NCBI GenBank assembly: GCA_019310525.1
Contig: JAFDEE010000010.1
Coordinates: forward strand, 1 to 64,000
Direction: 5' to 3'
Length of the DNA stretch: 64,000 nucleotides
Origin: Deltaproteobacteria bacterium
GTDB lineage: Bacteria; Desulfobacterota; DSM-4660; Desulfatiglandales; HGW-15
Shown here: positions 1-64,000 of the stretch, piece after piece
How positions within the stretch are numbered: the first letter of the stretch is position 1
Layout of the letters: the number at the start of each line of letters is the position of its first letter
Notes under the pieces: model-generated
What the model was told of the DNA's origin: nothing
Databases searched by the model: none
Seen by the model: the letters and a program-made list of their open reading frames with translations, nothing else
Translations under genes and position numbers: made by a program

Positions 1-110
1 CTGCGTCAGGCTCAAATTTTAATCCTCAAAATACTTCAATGTATTCCTGCGGTTAAAATTTTCGCCTTCCTTGACCTTGCACAAATTTTCTCATTTATGG
101 ATGGACACTA
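1..110. repeat. Dispersed intergenic repeat, full-length-looking copy
   Basis: This copy begins with CTGCGTCAGGCTCAAATTTT and ends with CATTTATGGATGGACACTA. A second copy of its first 85 bases lies at 7531-7616 in the same orientation, differing at a handful of positions. Its right end recurs inverted at 885-911 and in variant form near 1207, 2424, 2477, 15267, 29576 and 54700. No coding potential is evident. It looks like a non-autonomous or REP-like repeat; its type is unknown. Confidence 0.7.
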
Positions 111-911
111 GATATATAAGAAAAATCGATGAGAAAAAATCCATGAAAGTCTCTGTATTCATAGCGGAGGTATGCTGGATAATCAAGGAGAAAGTCCCCT
201 TCCTCCATTTTCGGCGAAACGGGACGGAGGGATGGGATTGACACGAAAGGTGCATCAAGGACGGCCGAACTCACCGCAGGGTCCAACCGGATGTCATTTT
301 TTCACCAATTTTTATCTTTCCTTCGAGCATGTCCAGCATGGCCTGCCACCTTTCCGGGTCCGGCATCATCGGCTTGAAACCGGAGAGGAGTTCAACACAA
401 AGTTTCAGGGTATCCATCAGTTCATCGTAGGTGCGGCCCAGTTCAGCAAGATAATCATATAGATCCTGCATATCCTTGTCTATCATGACCTCCCAGAGGC
501 CTCCTCCTCCACAGTTTCCCCCTCATTTTACGGAATATTTCCGTCTCCGGAGTTTCCGGAAGACCTAAAAAGGGTAGACAACGAAAAAGGGGTTCAGAGT
601 TTTATTCTTTAGATTTCAAATTCCATGCCTGAATACTTCTTATGTGAAAAAGGTCCCATGAGCATCGATATGGAGGCTCCCAAAAGCCAAACAGAAGTAT
701 ATATAGAAGGAGAAACAGAGGATATAAGTGAAGCTTTTGAGAAGGAAGTTTCCTGATGGGAGGGGTTTCTAACACCGGCCATTTACGGATTCGGACCCGA
801 GCAGACCAACAATTCATGCACAAGCGTATACTTTATGGCAAACCATAACGACCGAAAAGGATTTGATTTCACTTTTCGGTTCATTAGTGTCCATCCATAA
901 ATGAGAAAATT
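84..911. repeat. Segment bounded by perfect 27-bp inverted repeats
   Basis: Positions 84-110 are the exact reverse complement of positions 885-911. Homology continues outward: 26-46 resembles the complement of 912-935, and the first 16 bases of the window resemble the complement of 1145-1160. The pair is therefore two inverted copies of one repeat, the right-hand copy being interrupted. The enclosed DNA carries one small ORF at 271-486 on the minus strand and no transposase. Confidence 0.65.
271..486 (-). CDS. Small hypothetical protein, 71 aa
   Basis: The function is not recognised. The predicted protein is 71 residues, helical and soluble, with a fairly acidic N-terminal half and no signal peptide or membrane segment. 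A purine-rich GGGAGG lies two bases before the ATG, with further GAGGAGG upstream, so translation is plausible. It sits alone between two inverted copies of a dispersed repeat, about 800 bp from the next gene on its strand. It could be a cargo gene, a relic, or a chance ORF. Confidence 0.45.
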   Translation of the reverse strand: MIDKDMQDLYDYLAELGRTYDELMDTLKLCVELLSGFKPMMPDPERWQAMLDMLEGKIKIGEKMTSGWTLR

Positions 912-1330
912 CATACATTGAAGTATTTCGAGGATCAAATTACTAATCGGCTGAAGCCGTAAGCTTAGGGGCCGAAGGGTCGAGGGTTCAAGGGGTCAAG
1001 TGAAAACATCTTTCTTTAAATCCCGGTTTCTCACTCGAACCCTGGGCCCCTTGGATCCTTGAATCCTACTAACAAAACGATCCAACTGAAGTTTTCGCCT
1101 GGAAAGCACAAGGTTCTCCCATTTGCGGACTGGGACATTAAAATCTGAGCCTGACGCAGCCTGTCACGCAGTAGCCGTGGCGGAGGCGGAAGATTGCGGA
1201 AATTGGCCATTTATGAATGGGCACTCATTAAAACAGGCCTGAGAAGGGGTATAGGAAAAGTCTGTTTCGCGGCTTACATGCCCTTTTCATAAACAAAGGG
1301 CTAATTACGAATGAATACCCGGCGAATTGG
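487..1330. other. Gene-poor interval with repeats
   Basis: About 840 bp without a convincing gene. It contains the inverted repeat copy at 885-935 and its tail near 1145-1160. It also holds a pair of self-complementary stretches, GGGTTCAAGGGGTCAAG at about 983-1000 and CCCCTTGGATCCTTGAATCC at about 1049-1068. A variant of the TGTCCATCCATAAATG motif lies near 1207-1228. A 73-codon ORF at 602-823 has atypical composition and is not called. Confidence 0.6.
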
Positions 1331-2383
1331 TCACCTCAAGTAGATGGGATTTGAAAAAATCCAGGGTCTCCAGCCGAACAGGAAATGCCGAAGGTAAACC
1401 TCGACCCGGTAGACCCCAGCCTCCAGTACTTCATAGACGGCCTCGCGTCCCCGCCAAATCCTTTCAGGTCTTCCGTTTTTAATGAGCCGAATTTCTGAAG
1501 AACATGGGCATTCAATGACGATTTCCCCCTTTTGAAAAGGACATTCTTCTCCCATTACGAGGCTGAAGCCGTCCGAAGATACGAAATCAAACCTGAAACC
1601 CTTGGCGGGATGCAGGCCATCGTGTGCGATAAACAATCGGCCTTCTTTCATTGAATCCAGTATGGCCTTCTTGCCGGAATCGAAATCCTTTGAGACTTTA
1701 TTGTGAAGAAAAAGATGCACATTGATGGTATTCAGGAGAAACTCATAGGAAAGGGGGGTAAACCGGATCGGTCCCCACTTGAATATGCCGCCGTGGGCAT
1801 CGGATCCCCCGATGGCGGATACCCGCCTTTCCAAGCAGAGACGATCCCAAAAAGCCAGAGTCTCCTGACTGGGCCCCTTTAGGAGCTGACTTTTAAACGC
1901 AAGGAACAGGAGGCCGTGAAAGGGCGTCTTCACCCGTTCTTTCCACCTCGAAGAGAAATTCCAGATACAGATTCCATCAAATCCTGTCACAGAAAGGTCT
2001 TTCCAGGTATAGGCACGTGATTTTTCCAGAAAGGGCATTCCTTTCTCAAAGGGATGGGCAAGGAACCCCAACCCTCCCTTTGCCTTGACTTGATCTATGA
2101 CCTCCTGGGGTGGCAAACCGTCTCCGTTCACCGCTTCCTTTAATCCAAATGCCAGGTAATGATGATCTTTCCGGCCGATTTCGTGTCCCATGAAGACCAT
2201 CACTTTTCCATATCGACCCTCATGTTCCGCGTGAAGATCTCCAGCCAAGTATTCATGATCATTGATGTAAACAAAATCCAACCCTGCCCCTTCGGCAGCA
2301 ACGGCGATTTCTTCGATGCTTCGGGTCCCATCGGAATACCGGGAGTGGACATGTAAATTCCCCACATATTCAAAATCAAACAT
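1331..2383 (-). CDS. PHP-domain metal-dependent phosphoesterase-like protein
   Basis: A 350-residue protein with a polymerase-and-histidinol-phosphatase (PHP) fold. Visible metal ligands are the HVH motif at residues 11-13, NDHE at 41-44, GHEIG near 66, AHP near 110 and GGSDAHGG near 193-200. After the metal-binding half comes a C-terminal beta-rich region of about 100 residues that may bind ligand. Related proteins include the CehA/McbA-like group, but no substrate can be assigned. It is monocistronic as far as can be seen, with repeat elements upstream at 2424-2494. ATG start chosen at the beginning of the conserved domain. Probably cytoplasmic, since no signal peptide is visible. Confidence 0.8.
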   Translation of the reverse strand: MFDFEYVGNLHVHSRYSDGTRSIEEIAVAAEGAGLDFVYINDHEYLAGDLHAEHEGRYGKVMVFMGHEIGRKDHHYLAFGLKEAVNGDGLPPQEVIDQVKAKGGLGFLAHPFEKGMPFLEKSRAYTWKDLSVTGFDGICIWNFSSRWKERVKTPFHGLLFLAFKSQLLKGPSQETLAFWDRLCLERRVSAIGGSDAHGGIFKWGPIRFTPLSYEFLLNTINVHLFLHNKVSKDFDSGKKAILDSMKEGRLFIAHDGLHPAKGFRFDFVSSDGFSLVMGEECPFQKGEIVIECPCSSEIRLIKNGRPERIWRGREAVYEVLEAGVYRVEVYLRHFLFGWRPWIFSNPIYLR

Positions 2384-2423
2384 GGTTCCTTTTCCTGGCT
2401 TCTACCGGTTGCAGAAGTTCCCA

Positions 2424-2494
2424 AGTGTCCATCCATAGATGGCCGATTTTCGCAATTTTTCACGTACAAATTTTTTCATTTATGGATGGACACT
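2424..2494. repeat. Fold-back repeat, 18-bp arms
   Basis: AGTGTCCATCCATAGATG at 2424-2441 is complementary, with one mismatch, to 2477-2494. The arms are separated by 35 bp of AT-rich DNA. Both arms are copies of the end of the dispersed repeat seen at 91-110 and 885-905. The unit lies between the stop of the ABC permease gene and the start of the PHP gene and could fold into a long hairpin in RNA. Confidence 0.7.
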
Positions 2495-2527
2495 ACCTGT
2501 CTGTCGTCGGGCACTCCACGGTTGATA

Positions 2528-2572
2528 CCTTGCATTTTCGGCAAATCTGGCAATTGGTAAATCCGGGTTGAA
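2528..2572. repeat. 45-bp intergenic repeat, copy 1
   Basis: Begins CCTTGCATTTTCGGCAAA. It matches 45357-45401 at about 35 of 45 positions in the same orientation. Both copies are intergenic. Function unknown. Confidence 0.5.
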
Positions 2573-2616
2573 TGATACCCGGGCCCAGCGGAGAAACGTT
2601 CGTTTGCCAAATACCC

Positions 2617-4311
2617 TTACCCCAGGGCTTCGAGCGCTCTTATTCCCCTTTTCAGCGGTTGGATTACAGCTATAAAGAAAATGGATAAGATGATGGAAAA
2701 AGAGAGAATAATAAATATCCATTGAAGACCGGTCAAGGGCTCATTTTTCATCATGGAGGTGAAAATCAAATAGGTGGGTCCCGCCTCCAGGAGGATGATC
2801 AGTGCAAGGAAAGAAGCGCTGAGCATCATGTATAGGAGTCCACCGAAACTGGTCGCCACCCCGGCGATATTCTCGTGCCTGAAATCGGGGTAAAGGGCAC
2901 CCATACCGATTGCCAATGCCACGATCCCGAAGACCGACATCCCTATGGTCAGGGATGAAAGCGCCATCATGAAAGGCGTCACCCTGAGGAGATGATTGGT
3001 GATAACCGTCAGGATTTCACCGAGAAAGATCATAGGGATGACATAAAATACGAACTTTCCCCACAGGAATTTCGCCGGACTCAAGGGTGAGGAGCGGATG
3101 ATCCAGAAGGCCTCCCCTTCTGAACTCACCGCAGGAAAGATGAACCTGACGGAGACGGCGGAGATGACGAATCCAGCGAGCCCCGTATTGAGGAAGGCGA
3201 TTTCGTTTTGAAGAATCTCGAGTTGAATCACACTTTTTTCCAGAGGAAGAACACTGAAGTTGTAAAGATAGACCACCATAAGGGCACCCAGCAGAAAAAG
3301 CTGGGACCACTGGGTATTGTCCCTGAAAAACACCCTGATGTCTTTTTCTATCACCGAACCCAAGTCGTCCCCGAAAGGAGCTGTCAGGCATTGAATTATT
3401 CTATTCAGTACCCTGCCGCCCACACGCCTCCTTCGGGTTTCCAGGGACTTGCTGAATCCCACGAAATAAAGACTCCTTGCAGCCCAGATGTTGATGACCA
3501 CCAAGGCCCCCGCCGAACTCCAGAGAAGCAGAGCATGAAAGAGATGATCACCATTTTCGCGTCCGCTCAATTGGGCCCATAGCACAGCGGATATCCAGTG
3601 GGTGGGCAGATAGGGGGAATCTGGGGTCTTGAGGGCGCTCAGGTACTGCATGACCGAAAAAAAGGCGTCCGGGTCTACAAGCCTCTCGGGTCTCATGAAG
3701 CGGAAAAGGAAATAAAGGGCTACAAACATCACCAAAACGAGGAGGATCACCACATCACGAGTTTTCTGAGCGGGAAAGACGCTGACCATGATCATGGTGA
3801 AAAGCACCCCGATCCCTGCCGTAATGAAGGCCATGGCCACTCCTAGATGGATGAGGGTCAGGTAGTAAACTGGAGGGGGCCTGTATACGTAACCGTAAGC
3901 CATCAATACGGGCAGACCGAAGACAAGGGCCATCCAGGAACTCTCTATTAAGGTGTAAAGCCAGCGGCTGAAAAAGACCTCTTCGAGAGGAACGGGAGAG
4001 GAGTGAACAAACTCCAGGTCTTTTGAGAGGTAAAGAGTGGAGAGGGCGGTTATGATATGGCTGAAAACCAGAAGGGAAAACAGCGTAAGGAGGACCATGG
4101 AAAGCAGCTGATAGGCAAGCAGGTCTCCGATCACTTCCTCTTCTCTGAAATAGATGAGCACCCGGGTGGAGAGAACGAACATGAGCCCCAAAAACAAAAG
4201 GCCGGCTGACATAATAACCAAGGGTCTCTTTCGATATCCTCCGCCCCGCCGTTGGAGGGAATTCCGGAATCCGAGCCACCTAGGGGTCAGAAGCAGGAAC
4301 AGATCCGCCAT
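2617..4311 (-). CDS. ABC-2-type exporter permease
   Basis: A 564-residue polytopic membrane protein with roughly a dozen hydrophobic helices arranged in two similar halves split near residue 290-320, where a basic loop (TRRRRVGGR) lies. It resembles putative ABC exporter membrane subunits and has no nucleotide-binding motifs. Its start overlaps the end of the ATPase gene by 32 bp, so the two are almost certainly translationally coupled and form one transporter. The next gene upstream encodes a secreted or anchored transglutaminase-like protein, suggesting a cell-envelope role. The exported substrate is unknown. Confidence 0.8.
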   Translation of the reverse strand: MADLFLLLTPRWLGFRNSLQRRGGGYRKRPLVIMSAGLLFLGLMFVLSTRVLIYFREEEVIGDLLAYQLLSMVLLTLFSLLVFSHIITALSTLYLSKDLEFVHSSPVPLEEVFFSRWLYTLIESSWMALVFGLPVLMAYGYVYRPPPVYYLTLIHLGVAMAFITAGIGVLFTMIMVSVFPAQKTRDVVILLVLVMFVALYFLFRFMRPERLVDPDAFFSVMQYLSALKTPDSPYLPTHWISAVLWAQLSGRENGDHLFHALLLWSSAGALVVINIWAARSLYFVGFSKSLETRRRRVGGRVLNRIIQCLTAPFGDDLGSVIEKDIRVFFRDNTQWSQLFLLGALMVVYLYNFSVLPLEKSVIQLEILQNEIAFLNTGLAGFVISAVSVRFIFPAVSSEGEAFWIIRSSPLSPAKFLWGKFVFYVIPMIFLGEILTVITNHLLRVTPFMMALSSLTIGMSVFGIVALAIGMGALYPDFRHENIAGVATSFGGLLYMMLSASFLALIILLEAGPTYLIFTSMMKNEPLTGLQWIFIILSFSIILSIFFIAVIQPLKRGIRALEALG

Positions 4312-5047
4312 TCCGGGATACTTCTCCTTTCTCGGTCAATTTCAGGAAAACACTTTCCAGACTTCCATCGACGCCGGCCCGGGCCTTCAGTTCATCCGGT
4401 GTTCCTGAGACGATAATACGGCCAGCTTGAATAATGGCGATTTCATCGCAGATCTCCTGCGCCACTTCAAGAGAATGGGTGGACAAAAAGACGGTTTTCC
4501 CCTTTTCCGCCTCACCTCTAAAAATATCCTTGACAAGCCTTGCCCCTTTCGGGTCGAGCCCGACCATGGGTTCATCCACGATAAGGACACTTGGTTCATG
4601 GAGAAGGGCGGCACACATAACAAGTCTTTGCTTCATGCCGTGGGAGAAACCTTCGATGAGTTCGTCACCCCAGCCATCAAGCTCAAAGAGTTCAAGGAGA
4701 CGGGAAATGGAGCGTTCCAATTGGCGGGAGTGATCCAGGTGATACAATCCGGCAACAAGACCGAGAAACTCCCGGGCAGTCAATTTTTCATAAAGGAACG
4801 GCCGGTCCGGGATGAAACCGATGGATCGCTTTACCTCAGAGGCCTCCTTCTCAAGGTCCATGCCGTTTATCACGATCCTGCCGGAAGTAGGCTTTAGAAC
4901 ACCCGCCATCATCCTGATGGTCGTCGTCTTCCCTGCACCGTTCGGGCCCAGGAATCCGAATACGGTACCCTTCCCAACCTTCAAATTCAGGTTGTCTACG
5001 GCAAGGAAACCTCTGTATGATTTCGTAAGATTGATCAACCGGATCAT
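4280..5047 (-). CDS. ABC transporter ATP-binding protein
   Basis: A 255-residue ATPase. The Walker A motif is GPNGAGKTT near residue 34-42, the signature is SHGMKQR near 135, and Walker B with catalytic Glu is VLIVDEP near 155-161, followed by the D-loop and a switch His (STHS). The layout matches drug/Na+/lipid-type ABC-2 ATPases. It overlaps the transglutaminase-like gene by 4 bp (ATGA) and the permease gene by 32 bp, so the three form one operon. It energises export by the permease at the inner face of the cytoplasmic membrane. Confidence 0.9.
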   Translation of the reverse strand: MIRLINLTKSYRGFLAVDNLNLKVGKGTVFGFLGPNGAGKTTTIRMMAGVLKPTSGRIVINGMDLEKEASEVKRSIGFIPDRPFLYEKLTAREFLGLVAGLYHLDHSRQLERSISRLLELFELDGWGDELIEGFSHGMKQRLVMCAALLHEPSVLIVDEPMVGLDPKGARLVKDIFRGEAEKGKTVFLSTHSLEVAQEICDEIAIIQAGRIIVSGTPDELKARAGVDGSLESVFLKLTEKGEVSRNGGSVPASDP

Positions 5048-6549
5048 TTGCTGAAATCCAGAATGGAGATCTCCAGTTCCCCGATGAGCCCGGTGATTCT
5101 GGCCTGTTGCTCCAGGTTGCCTTCAAAAAGCTTGATGTGGGTGACATCGGCAGGCATCTGATCCAGCGTAGCGTCCATGGTTATCCAGTCCCCCAGGTAG
5201 GCCTCTGTCCAGGCATGATAATAAAACTTTCCCCTGGCGTACACCAGCCCGACGACGATTCGCGATGGAATACCGGACGCCCGCAACAGGGCGGTGAGAA
5301 GGACCGCATGTTCGTTGCAATCCCCTTCACGAGTACGCAGAACCTCCTTGGCGCTTGGGAAGGACAAGACAGGCCGCTTTTCAAGGTGACGATAGACCCA
5401 GGCCACCATTCTTCTGGCCACTACAAGGGGATTATCGGAATCCCCGGCGATCTCACGGGCCTGGCGGATAATCTCCTCGTCATCGCTTTCGATGTTGAAT
5501 TCCGGTTTGAGAAAGGCCTTCATGTCCTGGCGTCCATTCCGGTAAGGGGTACGGTAGGACGGCCTCAAAGGAACGGCCTCCTTCCTGATCTGGAGAATCC
5601 CGTCCCGGAATTGCTGTCGTTTTCCGCCGCTCTTTTCAAGAAGAAAGGCCGTTTCCTCATCAATACCCTGAAGGCGCAGCTTCAGGTAGGTCATTTCTCG
5701 AGGATCTGGGAGGCTTCTATTCACCTGAACCGCCGCAATCTCGTAAAGATCGACTCCCGAGTCGGCTCCTAACCCGGTCGGCGCCCTTTCGGCGTTGGAT
5801 ATCATGGTCGTAAAACCCATGATGCCGCTCTCTTTTATGGGCCTTCCTTCATGGTCTACCCAGACCTTGAACCCTCTCCCCCAAACCCGCCCCTCAAGTC
5901 TGAATGTATCATAGGATTCCCCATGAATGGAGAGGGTTTCACGGGCCGTTACTTCTATTTTCATATCCTTTTGCAACATCGAGGAGGGGTCGAAAAATGG
6001 CAGGGAAAAGATATCACCCACCTTGAGCTTCTTCGACCTGAAATAGTAATCCAGGGCGGATCCAAGCAGGAGATCGTCCTTTATTTTTAAAGTCTTCGAT
6101 GTTCTCTTCGCACCGCTTCCGATTTCCAGAATAAGCCTGCGGCCTTCCACTTTCCCTGAAACATTAAATTTTACAATGCCGGAAGCCATGGAGGAATGAA
6201 AACTTTTCAACACGAAATTCCGGTACACCCTCCCCTGCGTCACCATTTGAAGGGATCTCCCGAGGCCCATGAGGTTGAGTTTCAGGAAAAGTTTTTCCTG
6301 GATAAAATACCCGTCATCAAAGGGCTTGATAAAGGAGACCGAATAGCCCGTTTTTTTACCCCTGAAAAAAATCTCCTTCCAGGTCCTCTCCGCTGAATGA
6401 ACGAGGGGTGATTCAGGGCCGCTCACCGAGGGTATTGACCCACTCCCCGCCTCTTCCCTGTATACCAGCAGGCCGAGCATTACGAGCCAAAAAACGACTA
6501 TGATCAGTCCGGCGATGTTGAATAGGACCCTTCCTTTTACCTTCTTCAT
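5044..6549 (-). CDS. Membrane-anchored transglutaminase-like protein
   Basis: A 501-residue protein with one N-terminal membrane helix (about residues 11-31), a beta-rich region of some 300 residues, then a transglutaminase-like core. The core triad is visible as Cys in EGDCNEHA, His in YYHAWTEA and Asp in TMDATLD, all within roughly residues 408-465. Such domains act as thiol proteases or amidases on peptides, often in the envelope. The gene is first in an operon with an ABC-2 exporter and overlaps its ATPase by 4 bp. The catalytic domain is expected outside the cytoplasmic membrane. Substrate unknown. Confidence 0.8.
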   Translation of the reverse strand: MKKVKGRVLFNIAGLIIVVFWLVMLGLLVYREEAGSGSIPSVSGPESPLVHSAERTWKEIFFRGKKTGYSVSFIKPFDDGYFIQEKLFLKLNLMGLGRSLQMVTQGRVYRNFVLKSFHSSMASGIVKFNVSGKVEGRRLILEIGSGAKRTSKTLKIKDDLLLGSALDYYFRSKKLKVGDIFSLPFFDPSSMLQKDMKIEVTARETLSIHGESYDTFRLEGRVWGRGFKVWVDHEGRPIKESGIMGFTTMISNAERAPTGLGADSGVDLYEIAAVQVNRSLPDPREMTYLKLRLQGIDEETAFLLEKSGGKRQQFRDGILQIRKEAVPLRPSYRTPYRNGRQDMKAFLKPEFNIESDDEEIIRQAREIAGDSDNPLVVARRMVAWVYRHLEKRPVLSFPSAKEVLRTREGDCNEHAVLLTALLRASGIPSRIVVGLVYARGKFYYHAWTEAYLGDWITMDATLDQMPADVTHIKLFEGNLEQQARITGLIGELEISILDFSK

Positions 6550-6671
6550 GGATGAAACGGTCCTCGATTTTTATGAGCAAATCCGTTGGTTCCCGGAACA
6601 AATAATTTCGTGGGGGTGAAGCATAGGAAAGGAAAACTAAGGGGACAATGCCGAAGAGAGAGAGAAGTCGC

Positions 6672-7328
6672 CTACAAGGAAACTCCGATCCTTTCCAGGA
6701 GGCGACGAGAATTTTCAAGGAAATTCCGGATGGTTACACCTTCCAGCCCCGCCCCTTCCGCAACTTTCCGCGCAAAATCTTCACTCATCAGGTCCCCCGG
6801 CCCATGGGCGTCGGAATTCAGGACAAGGGCTGCACCAATCTCATAGGCGAGATGAGCCACATGACCATTTGCAAGGCAATGGCCCCTGCGAGCGGAAATT
6901 TCAAGATAAACTCCCCGCTCTGAAGCGATTTTCACTTCCTCCCGGCTGATCAGCCCGGGATGGGCAAGGATATCCACTCCCGCTTCCAGGGCAGCCCGAT
7001 TGGTCCCCGGAGCAACGGGCTCCACAATGGTTTCTCCATGCACCACCACAAGCCTTGCTCCAAGGTCCCTTGCCTTTTTGATGAGTTCGGGAATGTACCG
7101 TGGAGGGATATGGGTCAATTCGATTCCCGGCACCACCTTGACCGCTTGCAAACGGTTCAGGTCCTCCGCCACCCTGACGATTCTCGGAAGAATGAGGTCG
7201 ATATTGGATGAATCGGCGTGGTCGGTGATGGCAACGGCGGTGTACTCAAGGATTTCGAAGCGCCTTACGAGTTCGGATGGAATCAGTTCACCATCGCTGA
7301 ATATTGAATGAGTATGAAGATCAATCAC
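6672..7328 (-). CDS. PHP-domain histidinol-phosphatase-like protein
   Basis: A compact 218-residue PHP protein. The metal site is seen as DLHTHSIFSDG at residues 3-13, ITDHAD near 34-39, PGIE near 67-70, VVHGE near 94-98, ILAHPG near 119-124 and NSDAHG near 169-174. The length matches stand-alone histidinol-phosphatase-family proteins rather than polymerase-associated ones. No his genes are adjacent, so a role in histidine synthesis is not shown by context. It lies 120 bp upstream of the transglutaminase gene on the same strand and may be transcribed with it. Confidence 0.8.
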   Translation of the reverse strand: MIDLHTHSIFSDGELIPSELVRRFEILEYTAVAITDHADSSNIDLILPRIVRVAEDLNRLQAVKVVPGIELTHIPPRYIPELIKKARDLGARLVVVHGETIVEPVAPGTNRAALEAGVDILAHPGLISREEVKIASERGVYLEISARRGHCLANGHVAHLAYEIGAALVLNSDAHGPGDLMSEDFARKVAEGAGLEGVTIRNFLENSRRLLERIGVSL

Positions 7329-7638
7329 TTCTAACCGTTGGATTAGGTGGTTACTGCATGATGATCATCAGGCCCTTATTCCCCCTCCAGAGGTTGAATG
7401 GAGATAACAGGGTCAGGCCTCAAACGAACCGGGAATGGATATCCCTCCAGGAAAAAGGGGACAGAGTGAAGTGCAGACGCTTTGGCCCTACCTACGAGAC
7501 CTTTGAAAAACGCCCCCTTTTGCCCAATCTCTACGTCAGACTCAAATTTTAATCCTCGAAATACTCAATGTATTCCTGCGGTTAAAATTTTCATCTTCCT
7601 TGATCTTGAACAAAATTGAACGTTTTTCAAAGGTCTCC
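7329..7638. other. Intergenic interval holding a repeat
   Basis: No gene was found in this 310-bp stretch. Its right part, 7531-7616, is a copy of the repeat that starts the window (CTACGTCAGACTCAAATTTT onward). It is followed directly by the 3' end of the BFN-family gene. Confidence 0.6.
7531..7616. repeat. Dispersed repeat, partial second copy
   Basis: This copy matches window positions 1-86 with a few substitutions and a one-base deletion near 7564. It lacks the TTTATGGATGGACACTA end present in the first copy. It lies in the 3' flank of the BFN-family gene. Confidence 0.75.
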
Positions 7639-8136
7639 CTACATCTTGTATTTTCCAAAATCATCAGGACCCAATTTCTCCAGGATCTCTTGCCATTTTT
7701 TGCCCTGCTCTGATTTGTCTTCAGGCTCGGCTTTCAGGTCGATCTGCGAGGACTTGGAAATCACCTCTTCTGAAACGAAAATGGGGGCTCCCATTCTCAA
7801 GGACAAGGCAAGGGCGTCGCTCGGCCGGGCGTCAATTGAAATCTCGGTTCCCTGGTGGTTCAGGTAGATCAGGGCGTAGTAAGTATTGTTTTTCAAATCA
7901 CACACTTCCACCTTACTCACCCTCAGATTGATCGTGTCCATGATGTTCTTAAGGAGATCATGGGTCATAGGTCGCGAAAACTTGATGCCTTCCAACTCGC
8001 TTGCGATGGCGGTGGCCTCAAGCAAACCGATCCAAATGGGAAGGGTCCTGTCGCCATCGATCTCCTTGAGAATGACGATAGGGCTGTTGGTCAGTGGATC
8101 CACGGTTAGTCCGGATACGACCATCGGTCTATACAT
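7639..8136 (-). CDS. Bifunctional nuclease (BFN/DUF151) family protein
   Basis: A 165-residue protein of the DUF151/BFN family. The conserved core is recognisable: GLTVDPLTNSPIVILKE near residues 9-25, LPIWIGLLEA near 32-41, and DARPSDALALSLR near 116-128. Members in plants are described as having nuclease activity; the bacterial role is unclear. The acidic, lysine-rich tail after residue 145 is typical. A purine-rich GGGAGG precedes the ATG. It diverges from the PlsB-like gene across 193 bp, which should contain both promoters. Confidence 0.85.
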   Translation of the reverse strand: MYRPMVVSGLTVDPLTNSPIVILKEIDGDRTLPIWIGLLEATAIASELEGIKFSRPMTHDLLKNIMDTINLRVSKVEVCDLKNNTYYALIYLNHQGTEISIDARPSDALALSLRMGAPIFVSEEVISKSSQIDLKAEPEDKSEQGKKWQEILEKLGPDDFGKYKM

Positions 8137-8329
8137 GGTGACCTCCCTCTACATTCTTCAAAAAAATCTTAAACATCCCGGATTTTTTGTCAATAAGGCG
8201 GTAGTTTGAGCTTACCCATCCGAGATCGGCAACCTAAGGGGCAAAGTTTACAAAAAACTTGATTTGTCGCACAGATCCGTTCTATCAATAATCACCCATT
8301 TTCAAGGCACGAGAGGATTTTCAAATATC

Positions 8330-10888
8330 ATGACGACAGCATTCGATGAAAAAAACGTCTTCCCCTCCGCACCTGATCACAAGCCGGGATTTCTTTTGGG
8401 CCGGCTCCTTTTCAGGCTCTTCAAAAGGGTCCGGCTGGATGAAAATATGGTGGAAAACTTAAAAAAAATGCACAGGGAAGGTGCTGTCGTCTACGCCATA
8501 AAATACCGTGGCCGGCTGGACTTCCTCCTTTATCATTTCAGCTTCCGCCGCCACCGTCTTCCCTATCCCAGAATCGCCTTTGATCTCGATATATCTATGC
8601 TATTACCCTTCACAACCTTTGTAAAGACAATTCTCTCCCGTCTCTCCTTCGCCTTGAAGACCGGACACGCCCCATGCCCTTACCAGTCCGGCTTCTACAG
8701 AAAAGCCCTTGAACAAGGTACGCCGTTCCTGGTTTTTCTCATAGACCCAAAGCGTTTTTTCAGACACTTCGTACATTCAGAAAAGGATCATCTGGAATTC
8801 CTGATTGAAACCCAGATGGAAATGGAAAAACCCATCTTCCTGGTGCCTCAGCTTTTGCTTTACAGCCGCAAGCCGGAACGGGAACACTCTTCCCTCACCC
8901 AGATCCTTTTCGGAGACAAGGATAATCCGGGAATCGTCCGAAAGGTGGTGCTCTTCTTCAAGAATAACAGGCGGGCATTCATTGATTTCGGGAAACCCCT
9001 GAACCTGAAGAGTTACCTTCTGGAGCAGCCGCCAGAGAGGCCGGTCCCGGAAATGGCCGCGGAAATCCGGAACCTCCTCATTGAACGAATCGACGCTCAA
9101 AAGAGAATCGTCCTGGGGCCCATCATGAAATCCAGACAACAGGTCAAAGAGACCGTGCTGACAGACCCCAGGGTTCAAAGCAGGATGGAGAGCCTGGCAT
9201 CAATCAGGAAGAAATCCCCCTCCGCCATCAGGAAACAGGCCGGGGAATATTTCGACGAGATCGCGGCGGATTATAATTCAGCCTATATCCAGGCGTTCCG
9301 CCTGGCCTTAAGGTGGCTCTGGACAAAGCTCTTCGACGGTATAGAGGTGGACCCTGCGGGTCTGGCCCAGGTCAGAGAATGGGCCAGGAAGGGCAATCTA
9401 ATCTATGTTCCTTCTCATAAAAGCCACATCGACTACCTCATTCTCAACTATGTCCTATACGACTACAACTTACATTTGCCGAGGATCGCGGCGGGCAGAA
9501 ACCTTGCATTTTGGCCCATGGGACATATCTTCAGAAAATGCGGGGCATTCTTTATCAGGCGATCCTTTAAAAATGCGAAACTCTACCTCGAAGTCTTCAA
9601 CCGCTATATCAAGGCCCTGCTGGAAGAGGGACATTCCATCGAATTCTTTATAGAGGGTGGGAGAAGTCGAAACGGAAAATTGATTTCCCCCAAAACAGGA
9701 TTCCTTTCCATTCTGCTTCAGGCCTACCAGGAAGGATTCTGCAAGGATCTTATCTTTGTCCCCACCTCCATCGTTTACGACAGGGTTATGGAAGAAAAAT
9801 CCTATCTGAGGGAAATAGATGGGAAACCGAAGGAACAGGAAAGTTTTCTTCAAATGCTCAAGGCGAGACGCTTCCTGAGAAAAAAATATGGAAAGATCTA
9901 TATCCGTTTCGCCGACCCAATTGCACTAAAGGATTACCTGGAGAATAAAGGGTATTCCGGGCAGGATACCTCCCGGGAGCTGGCCTATCATATCGTTCAA
10001 TCCATCAACCAGGTGACCGTGGTCACTCCCCTCTGCCTGGTTGCAACGGCGATTCTAGCCAACCACAGGCGAGGGTTTCACGAATCCGAACTGGTGGATA
10101 CGGTTACTGTTCTTCTGGATTTCCTCAAGAAAAAACGCTTTCCTCTATCAGCCAATCTTTCGAACGCCCGGAAAGCCGTTCATGATACATTGCCCCTCCT
10201 GGTCGATTGGAAGATCGTAAACTCCCTGGAATCCCAGGAAAGAGGCAATGATTCCCTTTACTATATCGAGGACGAGAAACAGCTTGAACTTGAGTATTAT
10301 AAAAACAGCATCATCCACTTCTTCATATCCCACGCCCTTGTAGCGCTTTCCCTGTTGAAAGGGGCCGGAGAGGCCGACCTTGAAACGATAATTTCCGATT
10401 CGGATTTTTTAAAAGAACTATTCAGGCAGGAATTCATATTTGAAAAATCCGGGGACTCAAGAAAAGAAATTCTCACAATCCTTCAAGATTTCCAGGATCT
10501 GCACCTTGTCGATCCGGCAGGCAGTGGATTCAGGGTCACGAAGCTCGGGGTCGAAAAGCTGGGGATCTGGGCTTCCCTTGCCAAGACATTCGTCGAATCT
10601 TACTGGATCGTAGCGAAAACCCTGAACGACAACCCGGGAGCCAAAAGAGGGGAACTCTTGAAAACCATCTCTAATGCCGCAAGACGTTATTACAAGCTTC
10701 GGGTTATCGAACACATCGGCGCCCTTTCCTCCGTTACTTTTAAAAACGCCTTTACCGTCATAAGACAGGATTCTTCAAGAATCGCATCTCACCCACAGGA
10801 AGCGTCTGAAGAAGGGTCTTCGGATCCTCTCTCCGTTTTGGAACGACGCCTTTACACTTTTTCCCATTATAAGTCCCTGGGAGGATAA
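8330..10888 (+). CDS. plsB: Glycerol-3-phosphate 1-O-acyltransferase (PlsB-type)
   Basis: The enzyme acylates sn-glycerol 3-phosphate at position 1, the first step of phospholipid synthesis, at the membrane. From the ATG at 8330 (AGAGGA upstream) it is 852 residues, close to E. coli PlsB (807). The reading frame can be extended to a TTG at 8264, but that has no better support. Acyltransferase motifs lie in the middle: SHKSHIDY (HX4D), GAFFIRRSF, FIEGGRSRNGK and VPTSIVYD. The N-terminal 250 residues resemble a second, degenerate acyltransferase domain whose HX4D is not intact. The C-terminal 250 residues are helical. It converges on ppdK across a shared terminator. Confidence 0.88.
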   Translation: MTTAFDEKNVFPSAPDHKPGFLLGRLLFRLFKRVRLDENMVENLKKMHREGAVVYAIKYRGRLDFLLYHFSFRRHRLPYPRIAFDLDISMLLPFTTFVKTILSRLSFALKTGHAPCPYQSGFYRKALEQGTPFLVFLIDPKRFFRHFVHSEKDHLEFLIETQMEMEKPIFLVPQLLLYSRKPEREHSSLTQILFGDKDNPGIVRKVVLFFKNNRRAFIDFGKPLNLKSYLLEQPPERPVPEMAAEIRNLLIERIDAQKRIVLGPIMKSRQQVKETVLTDPRVQSRMESLASIRKKSPSAIRKQAGEYFDEIAADYNSAYIQAFRLALRWLWTKLFDGIEVDPAGLAQVREWARKGNLIYVPSHKSHIDYLILNYVLYDYNLHLPRIAAGRNLAFWPMGHIFRKCGAFFIRRSFKNAKLYLEVFNRYIKALLEEGHSIEFFIEGGRSRNGKLISPKTGFLSILLQAYQEGFCKDLIFVPTSIVYDRVMEEKSYLREIDGKPKEQESFLQMLKARRFLRKKYGKIYIRFADPIALKDYLENKGYSGQDTSRELAYHIVQSINQVTVVTPLCLVATAILANHRRGFHESELVDTVTVLLDFLKKKRFPLSANLSNARKAVHDTLPLLVDWKIVNSLESQERGNDSLYYIEDEKQLELEYYKNSIIHFFISHALVALSLLKGAGEADLETIISDSDFLKELFRQEFIFEKSGDSRKEILTILQDFQDLHLVDPAGSGFRVTKLGVEKLGIWASLAKTFVESYWIVAKTLNDNPGAKRGELLKTISNAARRYYKLRVIEHIGALSSVTFKNAFTVIRQDSSRIASHPQEASEEGSSDPLSVLERRLYTFSHYKSLGG

Positions 10889-10890
10889 CA

Positions 10891-10922
10891 AAGACGGCCC
10901 GATCCGGGGATCGGGCCGTCTT
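10891..10922. terminator. Bidirectional terminator between plsB and ppdK
   Basis: AAGACGGCCCGATC at 10891-10904 pairs perfectly with 10909-10922 around a CGGG loop, giving a 14-bp GC-rich stem. The outer A and T residues of the stem would serve as short U tracts in both directions. It sits three bases after the plsB stop and 72 bp beyond the ppdK stop on the opposite strand. Confidence 0.85.
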
Positions 10923-10994
10923 GTGCCGTTCATGCCTTCTTATGGGGAAACATCCTCGGGCAAAGAGAATCACCCGGGTTGAGTCAGAAAAGAA

Positions 10995-13790
10995 TCAAAC
11001 GAAACTGTACTCCTTCTCTTTCAACTTGGCCTGGGCCGCTGCAAGACGGGCGATCGGAACCCTTGGAGGAGAGCAAGATACATAGCTCAAGTTGATATGA
11101 TGGCAGAAGCGGATCGCATCCGGATGTCCTCCGTGCTCTCCACAAATTCCGATCTTCATGTCCGGCCTGGTCTTCCGGGCCCACTCCACCGTGATCATCA
11201 TAAGACGTCCCACGCCCTTGATGTCCAGGATCTCAAAAGGATTATGCTGGAGGATTCCCCTTTCGTTGTAAAGGGGGAGAAACTTGTTCTCAGCGTCCTC
11301 CCTTGAAAAGGAAAAGGTGGCCTGGGTTAGATCATTCGTTCCAAAGGAGATAAACTCGGCCAACTCCGCAAGCCTCCCCGCCCGCATGCAGGCCCGCACA
11401 ACTTCGACCATCGTTCCGAACTTGAAATTCAACTTGATACCGTACTTCTTTTCAACCTCCCGGTGTATCTCTTTGACGTATCGATGGACGAATTTCAACT
11501 CCTGAAGAGTACATACCTGGGGGACCATGATCTCCGGAAGAACCTTGATGTCTTCCTTCAGGCACTCGGCAGCGGCTTCCAGGATCGCCCTGATTTGCAT
11601 GGCATAGATCTCCGGGTAAGTGATTCCCAGCCGGACCCCTCGATGTCCCAGCATGGGATTGGTCTCAGCAAGTGCTTTGACCTTTTGGAGAACACTTTCC
11701 CTGGCGGAGATCATTTCCTCGGCCAAATGCTTGTCCTTGAGTTCCTGGAGCGCCTGAGTGATCCTTTCGAGGCTTTCCGCGTACTTGGTGTGGAGTTCGG
11801 GATCCAGGAGCTTAAGGGTGTCCGGAAGGCCCGCCATGCCTTCAACTGTCTGCCGTAATTTCTTCAGGTGACTGATTTCATGAACCAACTCTTCCTCTGA
11901 GGGAAGGAACTCATGGATCGGGGGATCCAGGAGGCGTATTGTGACCGGAAGCCCGTCCATGATGCGAAAGATCTCTTTGAAATCCTCCCTCTGAAAGGGG
12001 AGGAGTTGTTCGAGGCAGGCCTTTCTCTCCTCAGGGCTCTCTGCAAGAATCATCGCCTGGACGATGGGGAGCCTTTCCGGCTGGTTGAACATACGTTCCG
12101 TCCGGCAGAGTCCGATGCCCATAGCTCCGTATTTTCTCGCCTTTGTCACGGATTCAGGGGTATCTGCATTAGCCATGACCTTCAGTTTGCTGATATCATC
12201 GGCCCATTCAAGGAGCACAAGGAGATCCTCTACGAATTCAGGTTCAATGGTGGGGACGACCCCCTGATAGACGGCCCCCGTTGTCCCATCAATGGTGATC
12301 GTATCCCCCTCACGGAGATGAATCCCCCCTACCGTGGCTTCCTTGGCAATGTGGTCGATGGATATAGCTTCGCACCCGGATACGCAGGGTTTTCCCATAC
12401 TTCTGGCCACCACCGCGGCATGGGAAGTCTTTCCCCCTCTGCTTGTGAGGATCCCCTGGGAAGCGAAGAAACCATGGATGTCTTCCGGTTTGGTCTCCTC
12501 TCTGACCAGAATGACCTTTTCACCCAGCTTTGCCTTGATCTCGGCCCTGTCCGCATCGAACACGATTTTCCCCGAAGCCGCACCCGGAGAAGCGGGCAGT
12601 CCCTGGGCCAGGACTTGGAAACGGGCATTGGGATCAAGCCGGGGGTGGAGGAGTTGGGTCAACATATCCGGTTGGACCCTTAGAATGGCCTCTTCTTCCG
12701 ATATCAGGCCCTCATTGACCATATCAATGGAGGTCTTGATGAAGGCGGAGGCGTTCATCTTGGCATTTCGCGTCTGAAGGCAATAGAGTTTTTCTCTCTC
12801 AATGGTGAATTCAAAATCCTGGACCTCTCTATAATGCTTCTCAAGGGTGTGTCTCAGGTCCTCAAGCTCCCGGTAAACCTTGGGCATGTCCCTTCGAAGT
12901 TCACTGATCGGTTTCGGGGTTCTGATGCCGGCCACCACATCCTCACCTTGGGCATTGATCATGTACTCTCCGTAAAGCCGGTTCTCGCCTGTACCGGGAT
13001 TCCGCGTAAAAGCCACACCGGTGGCGCTATCCTCCCCCATATTCCCAAAGACCATCGTGCAGACATTCACCGCCGTGCCATTCGCCATTTCCGGGGTGAT
13101 CTGAAATTCACGGCGGTAGTCGATCGCCCGCTTTCCCATCCACGATTTGAAAACGGCCTCCACCGCAATCTCCAACTGGACGTAAGGATCACTTGGGAAA
13201 GGTTTACCGGTCTTTTTCTTGACCAATTTGTTGAACTCCCGGCAAATCTCCTTCAAAGCGGCGCCGTCCAATTTGGTGTCATCCTCGGCATTCTTCTCCT
13301 TCTTAATACGCTCGAATATCTCGTTGAATTCCTCATCCTTCATTCCCATTGCAACGGTGCCGAATAGCTGGATCAGCCTCCGGTAGGCATCGTAAACAAA
13401 ACGTTCGTTTTTGGTCAGCTTAATGAGGCCCTTGACGCAATCATCGTTGAGACCGAGGTTCAAGATCGTATCCATCATTCCAGGCATGGAAATCGCCGCC
13501 CCGGACCGCACGGATACCAACAACGGGTTTTGCGGGTCTCCGAACCCTTTCCCCGTCTTCTTCTCAAGATCCTTCATAGCCTGCTTGATCTGCTCCAACA
13601 TCTCCGGTTGAAGGCCTCCCTTCTTTTTCTCAAGATAGGAGAGGCAGGCTTCGGTGGTAATCACGAATCCGGGTGGGACCGGCAGCCCCATTTGTGTCAT
13701 AGCGCAAAGGTTCGCACCTTTACCGCCCAGAAGTTTCTTGTTCTGGGGATCTCCTTCTTCAAAGGAGAAGACGAACTTTTCAGGTTTCAT
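10995..13790 (-). CDS. ppdK: Pyruvate, phosphate dikinase
   Basis: Interconverts pyruvate + ATP + Pi and phosphoenolpyruvate + AMP + PPi in the cytoplasm; in anaerobes it feeds gluconeogenesis or PPi-linked glycolysis. The protein is 931 residues from the second of two tandem ATGs, which has the better distance to GAGGGAGG. Domain order is the usual one: the N-terminal ATP-grasp part (LLGGKGANL near residue 15), the central phosphohistidine domain with GGKTSHAAVVARSMGKPC, and the C-terminal TIM barrel ending with CGEHGGHPDAI, which carries the catalytic Cys. The full length is intact. The ORF can be extended 25 codons upstream, but that region overlaps another small ORF. Confidence 0.96.
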   Translation of the reverse strand: MKPEKFVFSFEEGDPQNKKLLGGKGANLCAMTQMGLPVPPGFVITTEACLSYLEKKKGGLQPEMLEQIKQAMKDLEKKTGKGFGDPQNPLLVSVRSGAAISMPGMMDTILNLGLNDDCVKGLIKLTKNERFVYDAYRRLIQLFGTVAMGMKDEEFNEIFERIKKEKNAEDDTKLDGAALKEICREFNKLVKKKTGKPFPSDPYVQLEIAVEAVFKSWMGKRAIDYRREFQITPEMANGTAVNVCTMVFGNMGEDSATGVAFTRNPGTGENRLYGEYMINAQGEDVVAGIRTPKPISELRRDMPKVYRELEDLRHTLEKHYREVQDFEFTIEREKLYCLQTRNAKMNASAFIKTSIDMVNEGLISEEEAILRVQPDMLTQLLHPRLDPNARFQVLAQGLPASPGAASGKIVFDADRAEIKAKLGEKVILVREETKPEDIHGFFASQGILTSRGGKTSHAAVVARSMGKPCVSGCEAISIDHIAKEATVGGIHLREGDTITIDGTTGAVYQGVVPTIEPEFVEDLLVLLEWADDISKLKVMANADTPESVTKARKYGAMGIGLCRTERMFNQPERLPIVQAMILAESPEERKACLEQLLPFQREDFKEIFRIMDGLPVTIRLLDPPIHEFLPSEEELVHEISHLKKLRQTVEGMAGLPDTLKLLDPELHTKYAESLERITQALQELKDKHLAEEMISARESVLQKVKALAETNPMLGHRGVRLGITYPEIYAMQIRAILEAAAECLKEDIKVLPEIMVPQVCTLQELKFVHRYVKEIHREVEKKYGIKLNFKFGTMVEVVRACMRAGRLAELAEFISFGTNDLTQATFSFSREDAENKFLPLYNERGILQHNPFEILDIKGVGRLMMITVEWARKTRPDMKIGICGEHGGHPDAIRFCHHINLSYVSCSPPRVPIARLAAAQAKLKEKEYSFV

Positions 13791-14001
13791 CATTCCCTCC
13801 CTCGTCTCTTTTCCTGGTATATTGAAACAGGTAGGCCAAACAAAGCAGAATTGCCGCCAACACAAAGGTATTTAAAAGGGATTTTCCCGGGAAAAACATC
13901 CAGGAAATCAAAAAGGCCAAAAAAACAGCAAGGATGACACGCACGAAAAAAAGGGCAACCATCGATTTCATAGGAATCCGAAGGTAAAGGTTGTTAATCA
14001 T
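13780..14001 (-). CDS. Small two-helix membrane protein upstream of ppdK
   Basis: A 73-residue protein with two predicted membrane helices, about residues 14-34 and 42-60, separated by a short loop (PGKS), and a charged C-terminus (RKRDEGGNDET). The family is not recognised. Its stop codon lies 11 bp inside ppdK, in a different frame, which suggests translational coupling and supports it as a real gene. It could equally be a chance hydrophobic ORF. No link to dikinase activity is known. Confidence 0.5.
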   Translation of the reverse strand: MINNLYLRIPMKSMVALFFVRVILAVFLAFLISWMFFPGKSLLNTFVLAAILLCLAYLFQYTRKRDEGGNDET

Positions 14002-14062
14002 ACACTATAGATGGCTGAGAACCCCAAAAACCATCCGAAGCCGATTCACCGGGACTCCCTCC

Positions 14063-14410
14063 TCAGGACTCTCTCTTGAAAGGGATCACCCTGGCGGGAC
14101 CTTCTCCCGGTTTTTTTCGGGTGGATGGACTTTCCTTTTGGGTTTTCTTGTCTGTGAATGGGCTTTTTACCTCCCCGAGTCGTACCGGTTGCCCTCCCAT
14201 GGTGAAAGGAACGCCGTTGATGTATTCTTCTCGAAGAATCCATGTAATGGTTCGGGAAGGGATAGTCAACAACAGCAGGGTCACCTGGTACCAATCCTTC
14301 TTGACATCAGGAGCAATGGACTCGATCCGGGCATAGACGGCGGGCTTTTCCTGATAATGAATCAGGACGAGATCACCCTCCCTGCGGACGGGGTATTCCT
14401 TTTTCATCAT
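14063..14410 (-). CDS. Hypothetical protein, about 115 aa
   Basis: The frame extends to 14578, but the start is placed at the tandem ATGs at 14407-14410, which follow a strong GGGAGGGG. The upstream extension is AT-rich and unlike protein. The resulting protein begins MMKKEYPVRREGDLVLIHY. It has a compact beta-rich N-terminal domain up to about residue 85, with GDLVLIHYQEKPAVYARIE resembling a small barrel, then a basic low-complexity tail (KKTQKESPSTRKKPGEG). The function is unknown. It lies 62 bp upstream of the small membrane protein and ppdK on the same strand and may be co-transcribed. Confidence 0.6.
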   Translation of the reverse strand: MMKKEYPVRREGDLVLIHYQEKPAVYARIESIAPDVKKDWYQVTLLLLTIPSRTITWILREEYINGVPFTMGGQPVRLGEVKSPFTDKKTQKESPSTRKKPGEGPARVIPFKRES

Positions 14411-14574
14411 CTTCCCCTCCCCTCTCATGCCTGGTATTATTATACCTGAATCTTGCATTAACAATATTGAACTCGATAAGAATTTAATAGAAATTCGTCT
14501 TCGGTTGACGCGACACACAAGATTCACGTCATACTTTCCGGAACCTCCTGCAGATTCCTTCCTCTTGGGGCTAT

Positions 14575-14910
14575 TCACTCTTTCAAAAGACTTCCAGGGT
14601 CGGTTCTTAATTTATCCAGCTTTGCCTCGAATCCTTCGCCGAGAGAAACCCCCATTTCTTGGGCCCTTTTCTTGGCCGCCAGCCCTATGTTGCGTGTATC
14701 ACGGTAAAAAGCGTCCGTTTTTGCAGCATGGGGGTCAAACGAGGCAAGCCTGTCCTGTTCCGAAACGTGATAGGCCACCCGAGAGATCAGTTTTTTATAT
14801 TGGTTGCCTCCGCATTTCGGGCACTGAAGCTCACTTTCTTGGTCTTTAGACATGATCAACTTCTGAAACTGGGTGGCACAAGCGAGGCATTCATATTCAT
14901 AAATCGGCAT
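14575..14910 (-). CDS. FmdB-family zinc ribbon protein
   Basis: From the ATG at 14910 (AGAGGA upstream) the protein is 111 residues and begins MPIYEYECLACATQF, the hallmark of the FmdB putative regulatory family. One zinc ribbon is formed by CLAC near residue 8-11 and CPKC near residue 30-33. The C-terminal 70 residues are charged and helical and lack the Ser/Gly-rich tail of the other FmdB protein in this window (36272-36487). The role of the family is not firmly known; some members sit beside formamidase genes. The stop lies beyond the start region of the next gene. Confidence 0.8.
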   Translation of the reverse strand: MPIYEYECLACATQFQKLIMSKDQESELQCPKCGGNQYKKLISRVAYHVSEQDRLASFDPHAAKTDAFYRDTRNIGLAAKKRAQEMGVSLGEGFEAKLDKLRTDPGSLLKE

Positions 14911-15026
14911 ACTTTCCTCTCCTGGACCTTTCCAGCGGAACAATTAATCAAAAGAAGTCAATTTCAGCATACCACAGCCTCATGAAGCAGGCAACGTGCA
15001 ATCGGAGACGATCGGGCGCATCTGGA

Positions 15027-15221
15027 TCAATAGAACCGTTCCCTGTAATTTCGGCACACATAACCCGGAGGGGTCGGACAGGCCCTTTCGTGCCAGGGCC
15101 TGTCCTCTTCTTCCCGGTCACTGAAGGTGCACACATTGGACACTGCGTTGCTGAGGACCGCCGGTTCGTTGTCGCCCCTTGCAATGTAATACTTACAGTT
15201 CCAGCAGCAATCCCTGGCCAC
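15027..15221 (-). CDS. Small cysteine-rich protein, 64 aa
   Basis: The protein starts MARDCCWNCKYYIARG and has six cysteines: three in the first nine residues and three spaced through the rest (VCTFSD, ACPTPP, YVCRNY). The pattern suggests a small metal-binding or disulfide-bonded domain, but no family is recognised. It is rich in Arg, Asp and Glu, and soluble. It lies upstream of the FmdB-type zinc ribbon gene on the same strand, 116 bp away. It has no obvious ribosome binding site, so confidence is moderate. Confidence 0.5.
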   Translation of the reverse strand: MARDCCWNCKYYIARGDNEPAVLSNAVSNVCTFSDREEEDRPWHERACPTPPGYVCRNYRERFY

Positions 15222-15568
15222 CCGTCAGTCCTCCGTATGAGACGCTTCTTTCATCTATGAATTTTATCCATGTCCATACATAAACGGCCAATTTTGCGTC
15301 AGGCTCAATCAGGTCGATTTTGATCAACCAAGATACACGAAAACGAGATATTCCGCCACCGGGAGATGATCAATAGGCTCCAAGGACCTTTTACATTGAT
15401 TGAATGATGCTGCTTATGCTAATCTTTCGAAAAAATCAAGTAAAACAAGGGGGCAAGTTCATTTCAGACCCTGCATCTCGAGGTAAAGTTGGCGTTTTGC
15501 AACGGTCTCACTGAGTGCACCAGGGACCTGTCCGGGGGGATCCAAGGTGAATGGGGTGAGAGGTTTTC
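15222..15568. other. Intergenic region between divergent genes
   Basis: No gene was seen. It contains a composite of repeat fragments: TGTCCATACATAAACGGCC at about 15272-15290, followed by GCGTCAGGCTCAATC at about 15296-15310, the two ends of the window's dispersed repeat placed next to each other. The remainder, about 15310-15568, is the presumed promoter region of the sensor kinase, with no clear -35/-10 pair. Confidence 0.5.
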
Positions 15569-18022
15569 ATGAAACTCAGAGTCATCCTCATTCTATTATC
15601 CCTTTTGGCCTTTATGTCATCGGCCACGGCCGGGTATCTATACTATTCCTCCTCCAAGAAAACCGCCTTCCGGGAGGCCCATCGGCAAGCAGTCCTCCGG
15701 GTGGAGACCATCAGGGGACATCTCAACTTTCAGTTCAATGAGTATTTTAAACTCGTAAGGGTTCTGGCGGGTCTCAAGGAGCTTCGAAGGGCCCTTCTCG
15801 TGCGCCGCCAAGAAACCCTTCAGGCGGCCGACCATATCCTGGATCATTTCAAAAAGGCCCTTGGGGTCGATGTCTGCTACTTGATGGATAGTGAGGGGAA
15901 CACCCTTGCATCGAGCAACCGGAACGAGAAGGACAGCTTTGTTGGGAAAAATTATGCCTTTCGTCCCTATTTCCGGGAGGCCATAAGCGGGCGCGCTTAT
16001 CTTTATATGGCCCTTGGCGTCACATCAAGAAAGAGGGGAATCTATTATAGTCATCCCGTTTACGGAAAAACCACCCAGGAAACTCCCCTGGGGGTTGTCG
16101 TAATCAAGGTCTCCATCAAGGATATTGAAAAGGAATTCAACCAGAGCTACGGTGGGATCGTCGCCCTCACGGATCCCAACAGCCTGGTTTTCGTCTCCAA
16201 TAAAAGGGAGTGGCTTTACCACTTTCTCATGAAACCTTCCCCCCGAGACATTTCCCGCGTTGCATTGACAAGACAATTCGGGGAAGGCCCATGGCCCTGG
16301 ATAGGATTGTCCATGAAAGATTCCACCCATGCGGTGGACTTGTCTGGTCATGAATACGTGTTTTATCGAAAGGGCATCAACCATTGTCCCGGGTGGGGAA
16401 TTGTTTATCTGTACAGGGCGGCGGCCGTTGCCAGGAGTGTTTCCGGCCCCTTTCTGAAGATCACGGGAATCGCCGTCCTTTCCTTATGTGCGCTCATAGG
16501 AGTCTTCGTCCTGTTTCTCTACAAGAAGGCAAGCGATCACCTAACCCAAAGGATGGCGGCCGAAGAGGCCCTCCGCGAAAGTGAAAAGACAGCAACAGCC
16601 CTCCTGAACGCCCCTACGGAAGCAGCCATGTTGCTGGATACGGAAGGAACGATTTTGGCCCTTAACAGGACGGCTGCAGATCATTTGGGCGGAACTGTTT
16701 CCCAGTTGGTAGGGGCCTGTGCCTTTGATTTTTTTCCTCCAGAAGCCGCAGAGGCCAGAAGGTCCCACCACGACTGGGTCGTAGAGTCCGGCAAGGCTTT
16801 TCAGTTCGAGGACCATCTCGATGGAAGATGGCTGGACAACAACTTTTATCCAGTATTCGACGGAAAGGGCCGAGTTACCCGGGTCGCAGTCTTCAGCCGT
16901 GACGTAACCGACCAGAAAACGGCCGAGGAGGGACTCCGTGTCGCCAAGGAAAAGCTCCTGCGCTATTCAAGGGAACTTGAGCGAAGGGTGAAAAGCCGGA
17001 CGCGGGAGATCACCAGCATCCTCAAGTATACCCCGGCCGTTGTATTCCTTAAGGATGAAGCCGGCCGGTACAAGCTTGTAAACTCCCGTTTCGAGGAACT
17101 CTTCGGTGTCCGAAAAGAAAATGTCCTGGGAAAAACCGATGCGGACATCTTCCCGGAAGATACAGCCGAACGTTTTCGATCAATCGAGCGAAAAGTCCTG
17201 GAGCGTCGTATTTCCACCCAGACAGAAGAACAGTTTGATTGCCGGGATGGTATCCATACCTATCTCTGTATCCGGTTCCCCCTTTTCAACGATGGAGACA
17301 GGGTGAGCGGGATTTGCGGCATTGCAACGGATATTACAGTACTAAAAAAAGCGCAGGACCACTTGAGAAAATTGTCGGCGAGCATCATGGCCGGCCAGGA
17401 AAAGGAACGAACGGCCATTGCAAGGGAACTTCACGATGAACTGGGACAGATGTTGACGGCCCTTCGAATCGATGCGGTCTGGATCCGGCAAAAAACCCGC
17501 GATATAAGCATGGAGGTGGCTGATCGCGCCAAGAATATGTGTGATCTGATCGACAAGACCATTGATGACGTCAGAGGGTTGTCCGTTCGGCTGCGGCCCG
17601 GTGTCCTTGATGACCTCGGTCTCATTCCTGCGCTTGAATGGTATACCAGGGACTTCGAAAAGCGGACGGGGCTCAGTTGCTCATTTTCCTGCCACGACGT
17701 TCCGAACCTTGACGACACCCTTTCGACCGCCGCCTACCGGATCACTCAGGAAGCCCTAACCAACGTGGCACGCCATGCCCTTGCAACCCGGGTTCAGGTG
17801 GATCTCCGAAGGCAGGACGGCTTTCTGGCCCTCACCATCACCGACAATGGCCGGGGATTTGATCCCAAAACCCACTCAGAATCCGATTGCCTCGGCATCG
17901 CGGGGATGCGGGAACGGGCCAATCTGGTGGGAGGCAGCCTGGACATTCAATTCAATTCCGGGAAAGGAACGCGGGTCATTTTTCGGGTTCCTGTTCCCGT
18001 TCGAGATGGAGCAAGTCATTGA
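15569..18022 (+). CDS. Cache/PAS sensor histidine kinase, NarL-partner type
   Basis: An 817-residue membrane kinase. A membrane helix at about residues 5-25 and a second at about 293-318 enclose a periplasmic sensing domain of the double-Cache type, suited to small organic ligands. Two PAS domains follow (about 340-450 and 482-600). Then comes a HisKA_3 dimerisation domain with the phosphate-accepting His in AIARELHDELGQ, and a C-terminal ATPase domain with DNGRGFDP and GLG-like GIAGMRERA motifs. The gene overlaps its LuxR-type response regulator by 4 bp. The signal is unknown; the next genes downstream are a liv-type uptake system, so a nutrient signal is a reasonable guess only. Confidence 0.88.
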   Translation: MKLRVILILLSLLAFMSSATAGYLYYSSSKKTAFREAHRQAVLRVETIRGHLNFQFNEYFKLVRVLAGLKELRRALLVRRQETLQAADHILDHFKKALGVDVCYLMDSEGNTLASSNRNEKDSFVGKNYAFRPYFREAISGRAYLYMALGVTSRKRGIYYSHPVYGKTTQETPLGVVVIKVSIKDIEKEFNQSYGGIVALTDPNSLVFVSNKREWLYHFLMKPSPRDISRVALTRQFGEGPWPWIGLSMKDSTHAVDLSGHEYVFYRKGINHCPGWGIVYLYRAAAVARSVSGPFLKITGIAVLSLCALIGVFVLFLYKKASDHLTQRMAAEEALRESEKTATALLNAPTEAAMLLDTEGTILALNRTAADHLGGTVSQLVGACAFDFFPPEAAEARRSHHDWVVESGKAFQFEDHLDGRWLDNNFYPVFDGKGRVTRVAVFSRDVTDQKTAEEGLRVAKEKLLRYSRELERRVKSRTREITSILKYTPAVVFLKDEAGRYKLVNSRFEELFGVRKENVLGKTDADIFPEDTAERFRSIERKVLERRISTQTEEQFDCRDGIHTYLCIRFPLFNDGDRVSGICGIATDITVLKKAQDHLRKLSASIMAGQEKERTAIARELHDELGQMLTALRIDAVWIRQKTRDISMEVADRAKNMCDLIDKTIDDVRGLSVRLRPGVLDDLGLIPALEWYTRDFEKRTGLSCSFSCHDVPNLDDTLSTAAYRITQEALTNVARHALATRVQVDLRRQDGFLALTITDNGRGFDPKTHSESDCLGIAGMRERANLVGGSLDIQFNSGKGTRVIFRVPVPVRDGASH

Positions 18023-18657
18023 TCAAAGTAATGCTGGCCGAGGATCACCACATTGTCCGCGCGGGTCTCAGGCGCCTGGTGGAAGATAGCGGCGATATCG
18101 AGGTTGTTGCGGAGGCGGCCGACGGACATGAGGCCATTCAAAAGGCCCGAGATTTTCTTCCGGATGTTGCTGTGATCGATATTTCCCTCCCCGGACTGGA
18201 TGGGCTTGAGGTAATCAGCCGGCTGCGGTCCTCCTTTCCCGAAATGCCCGTGCTCGTTCTCACCATGCATGAGGAAGAGCAATATGTTGTGAGGGCCACC
18301 AGCGTGGGGGCTGCAGGGTATGTCACCAAGCGTTCGGCCCCGGAAGAACTGGTGGAAGCGATCCGGAAGGTGCATGCCGGGGGCCGATTCCTGAGTGAGC
18401 CGGCGGCAGAGGCCCTTGCAGAACGGGTGGCCAGGGGCAAGGAAAACCCATCCCCCTTGGATCTCTTGTCCAACCGGGAAATTCAGGTTCTAAGGTGCCT
18501 TGCCTTGGGTAAAACCAATCGAGAGATCGCTGAGATTTACGGCATCAGTGTCAAGACCGTGGACACTTACAGGTCCAGATTACTCGGAAAACTCAAGTTG
18601 AGGAACAATGCCGAGCTTTCCCGCTTCGCGATCCAACAAGGGATCGTGGAGGCCTAG
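18019..18657 (+). CDS. LuxR/NarL-family response regulator
   Basis: The frame runs further upstream, but the start is placed at the TTG at 18019, which overlaps the kinase stop codon (TTGA) and has GGAG eight bases before it. This gives a 212-residue protein beginning (L)IKVMLAEDHHIVRAG. The receiver domain has its acidic pair in LAEDHH, phosphoacceptor Asp in AVIDISLPGLDG, and conserved Thr and Lys (LTMHEE, VTKRSAPEE). The C-terminal GerE helix-turn-helix is SNREIQVLRCLALGKTNREI through VKTVDTYRSRLLGKL. It is the partner of the overlapping kinase and should bind DNA when phosphorylated. Its targets are not visible in the sequence. Confidence 0.92.
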   Translation: MIKVMLAEDHHIVRAGLRRLVEDSGDIEVVAEAADGHEAIQKARDFLPDVAVIDISLPGLDGLEVISRLRSSFPEMPVLVLTMHEEEQYVVRATSVGAAGYVTKRSAPEELVEAIRKVHAGGRFLSEPAAEALAERVARGKENPSPLDLLSNREIQVLRCLALGKTNREIAEIYGISVKTVDTYRSRLLGKLKLRNNAELSRFAIQQGIVEA

Positions 18658-19045
18658 GAGCCATTCCTCCTTCCCCTGGCTCCCGGGGCCCTTAGAAAGC
18701 CTCCCATTATGGAACGTTTCATGAGTCAATTGTAAAAAATTTTCCCACATAAAAATCAGAAACATCCCGATTTACAAGCCATTCCGCCTCAAGTATTCTG
18801 AATGACATCCATTCACGATTATTCATGAAATTTCCATATCCGCGTTGCGCACTGTTCTTCCTCCTGTTGCACCTTGAAACCGAACTCCTGATCCCGGAAA
18901 CTCAATGGATGCACATCCCCGCTCTTAAGGTGGGTCCCCCGGTATGAGCCTGACCCGTATGCGCCCGCCTGTGCGTTGCACTCGGAAAACAGGGGCTCTG
19001 GATAGGAGAATAAAGCACACCTGGCATGTACTCTGATTTGAACCT

Positions 19046-19328
19046 AAATAAAAGGATCTCATCAAAATTTTGAACCCAAATTATGCGCGAACGCCTCACC
19101 TATCCAAGAAAGGGTAAAAGGATTTTCCCGGAGCGGCCTATTTTGGCTCTGGAGCAGCCTGCCTGCCGCAGGCAGGGAGAGCGGAAGAGCCAAAATCGGC
19201 AGTGAGCGGAGCCATGGACGGCGCCCTTCACCCATCAGGTGCTGTCAGAATGCTTTAACATATTGTAATAAAAATAAATTTCAGCATTAAAGCATAATTT
19301 AGGTTGAAACGCTCAGTTTAGGTTGAAA
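19046..19328. repeat. Interrupted copy of a repeat seen intact at 54658-54702
   Basis: Positions 19046-19074 (AAATAAAAGGATCTCATCAA and onward) match the reverse complement of the 54674-54702 part of the other copy, with one extra base. The continuation of that copy, ACGCTCAGTTTAGGTT, is found only at 19309-19324, after about 235 bp of unrelated DNA. The unrelated DNA includes a large palindrome. The simplest reading is an insertion into this copy. Confidence 0.5.
19140..19196. repeat. Large hairpin/cruciform with nested palindrome
   Basis: ATTTTGGCTCT at 19140-19150 is perfectly complementary to 19186-19196. Inside it, CCTGCCTGC at 19158-19166 pairs with GCAGGCAGG at 19168-19176 around a single base. 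No T tract follows, so it is not a typical terminator. It lies in the inserted part of the interrupted repeat. Confidence 0.65.
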
Positions 19329-19356
19329 ACTCTAAAACCATGAAAGGAGGATGGAG

Positions 19357-20562
19357 ATGAAAGTTTTACGAATCACCCTGGGGATCATGTTGATTATGGG
19401 ATTCTTTCTCATCCTGGGTCTTCCACAAGGTAACGCCGCCGATACCGTAAAGGTCGGAATTGTGTTGCCGCTTACGGGTGCACAGGCCAAATTCGGAGAA
19501 ATCGAAAAAAAGTCCTTTGATATGGCCCTTGAGGAAATCAACAAGGCGGGTGGCATCAACGGAAAGCCCCTGGAACTGATCATCGAGGATGATACAAGCC
19601 GGCCGGAAGTCGGGCGTTCCGTGGTTGAAAAATTGATCAACAAGGACAAGGTGGTCATGGTGGGAGGAGGTTACAGCAGTTCCGTGACTTACGCCGTGGC
19701 CGGGGTATGCCAGCAGAATCGTATGCCCTTTCTGGTCAACACCGGTTCCGCGGATAAAATCACCACTTCGGGCTGGGACTATATCTTCCGGTTGAACCCT
19801 CCTGTGAGCCACTATGCAGACGCAATCACGTCCTTGTTGGCAGAAAAGATCAAACCCAAAACCGTCGCCATTCTTCACGAAAACTCCCTCTTTGGAACAA
19901 AGGGGGCCAAGTCTTTTGAAAAGATCTGCAAAAAGGCAGGATACAAGGTTCTCATGAAAGAAGGGTATGAACATGGCGGGATCGATTTCAAGCCGGTGCT
20001 CATCAGGGTAAAGCAGCTTAACCCTGACATCGTCTACATGGTGTCTTATATCATGGATGCATCCCTGCTGATGAAGCAGGCCAAGGAGCTGAAACTCACC
20101 CCAAAGATGTTTATCGGCGGTGCAGCGGGTTTCACCCTTCCAGAGTTCGCCCAAAATGCCGGGGTGGCCTCTGAAAAAGTGATTTCCGCCACTCTGTGGC
20201 ATCAGGTCCTGCCCTTCCCGGGTGCCATGGACTATTACAAAAAGTTTGTGGCAAGATATAAGAAACCAACGGAATATCACGGCGCCGAAGCTTACTCCGC
20301 CGCCTATGTCATAGCGGATGTGTTGAGGCGGGCAAAATCCTTCAAGAATACCGATATCAAACAGGCCCTCGCAGAGACGGATATGATGACCGTTTTCGGA
20401 CCGGTGAAGTTCACCACCTGGGGGAAAATGAAAAATCAAAACAAGGCCAGCACTTACGTGGTCCAATGGATCAACGGAAAGCTGGAACTGGTGTGGCCCG
20501 CAAATCTCGCAACCAAACCCTTTGCATACCCGATCGATTGGTTGAAGACTTGGGGTTATTGA
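19357..20562 (+). CDS. livJ: Branched-chain amino acid-type ABC transporter, substrate-binding protein
   Basis: A periplasmic binding protein of about 401 residues. The second ATG (19357) is preferred to 19351 because it lies six bases after AAAGGAGG. A signal peptide is clear at residues 1-28 (hydrophobic ILGLPQGNAA end). The mature part has the type I periplasmic-binding fold: VKVGIVLPLTGAQAKFGEIE, INKAGGINGKPLELIIED and VVMVGGGYSSSVTYAVA. It is followed by livHMGF, so it supplies ligand to that permease. Members of this family bind Leu/Ile/Val but also aromatic acids, amides or urea, so the substrate is open. Confidence 0.9.
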   Translation: MKVLRITLGIMLIMGFFLILGLPQGNAADTVKVGIVLPLTGAQAKFGEIEKKSFDMALEEINKAGGINGKPLELIIEDDTSRPEVGRSVVEKLINKDKVVMVGGGYSSSVTYAVAGVCQQNRMPFLVNTGSADKITTSGWDYIFRLNPPVSHYADAITSLLAEKIKPKTVAILHENSLFGTKGAKSFEKICKKAGYKVLMKEGYEHGGIDFKPVLIRVKQLNPDIVYMVSYIMDASLLMKQAKELKLTPKMFIGGAAGFTLPEFAQNAGVASEKVISATLWHQVLPFPGAMDYYKKFVARYKKPTEYHGAEAYSAAYVIADVLRRAKSFKNTDIKQALAETDMMTVFGPVKFTTWGKMKNQNKASTYVVQWINGKLELVWPANLATKPFAYPIDWLKTWGY

Positions 20563-20570
20563 TTGGCACA

Positions 20571-20597
20571 GGGGCGGCTCGGTTCACGGGTCGCCCC
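20571..20597 (+). promoter_or_regulatory. Stem-loop between livJ and livH
   Basis: GGGGCGGCTC at 20571-20580 can pair with 20588-20597 (GGGTCGCCCC) over ten base pairs, two of them G-U, around a 7-base loop. It lies eight bases after the livJ stop and has no T tract. Such hairpins often protect the upstream message and reduce read-through, giving more binding protein than permease. That role is inferred. The rest of the 250-bp gap up to livH shows nothing recognisable. Confidence 0.45.
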
Positions 20598-20813
20598 GAT
20601 TATGATTTCCATAGGGATGGCGTCCCACCGAAAGGAATCTGTATTACTCCCGGATTCGCTTTTTCTCTTCCTTCCTGATGGTTGGGGTGAAATTCGGGCG
20701 CAAAAGCCAAACCCGGGAAACCGGATTCCTTCCCGTTGCCATCCAATCCTGAATCTTTTTGATTCAAGGATTGAATGCCCGAAACAACCGCCCTTGCATG
20801 AAAGGATAACGAG

Positions 20814-21689
20814 ATGGCCGTCTTCCTGCAGACCCTTGTGGCCGGTATTCTCATCGGCGGGATTTACAGCCTGATCGGCATCGGCATGACCCTGATCATG
20901 GGGGTGATGGGGATCATCAATCTGGCCCACGGCCAATTGATGATGGTGGCCATGTACATCACCTTTGTATTCTCACACTATCTCTCCATTGATCCCTACT
21001 TCTCTCTCCTGGTAACCATGCCGGCCCTGTTTCTTTTAGGCTGTTTCCTTCAGAAATTCCTCCTGAATCCCTTGATGAAGGTGGAATCCATTCTCCCTGA
21101 AAACCAGGTCCTGATGACCGTAGGAATAGGCATGGTACTTACGGAGATCGCCCGCTTCATCTTCTCTTCGGATTATAAAAGCGTCAAGACCTCCTACAGC
21201 TCCTCGGCCTTTTTCCTGGGAAACATCTCCTTCAACGTCCCCATGTGCGTGGCTTTCCTGTTCGCTATCGCTTTTACCGTTTGCCTGTTCTGGTTTCTGC
21301 TCAAGACGGATATCGGGCGTTCGATAAGGGCCACGGCACAGGACAAAGAGGCGGCCACCCTGATGGGAGTAAACAGCGACAGGATCACCATTATCACCTT
21401 CGGCCTGGGTTCGGCCCTTGTAGCGGCTGCAGGCAGTCTTCTGATCCCGATTTTCTACCTCTTCCCTGATATCGGCGGCCCTTTCACCCTCAAGGCCTTC
21501 GTGATCACGATTCTCGGTGGATTGGGAAGTACGGTGGGAGCAATATTCGGCGGACTCGTTTTAGGTATCGCCGAATCCCTTGGGGCGACCTACATCGGTA
21601 TGGGGTACAAGGAAATGATCGGTTTCGTGATATTCGTGCTCGTCCTGGTCTTCTTGCCCGGGGGTCTGAAACGCTTGACCAAAATCTAG
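20814..21689 (+). CDS. livH: Branched-chain amino acid-type ABC transporter permease LivH
   Basis: A 291-residue inner-membrane permease with about eight hydrophobic helices. The family motifs are visible: [19 protein letters not shown] near residue 17, [13 protein letters not shown] near 39, and [16 protein letters not shown] near 170, the loop that contacts the ATPases. AAAGGATAACGAG provides the ribosome binding site. It pairs with LivM to form the translocation pore. It starts 251 bp after livJ and 8 bp before livM. Confidence 0.93.
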
Positions 21690-21697
21690 AGGACGCC

Positions 21698-22663
21698 ATG
21701 AACAGAAAATCGGTTTCATTGGTCGTGTTTGGAATCCTTTTCTTGATCTTTCCATGGTTGGTTCGATCGGACTACTATCAGCACCTCGTGATCATTGCAT
21801 TGATATGGGTGGTCGTGGGGAGTTCTTGGAACCTCCTGGCGGGATACACAGGGCAGGTTTCCTTCGGACATGCCATATTCTTCGGAACGGGTGCATACAC
21901 CGCTGGTATCTTTGTAACGAAGCTGGGTCTTTCCGCCTGGTGGGGCATGCTCTTTGGAGGGATCGTGGCTATGATCCTCGGGCTTTTCGTGGGATGGGTC
22001 TGTTTCAGGCTCAGGGGGCCCTATTTCGCATTGGCCACCCTCGCCGGAGGGGAAATCATCCGCCTGGTGGCCACCAACTGGGAAAGCCTCACTGACGGCA
22101 TGGTGGGAATTCTTATCATTCAGACCTTCAGGAGCAAGATTCCATATTACTATATGGCCCTGGCCCTTGCAGGGCTTTGCGTGTATGTCATCCATTTGGT
22201 CATGCAATCCAAATGGGGATACTATTTCATCTCCATAAGGGAAGATCAGGACGCCGCAGAGTCCCTCGGAATCAACACCAGCCTGTACAAAAACATCTCA
22301 CTGCTTATCAGTGCCTTTTTTACTGGGACGGCCGGGGCCTTTTATATGAATTACATGGCCTTCATCGATCCTCACGTGGTTTTTTCCCTTCACTATATCT
22401 CCATAATGGCTATTCTGGTCGGAATCGTCGGCGGGGTAGCCACCATCCTGGGGCCTGCAGTGGGGGCCTTCATCATGGTAGGGGTCCAGGAGACCTTCCG
22501 AAGCGCCTTCTTCGGATTGGCCCCCAAATGGATTAGCCAGGCCCATGCCTTGGTATTCGGACTCCTGGTCATCTTCGTGATCATGTTTCTCGCCAATGGC
22601 GTGGTAGGAGACTGGGAAAGAATCAAGTTCTGGACGACGAGGAGAAGCACCAGCCGACAATAA
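21698..22663 (+). CDS. livM: Branched-chain amino acid-type ABC transporter permease LivM
   Basis: A 321-residue permease with about nine membrane helices. Characteristic segments are WNLLAGYTGQVSFGHAIFFG near residue 45, FRLRGPYFALATLAGGEIIR near 102, and the ATPase-coupling loop IREDQDAAESLGIN near 178. It follows livH by 8 bp with an AGAGGA site and precedes livG by 15 bp. It forms the heterodimeric channel with LivH in the cytoplasmic membrane. Confidence 0.93.
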   Translation: MNRKSVSLVVFGILFLIFPWLVRSDYYQHLVIIALIWVVVGSSWNLLAGYTGQVSFGHAIFFGTGAYTAGIFVTKLGLSAWWGMLFGGIVAMILGLFVGWVCFRLRGPYFALATLAGGEIIRLVATNWESLTDGMVGILIIQTFRSKIPYYYMALALAGLCVYVIHLVMQSKWGYYFISIREDQDAAESLGINTSLYKNISLLISAFFTGTAGAFYMNYMAFIDPHVVFSLHYISIMAILVGIVGGVATILGPAVGAFIMVGVQETFRSAFFGLAPKWISQAHALVFGLLVIFVIMFLANGVVGDWERIKFWTTRRSTSRQ

Positions 22664-22678
22664 CCCAAGGAGAGAATC

Positions 22679-23401
22679 ATGGCATTCCTGAAATTGGATG
22701 GGCTTGAGAAACGGTTCGGCGGACTGAAGGCCGTCCAAAAAGTTTCCTTCGAAGTGGAAAAGGGTGAAATTTTCGGTCTCATCGGTCCTAACGGTTCCGG
22801 CAAAACCACGATATTCAATTGCATCAACCAGTATTATTCCATCAACGGAGGGGATATCCTGTTCAAAGGCAAGAGTATCGTGGGCATGAAGACTTACCAG
22901 ATTTGCCATCTTGGGATCGGAAGGACTTTCCAGGTCGTCAAACCCCTCTCCCGGATGACGGTCCTCGATAACGTGACGGCTTCAGCGTTCTGCCGCGTGA
23001 ATTCCATCAAGGAGGCCAAAAGGGAGGCCCACAGAGTCCTGGAGTTCTGCAATTTACACCACGAAAAAGACAAAATGGCAAAGGGACTTCCGATCGCCGG
23101 AAGGAAAAGGCTTGAGATCGCCCGGGCGCTGGCCACGAAACCCCAGCTCATCCTGCTGGATGAGACGGCGGCGGGATTGAACCCTTCGGAATTGGACGAG
23201 GCGATCGAATTGATCAAAAGGATCAGGGACAGCGGCATCACGGTCTTGATCGTCGAACACATCATGAAAGTCATCATGACGATCTCGGACCGTATCCATG
23301 CCATCAATTTCGGACAGACGATCGCCGAGGGCACCCCGGAAGAAGTCGCAAACGATCCGGCCGTTATCGAGGCCTATCTCGGAGAGGAATATGCAGCTTA
23401 A
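22679..23401 (+). CDS. livG: Branched-chain amino acid-type ABC transporter ATPase LivG
   Basis: A 240-residue ATPase. Walker A is GPNGSGKTT near residue 36-44, Walker B is LILLDETAAGL near 155, and the H-loop is IVEHIMK near 195. The C-terminal GxxIAEGTPEEVANDP segment is typical of LivG. The usual LSGGQ signature is altered: the corresponding stretch reads LPIAGRKRLEIARAL, still with the conserved RLEIARAL. It overlaps livF by 11 bp. It hydrolyses ATP together with LivF to drive uptake. Confidence 0.93.
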   Translation: MAFLKLDGLEKRFGGLKAVQKVSFEVEKGEIFGLIGPNGSGKTTIFNCINQYYSINGGDILFKGKSIVGMKTYQICHLGIGRTFQVVKPLSRMTVLDNVTASAFCRVNSIKEAKREAHRVLEFCNLHHEKDKMAKGLPIAGRKRLEIARALATKPQLILLDETAAGLNPSELDEAIELIKRIRDSGITVLIVEHIMKVIMTISDRIHAINFGQTIAEGTPEEVANDPAVIEAYLGEEYAA

Positions 23402-24098
23402 GGTCAATGGAATAGACGTTTTTTACGGGGACCTCCAGGTCCTGTGGGATGTTTCGTTCGAGGTCAGGGAGAAAGAAATCCTGGTGTTGATCGGAGCAAA
23501 CGGCTCCGGTAAGTCCACAACCATCAGGACGATTTCATCCTTACTCAAACCCCGCAAAGGAACCATTGAATTCAACGGCGTGAGGCTGGACCAATTGCCC
23601 CCCTATAAAATCATAGACCACGGGATCGTACATGTGCCTGAGGGAAGACGCCTTTTTCCTGAAATGAGTGTGGAGGAGAACCTGATTATGGGGACCCTCA
23701 GGAAAGAGGCAAAGGCCAAGCGCTTCGAAACCATCGATTATGTCTACGGGCTTTTCCCAAGGCTCAAGGAACGCAAAAAACAACTCGCCGGGACCCTTTC
23801 AGGTGGAGAGCAGCAGATGCTTGCCATCGGAAGGGGCCTCATGTCCCTTCCAAGGCTCATGATGTTTGATGAACCCTCCCTGGGGCTGGCCCCGATTCTC
23901 GTCCACGAAATTTTTGAAATGGTGAAAAAAGTAAACCGGGAGGGAGTGACGGTTCTTCTTGTAGAACAGAACGTGAGACAGACCTTGGCCATGTGTGACC
24001 GGGCCTATGTCCTTGAAAACGGCCGCATACTTATGGGGGGAACAGGACAGGAACTCATATCGAACGACCACGTGAAAGAAGCCTACCTCGGAATCTAA
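23391..24098 (+). CDS. livF: Branched-chain amino acid-type ABC transporter ATPase LivF
   Basis: A 235-residue ATPase, starting at the ATG at 23391 (GGAGAGG upstream) rather than at 23298, since the extension lies wholly inside livG. Walker A is GANGSGKST near residue 35-43, the signature is LSGGEQQMLAIGRGLM near 133, and Walker B is LMMFDEPSLGLAP near 155. It completes the five-gene importer. The next gene starts 518 bp downstream, so the operon probably ends here. Confidence 0.94.
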   Translation: MQLKVNGIDVFYGDLQVLWDVSFEVREKEILVLIGANGSGKSTTIRTISSLLKPRKGTIEFNGVRLDQLPPYKIIDHGIVHVPEGRRLFPEMSVEENLIMGTLRKEAKAKRFETIDYVYGLFPRLKERKKQLAGTLSGGEQQMLAIGRGLMSLPRLMMFDEPSLGLAPILVHEIFEMVKKVNREGVTVLLVEQNVRQTLAMCDRAYVLENGRILMGGTGQELISNDHVKEAYLGI

Positions 24099-24616
24099 TC
24101 CATCGGGAAAAATCTCGACCCCGGAAAGACCGTAATAGATCGGCGGAAAGAGCCTCCCAGTTTCAAGGTGTTGCGAATTCCTTTTTCGGATGCCGGGTCG
24201 ATCTCGATCCCCGACAATGGAAACCGGAACCGAGGCAAGTTGGATGGTCACTGGGTTCGATAGAGCCCCACGGGTAAACCCGTGGACCCCCAAAATACCC
24301 GTCTTCGCCTTCGGCTACGCCGCGGTTATCCGCCTTAGGCTTTGGACGACATCACGCCATAGCACAACAATTGTTTACACATTCATCCACGGACAAGCCC
24401 GTGGTCTTATGCGAAGGCGGATAAAAATAAGTTGTCATTTTTCAGCCTTCATTATATAGGAATATCCTGCCGTGTTCATCCGGAATGAGTTATCGGCTCC
24501 TCTCCATTGAAAGGGCCTGCCGTTGTTTTCCGGGAAAAATAACACGGTGCCGATTCTTGGGGGGAACGCGTTTTCCACCGTTTGAAACGATACACATTTA
24601 TCAATGGAGGTTTCTC
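24099..24616. other. Intergenic region with structured repeats
   Basis: 518 bp without a gene. It contains the hairpin CCACGGGT AA ACCCGTGG at 24268-24285, a second related stem CCACGG...CCGTGG at 24387-24404, and an 11-bp inverted repeat TTATCCGCCTT at 24326-24336 with 24414-24424. The last 60 bp before the next gene hold GGAGG at about 24605, its ribosome binding site. No promoter is obvious. Confidence 0.55.
24268..24424. repeat. Structured intergenic element with two related hairpins
   Basis: The first hairpin (24268-24285) has 8-bp arms and a 2-base gap. The second (24387-24404) has 6-bp arms of nearly the same sequence and lies inside a wider inverted repeat with 11-bp arms (24326-24336 and 24414-24424). 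The organisation resembles REP/BIME-like or small transposon-end structures. No transposase is adjacent. Confidence 0.5.
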
Positions 24617-26110
24617 ATGAATCAATTCATGGAAGGAGGAGAGAAAAATCCCATCAAAATCCAGGACAACACTTTCAGAGATGGTCACCAATCCACTTTA
24701 GCCACCAGAATGCGCACCGAGGACATGCTCCCTATCGCCGAGAAAATGGACGAGGTGGGATTCTGGGCCATGGAGGTCTGGGGTGGAGCCACCTTTGATA
24801 CCATGCACCGATTCCTGGGGGAGGATCCCTTCGATCGGATCCGAACCCTGAAAAAATATATCAAGAAGACCCCCTTTTCCATGCTCTTGAGGGGCCAGAA
24901 TCTGGTGGGCTACCGGAACTATGCGGACGACGTAGCCAAACTTTTCGTCGATAAGACTTGTGAGGCGGGGATGGACATCTTCAGGGTATTCGACGCCTTG
25001 AACGATTTCCGGAACTTTCAAACGGTCGTAGAACGCATCAAAGCCAATGGAAAGCATTTTCAGGGCACTATCTGCTACAGTCTTACAGAGAGAAGAATGG
25101 GTGGAGATGTCTTCAACCTGGAATATTACATCAGCAAGGCCAAAGAAATCCAGGACATGGGAGCAGACAGTCTGTGCCTCAAGGATATGGCGGGGATCAT
25201 GTCGCCATTCGACATCTCAAAACTTATCACGGAACTCAAAAAGGTGATCACCATTCCCATCCATCTCCACACCCATTATACGAGCGGTATGGCTTCCATG
25301 GTGTATCTGGAGGCCATCAAGGCAGGGGTGGATATCGTGGATACGTGCCTCGCCCCCTTCGCCCTGCGGACCTCCCAGCCGGCCGTGGAGCCCTTGGTAG
25401 CCACCCTGTATGGAACGGATCGGGATCCGGGATTCGACCTGAATCTCCTCCTGGAACTGGGAAACCATATAGAAACGGTAGCCCCCAAGTACCGGGACTA
25501 TCTGGCCAAGCACAAGATGTCAGTGATTGATACAGGTGTGCTGCTTCACCAGGTGCCGGGCGGCATGATTTCCAATCTCGTCAGCCAGCTCAAGGAGGCC
25601 AAGGCCCTTCACCGCCTGGACGATGTCTACAAAGAAGTCCCGGTGACCCGCCGGGAGCTGGGAACGCCGCCCCTGGTGACACCCACGAGCCAGATCGTGG
25701 GGGTCCAGGCGGTCCTGAACGTGCTCTTCGGAAAGTACAAGATGGTTACCAACGAAGTCAAGGATCTGGTTTACGGCCTTTACGGCAAGACGCCGACGCC
25801 TGTGGACCCGGAAGTACAAAAGATCGTCCTGAAGGGGTACAAGCGGGGTGAAACACCGGTGACCGGCCGGGCCGCGGATTACCTGGAGCCGGAACTCGAT
25901 AAGGTAAGGGAAAAATTCAAGGACCTGATCAAGGACGATTTCGACCTGCTGATCGTGGCCCTGTACCCGACCACCGGCGAGCAGTTCCTGAAATGGAAGT
26001 ACGGGCTTGAAGAGAAACCCGCTTCGATCAAGCCAAAGACCCTTGAAGACATCAGGAAAGAGGACGAAGCCATGGCGGCCGCCCTGGAGCAGGTGTGCAA
26101 GAGTCTTTGA
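24617..26110 (+). CDS. Biotin-dependent carboxyltransferase subunit (5S/PycB/OadA-type), no biotin domain
   Basis: A 497-residue protein beginning at ATG 24617 (GGAGG eight bases upstream). It carries the DRE-TIM metallolyase carboxyltransferase barrel: NTFRDGHQSTLATRM near residue 18, MLLRGQNLVGYRNY near 90, LKDMAGIM near 190 (the Lys expected to be carboxylated) and the metal-binding HLHTHYTSGM near 219. A conserved C-terminal PYC_OADA-type domain ends at the last residue. There is no biotin-attachment domain. That matches transcarboxylase 5S or pyruvate carboxylase subunit B, which need a separate biotin carrier. Placement before sdhCAB-mdh-fum points to interconversion of pyruvate and oxaloacetate. 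Partner subunits are not in this window. Confidence 0.85.
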   Translation: MNQFMEGGEKNPIKIQDNTFRDGHQSTLATRMRTEDMLPIAEKMDEVGFWAMEVWGGATFDTMHRFLGEDPFDRIRTLKKYIKKTPFSMLLRGQNLVGYRNYADDVAKLFVDKTCEAGMDIFRVFDALNDFRNFQTVVERIKANGKHFQGTICYSLTERRMGGDVFNLEYYISKAKEIQDMGADSLCLKDMAGIMSPFDISKLITELKKVITIPIHLHTHYTSGMASMVYLEAIKAGVDIVDTCLAPFALRTSQPAVEPLVATLYGTDRDPGFDLNLLLELGNHIETVAPKYRDYLAKHKMSVIDTGVLLHQVPGGMISNLVSQLKEAKALHRLDDVYKEVPVTRRELGTPPLVTPTSQIVGVQAVLNVLFGKYKMVTNEVKDLVYGLYGKTPTPVDPEVQKIVLKGYKRGETPVTGRAADYLEPELDKVREKFKDLIKDDFDLLIVALYPTTGEQFLKWKYGLEEKPASIKPKTLEDIRKEDEAMAAALEQVCKSL

Positions 26111-26164
26111 GCCCTGTTTTCGACATCTTCTTCCCACGAGAACTCCTTGAAGGGGTTAGAGGAA

Positions 26165-26806
26165 ATGATTTGGATCTTCAGGACATTGAGTTCTTCCATA
26201 GGGAAAAAGCTTCTGATGGCCGTGACCGGTCTCTGTTTTTGTGGATTTCTGGCCGTTCACCTTCTCGGCAATCTGACCGTTTACGGTGGAAAGAGCACCT
26301 TTCTCTCTTACGTGGAACACCTCCATTCCCTGGGTTTTCTTATCACCATAGTGGAATGGGGACTGGTGATCTTCGCCGTTGTTCATATCGTGATCGGGAT
26401 GTGGCTCTTCGTGGAGAATCTTAGGGCCCGTCCCGTCAGGTATGTTATGAAGAAGAGCGCCGGGGGAAGGAGCATTGGTTCGGCGACCGCACCATATACT
26501 GGAATTTTACTCCTGGTTTTCCTGATCATTCACCTGCTGGCCTTTCGTTTCGTGGATAAAACACGAATCGACGACTTCACCATCCTGACCCAGACCTTCA
26601 CCCAGATCGGCTATGTGCTCTTCTATATCATCGGTGTTATCATCGCCGCTGTTCACGTAAGTCACGGCTTCTGGAGCGGATTTCAGACCCTGGGGCTCAA
26701 CCATCCGAAGTATATGCCCATTATTCGGACTGTCGGCATCCTGTTCAGTTTCGCTCTGGGAATCGGCTTCGGATCCATTCCAATCTACCTGATGATTACA
26801 TTATAA
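26165..26806 (+). CDS. sdhC: Succinate dehydrogenase/fumarate reductase cytochrome b subunit
   Basis: A 213-residue membrane subunit from the ATG at 26165; an upstream TTG in frame is less likely. Five hydrophobic helices are visible, with histidines positioned for two hemes: [31 protein letters not shown] and [10 protein letters not shown]. This is the single-subunit, di-heme anchor of type-B enzymes (as in Wolinella, Bacillus and Geobacter). It passes electrons between the quinone pool and the FeS subunit. It is followed by sdhA after 10 bp and sdhB by overlap. Confidence 0.92.
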
Positions 26807-26816
26807 GGGGGCAAAA

Positions 26817-28730
26817 ATGCAATTGGACTCCAAGGTCCCGGCGGGTCCCCTGGAGAAGAAGTGGGATCGACACCGTTTCGAATTGAAACTCATCAACCCG
26901 GCCAACAAGCGGAAATTCGATATCATCGTGGTGGGCACCGGCCTTGCGGGGGCTTCAGCCTCCGCTACCCTCGCTGAACTCGGATACAACGTGAAAACTT
27001 TCTGTATCCAGGACAGTCCCCGGCGGGCCCACAGCATCGCTGCACAAGGCGGAATCAACGCCGCCAAGAATTACCCTGGAGACGGTGACAGTATCTGGCG
27101 TCTCTTCTATGACACCATCAAGGGGGGAGACTTCCGGGCCCGCGAGGCCAACGTTTACCGGCTGGCCCAGATCAGCAACCACATCATTGATCAATGCGTG
27201 GCCCAGGGGGTTCCCTTCGCCCGTGAATACGGTGGGCTTCTGGCCAACCGCTCCTTCGGGGGCGCCCAGGTCTCCAGGACCTTTTACGCCAGGGGCCAGA
27301 CCGGACAACAACTACTCCTGGGGGCATACGGGGCCTTGATGAGACAAGTCCACGCAGGAAAGGTCCAATTGTTTCCCAGGCACGAAATGCTGGACCTGGT
27401 GCTCGTCGACGGGAATGCCCGTGGAATCGTGACCAGGGACCTGATCTCCGGCAGGGTGGAGAGCCATGCCGCCCATGCCGTGGTCCTGGCCACGGGAGGT
27501 TACGGGAACATCTATTTTTTGTCCACCAACGGAAACAGCGGCAACGTGACGGCCACTTGGCGGGCTTACAAAAAGGGGGCCTTTTTCGCCAACCCCTCTT
27601 TCGTGCAGATTCACCCGACCTGCATCCCCGTACACGGCACCTATCAATCAAAACTCACCCTGATGAGTGAAAGCCTGAGAAATGACGGCCGCGTCTGGGT
27701 CCCCAAGAACCCCGGCGACAAGCGGGCCCCTAACGACATTCCCGATTCGGAGAGAGATTACTACCTTGAGAGAAAGTACCCGAGCTTCGGGAATCTGGTC
27801 CCGAGAGATGTGGCCTCACGGAACGCCAAGGCCGTGTGCGACGAAGGGCGGGGTGTGGGACCTACAGGCTATGCGGTTTACCTTGATTTCAGGGACGCTA
27901 TAAAGCGGGACGGGAGAGAAGTCATCCGCAAAAAGTATGGAAACCTCTTCCAGATGTATGAAAGGATTACCGGAGAAGACCCTTATGAGACCCCCATGAT
28001 GATCTATCCTGCCGTCCATTACGTGATGGGAGGCCTTTGGGTCGACTACAACCTGATGAGTACCATACCGGGCCTTTTCGTCCTTGGCGAAGCCAACTTT
28101 TCCGACCACGGGGCCAATCGGCTGGGCGCAAGCGCCCTGATGCAGGGCCTGGCCGACGGCTATTTCATCATTCCCTACACCATTGGCGGATATCTGGCAG
28201 GAACCTTGCTCTCTGATGTGAAAGAAGACCATCCCGCATTCAAAGAGGCGGAAAAGGCCGTTGCTGAAAAAATCTCCCGCCTTCTTTCCATCAAGGGTCG
28301 GCGAACCGTAAACGATTTTCACCGTGAATTGGGCCGACTCCTTTGGAACAACTGCGGCATGTCCAGGAATGATGCGGACATGCAGGAGGCCAAGAAAAAG
28401 ATCCCCCAATTGCGCGAGGAGTTCTGGGAGAACGTCACCGTTCCAGGGACCCCCGGCGAATTCAACCAGGTCCTTGAAAAGGCCGGACGGGTTGCGGATT
28501 TTCTGGAATTCGCTGAACTCATGGTGGAAGACGCACTTCAGCGGAGGGAATCCTGTGGTTGCCACTTCAATGAGGCTTACCAGACGGAGGACAACGAGGC
28601 CCTTAGAAACGACGAAACCTGCTGCTACGTATCTACCTGGCAGTTCAACGGAGACGGGAAGGAGCCGACTTTCCATGAGGAACCCCTCGTCTTCGAGAAT
28701 GTAGAGCTGATCCAGAGGAGTTACAAATGA
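26817..28730 (+). CDS. sdhA: Succinate dehydrogenase/fumarate reductase flavoprotein
   Basis: A 637-residue catalytic subunit. The FAD-binding start [20 protein letters not shown] lies near residue 38, and the His for covalent FAD is in [15 protein letters not shown] near 64. The substrate-site segments are [11 protein letters not shown] near 262 and [20 protein letters not shown] near 422. The length and the unusual FAD-site sequence are those of type-B enzymes rather than E. coli SdhA. It oxidises succinate to fumarate, or the reverse, on the cytoplasmic face of the membrane. The direction cannot be told from sequence alone. Confidence 0.95.
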
Positions 28731-29494
28731 GCAAGTCCATCAACCTCACCTTGAAAATCTGGCGACAGAAAGGGCCCGATGATAAGGGCCGCATTGAGAC
28801 CTATGAACTCAAGGATGTTTCAACCGACCTCTCCTTCCTGGAGATGCTCGACGTCCTGAACGAACGGCTGATGCTGGAGGGGAAAGAGCCGGTGGCCTTT
28901 GATCATGACTGCCGCGAAGGGATCTGCGGCATGTGCGGAAGCGTGGTTAATGGCATCCCCCATGGCCCGGAGAAGGGAACCACCCTGTGTCAACTTCATA
29001 TGCGTCACTTCAAGGACGGGGAAACCCTGGTGATTGAACCTTTCAGGGCCCGCGCCTTCAAGGTGATCAAGGACCTGGTGGTGGACCGAAGCGCCATGGA
29101 CGAGATCATCAAGGCGGGAGGATATATCTCCGTCAATACTGGTGGGGCACCCGAAGCCAATACCATCCCGATTTCTCCCGATGTGGCCGAACGCGCCATG
29201 GACGCCGCTGCATGCATCGGGTGCGGCGCCTGTGTGGCCGCTTGCCCCAATGCTTCCGCCATGCTCTTTGTGGGGGCCAAAATCTCCCACCTTGCCCTGT
29301 TGCCCCAAGGGAAACCCGAGGCCGCAAGGCGGGCCCTTTCCATGCAGCGGAAGATGGATGAACTGGGTTTCGGAAACTGCGGAAACGAAAGAGAATGCGA
29401 AGCGGTGTGTCCCAAGGAAATCTCCATTACCAACATCGCCCGTCTCAACCGGGAGTACATCAAGGCGAGCTTTGGTTATCAAGAGGATTTATAG
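28727..29494 (+). CDS. sdhB: Succinate dehydrogenase/fumarate reductase iron-sulfur subunit
   Basis: A 255-residue protein overlapping sdhA by 4 bp. The [2Fe-2S] ligands are in [10 protein letters not shown] near residue 64-73, with a further Cys in TTLCQLH near 87. The [4Fe-4S] ligands are in [12 protein letters not shown] near 164-175. The [3Fe-4S] cluster ligands are in [13 protein letters not shown] near 220-232, with the remaining Cys supplied by the partner motifs. It carries electrons from FAD to the cytochrome b subunit. With sdhC and sdhA it makes a complete type-B complex. Confidence 0.95.
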
Positions 29495-29628
29495 TCAACC
29501 CCGACTTAAGGGGTAATTGGTCTCCATCCATGAAATGAAGCTTCCCGCTGCCTGCAGGGGGGCGACGTGAGCGGAATGGATGGGCACTAACCGGGAATTT
29601 CCAACACAAACCCAAAAGGAGTCTCATC
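29495..29628. other. sdhB-mdh spacer with repeat fragments
   Basis: A 134-bp gap. It contains CCATCCATGAAATG near 29524 and GAATGGATGGGCACTAA near 29574-29590, facing copies of the repeat end seen elsewhere. These surround a CTGCCTGCAGG-like palindrome. The mdh ribosome binding site AAAAGGAG lies just before its start. Transcription probably reads through, but this is not certain. Confidence 0.4.
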
Positions 29629-30567
29629 ATGAGGAGAAAAGTAACCGTTGTCGGAGCCGGCAATGTCGGCGCAACGGCCGCCTTGCGATTGGTGGAAAAA
29701 GAACTGGCGGACGTGGTCCTTGTTGATGTCTTGGACGGGGTACCCCAAGGAAAGGCCTTGGATATGGCCGAAGCCGCCCCCATCGAAAAACATGATTCTC
29801 GGATAACCGGATGCACCAATGACTATTCCCTCGCAAAGGATTCCGATATCATCATCATTACTGCGGGAATTGCCAGAAAACCTGGAATGAGCCGGGATGA
29901 TCTCCTTTCAACGAACATGGGGATCATGCAATCCGTGGTGAGGGAAGTGGCGGCCGTAGCCCCGGAATCCATCCTCATCATCGTGAGCAACCCCTTGGAC
30001 GCCATGTGCCATGTGGCCTTTGACGTGAGCGGTTTTCCCAAGAACAGGGTAATGGGAATGGCAGGGGTGCTGGATTCGGCCCGCTTTTCCACCTTTATTT
30101 CCATGGAACTCAATGTTTCGGTGGAAAACATCCACGCCTTCGTACTCGGGGGCCACGGCGACACCATGGTGCCGATCAGCCGCTATTCAACTGTAGCAGG
30201 CATTCCCATCACCGAACTTCTCCCCCCGGATCGAATCAAGGCCATCGAGGAGAGAACCAGAACCGGCGGTGCGGAGATCGTAAATCTCCTTAAGACCGGA
30301 AGCGCTTATTATGCTCCTGCCTCGGCGGCGGTGGAAATGGCCGAGGCCATCCTGAAAGACAAGAAGAAGATATTGCCATGTGCCGCTTACCTCGAGGGGG
30401 AATACGGGATCAACGATCTTTTCATCGGGGTCCCCGTCAAGCTTGGAAAAAACGGTGTGGAAGAAATTATCCAAATCAACCTGAACGAGGAGGAACAAGC
30501 GGCCCTTCAACATTCAGCCAATGCCGTGCGTGGGTTGATCGAAGACATGAAGCGTCTGGGTGGTTGA
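29629..30567 (+). CDS. mdh: Malate dehydrogenase (NAD-dependent, LDH-like type)
   Basis: A 312-residue enzyme that interconverts malate and oxaloacetate with NAD. The nucleotide-binding [12 protein letters not shown] is at residues 5-16, with Asp in LVDVLDG near 37 selecting NAD. Malate rather than lactate specificity is shown by the Arg in [12 protein letters not shown] near 83. The catalytic His is in [12 protein letters not shown] near 174. It belongs to the lactate-dehydrogenase-like group of malate dehydrogenases. It lies between sdhB and fumarase and completes a succinate-to-oxaloacetate sequence with them. Confidence 0.95.
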
Positions 30568-30580
30568 ACCGACCTTTAGG

Positions 30581-30626
30581 GCAGGCCTGAAGAAGGGGCC
30601 CGGTGGATATGCACCCCCGGGCCTGC
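30581..30626 (+). promoter_or_regulatory. GC-rich hairpin between mdh and fumarase
   Basis: GCAGGCC at 30581-30587 pairs with 30620-30626. Alternatively GGCCCGG at 30597-30603 pairs with 30617-30623 (CCGGGCC). The stem lies 13 bp after the mdh stop and is followed by TTTCGTT, a weak U tract. It may act as a partial terminator or message stabiliser between the two genes. Confidence 0.45.
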
Positions 30627-30709
30627 TTTCGTTAAGAATGGGGACTTTTACATCGACGGGGGCACTATCTCAGGCCCTTCGATCGCCCCTCAGTCTAGCG
30701 GAGGCCGAC

Positions 30710-32326
30710 ATGACCGAGAAATTCACCTACCAGGAAATCTTTTCCCTTGGAGAGGATGCCACGACTTACCGGATCCTGACCGACCGGTGGGTGTCCGGCG
30801 ATACATTTCGTGGGAAAGATATCGTTCTCGTGGAACCCCAGGCCCTCACCCTCCTTGCGGAACAGGCCTTTACCGACGCCGCCCATCTCTTGAGGACGTC
30901 CCATCTGGAGCAATGGGCGAGCATCCTAAAAGATCCCGAGGCATCGGACAACGACAAGTATGTTGCCCTTGAGATGCTCAAAAATGCGGTCATCGCCTCG
31001 GAGATGGTCTTTCCCCTGTGCCAGGACACGGGTACGGCCATTGTGATGGGCAAAAAGGGACAACAGATCTGGACCGAGAGTTCCGACGAGGAGGCCCTTT
31101 CCAAGGGGATATTCAACGCCTATACCCGAAACAACCTTCGTTATTCACAAAACGCTCCTCTTACCATGTATGAAGAGATCAACACGGGCTGCAACCTTCC
31201 CGCCCAGATTGAAATCCAGGCCGTCCCGGGAGACCATTATGACTTCCTCTTCATCGCCAAGGGAGGAGGATCAGCCAACAAGACCTTCCTCTTCCAGGAA
31301 ACCAAGGCGATACTGTCTCCCCCCACCCTTCTGGAATTCATGGTGGAAAAAATGAAAACGCTTGGAACCGCGGCCTGCCCCCCCTATCATCTCGCCTATG
31401 TCGTAGGAGGAACCTCGGCGGAATTCAACTTGAAGACAGTAAAGCTGGCCACCACGGGCTATCTGGATACACTCCCCGGGGAAGGGAACGAGGGAGGTAG
31501 GGCTTTCAGGGACAGGGAACTTGAAAAGGAACTGCTTAAAGAATCCCGCAAACTGGGTACAGGGGCCCAATTCGGGGGTAAATATTTCTGCCTGGATGTA
31601 AGGGTCATACGGCTCCCAAGACATGGAGCTTCATGCCCTGTGGGGCTCGGAGTTAGTTGCAGCGCCCATAGGAACATCAAGGGGAAAATCACCGCGGAAG
31701 GCCTTTTTCTTGAAAAACTGGATAGGGGACCTTCCCGTTTTCTTACCGAAATCCCGGAACTCAAGAAAGAAGTGGTCGAAGTGGATCTTGAACGTCCTAT
31801 GAACGAGATCAGGGCCTTCCTGAGCAAACACCCCGTGGCCACTCCCTTGAAACTCACGGGCAGAATGGTCGTCGCCAGGGATATCGCCCATGCGAAGCTG
31901 AAGGAACGCCTGGACAGGGGGGAAGATCTACCACAGTATTTCAAGGACCACATCATCTATTACGCCGGCCCGGCAAAGACGCCCGAAGGATTTCCCTCGG
32001 GATCCTTCGGCCCGACTACTGCGGGAAGAATGGATCCATACGTGGATCTTTTCCAGAGACACGGGGGATCCCTTGTGATGTTGGCCAAGGGGAACCGCTC
32101 CAGGGAGGTCAAGGAGGCCTGCAGGAGGAATGGAGGCTTTTATCTCGGCTCTATCGGTGGCCCTGCGGCACGATTAGGCAAGGAATGTATTACCGCGGTG
32201 GAAACCCTGGAATATCCTGAACTGGGGATGGAGGCCATTTTCAGGATCACCGTGAAGGATTTCCCAGCCTTTATCATCACCGACGACAAAGGAAACGATT
32301 TTTTTGAAAACCTCAACAAAGAATGA
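30710..32326 (+). CDS. fumA: Class I fumarate hydratase (iron-sulfur)
   Basis: A 538-residue enzyme from ATG 30710, which follows GCGGAGG; the upstream in-frame extension overlaps mdh and its hairpin and is rejected. Both the alpha part ([16 protein letters not shown] near residue 103, CNLPAQIEI near 163) and the beta part ([20 protein letters not shown] near 444) are in one chain, as in E. coli FumA/FumB (548 aa). Cysteines in PLCQDTG, GCNLPA and [10 protein letters not shown] are suited to hold the oxygen-sensitive [4Fe-4S] cluster. It converts fumarate and malate. Confidence 0.93.
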
Positions 32327-32495
32327 GGCATCGAAGAACGGACACAATCTCTCTTTTAGGCCGAACCAAAACCGATCTGCCCGTCTGGAATTATCCAGGG
32401 AAGGCGGGGCCTTCATTTCCCAACATATGGGATTCCTTTGTGAATGAGTAATTTACGGAGCTTCCTTATGACCCCAATGCCTTAATGATTTTTGT

Positions 32496-32524
32496 TTGAC
32501 ATACCCGATTGATTCACCTTAAGG
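32496..32524 (+). promoter_or_regulatory. Possible sigma70-type promoter
   Basis: TTGACA at 32496-32501 is followed 17 bp later by TTAAGG at 32519-32524, a weak -10 match. It lies 76-104 bp upstream of the flavin oxidoreductase gene. The -35 is perfect and the -10 poor, so this is tentative. Confidence 0.35.
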
Positions 32525-32599
32525 TTACCTCCTTATCGTCTGAAAAAGAGCTTCCTTTTCCAGGGAAAGGGGAGGGAAAAAACATCATTTAAGAGGAAG

Positions 32600-34528
32600 A
32601 TGATGACCATGCTGGAACATTTGTTTTCTCCATTCAAAATCAAGGGGTTGAATCTCAAGAACCGAATCGTGATGCCCGGCCTGGCTTCTTTCCTTATCGA
32701 GGACGACGGCTCCATCACGGACAAGACCGTAGAACACTACCGGAAGCGCGCCGCAGGCGGACCGGCCATGGTGATACTGGAAGCCCATGCGGTATCACCT
32801 GAAGGGATCGTCTCCAATCACCAGGCCCGCATCTATGATGACAGGTTCATCGAAGGCCTTGCAAAAATCGCTGCGGTCATGAAGGCCGAGGGAACGGTTC
32901 CCGCCATTCAAATCCATCATGGCGGGCGACAGACATCCGCCCGGGTGATCAAGAGGAAGCCCCTTGCCCCTTCCAGTCTCCCCTGCCCGACCATCCGGGG
33001 CGAGGTCGAACCCTTGAGCATCGATGCCATACAGGAGATTGTAGAGAAATTCGGGGACGCCGCGGAGAGGGCTGTACAGGCAGGCTTTGAACTCCTCGAA
33101 ATCCACGGCGCACACGGCTATCTCATCAATCAATTTCTATCCAGATTCTCGAATATCCGGGAAGATGAATACGGCGGGGACATCACCGGACGGACCCGCT
33201 TTGCAAAGGAAATCGTGCGGGAAATTCGGAAACGGGTAGGTGATGAATTTCCCCTTTCATTCAAAATAAGCGCCCAGGAATTCGTCCCCAACGGCCTGGA
33301 TGTGGAAGAAAGCATTGAAATTCTCCGTCAGCTCGTGGAGGCCGGGGTGGACGTTGTACAGATATCGGCAGGGAACGACGGTACTCCCGAATGGATCTGT
33401 CAGCCCATGTTCATGGAAAAGGCCTGCCTTGCGGATTCCGCGGCGAAGGTCAAGAGATCTCTCAACGTGCCGGTAATGGCTGTCGGTAGAATAAACGATC
33501 CCCTTATTGCAGATGCTATCATTTCAGAGAACAAGGCCGACTTGGTCTGTATCGGAAGGGGGCTCCTGGCTGACCCTGAAATGCCCAAAAAAGCGGAGGC
33601 CGGGCAGTTGGATGACATCCGTACCTGCATCGCCTGCAATACCTGTATGCAATCCATCTTCCGAAAGGGCCGAATTGAATGTCTGGTGAACCCCACGCTG
33701 GGAAGAGAGAAGGAAATGGAAATCCGACCGGCGCCGGTACCTAAAAAGGTAATGGTGGTGGGGGGAGGTCCTGGAGGGTTGAATGTGGCCTGGGTGGCGG
33801 CGAAACGGGGACACAGGGTGGATCTTTACGAGAAACAGTCCGTTCTTGGCGGTCAACTGAATCTTGGGAGCACCACGGCTTACAAGAAGGAACTTTTCAC
33901 CCTGATCAATTTCCAGAAAAAACAGATCAAAAAATACGGTGTGCATACCCACTTGAACTGTGAAGTGACTCCGGACATTATTCGACAGGAAAACCCGGAC
34001 GTGATTGTCCTGTCCACTGGATCCATCCCTATTATCCCTGAGGTTCCGGGAATTGACAGGCCCATCGTATTCCCCTTGACACGGATACTGGATGGAAGCA
34101 AACCCTCGGCAAAAAAAACGGTTATTATTGGAGGGGGTGCCACGGGATGCGAAGTCGCTCATCACCTTGCAGAGCACGGATGTGAAGTGGTCGTCGTAGA
34201 ACAACTCCCCGAGGTGGCAAAAGCCCTTGAATCTATCACCCGAAAGGTCCTTCTTTCCCAGTTGAAAAAATTCGGGGTAAAATTCAAGACCCGCCATAAA
34301 CTGGTTCGCGTGGAAGACAATGGAGTAGTGGTCAGGGATGCCGAGGGAGCGGAGACCTTTATCGAGGCTGGACGGGTGATCGTCGCCATCGGCAATAAGC
34401 CCGACAATCGACTTTACGAGGCCATAAAGGACCTTGGAATCCCTGTCCACCGTATCGGGGATTGTCTTGAACCCCGGGGCGCGAAACAGGCCATCTCGGA
34501 AGGGGCCTTAATCGGTCGGACAATTTGA
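32600..34528 (+). CDS. 2,4-dienoyl-CoA reductase/Old Yellow Enzyme-type NADH:flavin oxidoreductase
   Basis: A 642-residue multidomain flavoenzyme. An FMN-binding TIM barrel covers residues 1-350 (LKNRIVMPGLASF near 18, IHHGGRQTS near 100, EIHGAHGYLINQFLS near 165). Next comes a [4Fe-4S] motif with CIACNTC near 345 and a fourth Cys 11-12 residues later. The rest has two Rossmann domains for FAD (VVGGGPGGLNVAW near 384) and NAD(P)H (VIIGGGATGCEVAHHLAEHG near 512). The architecture is that of bacterial FadH, trimethylamine dehydrogenase and related enoate reductases. The substrate is not determined, since no partner genes flank it. Three in-frame ATGs follow AAGAGGA; 32603 or 32609 are also possible. 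Confidence 0.88.
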   Translation: MMTMLEHLFSPFKIKGLNLKNRIVMPGLASFLIEDDGSITDKTVEHYRKRAAGGPAMVILEAHAVSPEGIVSNHQARIYDDRFIEGLAKIAAVMKAEGTVPAIQIHHGGRQTSARVIKRKPLAPSSLPCPTIRGEVEPLSIDAIQEIVEKFGDAAERAVQAGFELLEIHGAHGYLINQFLSRFSNIREDEYGGDITGRTRFAKEIVREIRKRVGDEFPLSFKISAQEFVPNGLDVEESIEILRQLVEAGVDVVQISAGNDGTPEWICQPMFMEKACLADSAAKVKRSLNVPVMAVGRINDPLIADAIISENKADLVCIGRGLLADPEMPKKAEAGQLDDIRTCIACNTCMQSIFRKGRIECLVNPTLGREKEMEIRPAPVPKKVMVVGGGPGGLNVAWVAAKRGHRVDLYEKQSVLGGQLNLGSTTAYKKELFTLINFQKKQIKKYGVHTHLNCEVTPDIIRQENPDVIVLSTGSIPIIPEVPGIDRPIVFPLTRILDGSKPSAKKTVIIGGGATGCEVAHHLAEHGCEVVVVEQLPEVAKALESITRKVLLSQLKKFGVKFKTRHKLVRVEDNGVVVRDAEGAETFIEAGRVIVAIGNKPDNRLYEAIKDLGIPVHRIGDCLEPRGAKQAISEGALIGRTI

Positions 34529-34578
34529 TTCCCGTCTGTTCCTTTCCGAACCTCGAATCCTTCTCGGGATCCGAAGGC

Positions 34579-35028
34579 TTATTTCCCTGACATCAATACG
34601 TCATAGGCCTCCCGGATTTCCTTGAACTTCCTCTCGGCAAGGACCCTGAACTCCTCCCCCAGATGGGTCAACTTATCGGGGTGATAACGACTGGCAAGCT
34701 TCCTGTAAGCCCTCTTGACCTCTTCACGGGTCGCATTACGGCTTACTCCCAGGATCTCCCTGGGGTCCTTTTTACCGAATTTACGGGTCGATTCGCCGGA
34801 ATCTCTGCCCTGTTTGAAACCCTCTTCTTGATCCCGACTATATTCTCTCCCCTGCCCCCGGCCTGCTCCCTCCAACCGTTTCCTGTAAACAAAATGATAC
34901 CAGCCAAGGATCCCGAGCAGCAGGATGTCGTCAAGCCATCCAGGCCCAATGGCGATGTCCGGCAAGAGATCCATCGGCCATAAGACATAGAGCAAAACAA
35001 GGATATATATCCAACGGTTCCCCTTCAC
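34579..35028 (-). CDS. DUF1232-like membrane segment fused to a J domain
   Basis: A 149-residue protein with two parts. Residues 5-45 are hydrophobic with the pattern [26 protein letters not shown], which recalls DUF1232 membrane proteins. After a charged linker, residues 88-149 form a J domain with the HPD motif in ASRYHPDKL. It would present a DnaK-stimulating J domain at the cytoplasmic membrane. It lacks the Gly/Phe and zinc regions of DnaJ. It is separated from rfbD by 16 bp and probably co-transcribed. Confidence 0.82.
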
Positions 35029-35044
35029 TCCCCCTCCCTTTCCT

Positions 35045-35932
35045 CTAATCCTTCATTTCCCGTGCCTTTCGGATCAGTTCATCCCCAAAGGCTTCCAGGA
35101 AGAGATCAAGGTCTTCCCGCCAGTCTTTCATGATATTCAGACCCTGTTTTTTGGCCCTCCTGTTTTCCAGGATGCAGTTGATGGGCCTCGCCGCGGGCAA
35201 ATCAAAATCACGGATGCTGCATGGCTCAAGATCAGCCTTAATTCCCAGCTTTTCAAGGATACGGGAAGCAAAATCGAATCGACTGCAATACCCTTCGGAG
35301 GTTGCATGATAGGTCCCCCTCGCATCACTATTTATAAATTCACGGATCTGTAAGGCAAGCCGGTAAGTCCAGGTCGGACAGCCGATTTGATCACTGACCA
35401 CTTTGATGGGCTTACCTTCGTTTGCGAATACCCTGGAGAGAAGGGAAGTAATGAAATTCTTGCCATAACGCCCGTAAAGCCATCCCGTCCGCAGGATGAT
35501 GTAATTGGGAGCATTTTCCCTTACGGCGACCTCGCTCTCCATCTTGCTTTTACCATAGGCGGAAATAGGATCTGTTGAATCGTCTTCAAAGTAAGGTTGA
35601 GGAATACCTTTTTGGCCGTTGAACACATAGTCACTCGAAATATGGATCATCCTGCAATCAAAACGGGCACAACCCTGCGCCACGTTTCTGGGTCCCTCCA
35701 CATTTACTTTGCGAACCAGGAAATCTTCCGTCTCGCAACCGTCTACGTCCGTGAAACCCGCGCAGTTCAACACTATGTCAGGAGAGATTGTGTTCAATAC
35801 ATCGATGACCATGTCCCAACTGATAATGTCCAGTTCCTTGCGGCTTGGAGCCACGATCTCATGCTCTTTTTCCAAAACCCCTTTGCACTCTGATCCCAGC
35901 ATGCCGCTGCCACCCAAAATAAGTATTTTCAT
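35045..35932 (-). CDS. rfbD: dTDP-4-dehydrorhamnose reductase
   Basis: A 295-residue SDR-type enzyme from the ATG at 35932; the seven-codon upstream extension would need a [12 protein letters not shown] near residue 5-13 binds the nucleotide, and the catalytic Tyr-Lys pair is in [11 protein letters not shown] near 128. [10 protein letters not shown] near 100 supplies Ser/Thr. The enzyme makes dTDP-L-rhamnose for O-antigen or capsule. No other rml genes are adjacent. Its ribosome binding site (GAGGGGG) is rather far from the start. Confidence 0.88.
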
Positions 35933-36271
35933 CTCTACAATAAGCCCCCTCAATTAAAAAACTTTCCTTTAAATTTTATCAAACAGGTTGAAAAATACCA
36001 GAAAAATCTTATTGTTAACAAAAATCTCCGTTGCTTTTGGAAACGTCGATCATATCAAAAGTACAGGGAGGGGCCGGGTTCGATCGTTTTTTCAGGGTGG
36101 ATCTCCTGAAATTACCACCTTTCCGGAATCGAATGGGAGCCCCCCCAAAAAAACCCGGAGGAATTTATAAATTATGAATTCAAACCCGATTGAAAAATTG
36201 TAACCTTTTTCGTGTTATATACTCTCATACCAGAGAGATCCCAATGACCAGACCAAGGAGGGATGTGATTA
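35933..36271. other. AT-rich intergenic region between divergent genes
   Basis: 339 bp with no gene. The stretch 35950-36030 and the stretch 36160-36225 are strongly AT-rich and probably hold the divergent promoters. A candidate for the rightward one is TTGAAA at 36190-36195 with TTATAT at 36215-36220, 19 bp apart, which is weak. GGAGGGATG lies near 36257-36265 before the FmdB gene. Confidence 0.4.
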
Positions 36272-36487
36272 ATGCCGATTTTTGAATTCAAATGTAATAA
36301 TTGTGGTAAAGTTTTTGAAGAACTGGTCATCAGCTCCAAGAAAGATGAGGTGGGAATCTGTCCGAAATGCGGCAGTCAGGATACCAGCCGCCTCCTTTCC
36401 TCTTTTTCCAGCTCCGTGCAGGGATCGGGAGGAGGTCTGGGGGTGTTATCATCGTCCTGTTCATCTTCATCCGGAGGATTTTCCTGA
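36272..36487 (+). CDS. FmdB-family zinc ribbon protein with Ser/Gly tail
   Basis: A 71-residue protein beginning MPIFEFKCNNCGKVFEEL. CNNC at residues 8-11 and CPKC near 31-34 make one zinc ribbon. The tail is rich in Ser and Gly with one Cys (SSSCSSSSGGFS), which is usual for the family. The function is unknown. It is followed after 115 bp by the putative selenoprotein gene on the same strand, so the two may be expressed together. Confidence 0.85.
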   Translation: MPIFEFKCNNCGKVFEELVISSKKDEVGICPKCGSQDTSRLLSSFSSSVQGSGGGLGVLSSSCSSSSGGFS

Positions 36488-36602
36488 GCATGATGATCCC
36501 ATGCAGCCGTGTGCTGCACAACACACTCGGTGAGCCTTTCGTACTTTGAAGAGGGGATCCGCCGAATAATCACCTGAGATGGAAAGGAAAGGCTACAATC
36601 CC

Positions 36603-36794
36603 ATGGGTATTTTATGGTTTTTATTGATCATCGTGGCTTGGGTCGTGCTTCAGGCTTATGTGTTGCCCAAATTCGGGATCCCCACCTGAATGAGCCAAAG
36701 TTGCCAGGTTGGCGATTTATCCAGTAAGCAAGAAACGCCGGAAAAAGGGGGCTTTGTTGAAGAGATTCAAGTCCCGGACGAAACCAAGGACTAG
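36603..36794 (+). CDS. Putative 63-aa membrane selenoprotein (in-frame TGA as Sec)
   Basis: The frame starts at ATG 36603 (AAAGG ten bases upstream; an alternative ATG lies at 36579). Residues 1-21 form one hydrophobic helix, then LPKFGIPT, then TGA at 36687-36689, then an in-frame continuation of 34 codons starting MSQSCQVGDLSS and ending at TAG 36792. Read as selenocysteine, the product has Sec29 and Cys34, a possible redox pair just after the membrane helix. A hairpin begins ten bases after the TGA: stem 36699-36705 with 36711-36717, loop AGGUU. The loop starts 17 bases past the TGA, close to the E. coli fdhF element (loop AGGUCU, one base further). If the TGA were a normal stop, the gene would encode only a 28-residue helix. 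Confidence 0.68.
36699..36717 (+). promoter_or_regulatory. Bacterial SECIS-like hairpin
   Basis: AGUUGCC at 36699-36705 pairs with GGCGAUU at 36711-36717 (seven pairs, two of them G-U), closing the loop AGGUU at 36706-36710. Sixteen nucleotides separate the UGA from the loop, within the range accepted for bacterial SECIS elements, and one of the first two loop bases is G. An alternative outer stem pairs UGAAU with AUUUA and GCCAA with UUGGC. Confidence 0.62.
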
Positions 36795-37014
36795 ACTTGG
36801 GTGATCGGTGGAATTTACCATGTCGGTGAGTTGAACCAGAGGCGAGGGAGTTTACACGTTATAATATATTGATTCCCGATATGGATTGAGGTCCCATGAT
36901 AAGCGCCTCTATGGGCGGCCCAGGACTTGAAAACAACCAGAGGGTGTTAATGTAAAGGCGGACATCTGCCGCTGTCCACCTCCCGTGAGATTTCCGAAGA
37001 TCTTTTCTGGTGTC

Positions 37015-39972
37015 TTACGAAGGCCCAAAGTCAGAAACATAGGAGTTAAAGAGGATAAACTCCACGTTGAGCCGTTTCACAAGCTCTCCCACAGATGCCA
37101 TATCCCCTTTCTTTCCGGCCTCTTCAACCTCATAGGCCGCATCTTTTAAACGGTGAGCGGCCAGGTTCCCGGCTGCCCCTTTTATGGAATGGGCCAACCT
37201 GCTGATCCGGGCTGGATCATTCTCTTCATAAGCCTGATCCAGTTCCTTGAGTTGACGTGGGATGAGAGTGAGTCCATCTTTCAAAAGTTCTTTCATCAAC
37301 TCTTCATCTCCCCCGGCACGCTCCAATAATTCTTTCTGATTGAAAAGGTTTTCCTCGCCTTCCTTGGACTCGGGTTTGTCCTTCTCATTCGCTTCTTCCT
37401 CGGCAGCGGGCGAAAGATGATTGCTGATCGCTTTGTATAGTTCGTTGGGATTCACCGGTTTACTGACATAATCATTCATTCCTGCCTCAAGGCATCGTTC
37501 ACGGTCTCCCTTCATGGCATGTGCGGTCATGGCAATGATCGGTACCTGGTGGTTGATCACCCTCGATGAGGGGTCACGGATCACGGTAGTCGCTTCAATT
37601 CCATCCATTTCAGGCATCTGGATATCCATCAAGACGATATCGTAAGGGATCAGCTCAAGTGCCCTTACCGCCTCTTTACCGTTTGCGACGGCATCAGCCT
37701 TGAATCCGAATTTTTCCAAAAGGCGAAGCGCCAGTTTCTGGTTGACGATATTGTCCTCCGCAATGAGAATACGCACCCGCCTTTTCCTTGTCTCCTTGAT
37801 TGTATGTCGTGTGATCAATTCAGCGGTTTCAAGCCTGGTCCGTTCTCTTCCACTCATAACCATAACTATACAATCAAAGAGTTGACTGCGCCGGATGGGT
37901 TTGGTCAGGTATCCGTTGAAACCGATCTTTTTCATCTCAGATGCGTCTCCCCTCATTCCCCGTGATGAAAGCATGATCATGAGTGTATCCTTCAATGCCG
38001 GATCCGACTTGATCTTTCTGCCCAGTTCCCGTCCGTCCATCCTGGGCATCTGCCAATCGGTGATCACGAGGTCATAGGGCGCCTTGTACTTAGAAGCCGC
38101 AGCCATCATTGTCAGGGCCATCTCCCCGCTCCATGCTGCGTCACAGACGAATCCCCAGGCCTCCAGATAGCCCTGCATGATTTTCAAGTTGGTCTTGTTA
38201 TCGTCCACGATCAGGATACGCTTTTGCAGTAAATCTTCAGGAGGATTGAAGACCTTTTCCTGGACATCGGTCTGTTTCTCAAAAACGGCAGTGAACCAGA
38301 AGGTGGATCCTTTCCCCTCCTCGCTCTCAACTCCGATCTCACCGTTCATAAGCTCGGTCAGTTTCTTGGAGATGGCCAGGCCCAGACCCGTTCCTCCGTA
38401 TTTCCTTGTAGCAGAGGCATCGACCTGGTAAAAGGACTGAAAAAGTCTCTCAGCATTTTCTTTGCTGATCCCGATCCCTGTGTCTTTGACCAGAAATTTT
38501 AATTTGACGGTACGTTCGGTTTCTTCCTCAAGCATTACCTTGAGTACGATTTCGCCTTCTTCCGTAAACTTCACCGCATTGCTGGTCAGGTTGATAATGA
38601 TCTGCCGCAGTCTTCCAGGATCCCCCCTCAACAGAGAAAAAATCTCAGGATCAATCTCGTAGACAAACTCAAGCCCCTTTTCCTGTGCGGCCATAGCCGG
38701 CAGGGTGACGATTTCGTCCAACGATGACCTGAGATCAAAGTCGAGGATTTCAAGATCCAGTTTTCCCGCTTCGATCTTCGAAAAATCCAGGATATCATTG
38801 ATTATTCCAAGAAGAGCATCAGCACTCCTTCGAATGATTTCCAGGTACTCTTTCTGTTCATCATTCAGTGGAGTGTCAAGCATCAGACCGGACATACCCA
38901 TAATAGCGTTCATGGGCGTGCGGATTTCATGGCTCATATTGGCAAGAAATTCACCTTTGGCCTTATTTGCCGCTTCCGCTGTTTCAGCCAATTCGCTGGC
39001 CCTCTTAATCGCCTCTTCGAGCTGTTTGTTGGTCCTGGCAAGTTCGGCCGTTCTTTCTGCAACCCTTCTTTCCAGTTCCTCATGGGTCATTTTGAGCTTC
39101 TTCTCAGTTTCTTTCCGCTCTGTTATATCACGATAGATACCGTAATGACCGACCACCTCGTCACCGATCATAATGGGGGCCGCAATGATGGCCACATGAA
39201 TCAAACTTCCGTCCTTGCGTTTTCTCAAACTCTCAAATGAGATGGTATTCCCGTTTCTCTTTACTCTCTCAGTTGCATTGCAGGCCTCTTCCATGAATTC
39301 ATCCGATGCCAGCAGATCATCTATATGGTGGCCGACGGCCTCCTTTTCCGTGTATCCGAATAGTTCCGTAAAACCTCTGTTGATCCGAACCAACTTGTGA
39401 TCGGCATTGCTCATAGCGATGCCCAAGGGTACGCTTTCAAAAAGATGATCCATGTATGATCTTTGGATTTCCAGGGCTTCTTCAGCACGCTTCCGCTTGG
39501 AAATATCCCGGTAAATGGCATAAACCGCCACCTGCTGGCCCTTTACGATGATGGGCAGGGCAAGGCAGGATACATGGATAGGTGTGCCGTCCTTATGAAA
39601 GCGAACAGCTTCAAAGGACAGGCTTTCACCCTCTCCCACCTTCTTTGTCACTGACAGGGCTTCATGATGAAATTTGTCCGGCGCGATCAGGTCATCGACC
39701 ATTCGCCCTATCGCTTCTTCTGAGCTGTACCCGAACAGCCGCCCGAATTCCTCATTGATCCTCAAAATCACCCCGCTGTTATCGGACATGACGATCGCTT
39801 CAGGAGCGCTGTCAAAAAGTTGCTCAAGCAGGACAGCTTTCTCTTTCAAATCCTTTTCTAAAAGCTTGTACCTTTCGAGATCCTTTTCAAGGGAATCAAT
39901 CCTATCCTGAAACCTCTTCAATTCATGGACCAGTTCTTCCCTCGTTTTACTCTCGCCCATTTCAGTGTTCAT
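37015..39972 (-). CDS. PAS-containing hybrid sensor histidine kinase with two receivers and HPt
   Basis: A 985-residue soluble kinase with no membrane helix. The order is: N-terminal coiled coil (1-45), PAS/PAC (about 46-165), PAS/PAC (about 168-290), coiled coil, HisKA with the accepting His in [17 protein letters not shown] near 355, and an ATPase domain with [12 protein letters not shown] near 530. These are followed by receiver 1 ([12 protein letters not shown] near 650), receiver 2 ([12 protein letters not shown] near 785) and a C-terminal HPt with [14 protein letters not shown] near 935. It is a complete phosphorelay in one chain. The two PAS domains are near-duplicates. The output regulator is not encoded next to it. 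Cytoplasmic sensing is inferred. Confidence 0.92.
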
Positions 39973-40330
39973 CGTAGTCTCTCTCTGATGGTTTGAAGGT
40001 GTCTCTGTTGTAAGGCAAAAGACTAAAGGACTTGGGTACTTAGTTTTCCTGAATGAATCCTGGAATGGAGGGAAATATTCATGTCTGTTTTCTTTATATC
40101 ATGTTTTTTGGTTTGAATGCTACCCGAATTATAAGGGAGAAAACCACAGGCCTTCGGAAAAATGAAATGATCGAGATGGGATTTTAAGCAGGCCTCAACA
40201 GGAATAATTTGAATCAGCAAGAGATTGGGAAATAAAAAAGGCCCTGTCTTATTCTCGGATAAGATAGGGCCTTCATAAACTTTAAGGCACAAATAAGTTG
40301 AAACTAGAAAACCAGTAAGTGATCCTCTCT
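39973..40330. other. Intergenic region with F0 operon terminator
   Basis: No gene was seen in 358 bp. The right part contains the terminator at 40238-40273. The left part is the presumed upstream region of the hybrid kinase gene, which reads leftward from 39972; GAGAGA lies before its ATG, but no clear promoter. Confidence 0.5.
40238..40273 (-). terminator. Rho-independent terminator of the F0 operon
   Basis: AAGGCCCTGTCTTAT at 40238-40252 pairs with 40259-40273 through 15 base pairs with one G-U, around a 6-base loop. On the minus strand the stem is followed by TTTTTTATT. It lies 58 bp after the stop of the b subunit gene and shows that the operon ends without F1 genes. Confidence 0.88.
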
Positions 40331-40933
40331 CTATTTCAACTGGCCGGGCGTCGCCTGGAGATCAAGGATAAACTGGTTGAACAGGTTCTCGTTGTCTTTT
40401 TCCGTGATACTTTTGGTCAGTTTTTCTTCAACAAGGTTAATGGCGATATCCACGAGTTCATTGGAAAGAGATTTCCGGGCATTTTCAATCTTGTTTTTTG
40501 CATAGTTATGGGCTTCTTCGATCATCTTTTCGGCCAATTCACGACCTTCCTTGATGATCCTTTCCTTCTCCCGCTCGGCCATTTTAAGGATGTTGTTCTG
40601 TATCTCTTCGAGGTACTTGTCCACTTCCTTCATCTTTTCCGCTTCTGCATCCCGTAAGGCCTGGATCTGTTCCTTCTGCCGTTGAATACTTTCAAATTCC
40701 TCAGCAATCTTGTCCCTGACCCCTCGCAAATAATTTATCAAGGGTGTTTTCCCATATTTAAGAAAAAGAAAGACAAGAATGCCGAAATTGACGAAAAGCA
40801 TCACGTTGTCATAGATTTTCCGGGCCGTGGACCTGCCTTCTGCAGCATAAGCGTCTGGAACAAAGAGGGAATAAAGCACCACCCCGACCAGAAAAATAAG
40901 GGCCAGAATGTATTTCCTGGAAATAGGTTTCAA
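40331..40933 (-). CDS. atpF: F0 ATP synthase subunit b
   Basis: A 200-residue stator subunit. It starts with a hydrophobic signal-like segment (residues 8-30, ending DAYAAEG), then the membrane anchor FVNFGILVFLFLKYG near residue 48-62. A long charged helix typical of the peripheral stalk covers residues 70-190. The N-terminal signal-like part is a known trait in this lineage. It overlaps the b' gene by 4 bp. It is the last gene of the F0 operon; the delta, alpha, gamma, beta and epsilon genes do not follow. Confidence 0.9.
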   Translation of the reverse strand: MKPISRKYILALIFLVGVVLYSLFVPDAYAAEGRSTARKIYDNVMLFVNFGILVFLFLKYGKTPLINYLRGVRDKIAEEFESIQRQKEQIQALRDAEAEKMKEVDKYLEEIQNNILKMAEREKERIIKEGRELAEKMIEEAHNYAKNKIENARKSLSNELVDIAINLVEEKLTKSITEKDNENLFNQFILDLQATPGQLK

Positions 40934-41361
40934 CCTGCACTCCTCCTGCCCATAACTTTAATCATGATCTCCTCGGCCAGTGATGCCGCCTCATTCGACA
41001 AGAGGGGTTGCATTTCCTTGACTTCCCTCTCGGCCTCACTGTCAGCCTTGGCCCTAATAGAGGTCACCTTTTCCTGGGATTCTCTCAGGTATTCATCGAC
41101 CTTGCCAAAGGCCTGGCTTCGGATCTCTTCCCGCTTGAGGAGAGCCTCCTTTCGGGCATTTGCCTGGACTGAGACGAATTCTTTTTTCAGGCGTTCCGTC
41201 TCCTGTTCAAGCTCAAGGATCTCCCCCTGAATCTTTTCGACATATTCCTTTCGATCATCGATCAGTCTCATGATCGGTTGAATCATGATCCGATTCAGTA
41301 TGAACACCAGGATCAAGAAATGGATCACCTGGACAATAAGGGTAGTGTTGATGCTTATCAT
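40930..41361 (-). CDS. atpF': F0 ATP synthase subunit b'
   Basis: A 143-residue second stalk subunit. The membrane helix is at residues 5-25 (QVIHFLILVFILNRIM, with PIM after it), followed by a long coiled coil rich in Glu, Lys and Arg. The presence of separate b and b' subunits is typical of phototrophs and many Desulfobacterota. It lies 26 bp after the c subunit gene and overlaps b by 4 bp. It should form a heterodimeric stalk with b. Confidence 0.9.
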   Translation of the reverse strand: MISINTTLIVQVIHFLILVFILNRIMIQPIMRLIDDRKEYVEKIQGEILELEQETERLKKEFVSVQANARKEALLKREEIRSQAFGKVDEYLRESQEKVTSIRAKADSEAEREVKEMQPLLSNEAASLAEEIMIKVMGRRSAG

Positions 41362-41387
41362 GATTTTCCGTAGTGTTTATAGCCGGT

Positions 41388-41648
<261 letters not shown>

Positions 41649-41675
41649 TTATAGAGATATAAAGATTTTTTAAAA

Positions 41676-42647
41676 TTAGATCATCACGATGAGTAACAAT
41701 GCAACGATGAGAGAATAAATACCGGTGGACTCGGCAACGGCCATACCCACCAACATGGTTCTACTCAGCACACCCGTCAGAGGGGGATTTCTGGCGATCC
41801 ACTTGACCGCCAGGGAAGCGGTGATTCCCTCACCGATACCCGGACCAATGCCTCCAAAACCCATGCAGACACCGGCACCGAGTAAGGCCATGGAACTCGT
41901 CAGTGAATGGTTTTCCTTGAAACCGTAAAACAAAAGCATAAGGCTGATGAGAAATCCGTAAATAGCAGTCGATTGTGCGACCCCGAGCCCTACGAGCATG
42001 GTCCGGTTTGTAGCGGAGATCGTCTCATGATTGCGGGCAACCCCGCGAACTGCCTCCATAGCGGTGATACCGTTTCCGATTCCGGGACCTATGGCAGAGA
42101 GCCCGGTCGATAGTCCCGCCCCAAACACAGCGGCCCACCCTGGATAAAGAGGAATGGAACTCAAATCGAGGAACAGCAGTAAAAAAGCGATCACCATTCC
42201 GAAAATAGCGGGCGTCTGGCAGACGGCCGAACCGACGAGCATGGTAGTAAGAATCTTGTTGCTGCTGGCGGGCTGGCGCACGATCCCGAAACATGCGGTT
42301 CCCGCTGGCAGGCCGGCTCCTACTCCGGATCCGATGGCCGACAATCCCATAGCCAAACCGGCACCGATGGACGCCCATGCGACCAGCATATTCGTTGAAC
42401 CGGGTTTCATGAAAAGCAGAAGGATGGATACCACAAGGGCGAATATGGCCGCGGACTCTGCAATGGCCTGTCCAACGAGCATGTTTTTAATGACGTCACC
42501 CGACTTTTCGGGCCGAAAGGAGAGCGCTTCGTTGGCCTTTCCCGCCGCATAACCTTCGCCAAGGGCCGCCCCTATGGCCCCGAATCCTATGGCCAATCCT
42601 GCTCCAAGGTAAAGAGATGCCCGTATGTATGTAATCGATTCCAGCAT
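41676..42647 (-). CDS. Fused four-hairpin c-type subunit (c4 proteolipid)
   Basis: Start placed at ATG 42647, five bases past the atpB stop, giving 323 residues; an 11-codon extension to 42680 overlaps atpB. Positions here count from 42680. Four tandem c-like hairpins repeat every 80-81 residues. The helix-1 position is E42, A122, N203, E284 and the helix-2 position is E75, Q155, Q236, E317. The MLVG motif before each helix-2 site is kept in all four. So hairpins 1 and 4 keep both carboxylates and 2 and 3 have lost both. Linkers between hairpins are short and partly polar. It would enter the rotor ring with the 82-residue c subunit. Known fused c subunits are mostly V/A-type or two-hairpin. 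Confidence 0.9.
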   Translation of the reverse strand: MLESITYIRASLYLGAGLAIGFGAIGAALGEGYAAGKANEALSFRPEKSGDVIKNMLVGQAIAESAAIFALVVSILLLFMKPGSTNMLVAWASIGAGLAMGLSAIGSGVGAGLPAGTACFGIVRQPASSNKILTTMLVGSAVCQTPAIFGMVIAFLLLFLDLSSIPLYPGWAAVFGAGLSTGLSAIGPGIGNGITAMEAVRGVARNHETISATNRTMLVGLGVAQSTAIYGFLISLMLLFYGFKENHSLTSSMALLGAGVCMGFGGIGPGIGEGITASLAVKWIARNPPLTGVLSRTMLVGMAVAESTGIYSLIVALLLIVMI

Positions 42648-42651
42648 TTGC

Positions 42652-43326
42652 CTACTTGACCTGTAGTGATATGTAAACAAGGGTTAGCATGGTGAACACA
42701 AAGGCCTGAATACTGCCGACAAAAAGACCGAAAAATAAAACGAGAACCGGTGGGAGTACCAACTGGTATACCAGGCTGGAGACCACCAGAATAATAATCG
42801 ATCCGCCCATGATGTTTCCATAAAGACGGAAAGATATGGAAACCACCTTCGCGAGTTCGCCTATCACGTTCAAAGGGGCCATGAAGAATATGGGTTGAAA
42901 ATACTCCTTGGAATACTCCTTGAATCCCTTGACCTTGATGCCTGAGTAATGGGCGATAAAGAATCCGAGTATCCCCAGCCCCAGCGGTGTATTGAGGTCC
43001 TTGGTGGGTTCGCTCAATTTAGGGATGATTCCCAGCCAATTGCAGAGCAGGAGGAACATGAAAAGAGTGCAGATCATCGGGAAAAATTTCTTGGCCAGCT
43101 TTTCCCCAAGCGCGTCCTTTGACAAGTCATAAAATGCGTTGATAAGCATTTCAGCAACGACCTGGAAAGGATTGGGAAGAAAATCCGCCTTTCTTGCGGC
43201 AAGGAAACCGAAAAGGATCAAAGCACCCATCACGATCCAGGTCATGATGATGGTTTGGATATTGAAGACCAGATTCAGTCCGAATAACTTGTAGGCGAGT
43301 TGTGGGAGGTGAGTTATTTCGTCCAT
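42652..43326 (-). CDS. atpB: F0 ATP synthase subunit a
   Basis: A 224-residue membrane protein with about five or six helices. The essential Arg is in VVSISFRLYGNIMGG near residue 169, and CNWLGIIPKL near 95 is the usual conserved segment. The last helix contains GSIQAFVFTMLTLVYIS. It forms the ion half-channels against the c ring. It precedes the fused c gene by four bases and follows the AtpI-like gene by 11 bp. The length is slightly short but normal for this group. Confidence 0.93.
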   Translation of the reverse strand: MDEITHLPQLAYKLFGLNLVFNIQTIIMTWIVMGALILFGFLAARKADFLPNPFQVVAEMLINAFYDLSKDALGEKLAKKFFPMICTLFMFLLLCNWLGIIPKLSEPTKDLNTPLGLGILGFFIAHYSGIKVKGFKEYSKEYFQPIFFMAPLNVIGELAKVVSISFRLYGNIMGGSIIILVVSSLVYQLVLPPVLVLFFGLFVGSIQAFVFTMLTLVYISLQVK

Positions 43327-43337
43327 ATGATACCACC

Positions 43338-43733
43338 CTAATGAGAGCGATTTTCCGGTTTGGGTTTCATGAATACGTAATCGAATAAAGTGACCATTTG
43401 GATTCCAAAGATACCGACCACGGTCGTGACAAAACTGAATGACGGCGATTTGATCGCCAAGACAAGGGGAACCGCCAGAATCGCATATCTCCCCAATATG
43501 GATGTCAACCCAATCAGACTTGCCTGTGCACGGGACCTTCCGATAGTCAAAGGAATGGTTTGTCCGATAAGCAGAAAGTTGACGACACTGAACAGCGTAC
43601 CCAGGACAAGGCCCTTGGCGAGCGCTTTTTCATGGATGGCGAGGAAGAAAAAGGCGATTAATAGGGCCCCCAGCATGGCCCTGGAGCAAATCCTTTTCTG
43701 GACTTGTATGACTTCGCTATCTCTCTTCTTCAT
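43338..43733 (-). CDS. atpI: ATP synthase subunit I-like membrane protein
   Basis: A 131-residue protein with four hydrophobic helices (about residues 18-36, 42-60, 68-92 and 98-121) and a charged C-terminus. It fits the ATP_synt_I group, which assists c-ring assembly or Mg2+ uptake. It overlaps the preceding AtpZ/AtpQ-like gene by 17 bp and sits just before atpB. A relation to AtpR of N-ATPases was considered, but the four-helix length fits AtpI better. Confidence 0.75.
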   Translation of the reverse strand: MKKRDSEVIQVQKRICSRAMLGALLIAFFFLAIHEKALAKGLVLGTLFSVVNFLLIGQTIPLTIGRSRAQASLIGLTSILGRYAILAVPLVLAIKSPSFSFVTTVVGIFGIQMVTLFDYVFMKPKPENRSH

Positions 43734-43944
43734 CCTGAGATTCGTCTTTTTCTTCTTCGGCGATTTCCATAATCTGCCGGAAGGCCGTGTACCCGCCCCC
43801 TACAATTCCCAGCAAAATGAAAATCGTGATGAAGAGCCCTTTGGTCTCAAGCCATTTATCGAGATAATAACCGATCGCAAAGCAAAAGAGTATTGACCCG
43901 GCCATGGTCAGACCCAGCTGCATGACCAGGTTCAGATCCTCCAA
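43717..43944 (-). CDS. AtpZ/AtpQ-like small membrane protein
   Basis: A 75-residue protein with two helices, about residues 9-29 and 36-56, and an acidic tail (EEEKDESQDEEER). The motif FAIGYYLDKWLETKG between the helices is the hallmark of AtpZ/AtpI-related accessory proteins. The annotated start is a TTG; an ATG lies seven codons later, and GGAGG is too far from it to decide. It heads the operon atpZ-I-B-c4-E-F'-F. The real start may even lie further upstream, since the frame continues with KKNRKW. Confidence 0.75.
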   Translation of the reverse strand: MEDLNLVMQLGLTMAGSILFCFAIGYYLDKWLETKGLFITIFILLGIVGGGYTAFRQIMEIAEEEKDESQDEEER

Positions 43945-44184
43945 CCACTTCCTGTTCTTCTTAAAATCGAAAAATATTGTATTCTCTCAATATTTTCAGT
44001 AAGTTGGGCTCACCCTGAAAGGCTTTCCCAAAGTTGTGGGCTCATCTATAATTCAATACTGAGAATCTGTCAAGGCCAAAAATGGCCGCTTCCCTTGCCT
44101 ATCGGGAGGTTCTAGGCCGTATCCCCATAAATGGAAACAATGGCTCGGATTGAATTCAAAACAGTTGGTTCCTTTCGAACCACC

Positions 44185-44754
44185 TTATTGTCTCTTGTAC
44201 CTTCCCATGAGTTCACCCTGGGCCAGGATGTGTCCTTCCACGGCCTTCATCAACTCCCCTTTTGACAGGCCCGGCCCCATCTCCATCGGGGTATCCAACG
44301 CGAAGATCTTGAAATAGTAACGATGGGTTCCACCTGGAGGGCAAGGGCCGCCATAGCCATACCGCCGGAAATCGTTGATTCCGTGCTTTGCGCCGTTTTC
44401 AAGGACCTCTGTATCAGGTATCCCTTCCGGGAGTTTTTGAAGATCCGGGGGCAAACCATAAAGAACCCAGTGGACCCAGGTTCCCATGGGAGCGTCCGGA
44501 TCATCGCAGATCAGGGCAAGGCTTTTGGTTCCTTCAGGAACGCCGGACCATGCCAGGGGTGGAGAAATATCCTTTCCGTCACAGGTGTACTGCCTCGGAA
44601 TCATTCCGCCCTCTTTAAAGGCACTGCTTGTAATTTCTATTTTCATGCCCTTTCCTCCTTTTTTTTCCGATGGATTTCCCTCCCGTGGAGTTCCCGCAAA
44701 AAAAATCAATATCGCCAGGCAAACTCCCAATAAACCTAAGCTCTTACATTTCAT
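44185..44754 (-). CDS. YbhB/YbcL (PEBP)-family protein with signal peptide
   Basis: A 189-residue protein. Residues 1-21 look like a signal peptide (GLLGVCLAILIFFAG). The PEBP domain follows from residue 37, with DGKDISPPLAW near 60, DDPDAPMGTWVHWVLYG near 88-104 and GPCPPGGTHRYYF near 137. The family binds small anionic ligands; its bacterial role is unclear. A perfect GGAGG lies eight bases before an internal ATG at 44646, so a second, cytoplasmic form beginning MKIEITSSAFKEGG may be made from the same gene. The first start has its own GGAG. Confidence 0.85.
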   Translation of the reverse strand: MKCKSLGLLGVCLAILIFFAGTPREGNPSEKKGGKGMKIEITSSAFKEGGMIPRQYTCDGKDISPPLAWSGVPEGTKSLALICDDPDAPMGTWVHWVLYGLPPDLQKLPEGIPDTEVLENGAKHGINDFRRYGYGGPCPPGGTHRYYFKIFALDTPMEMGPGLSKGELMKAVEGHILAQGELMGRYKRQ

Positions 44755-45025
44755 GACCCTCTCCTATCGGATGCGGTTCCCTATAAAATCTGTGATGAAT
44801 TTCCCATTTTAAGATTTATAATCCTATTTCTCTTACACTTCAAATTATCCTTCACCGAAAAGGACGCAGGGTTGAAAAGGCTGTTCCGTTACTCTGTCCC
44901 GCCTTTCTTCGCCGGGGTTTTTCAATTTACAGGCAAGCGCTTTTCCGCTAATGTCAGAAACAGTATGGAAACAAGCTCACCTACTGGATTTCCTCGTCTT
45001 TTTCCTTAAAAAGGAGGTCTTCACC

Positions 45026-45295
45026 ATGGCCACCCATCCGAAAGGCATAAAGTCCGTGAAAGGAAAAATCGTCTCTGTAAAGGGGGAGTGTAGCGCAGGG
45101 CACAGGGCCGGGGATATCCTGGAAATAAGTTGCTGGGATACGGGCGGTCTTTGCGGTTTTTTCTACCATGATATCTTTCCGACCCTGAACGTAATGCAGT
45201 TCGGCGGCCGCTATCCCTGGGGACCTGCCGACGAAATGGTTCTTGAATGTCCCGACCGCAAGAATCTGGTCACCCTCAAAATCTGGAAGGAATAA
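45026..45295 (+). CDS. TIGR04076-type small protein
   Basis: An 89-residue protein from ATG 45026, preceded by AAAAAGGAGG. The upstream in-frame extension to 44951 has no ribosome binding site. Three cysteines are seen, in GECSAGH near 22, ISCWDTG near 36 and GGLCGFFYH near 43, with FPTLNVMQFGG following. The Cys pattern resembles that of the TIGR04076 family of unknown function. The neighbours are an unrelated PEBP gene (divergent) and a cyclic-nucleotide-domain gene (downstream). Confidence 0.65.
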   Translation: MATHPKGIKSVKGKIVSVKGECSAGHRAGDILEISCWDTGGLCGFFYHDIFPTLNVMQFGGRYPWGPADEMVLECPDRKNLVTLKIWKE

Positions 45296-45356
45296 TTGGA
45301 TCAACCGGGTGCGTAAGGCGCTTGAAGTACAAGAGGTACGTTTGCGCGCCTTGCGG

Positions 45357-45401
45357 CCTTGCACCTTCGGCAAACTTGGCAATTGCATAATCTGGATTCA
45401 A
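45357..45401. repeat. 45-bp intergenic repeat, copy 2
   Basis: Begins CCTTGCACCTTCGGCAAA and matches 2528-2572 at about 35 of 45 positions. It lies between the TIGR04076-type gene and the start of the cyclic-nucleotide-domain gene. Confidence 0.5.
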
Positions 45402-45431
45402 CTCCGATTGCACGAATCTGGAGGAATTCCG

Positions 45432-45965
45432 ATGAGAGTCGCAGATTACCTCAAGGAAGACGAGAAAATCATTGAAAAACTGAGAGAGCTTCCTCCTCTC
45501 AAACCATTTGCCGACCAGGACCTGCGGGGGATCCTTGAGTTGAGCACAATCATGAAATACCCGCCCGGGTCCATGATCATCGAGGAAGGGCAATACGACA
45601 ATCGCATCTATTTCCTGATTTCCGGAAAGGTCGGTATCCAGAAGCAAGGCAAGACCATCGCATTCCTTCAGCGGAAGGGAGACATGTTCGGCGAGATGGG
45701 AATCATCGACGGTTCACCCCGATCGGCATCCATCCTTGCCGTGGATGAAACCGCCTGCCTGGTGGTGGACATTTCTTACATGGACAGGCTGGACGGCCTG
45801 GACAGGATAATTTTCAGGGGCATCCTATATCGCGTATTTGCAGAGATTCTTGCCAGCCGCTTGAGAATGGCGGATGCCGAACTAGCGCGAACCAAACAGG
45901 AGAACACGAAACTCCGCGCTGAGCTAGAGGCACTGGCGGGTCGATCCCGCGACAGCAAGCCGTGA
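45432..45965 (+). CDS. Cyclic nucleotide-binding-domain protein without HTH
   Basis: A 177-residue protein from ATG 45432 (GGAGG nine bases upstream). The CNB domain covers about residues 20-135: MIIEEGQYDNRIYFLISGKV near 49 and the ligand cassette FGEMGIIDGSPRSASI near 87-102, which has the Glu and Arg expected for a phosphate-binding cassette. The last 35 residues form a coiled coil (LARTKQENTKLRAELEAL). It has no helix-turn-helix, so it is not a CRP-type regulator; it may act as a sensor subunit. It converges on moaC. Confidence 0.8.
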   Translation: MRVADYLKEDEKIIEKLRELPPLKPFADQDLRGILELSTIMKYPPGSMIIEEGQYDNRIYFLISGKVGIQKQGKTIAFLQRKGDMFGEMGIIDGSPRSASILAVDETACLVVDISYMDRLDGLDRIIFRGILYRVFAEILASRLRMADAELARTKQENTKLRAELEALAGRSRDSKP

Positions 45966-45987
45966 CAAGGTAAGGGGGAGGAAGCCT

Positions 45988-46425
45988 TCACCTGGTTTCT
46001 TTCTCTTTTTTCAACACACAGATCTCTTCAATTTTGGTGTGGGGATACTGGCCCTGGTCGTCCTTTTCAAGATACTTGACCATGTCCCACAGGGTATTCA
46101 GGGCCACCGATACCCCGACAAGGGCCTCCATTTCCACACCGGTCCTTGCCTGGGCCTTCACCACACATTTTACCTCTACACGCTCCTCGGAAACCTGGAA
46201 CTCAAAATCGACCGTATCCAAGGGAATCTGGTGGCAATGGGGCACGAGGATGTGGGTCTGTTTCGCGGCGTTCATCCCGGCCACCTCAGCCACCTGGAGT
46301 GGATCACCCTTTTTGATCTCACCTTTCCGGATCTTTTGGATCGTATCCCTTGACAACAGGATTCTTCCAGCAGCCTCCGCCCTGCGGCGTATCACCGGCT
46401 TTTCCGTGACATCAACCATTCCCAT
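45988..46425 (-). CDS. moaC: Cyclic pyranopterin monophosphate synthase MoaC
   Basis: A 145-residue enzyme of molybdenum cofactor synthesis that makes cPMP with MoaA. Family motifs are VDVTEKPVIRRRAEA near residue 4, AAKQTHILVPHCHQI near 53-67 with the conserved His residues, and GVEMEALVGVSVALNTLWDM near 96-115. The length is a little short of E. coli (161). It lies 86 bp downstream of the MoaE-like gene. AGAGGGG precedes the ATG. Confidence 0.94.
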   Translation of the reverse strand: MGMVDVTEKPVIRRRAEAAGRILLSRDTIQKIRKGEIKKGDPLQVAEVAGMNAAKQTHILVPHCHQIPLDTVDFEFQVSEERVEVKCVVKAQARTGVEMEALVGVSVALNTLWDMVKYLEKDDQGQYPHTKIEEICVLKKEKETR

Positions 46426-46510
46426 GGCAAAACCCCTCTTAACTCCGAAGTATGATTATCGAATGCCCTGAAACCAACCCGACACAATGCCTTTAAAAGG
46501 CACCAAGGAT

Positions 46511-46867
46511 TCATGCAAAGTGCTCTTTTTTCCGGCTGGCCTCGGATTTGATCCGGTTGACCGCCTCCATGAGGGCCGTGAAAACATGCTCCCGAATATC
46601 CCCGGCAACGGCCACAAAAAGGATCTCCTCCCCGATTGTAAGGTACCCTTCATTAACATCAGCCACAACATCAACAATGCCCTCTTTCCTTCTGATTTCA
46701 TTTAATATTTTCGATAGGATATTATGATCATACTTCACCTCCACTCCCCTGACCTCCCGGCCGTTCCTCGAAGTGCCTCTCACGATGCCGAGATGGCTGG
46801 CGATCATCCCGATTCGGCTGGCATCGGGGTGGTTTTTCAACTGTTGAATCATCCCAGAAATATCCAT
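46511..46867 (-). CDS. MoaE-like molybdopterin synthase subunit, divergent
   Basis: A 118-residue protein from ATG 46867. It keeps the MoaE core shape (GMIASHLGIVRGTSRNGREV near residue 19, and GYLTIGEEILFVAVAG near 74-89). The expected HRxxAF is here IREHVF, and the C-terminal IPIWKKE-like segment with two catalytic lysines is replaced by SEASRKKEH. Catalysis is therefore uncertain. It lies next to moaC, consistent with a Moco-related role, and 10 bp downstream of hemA. Confidence 0.65.
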   Translation of the reverse strand: MDISGMIQQLKNHPDASRIGMIASHLGIVRGTSRNGREVRGVEVKYDHNILSKILNEIRRKEGIVDVVADVNEGYLTIGEEILFVAVAGDIREHVFTALMEAVNRIKSEASRKKEHFA

Positions 46868-46877
46868 TCTCTTTTCC

Positions 46878-48155
46878 TTAATTATCTTCTTGATCAAGAT
46901 TGAATAAGGTCCGCGCCATATCCAGATAAAGGTCCCTGGATGGCCTTTCGGCCTTTCGTTTCAGGACGAGTATGGGATCGTTGATAATCTTCTCCGTGAT
47001 GGAAACGGTGAGGGTCTCGATCGCCGATCTTTGCTCAGGCGATAATCCCTCCAGGCTCCCCAGGCTCTTTTTCAACTCGTTCCTACGAATTCGCTCCGCC
47101 TTCTCTTTCAGGGAGATAATGGTTGGGACCACCGCCAAAGTCTTGAGCCATTTTTCGAACTTCAAGACCTCTTCCCGGACAATCCGTTCCGCCTTCACGG
47201 CCTCCTGCCGGCGTTGTTCCATATTGAGTTCTGTGACACTGCGAAGATCGTCGATATCGTAAACATAGACGTTTTCCAAGGTATTCACCTTCGGATCCAC
47301 GTCCCTGGGCACCGCGATATCAATAAAAAAGAGAGGGCGGTTTCGCCGCTTTCTCAGGCTCCCCTTTACAAGATCGTGCTCGATCACGTATCCTCTGGAA
47401 GCCGTCGAAGTGATCACGATATCCACCTCAAGGATCTGAGGACCGATCTCCTCGAAGGAGACGGCTTCTCCACCAAAGGCCTTGGCCAAGCCTACGGCCC
47501 TTTCAAAAGTTCGATTGGCCACACGGATGGAACTGCAACCCTGCCTCATAAGATGCCTGGCCGCCAGCTCTCCCATCTCCCCGGCGCCTATCAAGAGAAT
47601 CGCCTTGTCCTGGAGTTCGTGAAAAATCTTCTTGGCCAATTCCACGGCCGCATAGCTGATGGATACAGCTGCATCGGATATACCGGTCTCAGTTCTGACC
47701 CGCTTGGCAACGTGAAAGGCCCTGTGCATGAGACGATTCAAGATCACCCCGGAGGTCTTTTCCCGGGTGGCCTGAAAATAGGCCTCTTTGATCTGTCCGA
47801 GGATCTGGGGTTCTCCCAGGACCATAGAATCAAGACTGGAAGCAACTCTGAAGATATGGCGAACCGCCTCCATATCCTCATGAATATAAAGCATCCCGGT
47901 AAATTCTCCCTCCGGGATTCCCCCAAGGCGCGCCATGAGGGAGATCATTTGGCGACGGGCCTCATCAGGCCGGGGCGTAATGCAGAACATTTCCACCCTG
48001 TTGCAGGTGGAAACAAACAGACCCTCACTGACGCATGGGAGGTTCCTGAAGGATTCAAGGACCCTGAAGGATGTCGTCTCCTCCCTTGCAAGGCATTCCC
48101 GCACTTCCACCGGGGCGGTTTCGTGGTTGATGCCGATGTCTAGAAACTTGATCAT
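46878..48155 (-). CDS. hemA: Glutamyl-tRNA reductase
   Basis: A 425-residue enzyme making glutamate-1-semialdehyde, the first step of the C5 tetrapyrrole pathway. The start at 48155 (ATGA overlap with the ccsA stop) is preferred to 48206. Motifs are DIGINHETAPVEVRE near residue 5, LFVSTCNRVEMF with the catalytic Cys near 45-56, the NADPH site LLIGAGEMGELAARHL near 185, and ITSTASRG near 249. It is translationally coupled to the upstream hemX/ccsA-like gene. Confidence 0.95.
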   Translation of the reverse strand: MIKFLDIGINHETAPVEVRECLAREETTSFRVLESFRNLPCVSEGLFVSTCNRVEMFCITPRPDEARRQMISLMARLGGIPEGEFTGMLYIHEDMEAVRHIFRVASSLDSMVLGEPQILGQIKEAYFQATREKTSGVILNRLMHRAFHVAKRVRTETGISDAAVSISYAAVELAKKIFHELQDKAILLIGAGEMGELAARHLMRQGCSSIRVANRTFERAVGLAKAFGGEAVSFEEIGPQILEVDIVITSTASRGYVIEHDLVKGSLRKRRNRPLFFIDIAVPRDVDPKVNTLENVYVYDIDDLRSVTELNMEQRRQEAVKAERIVREEVLKFEKWLKTLAVVPTIISLKEKAERIRRNELKKSLGSLEGLSPEQRSAIETLTVSITEKIINDPILVLKRKAERPSRDLYLDMARTLFNLDQEDN

Positions 48156-48991
48156 GGCGTCATTCCGCCCCTCAGGGTTTTGAAGCTGTGGTAGTCGCTC
48201 AGCCACAGGCTGGCACCAACAAAGGTGAAAATCAAGACCATGAATGCGGCGATGGAGAGGATCGCGGCCCGGCGCCCGCGCCAGCCCACCGCCAGTCGTT
48301 CATGGAGCAATGTGGCATAAAAGAGCCAGGTGATCAGGGACCAGATTTCCTTGGGATCCCATCTCCAATAGCTCCCAAGGGCGTACTGTGCATAGATCGC
48401 CCCTGTGACCATCCCCACGGTCAAGAGAGGGAAACCATAGATCAGGGTATAATGGTTAACGGCATCCAATGTTGCCAGGGAAGGCAGTCGGTTGAAAAAA
48501 CCGCCGAATTGCTTTTTCTTGATCTGACGTTCCTGAATCAGGTACATGATCGCCGCCAGGAAAGTCAGGGCGAATATGCCGTTGCCCATGAAAATCGTTC
48601 CCACGTGGATGGTGAGCCAGAGGCTTTTGTACATGGGCTTTACGATCGCCTCTCCTCCGGGAAGGGCGGAAGATACGATCAAAAGGCAGGCTGCAAGAGG
48701 AGTGGCAAAGGAGCTTAAAACCATCAACTTGAACCGGAGCTGAAAAAGGAGACAGGCCCCGATCACGGCCCAGGCGAAAAAAACCAGGCTTGACTTCAGG
48801 GTCAAAACGGGTGCCGCCCCAAGATCATAATAGCGAAGTCCCAAATAAAGGGTCAAAACGGCGAAGCCCGAAAACAGGATGCGATATGACCACCGGTATA
48901 TCACCTTCCGCTGTGTGACTATATGAACAACGAAGCCACCCGCTGCGAACAGGACCAGGGCAAGGGCCAGACCGAGGAAAAATTGGGTCAT
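48152..48991 (-). CDS. CcsA/HemX-type cytochrome c assembly protein
   Basis: A 279-residue membrane protein with about eight helices. The heme-handling WWD-like region is seen as YWRWDPKEIWSLITWLFYA near residue 206-224, with conserved His residues in IHVGTIFMG near 128 and ATLLHERLAVGWRG near 224. It stops by overlapping hemA. This gene pair (hemX-hemA) is common; its role may be heme export or control of HemA level. The precise function of this copy is not known. Confidence 0.85.
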   Translation of the reverse strand: MTQFFLGLALALVLFAAGGFVVHIVTQRKVIYRWSYRILFSGFAVLTLYLGLRYYDLGAAPVLTLKSSLVFFAWAVIGACLLFQLRFKLMVLSSFATPLAACLLIVSSALPGGEAIVKPMYKSLWLTIHVGTIFMGNGIFALTFLAAIMYLIQERQIKKKQFGGFFNRLPSLATLDAVNHYTLIYGFPLLTVGMVTGAIYAQYALGSYWRWDPKEIWSLITWLFYATLLHERLAVGWRGRRAAILSIAAFMVLIFTFVGASLWLSDYHSFKTLRGGMTP

Positions 48992-49108
48992 CTCACACCC
49001 CTTCCTTTGAAACCCATATATTTCGAGCGAAAAAGGTTCATTCCATCCAGAATCCCCGGTTTAAAAAAGGGAAGGATGCACACCGACCCCTCGCCCAGGC
49101 CGGGCATG

Positions 49109-49780
49109 TTATCCGGAAGCAGCCATGCGGCGGACATCCTCTGCAGAGAAGCGGGCATCCAGCAACTTGTTCAGCAGGGACGTCAGTTCATCCCACTTCT
49201 GTTCCCTGAGGTAATCCAATACGGGAGAATAAACGATGCCCTGGAAAATCCGCTTGTTTTCCTCCCCGGTGCGTCCCCTGGCGAGGACCACTTCCCGAAG
49301 ACTTGCCAGCAGGTTCAATAAGGACTCATACTCCGGACCGAAGAGGGCCTCCAGATCCTCCCTCACCTTCTTGGCCATTGCAGGACTCTTCCCGGAGGTG
49401 GAAACGGCTATGCACAGGTGCCCCCTTCGAAGAATAGACGGGACAATGAAGTTGCAATCAGCGGGTTGATCCACGGCGTTGACCAGGAGTCCCTTTTTCT
49501 TCGCGACCCGGCTCACCAACCGGTTGAGGTTCGGGTCATCCGTTGCAGCAATCACCACGAAAACGCCTTCCAGGAGAGTATCGGAAAAATCCTCACCAAG
49601 GTAAGTTATCTTCCCCTCCCGGACCCGTTGATCAAGGTCCGAACTCAATTCCTTTGAAACAACGAGGACCTTGGCACCGTATTCAAGTAAAGTGGCGATT
49701 TTACGTTCCGCCACCTTTCCCCCTCCCACCACGAGAGCGGTCTTTCCTTGCAGGTCCAAACAAATCGGGTAATAGAACAT
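49109..49780 (-). CDS. Precorrin-2 dehydrogenase / sirohydrochlorin ferrochelatase domain protein
   Basis: A 223-residue protein like the N-terminal part of CysG and yeast Met8. The NAD-binding start YPICLDLQGKTALVVGGGKV is at residues 4-23. VIAATDDPNLNRLVSR near 74 and NAVDQPADCNFIVPSI near 97 follow, then a helical dimer domain. It oxidises precorrin-2 to sirohydrochlorin and may insert iron for siroheme or heme. The genes that follow are hemX/ccsA, hemA, moaE and moaC. Start at ATG 49780. Confidence 0.92.
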   Translation of the reverse strand: MFYYPICLDLQGKTALVVGGGKVAERKIATLLEYGAKVLVVSKELSSDLDQRVREGKITYLGEDFSDTLLEGVFVVIAATDDPNLNRLVSRVAKKKGLLVNAVDQPADCNFIVPSILRRGHLCIAVSTSGKSPAMAKKVREDLEALFGPEYESLLNLLASLREVVLARGRTGEENKRIFQGIVYSPVLDYLREQKWDELTSLLNKLLDARFSAEDVRRMAASG

Positions 49781-49818
49781 AAGATATCATCCTGAAGGGA
49801 GAAAGGATCAGCTCCTGG

Positions 49819-50976
49819 TCAAATGTACTGATCCACCATATCCCTTATATATTCCTCCACTGCCTCCCTTCCTCCCTTTGATTCCAACTCGCTTACGAGA
49901 TTTTCAATCTTTTTGTAAGTTAAGGGATCACGATTCAAATCGTCCGTGGAACGGTAAGCGCCTCCTCTTCTTCCCACCCTGTAAATAAGGCGCTCCCTGT
50001 CGGGAAGCTCTTGGTATCTCCGTATGACGTCCAGCATCTTTTCCTTGTCCTGGGGGAGCTTCCCGGTCACTTCCTCGAGGAGATTCATGATATGGTCGCT
50101 TGTCACCATGCTGGTGATACCATCCAGGTGCTCGATGAATACCCTGATTTCTTCCGCAAGCATGTCATCGGTCTGCATCTTGAATTCGCCGGACTTCAGC
50201 TTTTCAAATAAAGGGACCCTTTCCGGTACCCGAAGGCTCCTCAGGCGAATAAAATGGGGGTTGATCTGGTTCAGGACCCGGGCGGATTCCACGGCGTGCT
50301 CCCGCCACATATCCTGGCCTCCCAGCCCGGGCATGACATACTCCGAGAGCTCCAGGCCGGATTCCATGACTTTACGTCCGGCATCAATGTGGCGGTCGGC
50401 GGAAACTCCCTTCTTGACAAACTTCAAAACCGGATCATAGCCGGATTCCATGCCGACGTGGACCCTGTCAAGGCCGGCTTCCCGAAGCCGAATGAGTTCA
50501 TCCAGGCTTTTCCTATGGATCGTACGGGACCTGGAATAGGTGGTCACCCGGGTGATTTCAGGGAATTTCTCCCTTAAAAACACCAGGACCTCCACCAGAT
50601 CATCCGTTTTCATGATCAAGTTATCCGCGTCCTGCAGGAAACAGGAACCCGTCCCGTAGTAAAGCCAGGCAGCAATGCTCCTGTAATGATCGCCGAGGTT
50701 GGGGTCCCCGAAGATACGGCTCACCACCTCTTCGTCAACGCGGCCGCTGCTTCCAAGCCTCCAGGAAAGGGCCTTGATGTCATCCGCAATATCCCGGGCC
50801 GCCTGGATGTCTTCTTTTATTTCCTGGACCGACCTCAGGGAGAACTTCTTTTTCTTGTAAACGGGACAAAAAAGGCATTGGTTCCAAGGGCAATTTCTGG
50901 TCACCCTGATAAGAAGACTCCTCGCCTCGTTCGGAGGCCGGATGGGGCCTTGTTCAAAACAAAGCTGCTTTCCCAT
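49819..50976 (-). CDS. Radical SAM protein with CX4CX2C cluster motif
   Basis: Start at ATG 50976 chosen because the family-like sequence begins there (MGKQLCFEQGPIRPPNEA); a GTG at 51084 would extend it over the neighbouring gene. About 385 residues. The cluster motif is RNCPWNQCLFCPVYK near residue 28-42, with four residues between the first two Cys instead of three. DLVEVLVFLREKFPEITRVT and RVHVGMESGYDPVLKFVKKG follow, consistent with a radical SAM barrel. The substrate is unknown. It is followed by the siroheme gene after 38 bp. Confidence 0.85.
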   Translation of the reverse strand: MGKQLCFEQGPIRPPNEARSLLIRVTRNCPWNQCLFCPVYKKKKFSLRSVQEIKEDIQAARDIADDIKALSWRLGSSGRVDEEVVSRIFGDPNLGDHYRSIAAWLYYGTGSCFLQDADNLIMKTDDLVEVLVFLREKFPEITRVTTYSRSRTIHRKSLDELIRLREAGLDRVHVGMESGYDPVLKFVKKGVSADRHIDAGRKVMESGLELSEYVMPGLGGQDMWREHAVESARVLNQINPHFIRLRSLRVPERVPLFEKLKSGEFKMQTDDMLAEEIRVFIEHLDGITSMVTSDHIMNLLEEVTGKLPQDKEKMLDVIRRYQELPDRERLIYRVGRRGGAYRSTDDLNRDPLTYKKIENLVSELESKGGREAVEEYIRDMVDQYI

Positions 50977-51052
50977 GGTCCATACCCGTGCTTCAACTTC
51001 GCTTTTACCATTCCCGAAAAGAACCGGGATGCTTCCACCATACTCACACCGA

Positions 51053-51634
51053 TCAAGGGCCCCGGGATCCCGGACTGTCACCACTCCCGGTGTGTTGCCC
51101 GCTGGATCTATCCCCCCCGATCAGGAATTTCAGATCTTTCTTTGGTAATTGAGAGAGGACCGTGCCGTTCGCGTAGAATCCAAGGCCCAGAGCGCGTCCC
51201 TTGTAACGGAGAATTACATAGCCCTTTTCCACGGCCAGATCGGCTTCGATCCGTTCTCCGGAGGCCAATCTGTAAAGCTGGTCCTTTGAAATTTCCAGGA
51301 CGGCCTTCCGGGCCTTTTTACCAAAGACCTGAATCAGCCGTGTGGTAGGTTTGATGAACCCGCCTACCCGATTAAAGGCCCGCATACCCGCCAAGGAAAT
51401 TTTCAAGCGTCGGGCCATTTCCAGCAAAGGAGAGTCCTTTAACAGCCACCAGCTCTTTCCTTTCCTCAGCAGCACATAGCCTTCGAATACCTTCCTGGGA
51501 ATCCCGAATCGATCCTCCATATAGGTAACGACGGCTTCCCTGTCAAGCTTTCCTGCCGATTCGGGCCATGAAGAATCCCACCGAGTCCACCCGGTGGGGA
51601 TAGAGTCGGACGGCGTATCGGACATCCTTTTCAT
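51053..51634 (-). CDS. PUA-like RNA-binding protein, split companion of RsmB/F MTase
   Basis: The protein matches the kind of RNA-binding domain found fused to m5C RNA methyltransferases. The recognisable part runs FGIPRKVFEGYVLLRKGKS, RAFNRVGGFIKPTTRLIQVF, then EKGYVILRYKGRALGLGFYA. The start is doubtful: ATG 51634 overlaps the end of the methyltransferase gene by 92 bp in another frame, while ATG 51520 would avoid overlap but lose residues before EDRFGIP. It may represent a split of a once-fused gene, or a frameshift. About 160-194 residues. Confidence 0.65.
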   Translation of the reverse strand: MKRMSDTPSDSIPTGWTRWDSSWPESAGKLDREAVVTYMEDRFGIPRKVFEGYVLLRKGKSWWLLKDSPLLEMARRLKISLAGMRAFNRVGGFIKPTTRLIQVFGKKARKAVLEISKDQLYRLASGERIEADLAVEKGYVILRYKGRALGLGFYANGTVLSQLPKKDLKFLIGGDRSSGQHTGSGDSPGSRGP

Positions 51635-52445
51635 ATCTTTTTCCCTTCCATTCCTCGATTCCGGGTTCGCCGGGGAGGTCCAGATGGATGGGCAACAGTG
51701 CGGCATCCCTGTTCTTCAACAGGAAATCCACCACTGCTTCGTTTTCCTCCGGGTTGTAAGTGCAGGTGGAATAAACCATCTCTCCCCCCGGCCTCAAAAG
51801 GTCGAACCCCCTCAAGAGAATCCTTTTCTGAACTTCCGGGAGTTTCTTTTCTTTCTTCCCAAGCCGATGAAAAACCTCCCTTCCGGTCGAACGGAAGCGT
51901 CCTTCTCCGGAACAGGGGACATCGGCCAGCACGTAATCAAACCGATTTCTAAGGGGAAATTCCTGCGCCTGGTATGCGGTGATGACGGCGTTCAATACAC
52001 CGAGCCGCGCCAGGGTATGAGCGAGGGGGACGTGCCGGGTCCAAAATAACTCATTGGCTATGATGATACCACTGTTTTCCATGAGTTGCGCCAATTGGGA
52101 CGTTTTTCCACCGGGGGATGCGCACATGTCCAAAACAAAGGAACCTGGTGCCGGGTCCAACACGAGGGGCGGGAGACAGGAAGTAAGGGCCTGTGGATGG
52201 ATGTATCCAAGGAAATATTCCAACAGATTGCCCGGAGAATCCAGGTTTCGGGCTAAAAAAAGGGTATCGGTCCAGGGAAGGCTCTGTTCAAGCTGGACAC
52301 CCTCTTCTTCCAAAAGGAAAAGAAGAGCGTCTGGATCGATCTTGAGGCTGTTGAATCGGAGGTGTACAGGGAGAGGTTTCCTGAGAGATGCCTGGAAAAG
52401 TGGAAAATCCGGTATAATATCCGCATATTCACAAAAAAGGTCCAT
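51543..52445 (-). CDS. RsmB/RsmF-family rRNA (cytosine-C5) methyltransferase
   Basis: A 300-residue SAM-dependent RNA methyltransferase. The SAM-binding motif is VLDMCASPGGKTSQLAQ near residue 106-122. The two catalytic cysteines are in ADVPCSGEGRF near 174 and VYSTCTYNPEENE near 219-231. The ending RLYPHRVDSVGFFMARI is the usual C-terminal end of the catalytic domain, so the domain is complete here. The RNA-binding part appears as a separate downstream ORF. The target nucleotide is unknown; likely rRNA. Confidence 0.9.
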   Translation of the reverse strand: MDLFCEYADIIPDFPLFQASLRKPLPVHLRFNSLKIDPDALLFLLEEEGVQLEQSLPWTDTLFLARNLDSPGNLLEYFLGYIHPQALTSCLPPLVLDPAPGSFVLDMCASPGGKTSQLAQLMENSGIIIANELFWTRHVPLAHTLARLGVLNAVITAYQAQEFPLRNRFDYVLADVPCSGEGRFRSTGREVFHRLGKKEKKLPEVQKRILLRGFDLLRPGGEMVYSTCTYNPEENEAVVDFLLKNRDAALLPIHLDLPGEPGIEEWKGKRYEKDVRYAVRLYPHRVDSVGFFMARIGRKA

Positions 52446-52506
52446 ATGGGTCGATAGTTCTGTATTTCAATTTCATCAGCGAACCGATTCCACGGCCCCT
52501 TGCTTA

Positions 52507-53655
52507 TTATCCCTTTCGGCCGATAACGTGATTGGCGATCACCTTGCGTTGAATCTCCGAAGTCCCCTCATAGAGGGTAAAAACCCGGGCGTCCCGGTAA
52601 TAGCGCTCCACCGGATATTCCTTGATATATCCATAACCACCGTGGATCTGAAGGGCTGTGTAAGCCACCCTGTTGGCCATTTCAGAGGCATAGACCTTGG
52701 CCATGGATGCGGCGGCCGTGAAAGGCTCCCCCCGATCCTTCATGGCCGCTGCATTGAAGGTCAGGAGCCGCGCAGCCTCTATCTGCGTCGCCATGTCGGC
52801 TATCATCCAGCGAATACCCTGAAACTGGGAAATGGGCCGGTTGAATTGTATCCTCTCCTTGGCATAGCTCACGGCCGCGTCAAGGCAGGCCTGGGCCAGA
52901 CCCACGGATTGCGAAGCGATACCGATTCGGCCCCCGTCCAGGGAAGTCATGGCGATAATAAAGCCATCCCCCTCCACTCCAAGCAAGTTTTCAGCAGGCA
53001 CCCGGCAGTCCTCGAAAATGAGTTCAGTGGTATCGGAGGCCCGCAAACCCATCTTGTCCTCTTCCTTACCCACGATAAAGCCCGGGGTCCCCTTTTCCAC
53101 GACAAAGGCGCTGATACCCTTATGTTTTTTTTCTCTGTCCGTATAAGCCGTTACAACGGTCACATCTGAGTTCTTTCCCGTGGTTATGAAGGTTTTCCTG
53201 CCATTGATGATATAACTGTCTCCGTCCCTGACCGCCTTTGTCTTCTGGCTTGCTGGGTCGGATCCCGCACCGGGTTCCGTGAGCGCGAAGGACCCAATTT
53301 TTTGCCCGGATGCCAAAGGCTTGAGGTAGGTCTCCTTCAGGTAATCCGATCCAAAAAGGTAGATAGGCCCGCATGCCACGGAATTGTGAACCGACATGAC
53401 AACCGCGGTGGAGGCACAGGCATAAGCCACTTCCTGAAGGGCCAGGGAATAGCTCACGGTATCCACCCCGGCACCCCCGTACTCGACCGGGACATTCATC
53501 CCCATCAGTCCCAGTTCACCCATCTGTCTAAGAATCTCCCGTGGAAATTCCCTTGTTTTGTCTCTTTCCGAAGCGGTGGGCATGATCTCGGACCTGGCGA
53601 AATCCCTGACCATAGCCTGGATCATCTTTTGTTCCTCGGTAAGTTGATAGGCCAT
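52507..53655 (-). CDS. Acyl-CoA dehydrogenase (short-chain type)
   Basis: A 382-residue FAD enzyme, with start at ATG 53655. ALTEPGAGSDPASQKT near residue 125, GRKTFITTGKNSDVTVV near 148 and QIHGGYGYIKEYPVERYYRD near 340-359 are the family signatures. The likely catalytic Glu is in LYEGTSEIQR near 366. It oxidises an acyl-CoA to the enoyl-CoA and reduces ETF. It is downstream of the XRE-cupin regulator and close to mutase genes, so butyryl- or isobutyryl-CoA is a probable substrate. ETF genes are not in the window. Confidence 0.92.
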   Translation of the reverse strand: MAYQLTEEQKMIQAMVRDFARSEIMPTASERDKTREFPREILRQMGELGLMGMNVPVEYGGAGVDTVSYSLALQEVAYACASTAVVMSVHNSVACGPIYLFGSDYLKETYLKPLASGQKIGSFALTEPGAGSDPASQKTKAVRDGDSYIINGRKTFITTGKNSDVTVVTAYTDREKKHKGISAFVVEKGTPGFIVGKEEDKMGLRASDTTELIFEDCRVPAENLLGVEGDGFIIAMTSLDGGRIGIASQSVGLAQACLDAAVSYAKERIQFNRPISQFQGIRWMIADMATQIEAARLLTFNAAAMKDRGEPFTAAASMAKVYASEMANRVAYTALQIHGGYGYIKEYPVERYYRDARVFTLYEGTSEIQRKVIANHVIGRKG

Positions 53656-53769
53656 CCCCCAAACCTCGCTTTTTTTCTTCAATCGAAAGGGTTGCCGTTG
53701 AAAGTCTGCACCGTCCGTCCCCGGGCCGGATCCAGTGCTCCCTTAGGCCGGCGCAAGATCCATTTCCGC

Positions 53770-54318
53770 TCAGGGAGTATAAAGCACTACGAGGAGTTCC
53801 GCTTTTTCCTCGCTCAGGTTTCTGAGCTTATGTACCACGGCGGAGTTGAAGTGGAGAGATTGATCGGGACCAAGGATATTTGAATTTTCTCCCACCTTGA
53901 CCTCGATCTTCCCCTTCAGAACGTAGATAAACTCCTCCCCCGCATGTCGATAGCTGACTCCCTCATGGTGGGAAAGAGGGTCGATGAACACCTTGAACGC
54001 CTTCAAGTGCTTGTGACGGGCCTCTGGGGTAAGGGTCCTGTATGAATAGGCCTCGGTTCTCCGCTGGTAGGCCTGATCGGAAGTTTCCTCGGCCTGCTTT
54101 TTTTCTTCCTGGAGCAGGATTCCCGAATCAATGCCGAGGGCCTTGGAAAGCTGCAGCACTACGCCGACCGGGGGCAGCACTTCTCCTTTTTCCACCTGAG
54201 AGATATATTGAGTGGTAAGGCCTGTCTCATTGGCCATGTGCTTCAAGGTCAACTTCCTGTCCCGTCTCAATCTCATCAGCCTCTTTCCGAGAGGCATACT
54301 TTTTTTCCGTGCCGCCAT
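53770..54318 (-). CDS. XRE-family regulator with C-terminal cupin
   Basis: A 182-residue regulator. The helix-turn-helix is at residues 12-66 (LTLKHMANETGLTTQYISQV, GEVLPPVGVVLQLSKALG). The C-terminal cupin covers about 105-180 (GVSYRHAGEEFIYVLKGKIE, LHFNSAVVHKL), which can sense a small metabolite. It lies between the acyl-CoA dehydrogenase and a small membrane protein, so it may control the nearby CoA cluster. The ligand is unknown. Confidence 0.88.
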   Translation of the reverse strand: MAARKKSMPLGKRLMRLRRDRKLTLKHMANETGLTTQYISQVEKGEVLPPVGVVLQLSKALGIDSGILLQEEKKQAEETSDQAYQRRTEAYSYRTLTPEARHKHLKAFKVFIDPLSHHEGVSYRHAGEEFIYVLKGKIEVKVGENSNILGPDQSLHFNSAVVHKLRNLSEEKAELLVVLYTP

Positions 54319-54352
54319 GTCGTTTTCTCCATCAAAAAAAGTTTAAATCTTT

Positions 54353-54640
54353 TTATGATTGATCTCCGCCGCCAACCCCGTCCCCTTTGCCGTCATCCGG
54401 GGCCCGGAGAGTTGCGATCCCTTTCAAAACAAAACCGATGATAAGAACGGCGCTGATAAGAATAATCAGATTGGATGCGAAAAAGGTCATGACGAAAAAC
54501 GCCGGGTCCTTCAAATTGTAAGCCGCCACCAGGAGATGGACGCCGAAAAAGAGAAAAAAACAGCCAGCCAGGATCAGGATCACCTGCCGGGTCCACCAGG
54601 CGAAAGCCGTTATGCCGAGCCTATCGTTGTTCTCATTCAT
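54353..54640 (-). CDS. Small two-helix membrane protein
   Basis: A 95-residue protein with two helices, about residues 18-42 and 48-72, a short N-terminal charged part (NENNDRLG), and a Gly/Asp-rich tail (DDGKGDGVGGGDQS). No family is recognised. It lies 34 bp upstream of the XRE-cupin gene on the same strand and is probably in its operon. Confidence 0.65.
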   Translation of the reverse strand: MNENNDRLGITAFAWWTRQVILILAGCFFLFFGVHLLVAAYNLKDPAFFVMTFFASNLIILISAVLIIGFVLKGIATLRAPDDGKGDGVGGGDQS

Positions 54641-54657
54641 GGGCTGTTAGAAAAACG

Positions 54658-54717
54658 AACCTAAACTGAGCGTTTCAAAATTTTGATGAGACCTTTTATT
54701 TATGGATGGATACTATC
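54658..54717. repeat. Composite intergenic repeat
   Basis: The stretch 54658-54702 (AACCTAAACTGAGCGTTTCA and onward) is the uninterrupted counterpart of the repeat split at 19046-19328. It is followed directly by TTTATGGATGGATACTAT at 54700-54717, a variant of the repeat end seen at 91-110. The two repeat families are thus joined here, between the small membrane protein and MeaB. Confidence 0.6.
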
Positions 54718-55678
54718 TAGTGCCCGCGAGGATCTTGATTACGAGCTCGTCGCACACGCTGTATGGGTCTTCCTTTCCCTGAAGCACCGCCTCCACGGCC
54801 CGGTCGAAATCCCCCTTTTCACGGATTCGAGAGAGGCCTTCCTCAATCAACCGACTCTTGATCATGTCAGCAAGCTCCGACTCCACCCTTGCCCGTTTTT
54901 TTTCCTGATCCCGAGGACCGGGAGTCTCTTCAAGGTGTTTCCGGTGTCTCTCGATCTCCTCGAGCAGTTCCTCTGTTCCTTTGTCAAAGAGGGCTTCCGT
55001 CTTGAGAATCGGAGGAATCCAGTGGGCCTCTTCTCTTTGGGCTCGTCCCATCTCGATCATCTGGCGAAGCTCGTTGTAAGTCTTGTCGGCTCCTTCACGG
55101 TTCGCCTTGTTGATCACGAAGATATCCGCCACCTCCAAGATTCCCGCCTTTATGGCCTGAATGTCATCCCCCATTCCCGGAATCACGACCACCACTGTCG
55201 TCTGGGCATTCCGCACCACGTCCACTTCGTCCTGGCCCACGCCGACGGTTTCCACCAGGATATAATCCTTTCCCATGGCGTCCAGCACGGTGATGGCGCT
55301 GCGGGTGGACTGTGTGAGACCGCCGAAGTGTCCGCGGGTGGCCAGGGATCGAATGAACACTCCCTCGTCCAGGCTGTGCCGCTGCATCCGGACCCTGTCC
55401 CCGAGAATGGCCCCGCCACTGAAAGGGCTGGTAGGGTCCACCGCTAGGACACCCACTGTCTTGTCCCTCTTTCTCAGATGAGTAATCATCTGGTCCACTA
55501 GGGTACTCTTTCCCACTCCCGGCGCCCCTGTGATTCCGACCACATAACCTTTTCCTGTATAAGGGTAAAGGGCCTTGAGAGTTTCCCTGACATACGGCAC
55601 CCCGTCGTCGATATCGCGGATCAGGCGTGCAACGGCCCTTATGTCGCCGGCGACGACCTTTTCAACGGCATCTCCCAT
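54713..55678 (-). CDS. meaB: MeaB-type GTPase chaperone of B12-dependent acyl-CoA mutase
   Basis: A 321-residue G3E-family GTPase. The P-loop is GITGAPGVGKSTLVDQMI near residue 49-66, with LAVDPTSPFSGGAILGDRVR near 78, LVETVGVGQDE near 140 and FVINKANREGAD near 187. It guards and reactivates adenosylcobalamin-dependent mutases. The gene follows the B12-binding mutase subunit gene with 2 bp between stop and start, strong evidence of function with it. Confidence 0.95.
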   Translation of the reverse strand: MGDAVEKVVAGDIRAVARLIRDIDDGVPYVRETLKALYPYTGKGYVVGITGAPGVGKSTLVDQMITHLRKRDKTVGVLAVDPTSPFSGGAILGDRVRMQRHSLDEGVFIRSLATRGHFGGLTQSTRSAITVLDAMGKDYILVETVGVGQDEVDVVRNAQTTVVVVIPGMGDDIQAIKAGILEVADIFVINKANREGADKTYNELRQMIEMGRAQREEAHWIPPILKTEALFDKGTEELLEEIERHRKHLEETPGPRDQEKKRARVESELADMIKSRLIEEGLSRIREKGDFDRAVEAVLQGKEDPYSVCDELVIKILAGTR

Positions 55679-55680
55679 TC

Positions 55681-56091
55681 CTATTCAGACCTCGCTTTCA
55701 CGTTTTCCCTGACCCATTGAACGATCTCCGTCAAAGGGGACCCTGGTGTGAATATTTCCTTGATCCCCGCCTCCTTCAGCCGCGGGATGTCTTCTTCCGG
55801 AATAATTCCGCCTCCGCACACGACGATGTCATCCGCCCCCTTCTCCTTTAACAGATCCACGACCCTGGGAAATAAATACATGTGGGCCCCGGCCAAGCTG
55901 GAGAGTCCGATCATATCCACGTCCTCCTGGATGGCGGCCTCTACGATCTCTTCCGGTGTCTGGTGGAGCCCCGTATATATGACCTCGAATCCCCCATCCC
56001 TGAAGGCCCTGGCGATGATACGGGCTCCCCGGTCGTGTCCGTCCAATCCCGGTTTAGCAACCATTACCCTAAGTCGCCGCTCCCTCTGCAT
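55681..56091 (-). CDS. icmB: B12-binding small subunit of acyl-CoA mutase
   Basis: A 136-residue protein. The cobalamin-binding DxHxxG motif is in [12 protein letters not shown] near residue 13-24, followed by [10 protein letters not shown] near 63 and [15 protein letters not shown] near 91. It is a separate B12 subunit. IcmB of Streptomyces is also about 136 residues, and split subunits occur in archaeal and bacterial methylmalonyl-CoA mutases too. The gene lies 94 bp after the large subunit gene. The symbol depends on the large subunit assignment below. Confidence 0.85.
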
Positions 56092-56185
56092 GGTTCCTCC
56101 CTCAAGGTTTTCTCACTCAAAACGAGACTTTTGAAAAACGCATCCTTAAGCCCTAAAACCGCTTCAACCCGGGATATTGAAGATG

Positions 56186-57871
56186 TCAATAGGTTCCGGG
56201 ATCCCTGTATTCTCCGAATACCGCTCTGAAGACATCGCACACTTCCTGGAGCGTGGCATGGGCCTTGACAGCATCAATAATGAACTCCATGACGTTCTCC
56301 CCGCCGCTGCAAGCCTCGCCGAGTCTCTCCAGGCATTCCCGGACCCGCTTGTTATCCCGGTCATTCTTTATTCTCTGGGTCTTCTCGATCTGGAGTCTTT
56401 CCAGTTCCTCGTCGATCTCCAGGATCTCCACGGGCAGCCTCTCCTCGCTCGTGTACTTGTTGACCCCGACGACCGTCCTCTCCTTTTCATCGATCTGTTT
56501 CTGGTAATGGTAGGCCGCATCAGCGATCTCCTGCTGGGGGTAATTCCTTTCGATAGCGGCCAGCATCCCCCCCATGTCGTCGATCTTCCGGATGATCTCA
56601 AAGGCTTCTTCCTCTAGTTGGTCCGTCAGGGCCTCCACTAAGTAGGATCCACCCAATGGATCGATGGTATTAGCAACCCCGGACTCCTCGGCGATGATCT
56701 GTTGGGTGCGCAGGGCGATGGTAGCGGCCTCCTCGGTGGGAATGGCGAGGACCTCGTCCAGAGAATTGGTATGGAGAGACTGGGTCCCTCCCATGACTGC
56801 TGCCAAGGCCTCAAGGGTGGTCCTGACGATGTTGTTGTAAGGTTGCTGGGCCGTAAGGGAACACCCGGCCGTCTGGGTATGGAAACGCAGCCACCAGGAG
56901 CGCGGGTCCTTGGCCTTGAAACGCTCCTTCATGATCTTTGCCCACATTCTTCTCGCCGCCCGAAACTTGGCGATTTCCTCGAAAAAATCCAGGTGTGAAT
57001 TGAAAAAGAATGAAAATCTCGGTGCAAAGGAATCCACGTCAAGGCCCCTCTCGATGGCCGCCTCCGTGTATGCGATACCGTCAGCGAGGGTGAAAGCGAG
57101 TTCCTGCACGGCCGTTGATCCCGCCTCCCTGATATGATATCCGCTGATGCTGATCGTATTCCATTTAGGCACCTCCTTGGTCCCGAATTCAACGGTATCA
57201 GTGATGAGGCGAAGTGACGGTTTGGGGGGACACATGAAGGTCTTCTGGGCGATGAATTCCTTGAGCATGTCATTCTGAATGGTGCCGCCGATGTCTTTCC
57301 GGGAAATCCCGCGATTTTCCGCCATTGCGATGTACATCCCCCAAATAACAGGGGCTGGAGGATTGATGGTCATAGAGGTAGTAATCCGCTCAATGGGAAG
57401 CCCCTCGAAAAGATCTTCCATATCCACGAGGGTATCGATGGCGACCCCGCATTTTCCACACTCTCCCCTGGCCTTCGGGGAATCCGTGTCATAACCCATA
57501 AGGGTAGGCATATCAAAGGCAGTGGAAAGTCCGGTCTGTCCGGCCTTTACAAGATGATGAAAACGCCTGTTGGTATCCTTGGCCGTTCCGAGTCCGGCAA
57601 ACATTCGCATCGTCCATAGGCGGCCTCGATACATGGAGGGTTGAACCCCCCTGGTGAAAGGATAAGATCCAGGGAACCCGATGTCCCTCGAAAAGTCCTG
57701 GGACTTGACATCCAACGGTGTATAGATCCGCCGGATTTCCCGATCGGATACGGTGGAAAATCGCTTGAGCCTTTCAGGCCTTTCAGAAAAGACCTGCTCC
57801 AGCTTTTCCGACCACTTCTCCTCCCCCCTTTTTAACTCAGACATGATCTCCTGGTTGTACGTCAATGCCAT
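56186..57871 (-). CDS. icmA: Acyl-CoA mutase large subunit, isobutyryl-CoA mutase-like
   Basis: A 561-residue TIM-barrel subunit of the methylmalonyl-CoA mutase family. Aligned by eye to Propionibacterium MCM with a constant offset of 2: Gln199 and His246 (SISGYHIREAG) are conserved, but the pocket Tyr89 is Phe91 (RMFAGLGTA) and Arg207, which holds the methylmalonyl carboxylate, is Gln209 (EFIAQKTF). Phe and Gln are the residues known from isobutyryl-CoA mutase. The predicted reaction is isobutyryl-CoA to n-butyryl-CoA. Pivalyl- or 2-hydroxyisobutyryl-CoA mutases share the Gln and cannot be excluded. It is followed by icmB and meaB, and preceded by an acyl-CoA dehydrogenase gene. Confidence 0.85.
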   Translation of the reverse strand: MALTYNQEIMSELKRGEEKWSEKLEQVFSERPERLKRFSTVSDREIRRIYTPLDVKSQDFSRDIGFPGSYPFTRGVQPSMYRGRLWTMRMFAGLGTAKDTNRRFHHLVKAGQTGLSTAFDMPTLMGYDTDSPKARGECGKCGVAIDTLVDMEDLFEGLPIERITTSMTINPPAPVIWGMYIAMAENRGISRKDIGGTIQNDMLKEFIAQKTFMCPPKPSLRLITDTVEFGTKEVPKWNTISISGYHIREAGSTAVQELAFTLADGIAYTEAAIERGLDVDSFAPRFSFFFNSHLDFFEEIAKFRAARRMWAKIMKERFKAKDPRSWWLRFHTQTAGCSLTAQQPYNNIVRTTLEALAAVMGGTQSLHTNSLDEVLAIPTEEAATIALRTQQIIAEESGVANTIDPLGGSYLVEALTDQLEEEAFEIIRKIDDMGGMLAAIERNYPQQEIADAAYHYQKQIDEKERTVVGVNKYTSEERLPVEILEIDEELERLQIEKTQRIKNDRDNKRVRECLERLGEACSGGENVMEFIIDAVKAHATLQEVCDVFRAVFGEYRDPGTY

Positions 57872-57942
57872 GTCTTTCCCTCCTGCCTTGGACTCTGGGT
57901 GTCTGTTGATCCCGGGGCCTGGAATCGCCCCCGATTCAAGGC

Positions 57943-59094
57943 CTACAATTTACCAAGAAGGGCGCTGGCTATAGTATTTTTCTGGATCTCCTTGGTCCCC
58001 TCATAGATTTCCATGATCTTGGCATCCCTGTAAAAGCGCTCCACCTCATATTCCAGCATGTAACCGTATCCTCCAAGGAGTTGGATCGCCTCATCCGCCA
58101 CCTCCACTGCGACCCTTCCTGCGTACATCTTGGCCATGGAGGTGAGTTTCGGATCGATTCTTCCCTGATCGAAATTCCAGGCCGCCTTGTATACAACCAA
58201 TCGGGCGGTCTCGATCTTCGTGGCCATGTCCGCCAACTTGTGCTGGGTCACCTGGAATTGAGCGATTTTCTTTCCGAACTGGCTCCTCTCCTTGGTATAG
58301 GCGAGGGCCCTGTCAAAGGCCCCCTGGGCAATCCCCAGGGCCTGGGCCGCGATTTCGATCCGGCTCTCATCGAAAAACTCGAGCACCTGATAAAAGCCCC
58401 GGTTTTCCTCCCCCACAAGATTATCAGCAGGCACACGGACGTCATTGAAAGAGAGTTCCGCGGTGGAGGTCATCTTGATCCCCATTTTTTCCCCCACCTC
58501 CTCGGCGCTGTAACCCGGGGTGTCCCTTTCCACCAGGATAACAGATTGGCCCCGGTAGGTGGGTTGGACCTTTTCGTCAGTCTGGCACAAAACTACTGCG
58601 AAATTGCTGATGGTTCCGTTGGTGATAAAGGTTTTGCCGCCGTTGATGACGTATTGGTCACCCTCTCGTACCGCGGATGTATTCAGATAGGTGATGTCAC
58701 TTCCATGATCCGGTTCGGTGAATCCTCCACTCGAAATGGCCTCTCCTCTTGTAATGGGGATGAGATATTTCTTCTTCTGCTCCTCGGTCCCGAATCTCAG
58801 GATGATCTCAGAGGCAAAATCAGACAGGCTCAGAGCAATCCCCAGGCCGGAATCCCCGCGGCAGAACTCTTCCACCACGAGGGCGTTTTCCAGGATTCCA
58901 TAATCCTGGCCGCCGTATGCCTCGGGGTAGTGAATTCCCACGAAACCCAGTTCACAGGCCTTCTTCCAGATTTTAGTAGGAAAGGAATGATTCCGCTCAT
59001 GTTCAAGGGCGATTTCCTTGTCGAACTCCCCCTTTGCAAAATCCCTTGCCGCTGATTGAATGGCTTCCTGCTCGCTGTTCAATTTGAAATCCAT
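57943..59094 (-). CDS. Acyl-CoA dehydrogenase, second copy
   Basis: A 383-residue enzyme, full length. GGFTEPDHGSDITYLN near residue 129, GGKTFITNGTISNFAVV near 153 and LLGGYGYMLEYEVERFYRD near 340 are seen; the likely catalytic Glu is in IYEGTKEIQK near 367. It differs from the first copy in the TEPD-HG loop (H for A), suggesting a different acyl substrate. It lies just upstream of the mutase genes (71 bp) and may dehydrogenate isobutyryl- or butyryl-CoA. Confidence 0.92.
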   Translation of the reverse strand: MDFKLNSEQEAIQSAARDFAKGEFDKEIALEHERNHSFPTKIWKKACELGFVGIHYPEAYGGQDYGILENALVVEEFCRGDSGLGIALSLSDFASEIILRFGTEEQKKKYLIPITRGEAISSGGFTEPDHGSDITYLNTSAVREGDQYVINGGKTFITNGTISNFAVVLCQTDEKVQPTYRGQSVILVERDTPGYSAEEVGEKMGIKMTSTAELSFNDVRVPADNLVGEENRGFYQVLEFFDESRIEIAAQALGIAQGAFDRALAYTKERSQFGKKIAQFQVTQHKLADMATKIETARLVVYKAAWNFDQGRIDPKLTSMAKMYAGRVAVEVADEAIQLLGGYGYMLEYEVERFYRDAKIMEIYEGTKEIQKNTIASALLGKL

Positions 59095-59766
59095 GGATTG
59101 CCTCCCCGTTTTTGTTTTTCATTCGCCTTCGCCAGGATACCCTGTAGCTTGTGCTACAAGGAGGAATGGCGGCAGTTCCGTCTCAATGCCGCTCAAGATT
59201 CCCTGCTGCCTATAGCGGAGAGCTTCATTCTGAAGCGGTATTCCAGCCGCCATTTCCAGGAGTCAGGGCAATAAGGCTTCCCCCAGGTCCTTCCGGCCTG
59301 TTCAGATTCCTTGTCCATGGGGAGCCCCTGGGTCCTCCATGATACTTTCCTGCGCCAGGGTCCTGTTCGCTTCCATAACTGGAGCTGAAAGTCGTTCTTA
59401 CTGAGGGACGCGCTGAAGCCTCCGATGAAAACGGTCCTGAGATCCCCTGGAAGTGAAGACTTTTCAAAGAAAACCGGAAAGTTGGAAAAGGTTCGGAGCT
59501 TAAAAAGAGCAAACGAAGGTGGAGTCTTCCGCTTATCCAAATCCGGCGGGAGAATCCTTCGGGATCGGAAACCGCCGATGTTCATTTGAGGACGAGTAAG
59601 AAAGCAGCGAAGATACTCTCTCCATAGCGGATGGCAGTGCTCCGGGGGCTCGTTTTTATGGAGGTTTCCCCCAGGAGAAGGGACCCCTGCCCTTCCCCTG
59701 GGGCTGATCAAGTCGGGTGGGAATTGATACATGGGATATCCGATGGTCACGAAACCGCGGATCCTT
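59095..59766. other. 672-bp gap with no confident gene
   Basis: No family could be recognised on either strand. A 216-codon minus-strand ORF (59193-59843) overlaps the crotonase gene end and has a frameshifted-looking, Arg/Pro/Ser-rich composition, so it is not called. The region could be a decayed gene. CTGTAGCTTGTGCTACAAG near 59140-59158 is a small inverted repeat. Confidence 0.45.
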
Positions 59767-60552
59767 TCAGATCTCCCCCTTGAATTCCGGTTTTCTCTTC
59801 TCCAGAAAGGCACCCATACCTTCCTTGGCATCGGGGCTTGCAAAGCAAAGGCCGAAGGAATCCGACTCCATCTGGCAACCCCGCGACAGGTCCGTATCGA
59901 AACCCCGATCGATACATCGCTTGACCGCCCTCAAGGAAACCTTACCCTTGGAGGCGATGAGCTCAGCGGTCTTCATGGTCTCCTCCCAGAGCTTATCCGG
60001 AGGAAAAACTTTATTTACGAGGCCCATTTCCCAGGCCTCACGGGCGCTGATCATTGCTCCGGTCATGCACAGTTCCTTGGCCCTTCCTTTTCCTACCAAG
60101 CGTGCGAGCCTCTGGGTGCCACCGAATCCCGGCATGATCCCGAGATTGATCTCCGGTTGCCCGAATTTGGCATTCTCCGAGGCATAGATAAAATCGCAGG
60201 CCATCGCGATCTCGGTGCCGCCTCCTAGGGCAAAGCCGTTGACACAGGCAATCACCGGGATGGGGAGATTCTCGAGGCGTGCCAAGAGGGCATGTCCTTC
60301 CTGAGAAAACTGTAAGGCTCCAAGCGGCGAGAGGTTGACCATATAGGCGATATCGGCTCCAGCCACAAAGGACTTATCCCCTTCTCCAGTAAGAACCAAC
60401 ACTTTGATATCCTTATTTTTTTCAACCTCGGAGAGGGCTTCGTTGGTCTCTCTCAGCACATCAGGATTAATGGCGTTCAAGGCCTTGGGTCGATTGAACT
60501 TGAGGACAGCCACCGCCCCTTTGATTTCGAAAATGATGGTCTCATATGCCAT
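59767..60552 (-). CDS. Enoyl-CoA hydratase (crotonase family)
   Basis: A 261-residue enzyme. The oxyanion-hole segment is GEGDKSFVAGADIAYM near residue 56-71 and CVNGFALGGGTEIAMACD near 104-121. The catalytic Glu is in FGQPEINLGIMPGFGGTQRL near 134-153, with the second Glu in GGGTEIAMA. It hydrates crotonyl-CoA to 3-hydroxybutyryl-CoA or a related enoyl-CoA. It sits with two thiolases and two acyl-CoA dehydrogenases. No 3-hydroxyacyl-CoA dehydrogenase lies between. Confidence 0.93.
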   Translation of the reverse strand: MAYETIIFEIKGAVAVLKFNRPKALNAINPDVLRETNEALSEVEKNKDIKVLVLTGEGDKSFVAGADIAYMVNLSPLGALQFSQEGHALLARLENLPIPVIACVNGFALGGGTEIAMACDFIYASENAKFGQPEINLGIMPGFGGTQRLARLVGKGRAKELCMTGAMISAREAWEMGLVNKVFPPDKLWEETMKTAELIASKGKVSLRAVKRCIDRGFDTDLSRGCQMESDSFGLCFASPDAKEGMGAFLEKRKPEFKGEI

Positions 60553-60653
60553 GACGGTCTCCTCGTGAAAAAACGCCGGTCAAACCGGGGAGCACCCGAA
60601 TTTAGAGGACGGGTGCTCCCCCTGCAGGGCGCGAATGAAATTCCATTGTGAAA

Positions 60654-61937
60654 TTACACCTTCTCCAAAATCATCGCCATCCCCTGGCCACCGCCGATAC
60701 AGAGAGCGGCCATACCAAGTTCCTTATCCAGTCTATGCATCAGGCCGGTAAGGGTTACGATGAGCCTGGCGCCGGTACAGCCTATGGGATGACCGATGGA
60801 AATCCCGCTTCCAACGAGGTTGGTTTTCTCGATATCCGCGTTCAATTCCCTCATGCAGGCGATGGCCTGGGACGCAAAGGCCTCGTTCAACTCGATGACT
60901 CCAATGTCATCGATGGTCATACCGGTCTTTTTCAGGACCTTTCTCACAGCCGGGATCGGCCCGGTACCCATGTAGGCCGGATCCACTCCCCCGGAGGCAT
61001 AGGCCTTGATCTTGGCGAGGGGCTTTAACCCCAGGTCCTTGGCCTTCTCTTCGGACATCAGGAGGAGGGCCGCCGCGGCGTCGTTGATTCCCGAGGCGTT
61101 TCCGGCCGTGACCGTTCCATCCTTTTTGAATGCCGGCCTGAGCTTGGCCATCTTTTCAACGCTCGTGTCCATGGGCCTTTCGTCCGTATCGAACACAATG
61201 GGATCGCCTTTTCGCTGGGGGACTATAACCGGCACGATCTCATCCTTGAAATACCCCTTGGCGATGGCTTCCCGTGCCCGAGCATGGCTGAGGGCCCCCA
61301 GCTCATCCTGCTCCTGGCGGCTGATTCCATATTTTTCGGCTATATTCTCAGCAGTAATCCCCATGTGATAACCATAAAAGATCTCGAAGAGACCATCCAG
61401 GATCATCAGGTCGACGAGGTCCACGTTGTTCATCCTCGCTCCCCAGCGGGCGGCCGGGAGGGCGTAAGGAATCATGCTCATGTTTTCCTGTCCCCCGGCT
61501 AGAACGATTTGCGCATCGCCCGCCTTGATGGCCTGGGTTCCAAGGGCGATCGCCTTCATTCCCGAAGCACAAACCTTGCTCACGGTAAACACGGGGGTTT
61601 CCTTGGGAACGCCTGCGCTGATGGCCGCCTGCCGGGCCGGGTTCTGACCTACTCCCGCCGTGCAAACGTTTCCCATGATGACCTCGTCGATTTCAACAGG
61701 TTGAAGGGAATCTTCATAGTCGTACCCCTTCTTCTCCAGTTCAATCATTCCCTGGCCTTTTAACGCATCGGGCTCGTACTGGGTCATGTTTTCCGTGGCA
61801 ACGGGGCGCAATCCGGCTTTCTTGAGCACCGCCTTCAGGGTCAGGGCCCCCAATTGAACAACAGGTGTCGTTTTCAAGGTCCCGCCGAAGGATCCTACAG
61901 GGGTCCTTGCCCCAGATACGATTACTACATCTCCCAT
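60654..61937 (-). CDS. Acetyl-CoA acyltransferase (thiolase), long form
   Basis: A 427-residue thiolase. The active-site Cys is C123 in SKVCASGMKA, with NEAFASQ, GISIGHPIGCTGAR and CIGGGQGMAM downstream. Between residues 46 and 80 it has an insert rich in Glu, Tyr and Lys that typical 390-residue thiolases lack. It cleaves acetoacetyl-CoA or a 3-ketoacyl-CoA. It is 101 bp upstream of the crotonase gene on the same strand and 119 bp downstream of the other thiolase gene. Confidence 0.92.
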   Translation of the reverse strand: MGDVVIVSGARTPVGSFGGTLKTTPVVQLGALTLKAVLKKAGLRPVATENMTQYEPDALKGQGMIELEKKGYDYEDSLQPVEIDEVIMGNVCTAGVGQNPARQAAISAGVPKETPVFTVSKVCASGMKAIALGTQAIKAGDAQIVLAGGQENMSMIPYALPAARWGARMNNVDLVDLMILDGLFEIFYGYHMGITAENIAEKYGISRQEQDELGALSHARAREAIAKGYFKDEIVPVIVPQRKGDPIVFDTDERPMDTSVEKMAKLRPAFKKDGTVTAGNASGINDAAAALLLMSEEKAKDLGLKPLAKIKAYASGGVDPAYMGTGPIPAVRKVLKKTGMTIDDIGVIELNEAFASQAIACMRELNADIEKTNLVGSGISIGHPIGCTGARLIVTLTGLMHRLDKELGMAALCIGGGQGMAMILEKV

Positions 61938-62056
61938 AATACCTTCTCCTTTAAGTGGTTTATGTCTTTTTCAGCACAACTCACAATCTGTCCGGCCATT
62001 TTCCGGGACCGCACCTTGCAGATCGGCATCTCGGGGAATCATTGCATGGATATAGT

Positions 62057-63247
62057 TCAGGGCTCGTTGTGCACGATCAGGGTTACCGCCTCGCCCCCGC
62101 CCAGGCAAAGGGAGGCCTCCCCGATCTCCACCCCGGTCTCCTTCATGGCATAGATCAGAGTGGTGAGAACCCGTGCCCCGCTGGCTCCAATGGGATGCCC
62201 CAGAGCCACCGACCCCCCGTGAATGTTCACCTTTTCAGGGTCCAGGCCCAGTTCCCGGTTGATGGCAAAAGAAGAGGAGCTGAAGGCCTCGTTTATCTCG
62301 TGGAGCCCGATGTCCTGCAGTTCCAGCCCTGCCTTTTTCAAGGCTTTCGGGATGGAGATCAGCGGGGCCACGAGGACGTACTTCATGTCCAGGCCCCCGG
62401 CGGCCTGTGCCCCGACCCGGACCAAGGGCCGGCATCCCAGTTCTTTGGCCTTCTCTCTGGACATGAGCACCACTGCCGAAGCCCCGTCGGCGATCTTTGA
62501 AGAATTGCCCGCCGTGACCAGGCCGTCTTTCTTAAAGGCCGGTCTCAACCCAGCCAGGGCCTCCTTGCTGGTCCTGGGCTTTCTCAAGGGAATATCATCC
62601 GTGTCAAAAACCTTCGGATCTCCTTTCTTCGTGGGCACCTTAACCGGCACAATCTGATCCTTGAACTTCCCCCCCTCGATTGCAGCCCACGCCTTCTGGT
62701 AGGAATTCAAGGCGTGATCATCCATGTCCTGACGCGTCACACCGTATTTTTCAGCCACCAGTTCAGCGCTTTGCCCCATGTGGAAATCATTGACATGATC
62801 CCAGAGCCCATCGTGGACCATACCGTCTATCGCAGCCCCATGGTTCATTCTATACCCTGTCCGGGCCTTCGGCAAAAGGTAAGGGCAGAGGTTCATATTC
62901 TCCTGCCCGCCGGCTACCACTACATCGGCATCCCCGCATTGAATGGCCTGGGTCGCCATCATGACGGCTTTAAGCCCGGATCCGCAGACCTTGTTGACCG
63001 TGGTTGCCCCCACCTCCCAGGGAAGGCCGGCGCGGATCATGGATTGCCTGGCCGGATTCTGACCCAGCCCATGGGGAAGGACGCACCCCATAATAACTTC
63101 ATCCACATTGTCCTTTTCGATCCCGGCCCTGCGGATAGCCTCTTGGATCACAAGCGCACCCAACTCCGTGGCCGTAACCGTGCTCAAGGAACCCGCAAAA
63201 TCACCTATTGGCGTCCTGCATGCACTGACGATAACTACGTCCCTCAT
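62057..63247 (-). CDS. Acetyl-CoA acetyltransferase (thiolase), standard form
   Basis: A 396-residue thiolase from ATG 63247, which follows GGGAGG; the 17-codon upstream extension is rejected. The nucleophile is C88 in NKVCGSGLKA, with NEAFSSSSFA, VALGHPIGASGAR and SLCLGGGEAV after it. The normal length suggests an acetyl-CoA acetyltransferase. It is the first gene of this minus-strand group. It and the long thiolase probably have different substrates. Confidence 0.94.
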   Translation of the reverse strand: MRDVVIVSACRTPIGDFAGSLSTVTATELGALVIQEAIRRAGIEKDNVDEVIMGCVLPHGLGQNPARQSMIRAGLPWEVGATTVNKVCGSGLKAVMMATQAIQCGDADVVVAGGQENMNLCPYLLPKARTGYRMNHGAAIDGMVHDGLWDHVNDFHMGQSAELVAEKYGVTRQDMDDHALNSYQKAWAAIEGGKFKDQIVPVKVPTKKGDPKVFDTDDIPLRKPRTSKEALAGLRPAFKKDGLVTAGNSSKIADGASAVVLMSREKAKELGCRPLVRVGAQAAGGLDMKYVLVAPLISIPKALKKAGLELQDIGLHEINEAFSSSSFAINRELGLDPEKVNIHGGSVALGHPIGASGARVLTTLIYAMKETGVEIGEASLCLGGGEAVTLIVHNEP

Positions 63248-63646
63248 GTCACCTCCCAGGTACGATGTGCGGTTGGATACTTCTTGTTCTGTTTTCAAAA
63301 ATCCGGAGAGGCCCCACGCAAATGAACGGACCCCGCCACCTTAGACCCTGGAATATATAAAGATTGCCGTTTTTAAGTCAAGTTATAATTGGATGCGTGG
63401 TTTTTTGCAAAATCTGGAAACGAGAAACCCTGGGCGATGCCCTGCAAAGGCGAACCTTTACACTCTGCGGCCGCGGGTTCCCTAGAGTTCCCTTTCCCTG
63501 ACCTTGCTACTCCTCCATTGATTTTGCTTGACACGGAAAGGGGCCGCTCGTTAATAAATTGACAGACGATAAAGACCAATTTCATTGAACCGGACCCGGA
63601 GACCCGGGGAATTGGCTGATATCGAAATCCTGAAAGGGAGGTTTTG
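63248..63646. other. Divergent intergenic region with promoter
   Basis: 399 bp between the thiolase start and the aminotransferase start. It contains the sigma70-type promoter at 63528-63556 facing right. No small gene was recognised; a minus-strand ORF at 63373-63681 overlaps the aminotransferase start and is not called. A promoter for the thiolase was not identified. Confidence 0.5.
63528..63556 (+). promoter_or_regulatory. Sigma70-type promoter for the aminotransferase
   Basis: TTGACA at 63528-63533 is a perfect -35, followed after exactly 17 bp by TTAATA at 63551-63556, a good -10. It lies about 90 bp upstream of the ATG at 63647, which also has GGGAGG. Confidence 0.6.
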
Positions 63647-64000
63647 ATGAATCCTTTAGCGCAGGAACTCAATAAGATCATTCAAGAAACCAATCCTTAC
63701 ATTTATGAGATGCTTTCTGATGTAGGGAAAAATTTATTCTTCCCTAAGGGAATCCTCACACAAAGCGCAGAAGCGAAGGAAAAGGCATACAGGTTCAACG
63801 CCACCATCGGGATGGCCACCGAGAAGGGCGACATCATGCATCTCCCGTCGGTCATGTCTATGATAAGGGGGCTGACTCCCCGTGAATCTCTCTCCTACGC
63901 CCCTTCCTTCGGGATCCCTTCCCTGCGAGAAACATGGCGCGACGCCCTCTTTCAGAAAAACCCCTCTTTGCGAGGAAAACCGATCAGCCTTCCCGTGGTG
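63647..64000 (+). CDS. Class I/II aminotransferase, N-terminal part (cut by window end)
   Basis: The reading frame starts at ATG 63647 (GGGAGG six bases upstream) and runs without a stop to the window end, 118 codons. Sequence such as NPYIYEMLSDVGKNLFFPKG and SAEAKEKAYRFNATIGMAT resembles the start of PLP-dependent aminotransferases of fold type I. The Lys for PLP lies beyond the window. The likely promoter is just upstream. The substrate is unknown. Confidence 0.75.
   Translation, partial: MNPLAQELNKIIQETNPYIYEMLSDVGKNLFFPKGILTQSAEAKEKAYRFNATIGMATEKGDIMHLPSVMSMIRGLTPRESLSYAPSFGIPSLRETWRDALFQKNPSLRGKPISLPVV

Follow-up and report, generated by a model that had tools for sequence, protein, structure and literature searches.

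Several described selenoproteins resemble the gene that we report here. Those of the E. coli fdhF/fdnG type carry an in-frame UGA that is read with SelB and a bacterial SECIS (bSECIS) hairpin, with an early G and a GU in the loop, and our locus has the same elements. In eukaryotes, SELENOK and SELENOS are small single-pass membrane selenoproteins with selenocysteine (Sec) on the cytosolic side; the likeness to our family lies in being small, single-pass and having a cytosolic Sec, architecture alone being compared. TsoB (NF045694), which is like a rhodanese/DsbD fusion, is a membrane thiol-redox selenoprotein, and in this it resembles what we propose below. The small redox selenoproteins with UxxC or CxxU motifs (thioredoxin, glutaredoxin, SelW-like proteins and the CC/Se motif; PMC13188914) have Sec near a Cys and share a redox neighbourhood with our family.

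We analysed a stretch of 64,000 nucleotides from a Deltaproteobacteria bacterium (contig JAFDEE010000010.1), referred to as the window, which contains a short gene for a predicted membrane selenoprotein (Table 1). An earlier note on this DNA had described a frame of 28 codons, a TGA, 34 codons and a TAG, and its coordinates are exact: frame translation gives 28 codons from the ATG at 36603, the TGA at 36687-36689, 34 further codons and the TAG at 36792-36794. The predicted product of 36603-36794 (+) is MGILWFLLIIVAWVVLQAYVLPKFGIPT-U29-MSQSC34...TKD-stop. Under the standard code the frame ends at the UGA, after 28 codons, and gene finders cut the membrane protein off at this "stop". Hydropathy of the helix rises to 2.58 over 19 residues. 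AlphaFold, run with three sequences, places a helix at residues 2-23 and gives the tail low confidence, so the catalytic geometry is not visible in the model. Across the family, the mean charge is -0.28 at the N-terminus and +2.4 on the C side. Because of this bias (a slightly negative N-terminus and a positive C side), the positive-inside rule leads us to expect an N-out/C-in topology, with Sec29 and Cys34 predicted to lie at the cytoplasmic face just past the helix. A promoter and terminator scan gave nothing above shuffles, and an Rfam scan around the gene gave only a sub-threshold match to a cobalamin riboswitch, which we put down to chance.

Table 1. Coordinates in the window of the selenoprotein gene, its parts and its upstream neighbour.
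Feature	Position	Strand	Basis
FmdB-family zinc-ribbon gene, directly upstream	36272..36487	+	TIGR02605 1.2e-15, PF09723 6e-16
Shine-Dalgarno-like GGAAAGGAAAGG, 10 nt before ATG	36581..36592	+	read from sequence
Predicted single-pass membrane selenoprotein gene, 63 residues including Sec29, stop TAG	36603..36794	+	translation and homologues
Transmembrane helix, residues 2-23; conserved W13, L16, Q17	36606..36671	+	hydropathy, AlphaFold, conservation
UGA codon, predicted Sec29	36687..36689	+	TGA in all 134 distinct genes and in divergent members read later
Bacterial SECIS-type hairpin, loop AGGUU 16 nt after UGA	36698..36718	+	covariation, published bSECIS model
Cys34 codon TGC, predicted partner of Sec29 (U-x4-C)	36702..36704	+	Cys at matching place in most of 134 proteins

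We searched for homologues in six-frame translations of genomes with stops read through, and counted matches across the phylum at E <= 0.01. Homologues are present in 13 of the 17 genomes of the source family, in 50/85 of the source class and, by E-value, in 167 of the 395 phylum genomes sampled; on reading, two of these hits (G087 and G156) proved spurious, leaving about 165 (~42%). A near-identity pattern scan of genome contigs retrieved two relatives, from a Syntrophales MAG (L029) and a "Deltaproteobacteria" MAG (L030), and tblastn against 72,556 plasmids gave no match. The TGA is in frame in all matches listed from the 395 phylum genomes. For comparison we extracted 134 distinct genes, of which 123 have a Shine-Dalgarno-like motif at their start, against 32 in shifted controls; 94 diverse members were used for conservation and profile scans. 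The family consensus, M-helix-W-xx-L-[QN]-xx-[IV]-[LF]-P-[KR]-x-G-[IV]-x-[TS]-U-x4-C, runs into a charged tail. In the 94 diverse members there is no variation at P22, G25 and the Sec column, and almost none at W13, L21, T28 and C34. The Sec29-x4-Cys34 pair that the note had placed right after the helix is kept as U-x4-C in 118/134 proteins, and a further 10/134 have U-x5-C. Cys34 is not strictly required, as two members (L171 and L151) keep the UGA and have no Cys after it. Two loci from one genus (L193 and L196) have a second in-frame UGA; each UGA has its own hairpin, and the Cys stands at x4 after the second UGA (PTUDGP[ST]C), a tandem double-Sec version of the protein.

A check of the source genome (G000, completeness 96.8%) for selA, selB, selC and selD, which the note had called for, found all four. 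The tRNA-Sec gene selC scores 73.2 bits and is also called as tRNA-SeC by ARAGORN, selB scores 386 bits and selA 620 bits. The selD gene (L032, G000:C6:427-1350) itself has an in-frame TGA, like known Sec-SelD. Across the sampled phylum, selA is present in 359/395 genomes, and in 160 of the 167 carriers of the selenoprotein family. The remaining seven carriers all match selB, six above the cut-off and one in fragments.

The hairpin after the UGA is as the note had described it, with an AGGUU loop 16 nt past the TGA. Its stem (AGUUGCC/GGCGAUU, 36699-36705 with 36711-36717) starts with base 10 past the TGA, encloses the loop at 36706-36710 and can be extended by one A-U pair, 36698/36718. It satisfies the bSECIS model of a 4-16 bp stem, a 3-9 nt loop, a G at loop position 1-2 and a distance of 16-37 nt from the UGA (PMC13188914). 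Folded as a single sequence, the hairpin is within chance (z -0.25). We left folding energy out as proof because the minimum free energy fold of a longer stretch prefers a different pairing. Comparison of 35 members from the class is more informative. Positions +13..+18 pair with +24..+29 in nearly all of them; the pair +17/+25 is C-G in 24, U-A in 11 and broken in none, and +14/+28 and +13/+29 likewise vary on both sides. In this alignment 86% of the stem cells are paired, as opposed to 78% in column shuffles (0/2000 reach 86%) and <=52% when the register is slid. In other clades of the phylum a hairpin with a GGA loop closed at +25 is common, the closing pair being +18 or +25 by clade, so that the register of the element shifts between clades while the Cys remains at x4. 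A minority of divergent members have only poor hairpins. Support beyond chance for a decoded UGA is comparative: the invariant UGA, the frame open in 134/134 genes and the covarying stem.

Two readings of the UGA compete with its decoding as selenocysteine. In one, the gene would end there, giving a 28-residue membrane peptide, and the hairpin would be something else; the standard code does stop at this codon, and the folding energy of the hairpin is by itself not significant. The frame after the TGA, however, stays open for 13 codons or more in every one of the 134 distinct genes, whereas the other two frames reach 12 codons in 62 and 72 of the 134 and shuffles do so in 54%. UAA or UAG never replaces the UGA in these genes. 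Their true stops are mixed (TAA 55, TGA 42, TAG 37), and the all-TGA site is therefore not due to a stop preference. Substitutions after the UGA between close pairs number 37/32/59 by codon position, a third-position excess, and the x4-Cys stays in place though the hairpin moves its register. With the near-complete co-occurrence of the family and the Sec machinery, these observations make a terminating UGA very improbable. The other reading, that the UGA is decoded as another amino acid (e.g. Trp) through a changed code or a suppressor, is compatible in principle with an open frame across the stop. It is the more improbable of the two, given that neither TGG nor another sense codon was seen at the site, that 42 of these genes use TGA as their stop, and that a SECIS hairpin and a tRNA-Sec are present. 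From these sequence comparisons, we consider it almost certain that the UGA at 36687 encodes selenocysteine. The selenoprotein reading of the earlier note is supported by the machinery, the invariant UGA and the conserved downstream codons; no homologue ends at the UGA, and conservation past it is greatest at the x4-Cys.

Cys-containing homologues are the usual support for a selenoprotein and not a definition of one. Among all homologues inspected in the 395 phylum genomes, we found no Cys-for-Sec form, nor any sense codon at the Sec site. We searched 80 non-carriers again with a wider profile, 29 of them without selA, and found no form of the gene. The same profile did match in 21 carriers with weak or multiple hits, two of them spurious (G087 and G156). 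Four genomes whose hits had no stop reported within them (G351, G399, G290 and G086) were considered as possible sources of Cys forms and rejected; the local match had stopped short of the site, and each has a UGA there. That these 80 non-carriers, including those lacking selA, have no form of the gene speaks for gene loss over conversion to Cys. Within the phylum, lineages losing Sec seem to lose the gene and not to swap in Cys. We lean, by a little over even chances, towards a Sec-obligate family, in which the chemistry would be impossible with Cys and the gene would be lost instead of converted. The family also offers a natural test case for where Sec cannot be replaced.

Some genes close to the selenoprotein gene recur across families, though only a minority of loci have them; most copies are isolated or have clade-specific neighbours. 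Within <=500 nt, FmdB genes are on the same strand in 13/13 loci beyond the window (on either side), ArsR/SmtB genes in 6/7 and thioredoxin genes in 6/6, compared with 0.8, 0.35 and 0.38 expected under uniform placement, ratios that are overstated since related loci are not independent. The fullest order is that of L122 (ArsR - Sec protein - small Cys-rich ORF - FmdB - thioredoxin - CcdA), with pieces of this cassette matched in L123 and L124; domain scans covered the ArsR, FmdB and thioredoxin of L123 and the CcdA of L122. A locus from another family (L159) has Sec protein - FmdB - thioredoxin. Thioredoxin is directly upstream of the selenoprotein gene in L109, L129 and L132, and it is preceded by a TlpA-like redoxin in L158 and by a C_GCAxxG_C_C protein in L112. 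L109 also has genes for an ArsP-type permease and for an ArsF-type protein nearby. We set aside opposite-strand CcdA and TlpA-like genes in L119, L135, L138 and L152 as possible clade synteny, together with gltX and other one-clade or opposite-strand neighbours.

Some further features of these regions were recorded. The small Cys-rich ORF is unannotated, encodes ~74-90 aa (HCHKFDRWLDVE..CxRPEDYCxFREkCGI) and lies between the selenoprotein and FmdB genes at L122:5133-5354 and L123:5089-5361; a similar sequence follows the thioredoxin at L159:3534-3749. In L093, L101 and L120, a gene like those for ECF-type sigma factors shares about 35-44 nt with the 3' end of the selenoprotein gene. Elsewhere in the window, the ATP synthase region on the (-) strand encodes a 334-aa protein of about four tandem c-subunit hairpins (41676-42680) beside a normal-sized c subunit of 82 aa (41388-41636), a pair that recurs in four further loci of the set compared for gene neighbours.

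The gene neighbours lend support to the thiol-redox role that the note had suggested. Because of these recurrent redox neighbours, we propose that the protein works at the inner membrane in a selenol-thiol relay linked to thioredoxin. SelB and tRNA-Sec would decode the UGA at 36687 as selenocysteine with the help of the hairpin that follows after 16 nt, giving a protein of 63 residues in the inner membrane with a single N-out/C-in helix and the Sec29-x4-Cys34 pair at the cytoplasmic face. Sec29 would supply the selenol that attacks in this membrane-anchored relay and would reduce a membrane-proximal substrate, e.g. a disulfide of CcdA or of another membrane protein; peroxide, or oxidised sulfur or metalloid species, are alternative substrates. 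Sec29 would then form a selenenylsulfide with Cys34, and cytoplasmic thioredoxin would reset it. The FmdB zinc-ribbon and ArsR/SmtB proteins may be recurrent partners or regulators. We infer this relay, with Sec29 as the attacking selenol, to be the most likely mechanism, at about even odds. Taken as a whole, a membrane selenoprotein whose UGA is decoded via the hairpin and which takes part in a thioredoxin-linked relay is probably the best explanation of the locus.

The protein could instead be a membrane binder or chaperone of metals or metalloids, in which the Sec/Cys pair captures a soft metal for an efflux or resistance system. The ArsR/SmtB-type regulators that adjoin the gene in several families would suit this role, as would the ArsP-type and ArsF-type neighbours of L109 and the zinc ribbon of FmdB. 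The thioredoxin, CcdA and TlpA-like neighbours suit redox better, however, and no further ligand is conserved besides the Sec/Cys pair. The family is also found in about 42% of sampled phylum genomes, whereas metal-resistance genes were recognised near very few copies, and we regard metal binding as unlikely, with perhaps one chance in four. Slightly less likely still is a role in a larger membrane complex, which the protein would serve as a small accessory subunit or as a regulator, Sec being a redox switch. Microprotein subunits are typically of this size and have a single helix, and the conserved W13, L16, Q/N17, P22, K/R23 and G25 suggest a packing interface, but no one complex is constant among the neighbours. 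The thioredoxin-linked relay remains our preferred reading.

The family has very probably not been described before. A Pfam-A and NCBIfam 20.0 scan of the 94 diverse members gave no family match and only sporadic weak hits of single members, and a PDB profile search gave nothing meaningful (best E 0.8). Table 1 of PMC13188914, which covers 119 prokaryotic selenoprotein families (2026), has no such architecture or U-x4-C motif, and the new families of deep-Sep have no match to ours. Literature searches found no description of it, most subscription papers being outside the reach of those searches. Our conclusion is that these single-pass membrane selenoproteins form a new family, one that is apparently Sec-obligate. 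Discovery mainly follows strategies that pair a UGA with Cys in homologues, and the authors of deep-Sep note that their method may miss families without Cys homologues, yet believe that none remain (PMC12013277). Occurrence of the family in about 42% of phylum genomes and its absence from the 2026 inventory suggest that short-gene selenoproteomes are undercounted.

Each of the systems that we began with differs from this family. Compared with selenoproteins of the fdhF/fdnG type, its members are far smaller, with one membrane helix and no cofactor domain, and their hairpin register varies within the family. Small UxxC/CxxU selenoproteins differ from it in that it has U-x4-C after a single helix and no match to a thioredoxin-like model. 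In L122, the best NCBIfam match of the neighbouring CcdA is to the DsbD part of TsoB; TsoB itself is a large multi-domain fusion with a profile of 572 positions and no similarity to the selenoprotein family. SELENOK and SELENOS are ER proteins whose tail is longer and has Sec close to its C-terminal end, unlike the bacterial family, which offers a minimal membrane selenoprotein for biochemistry.
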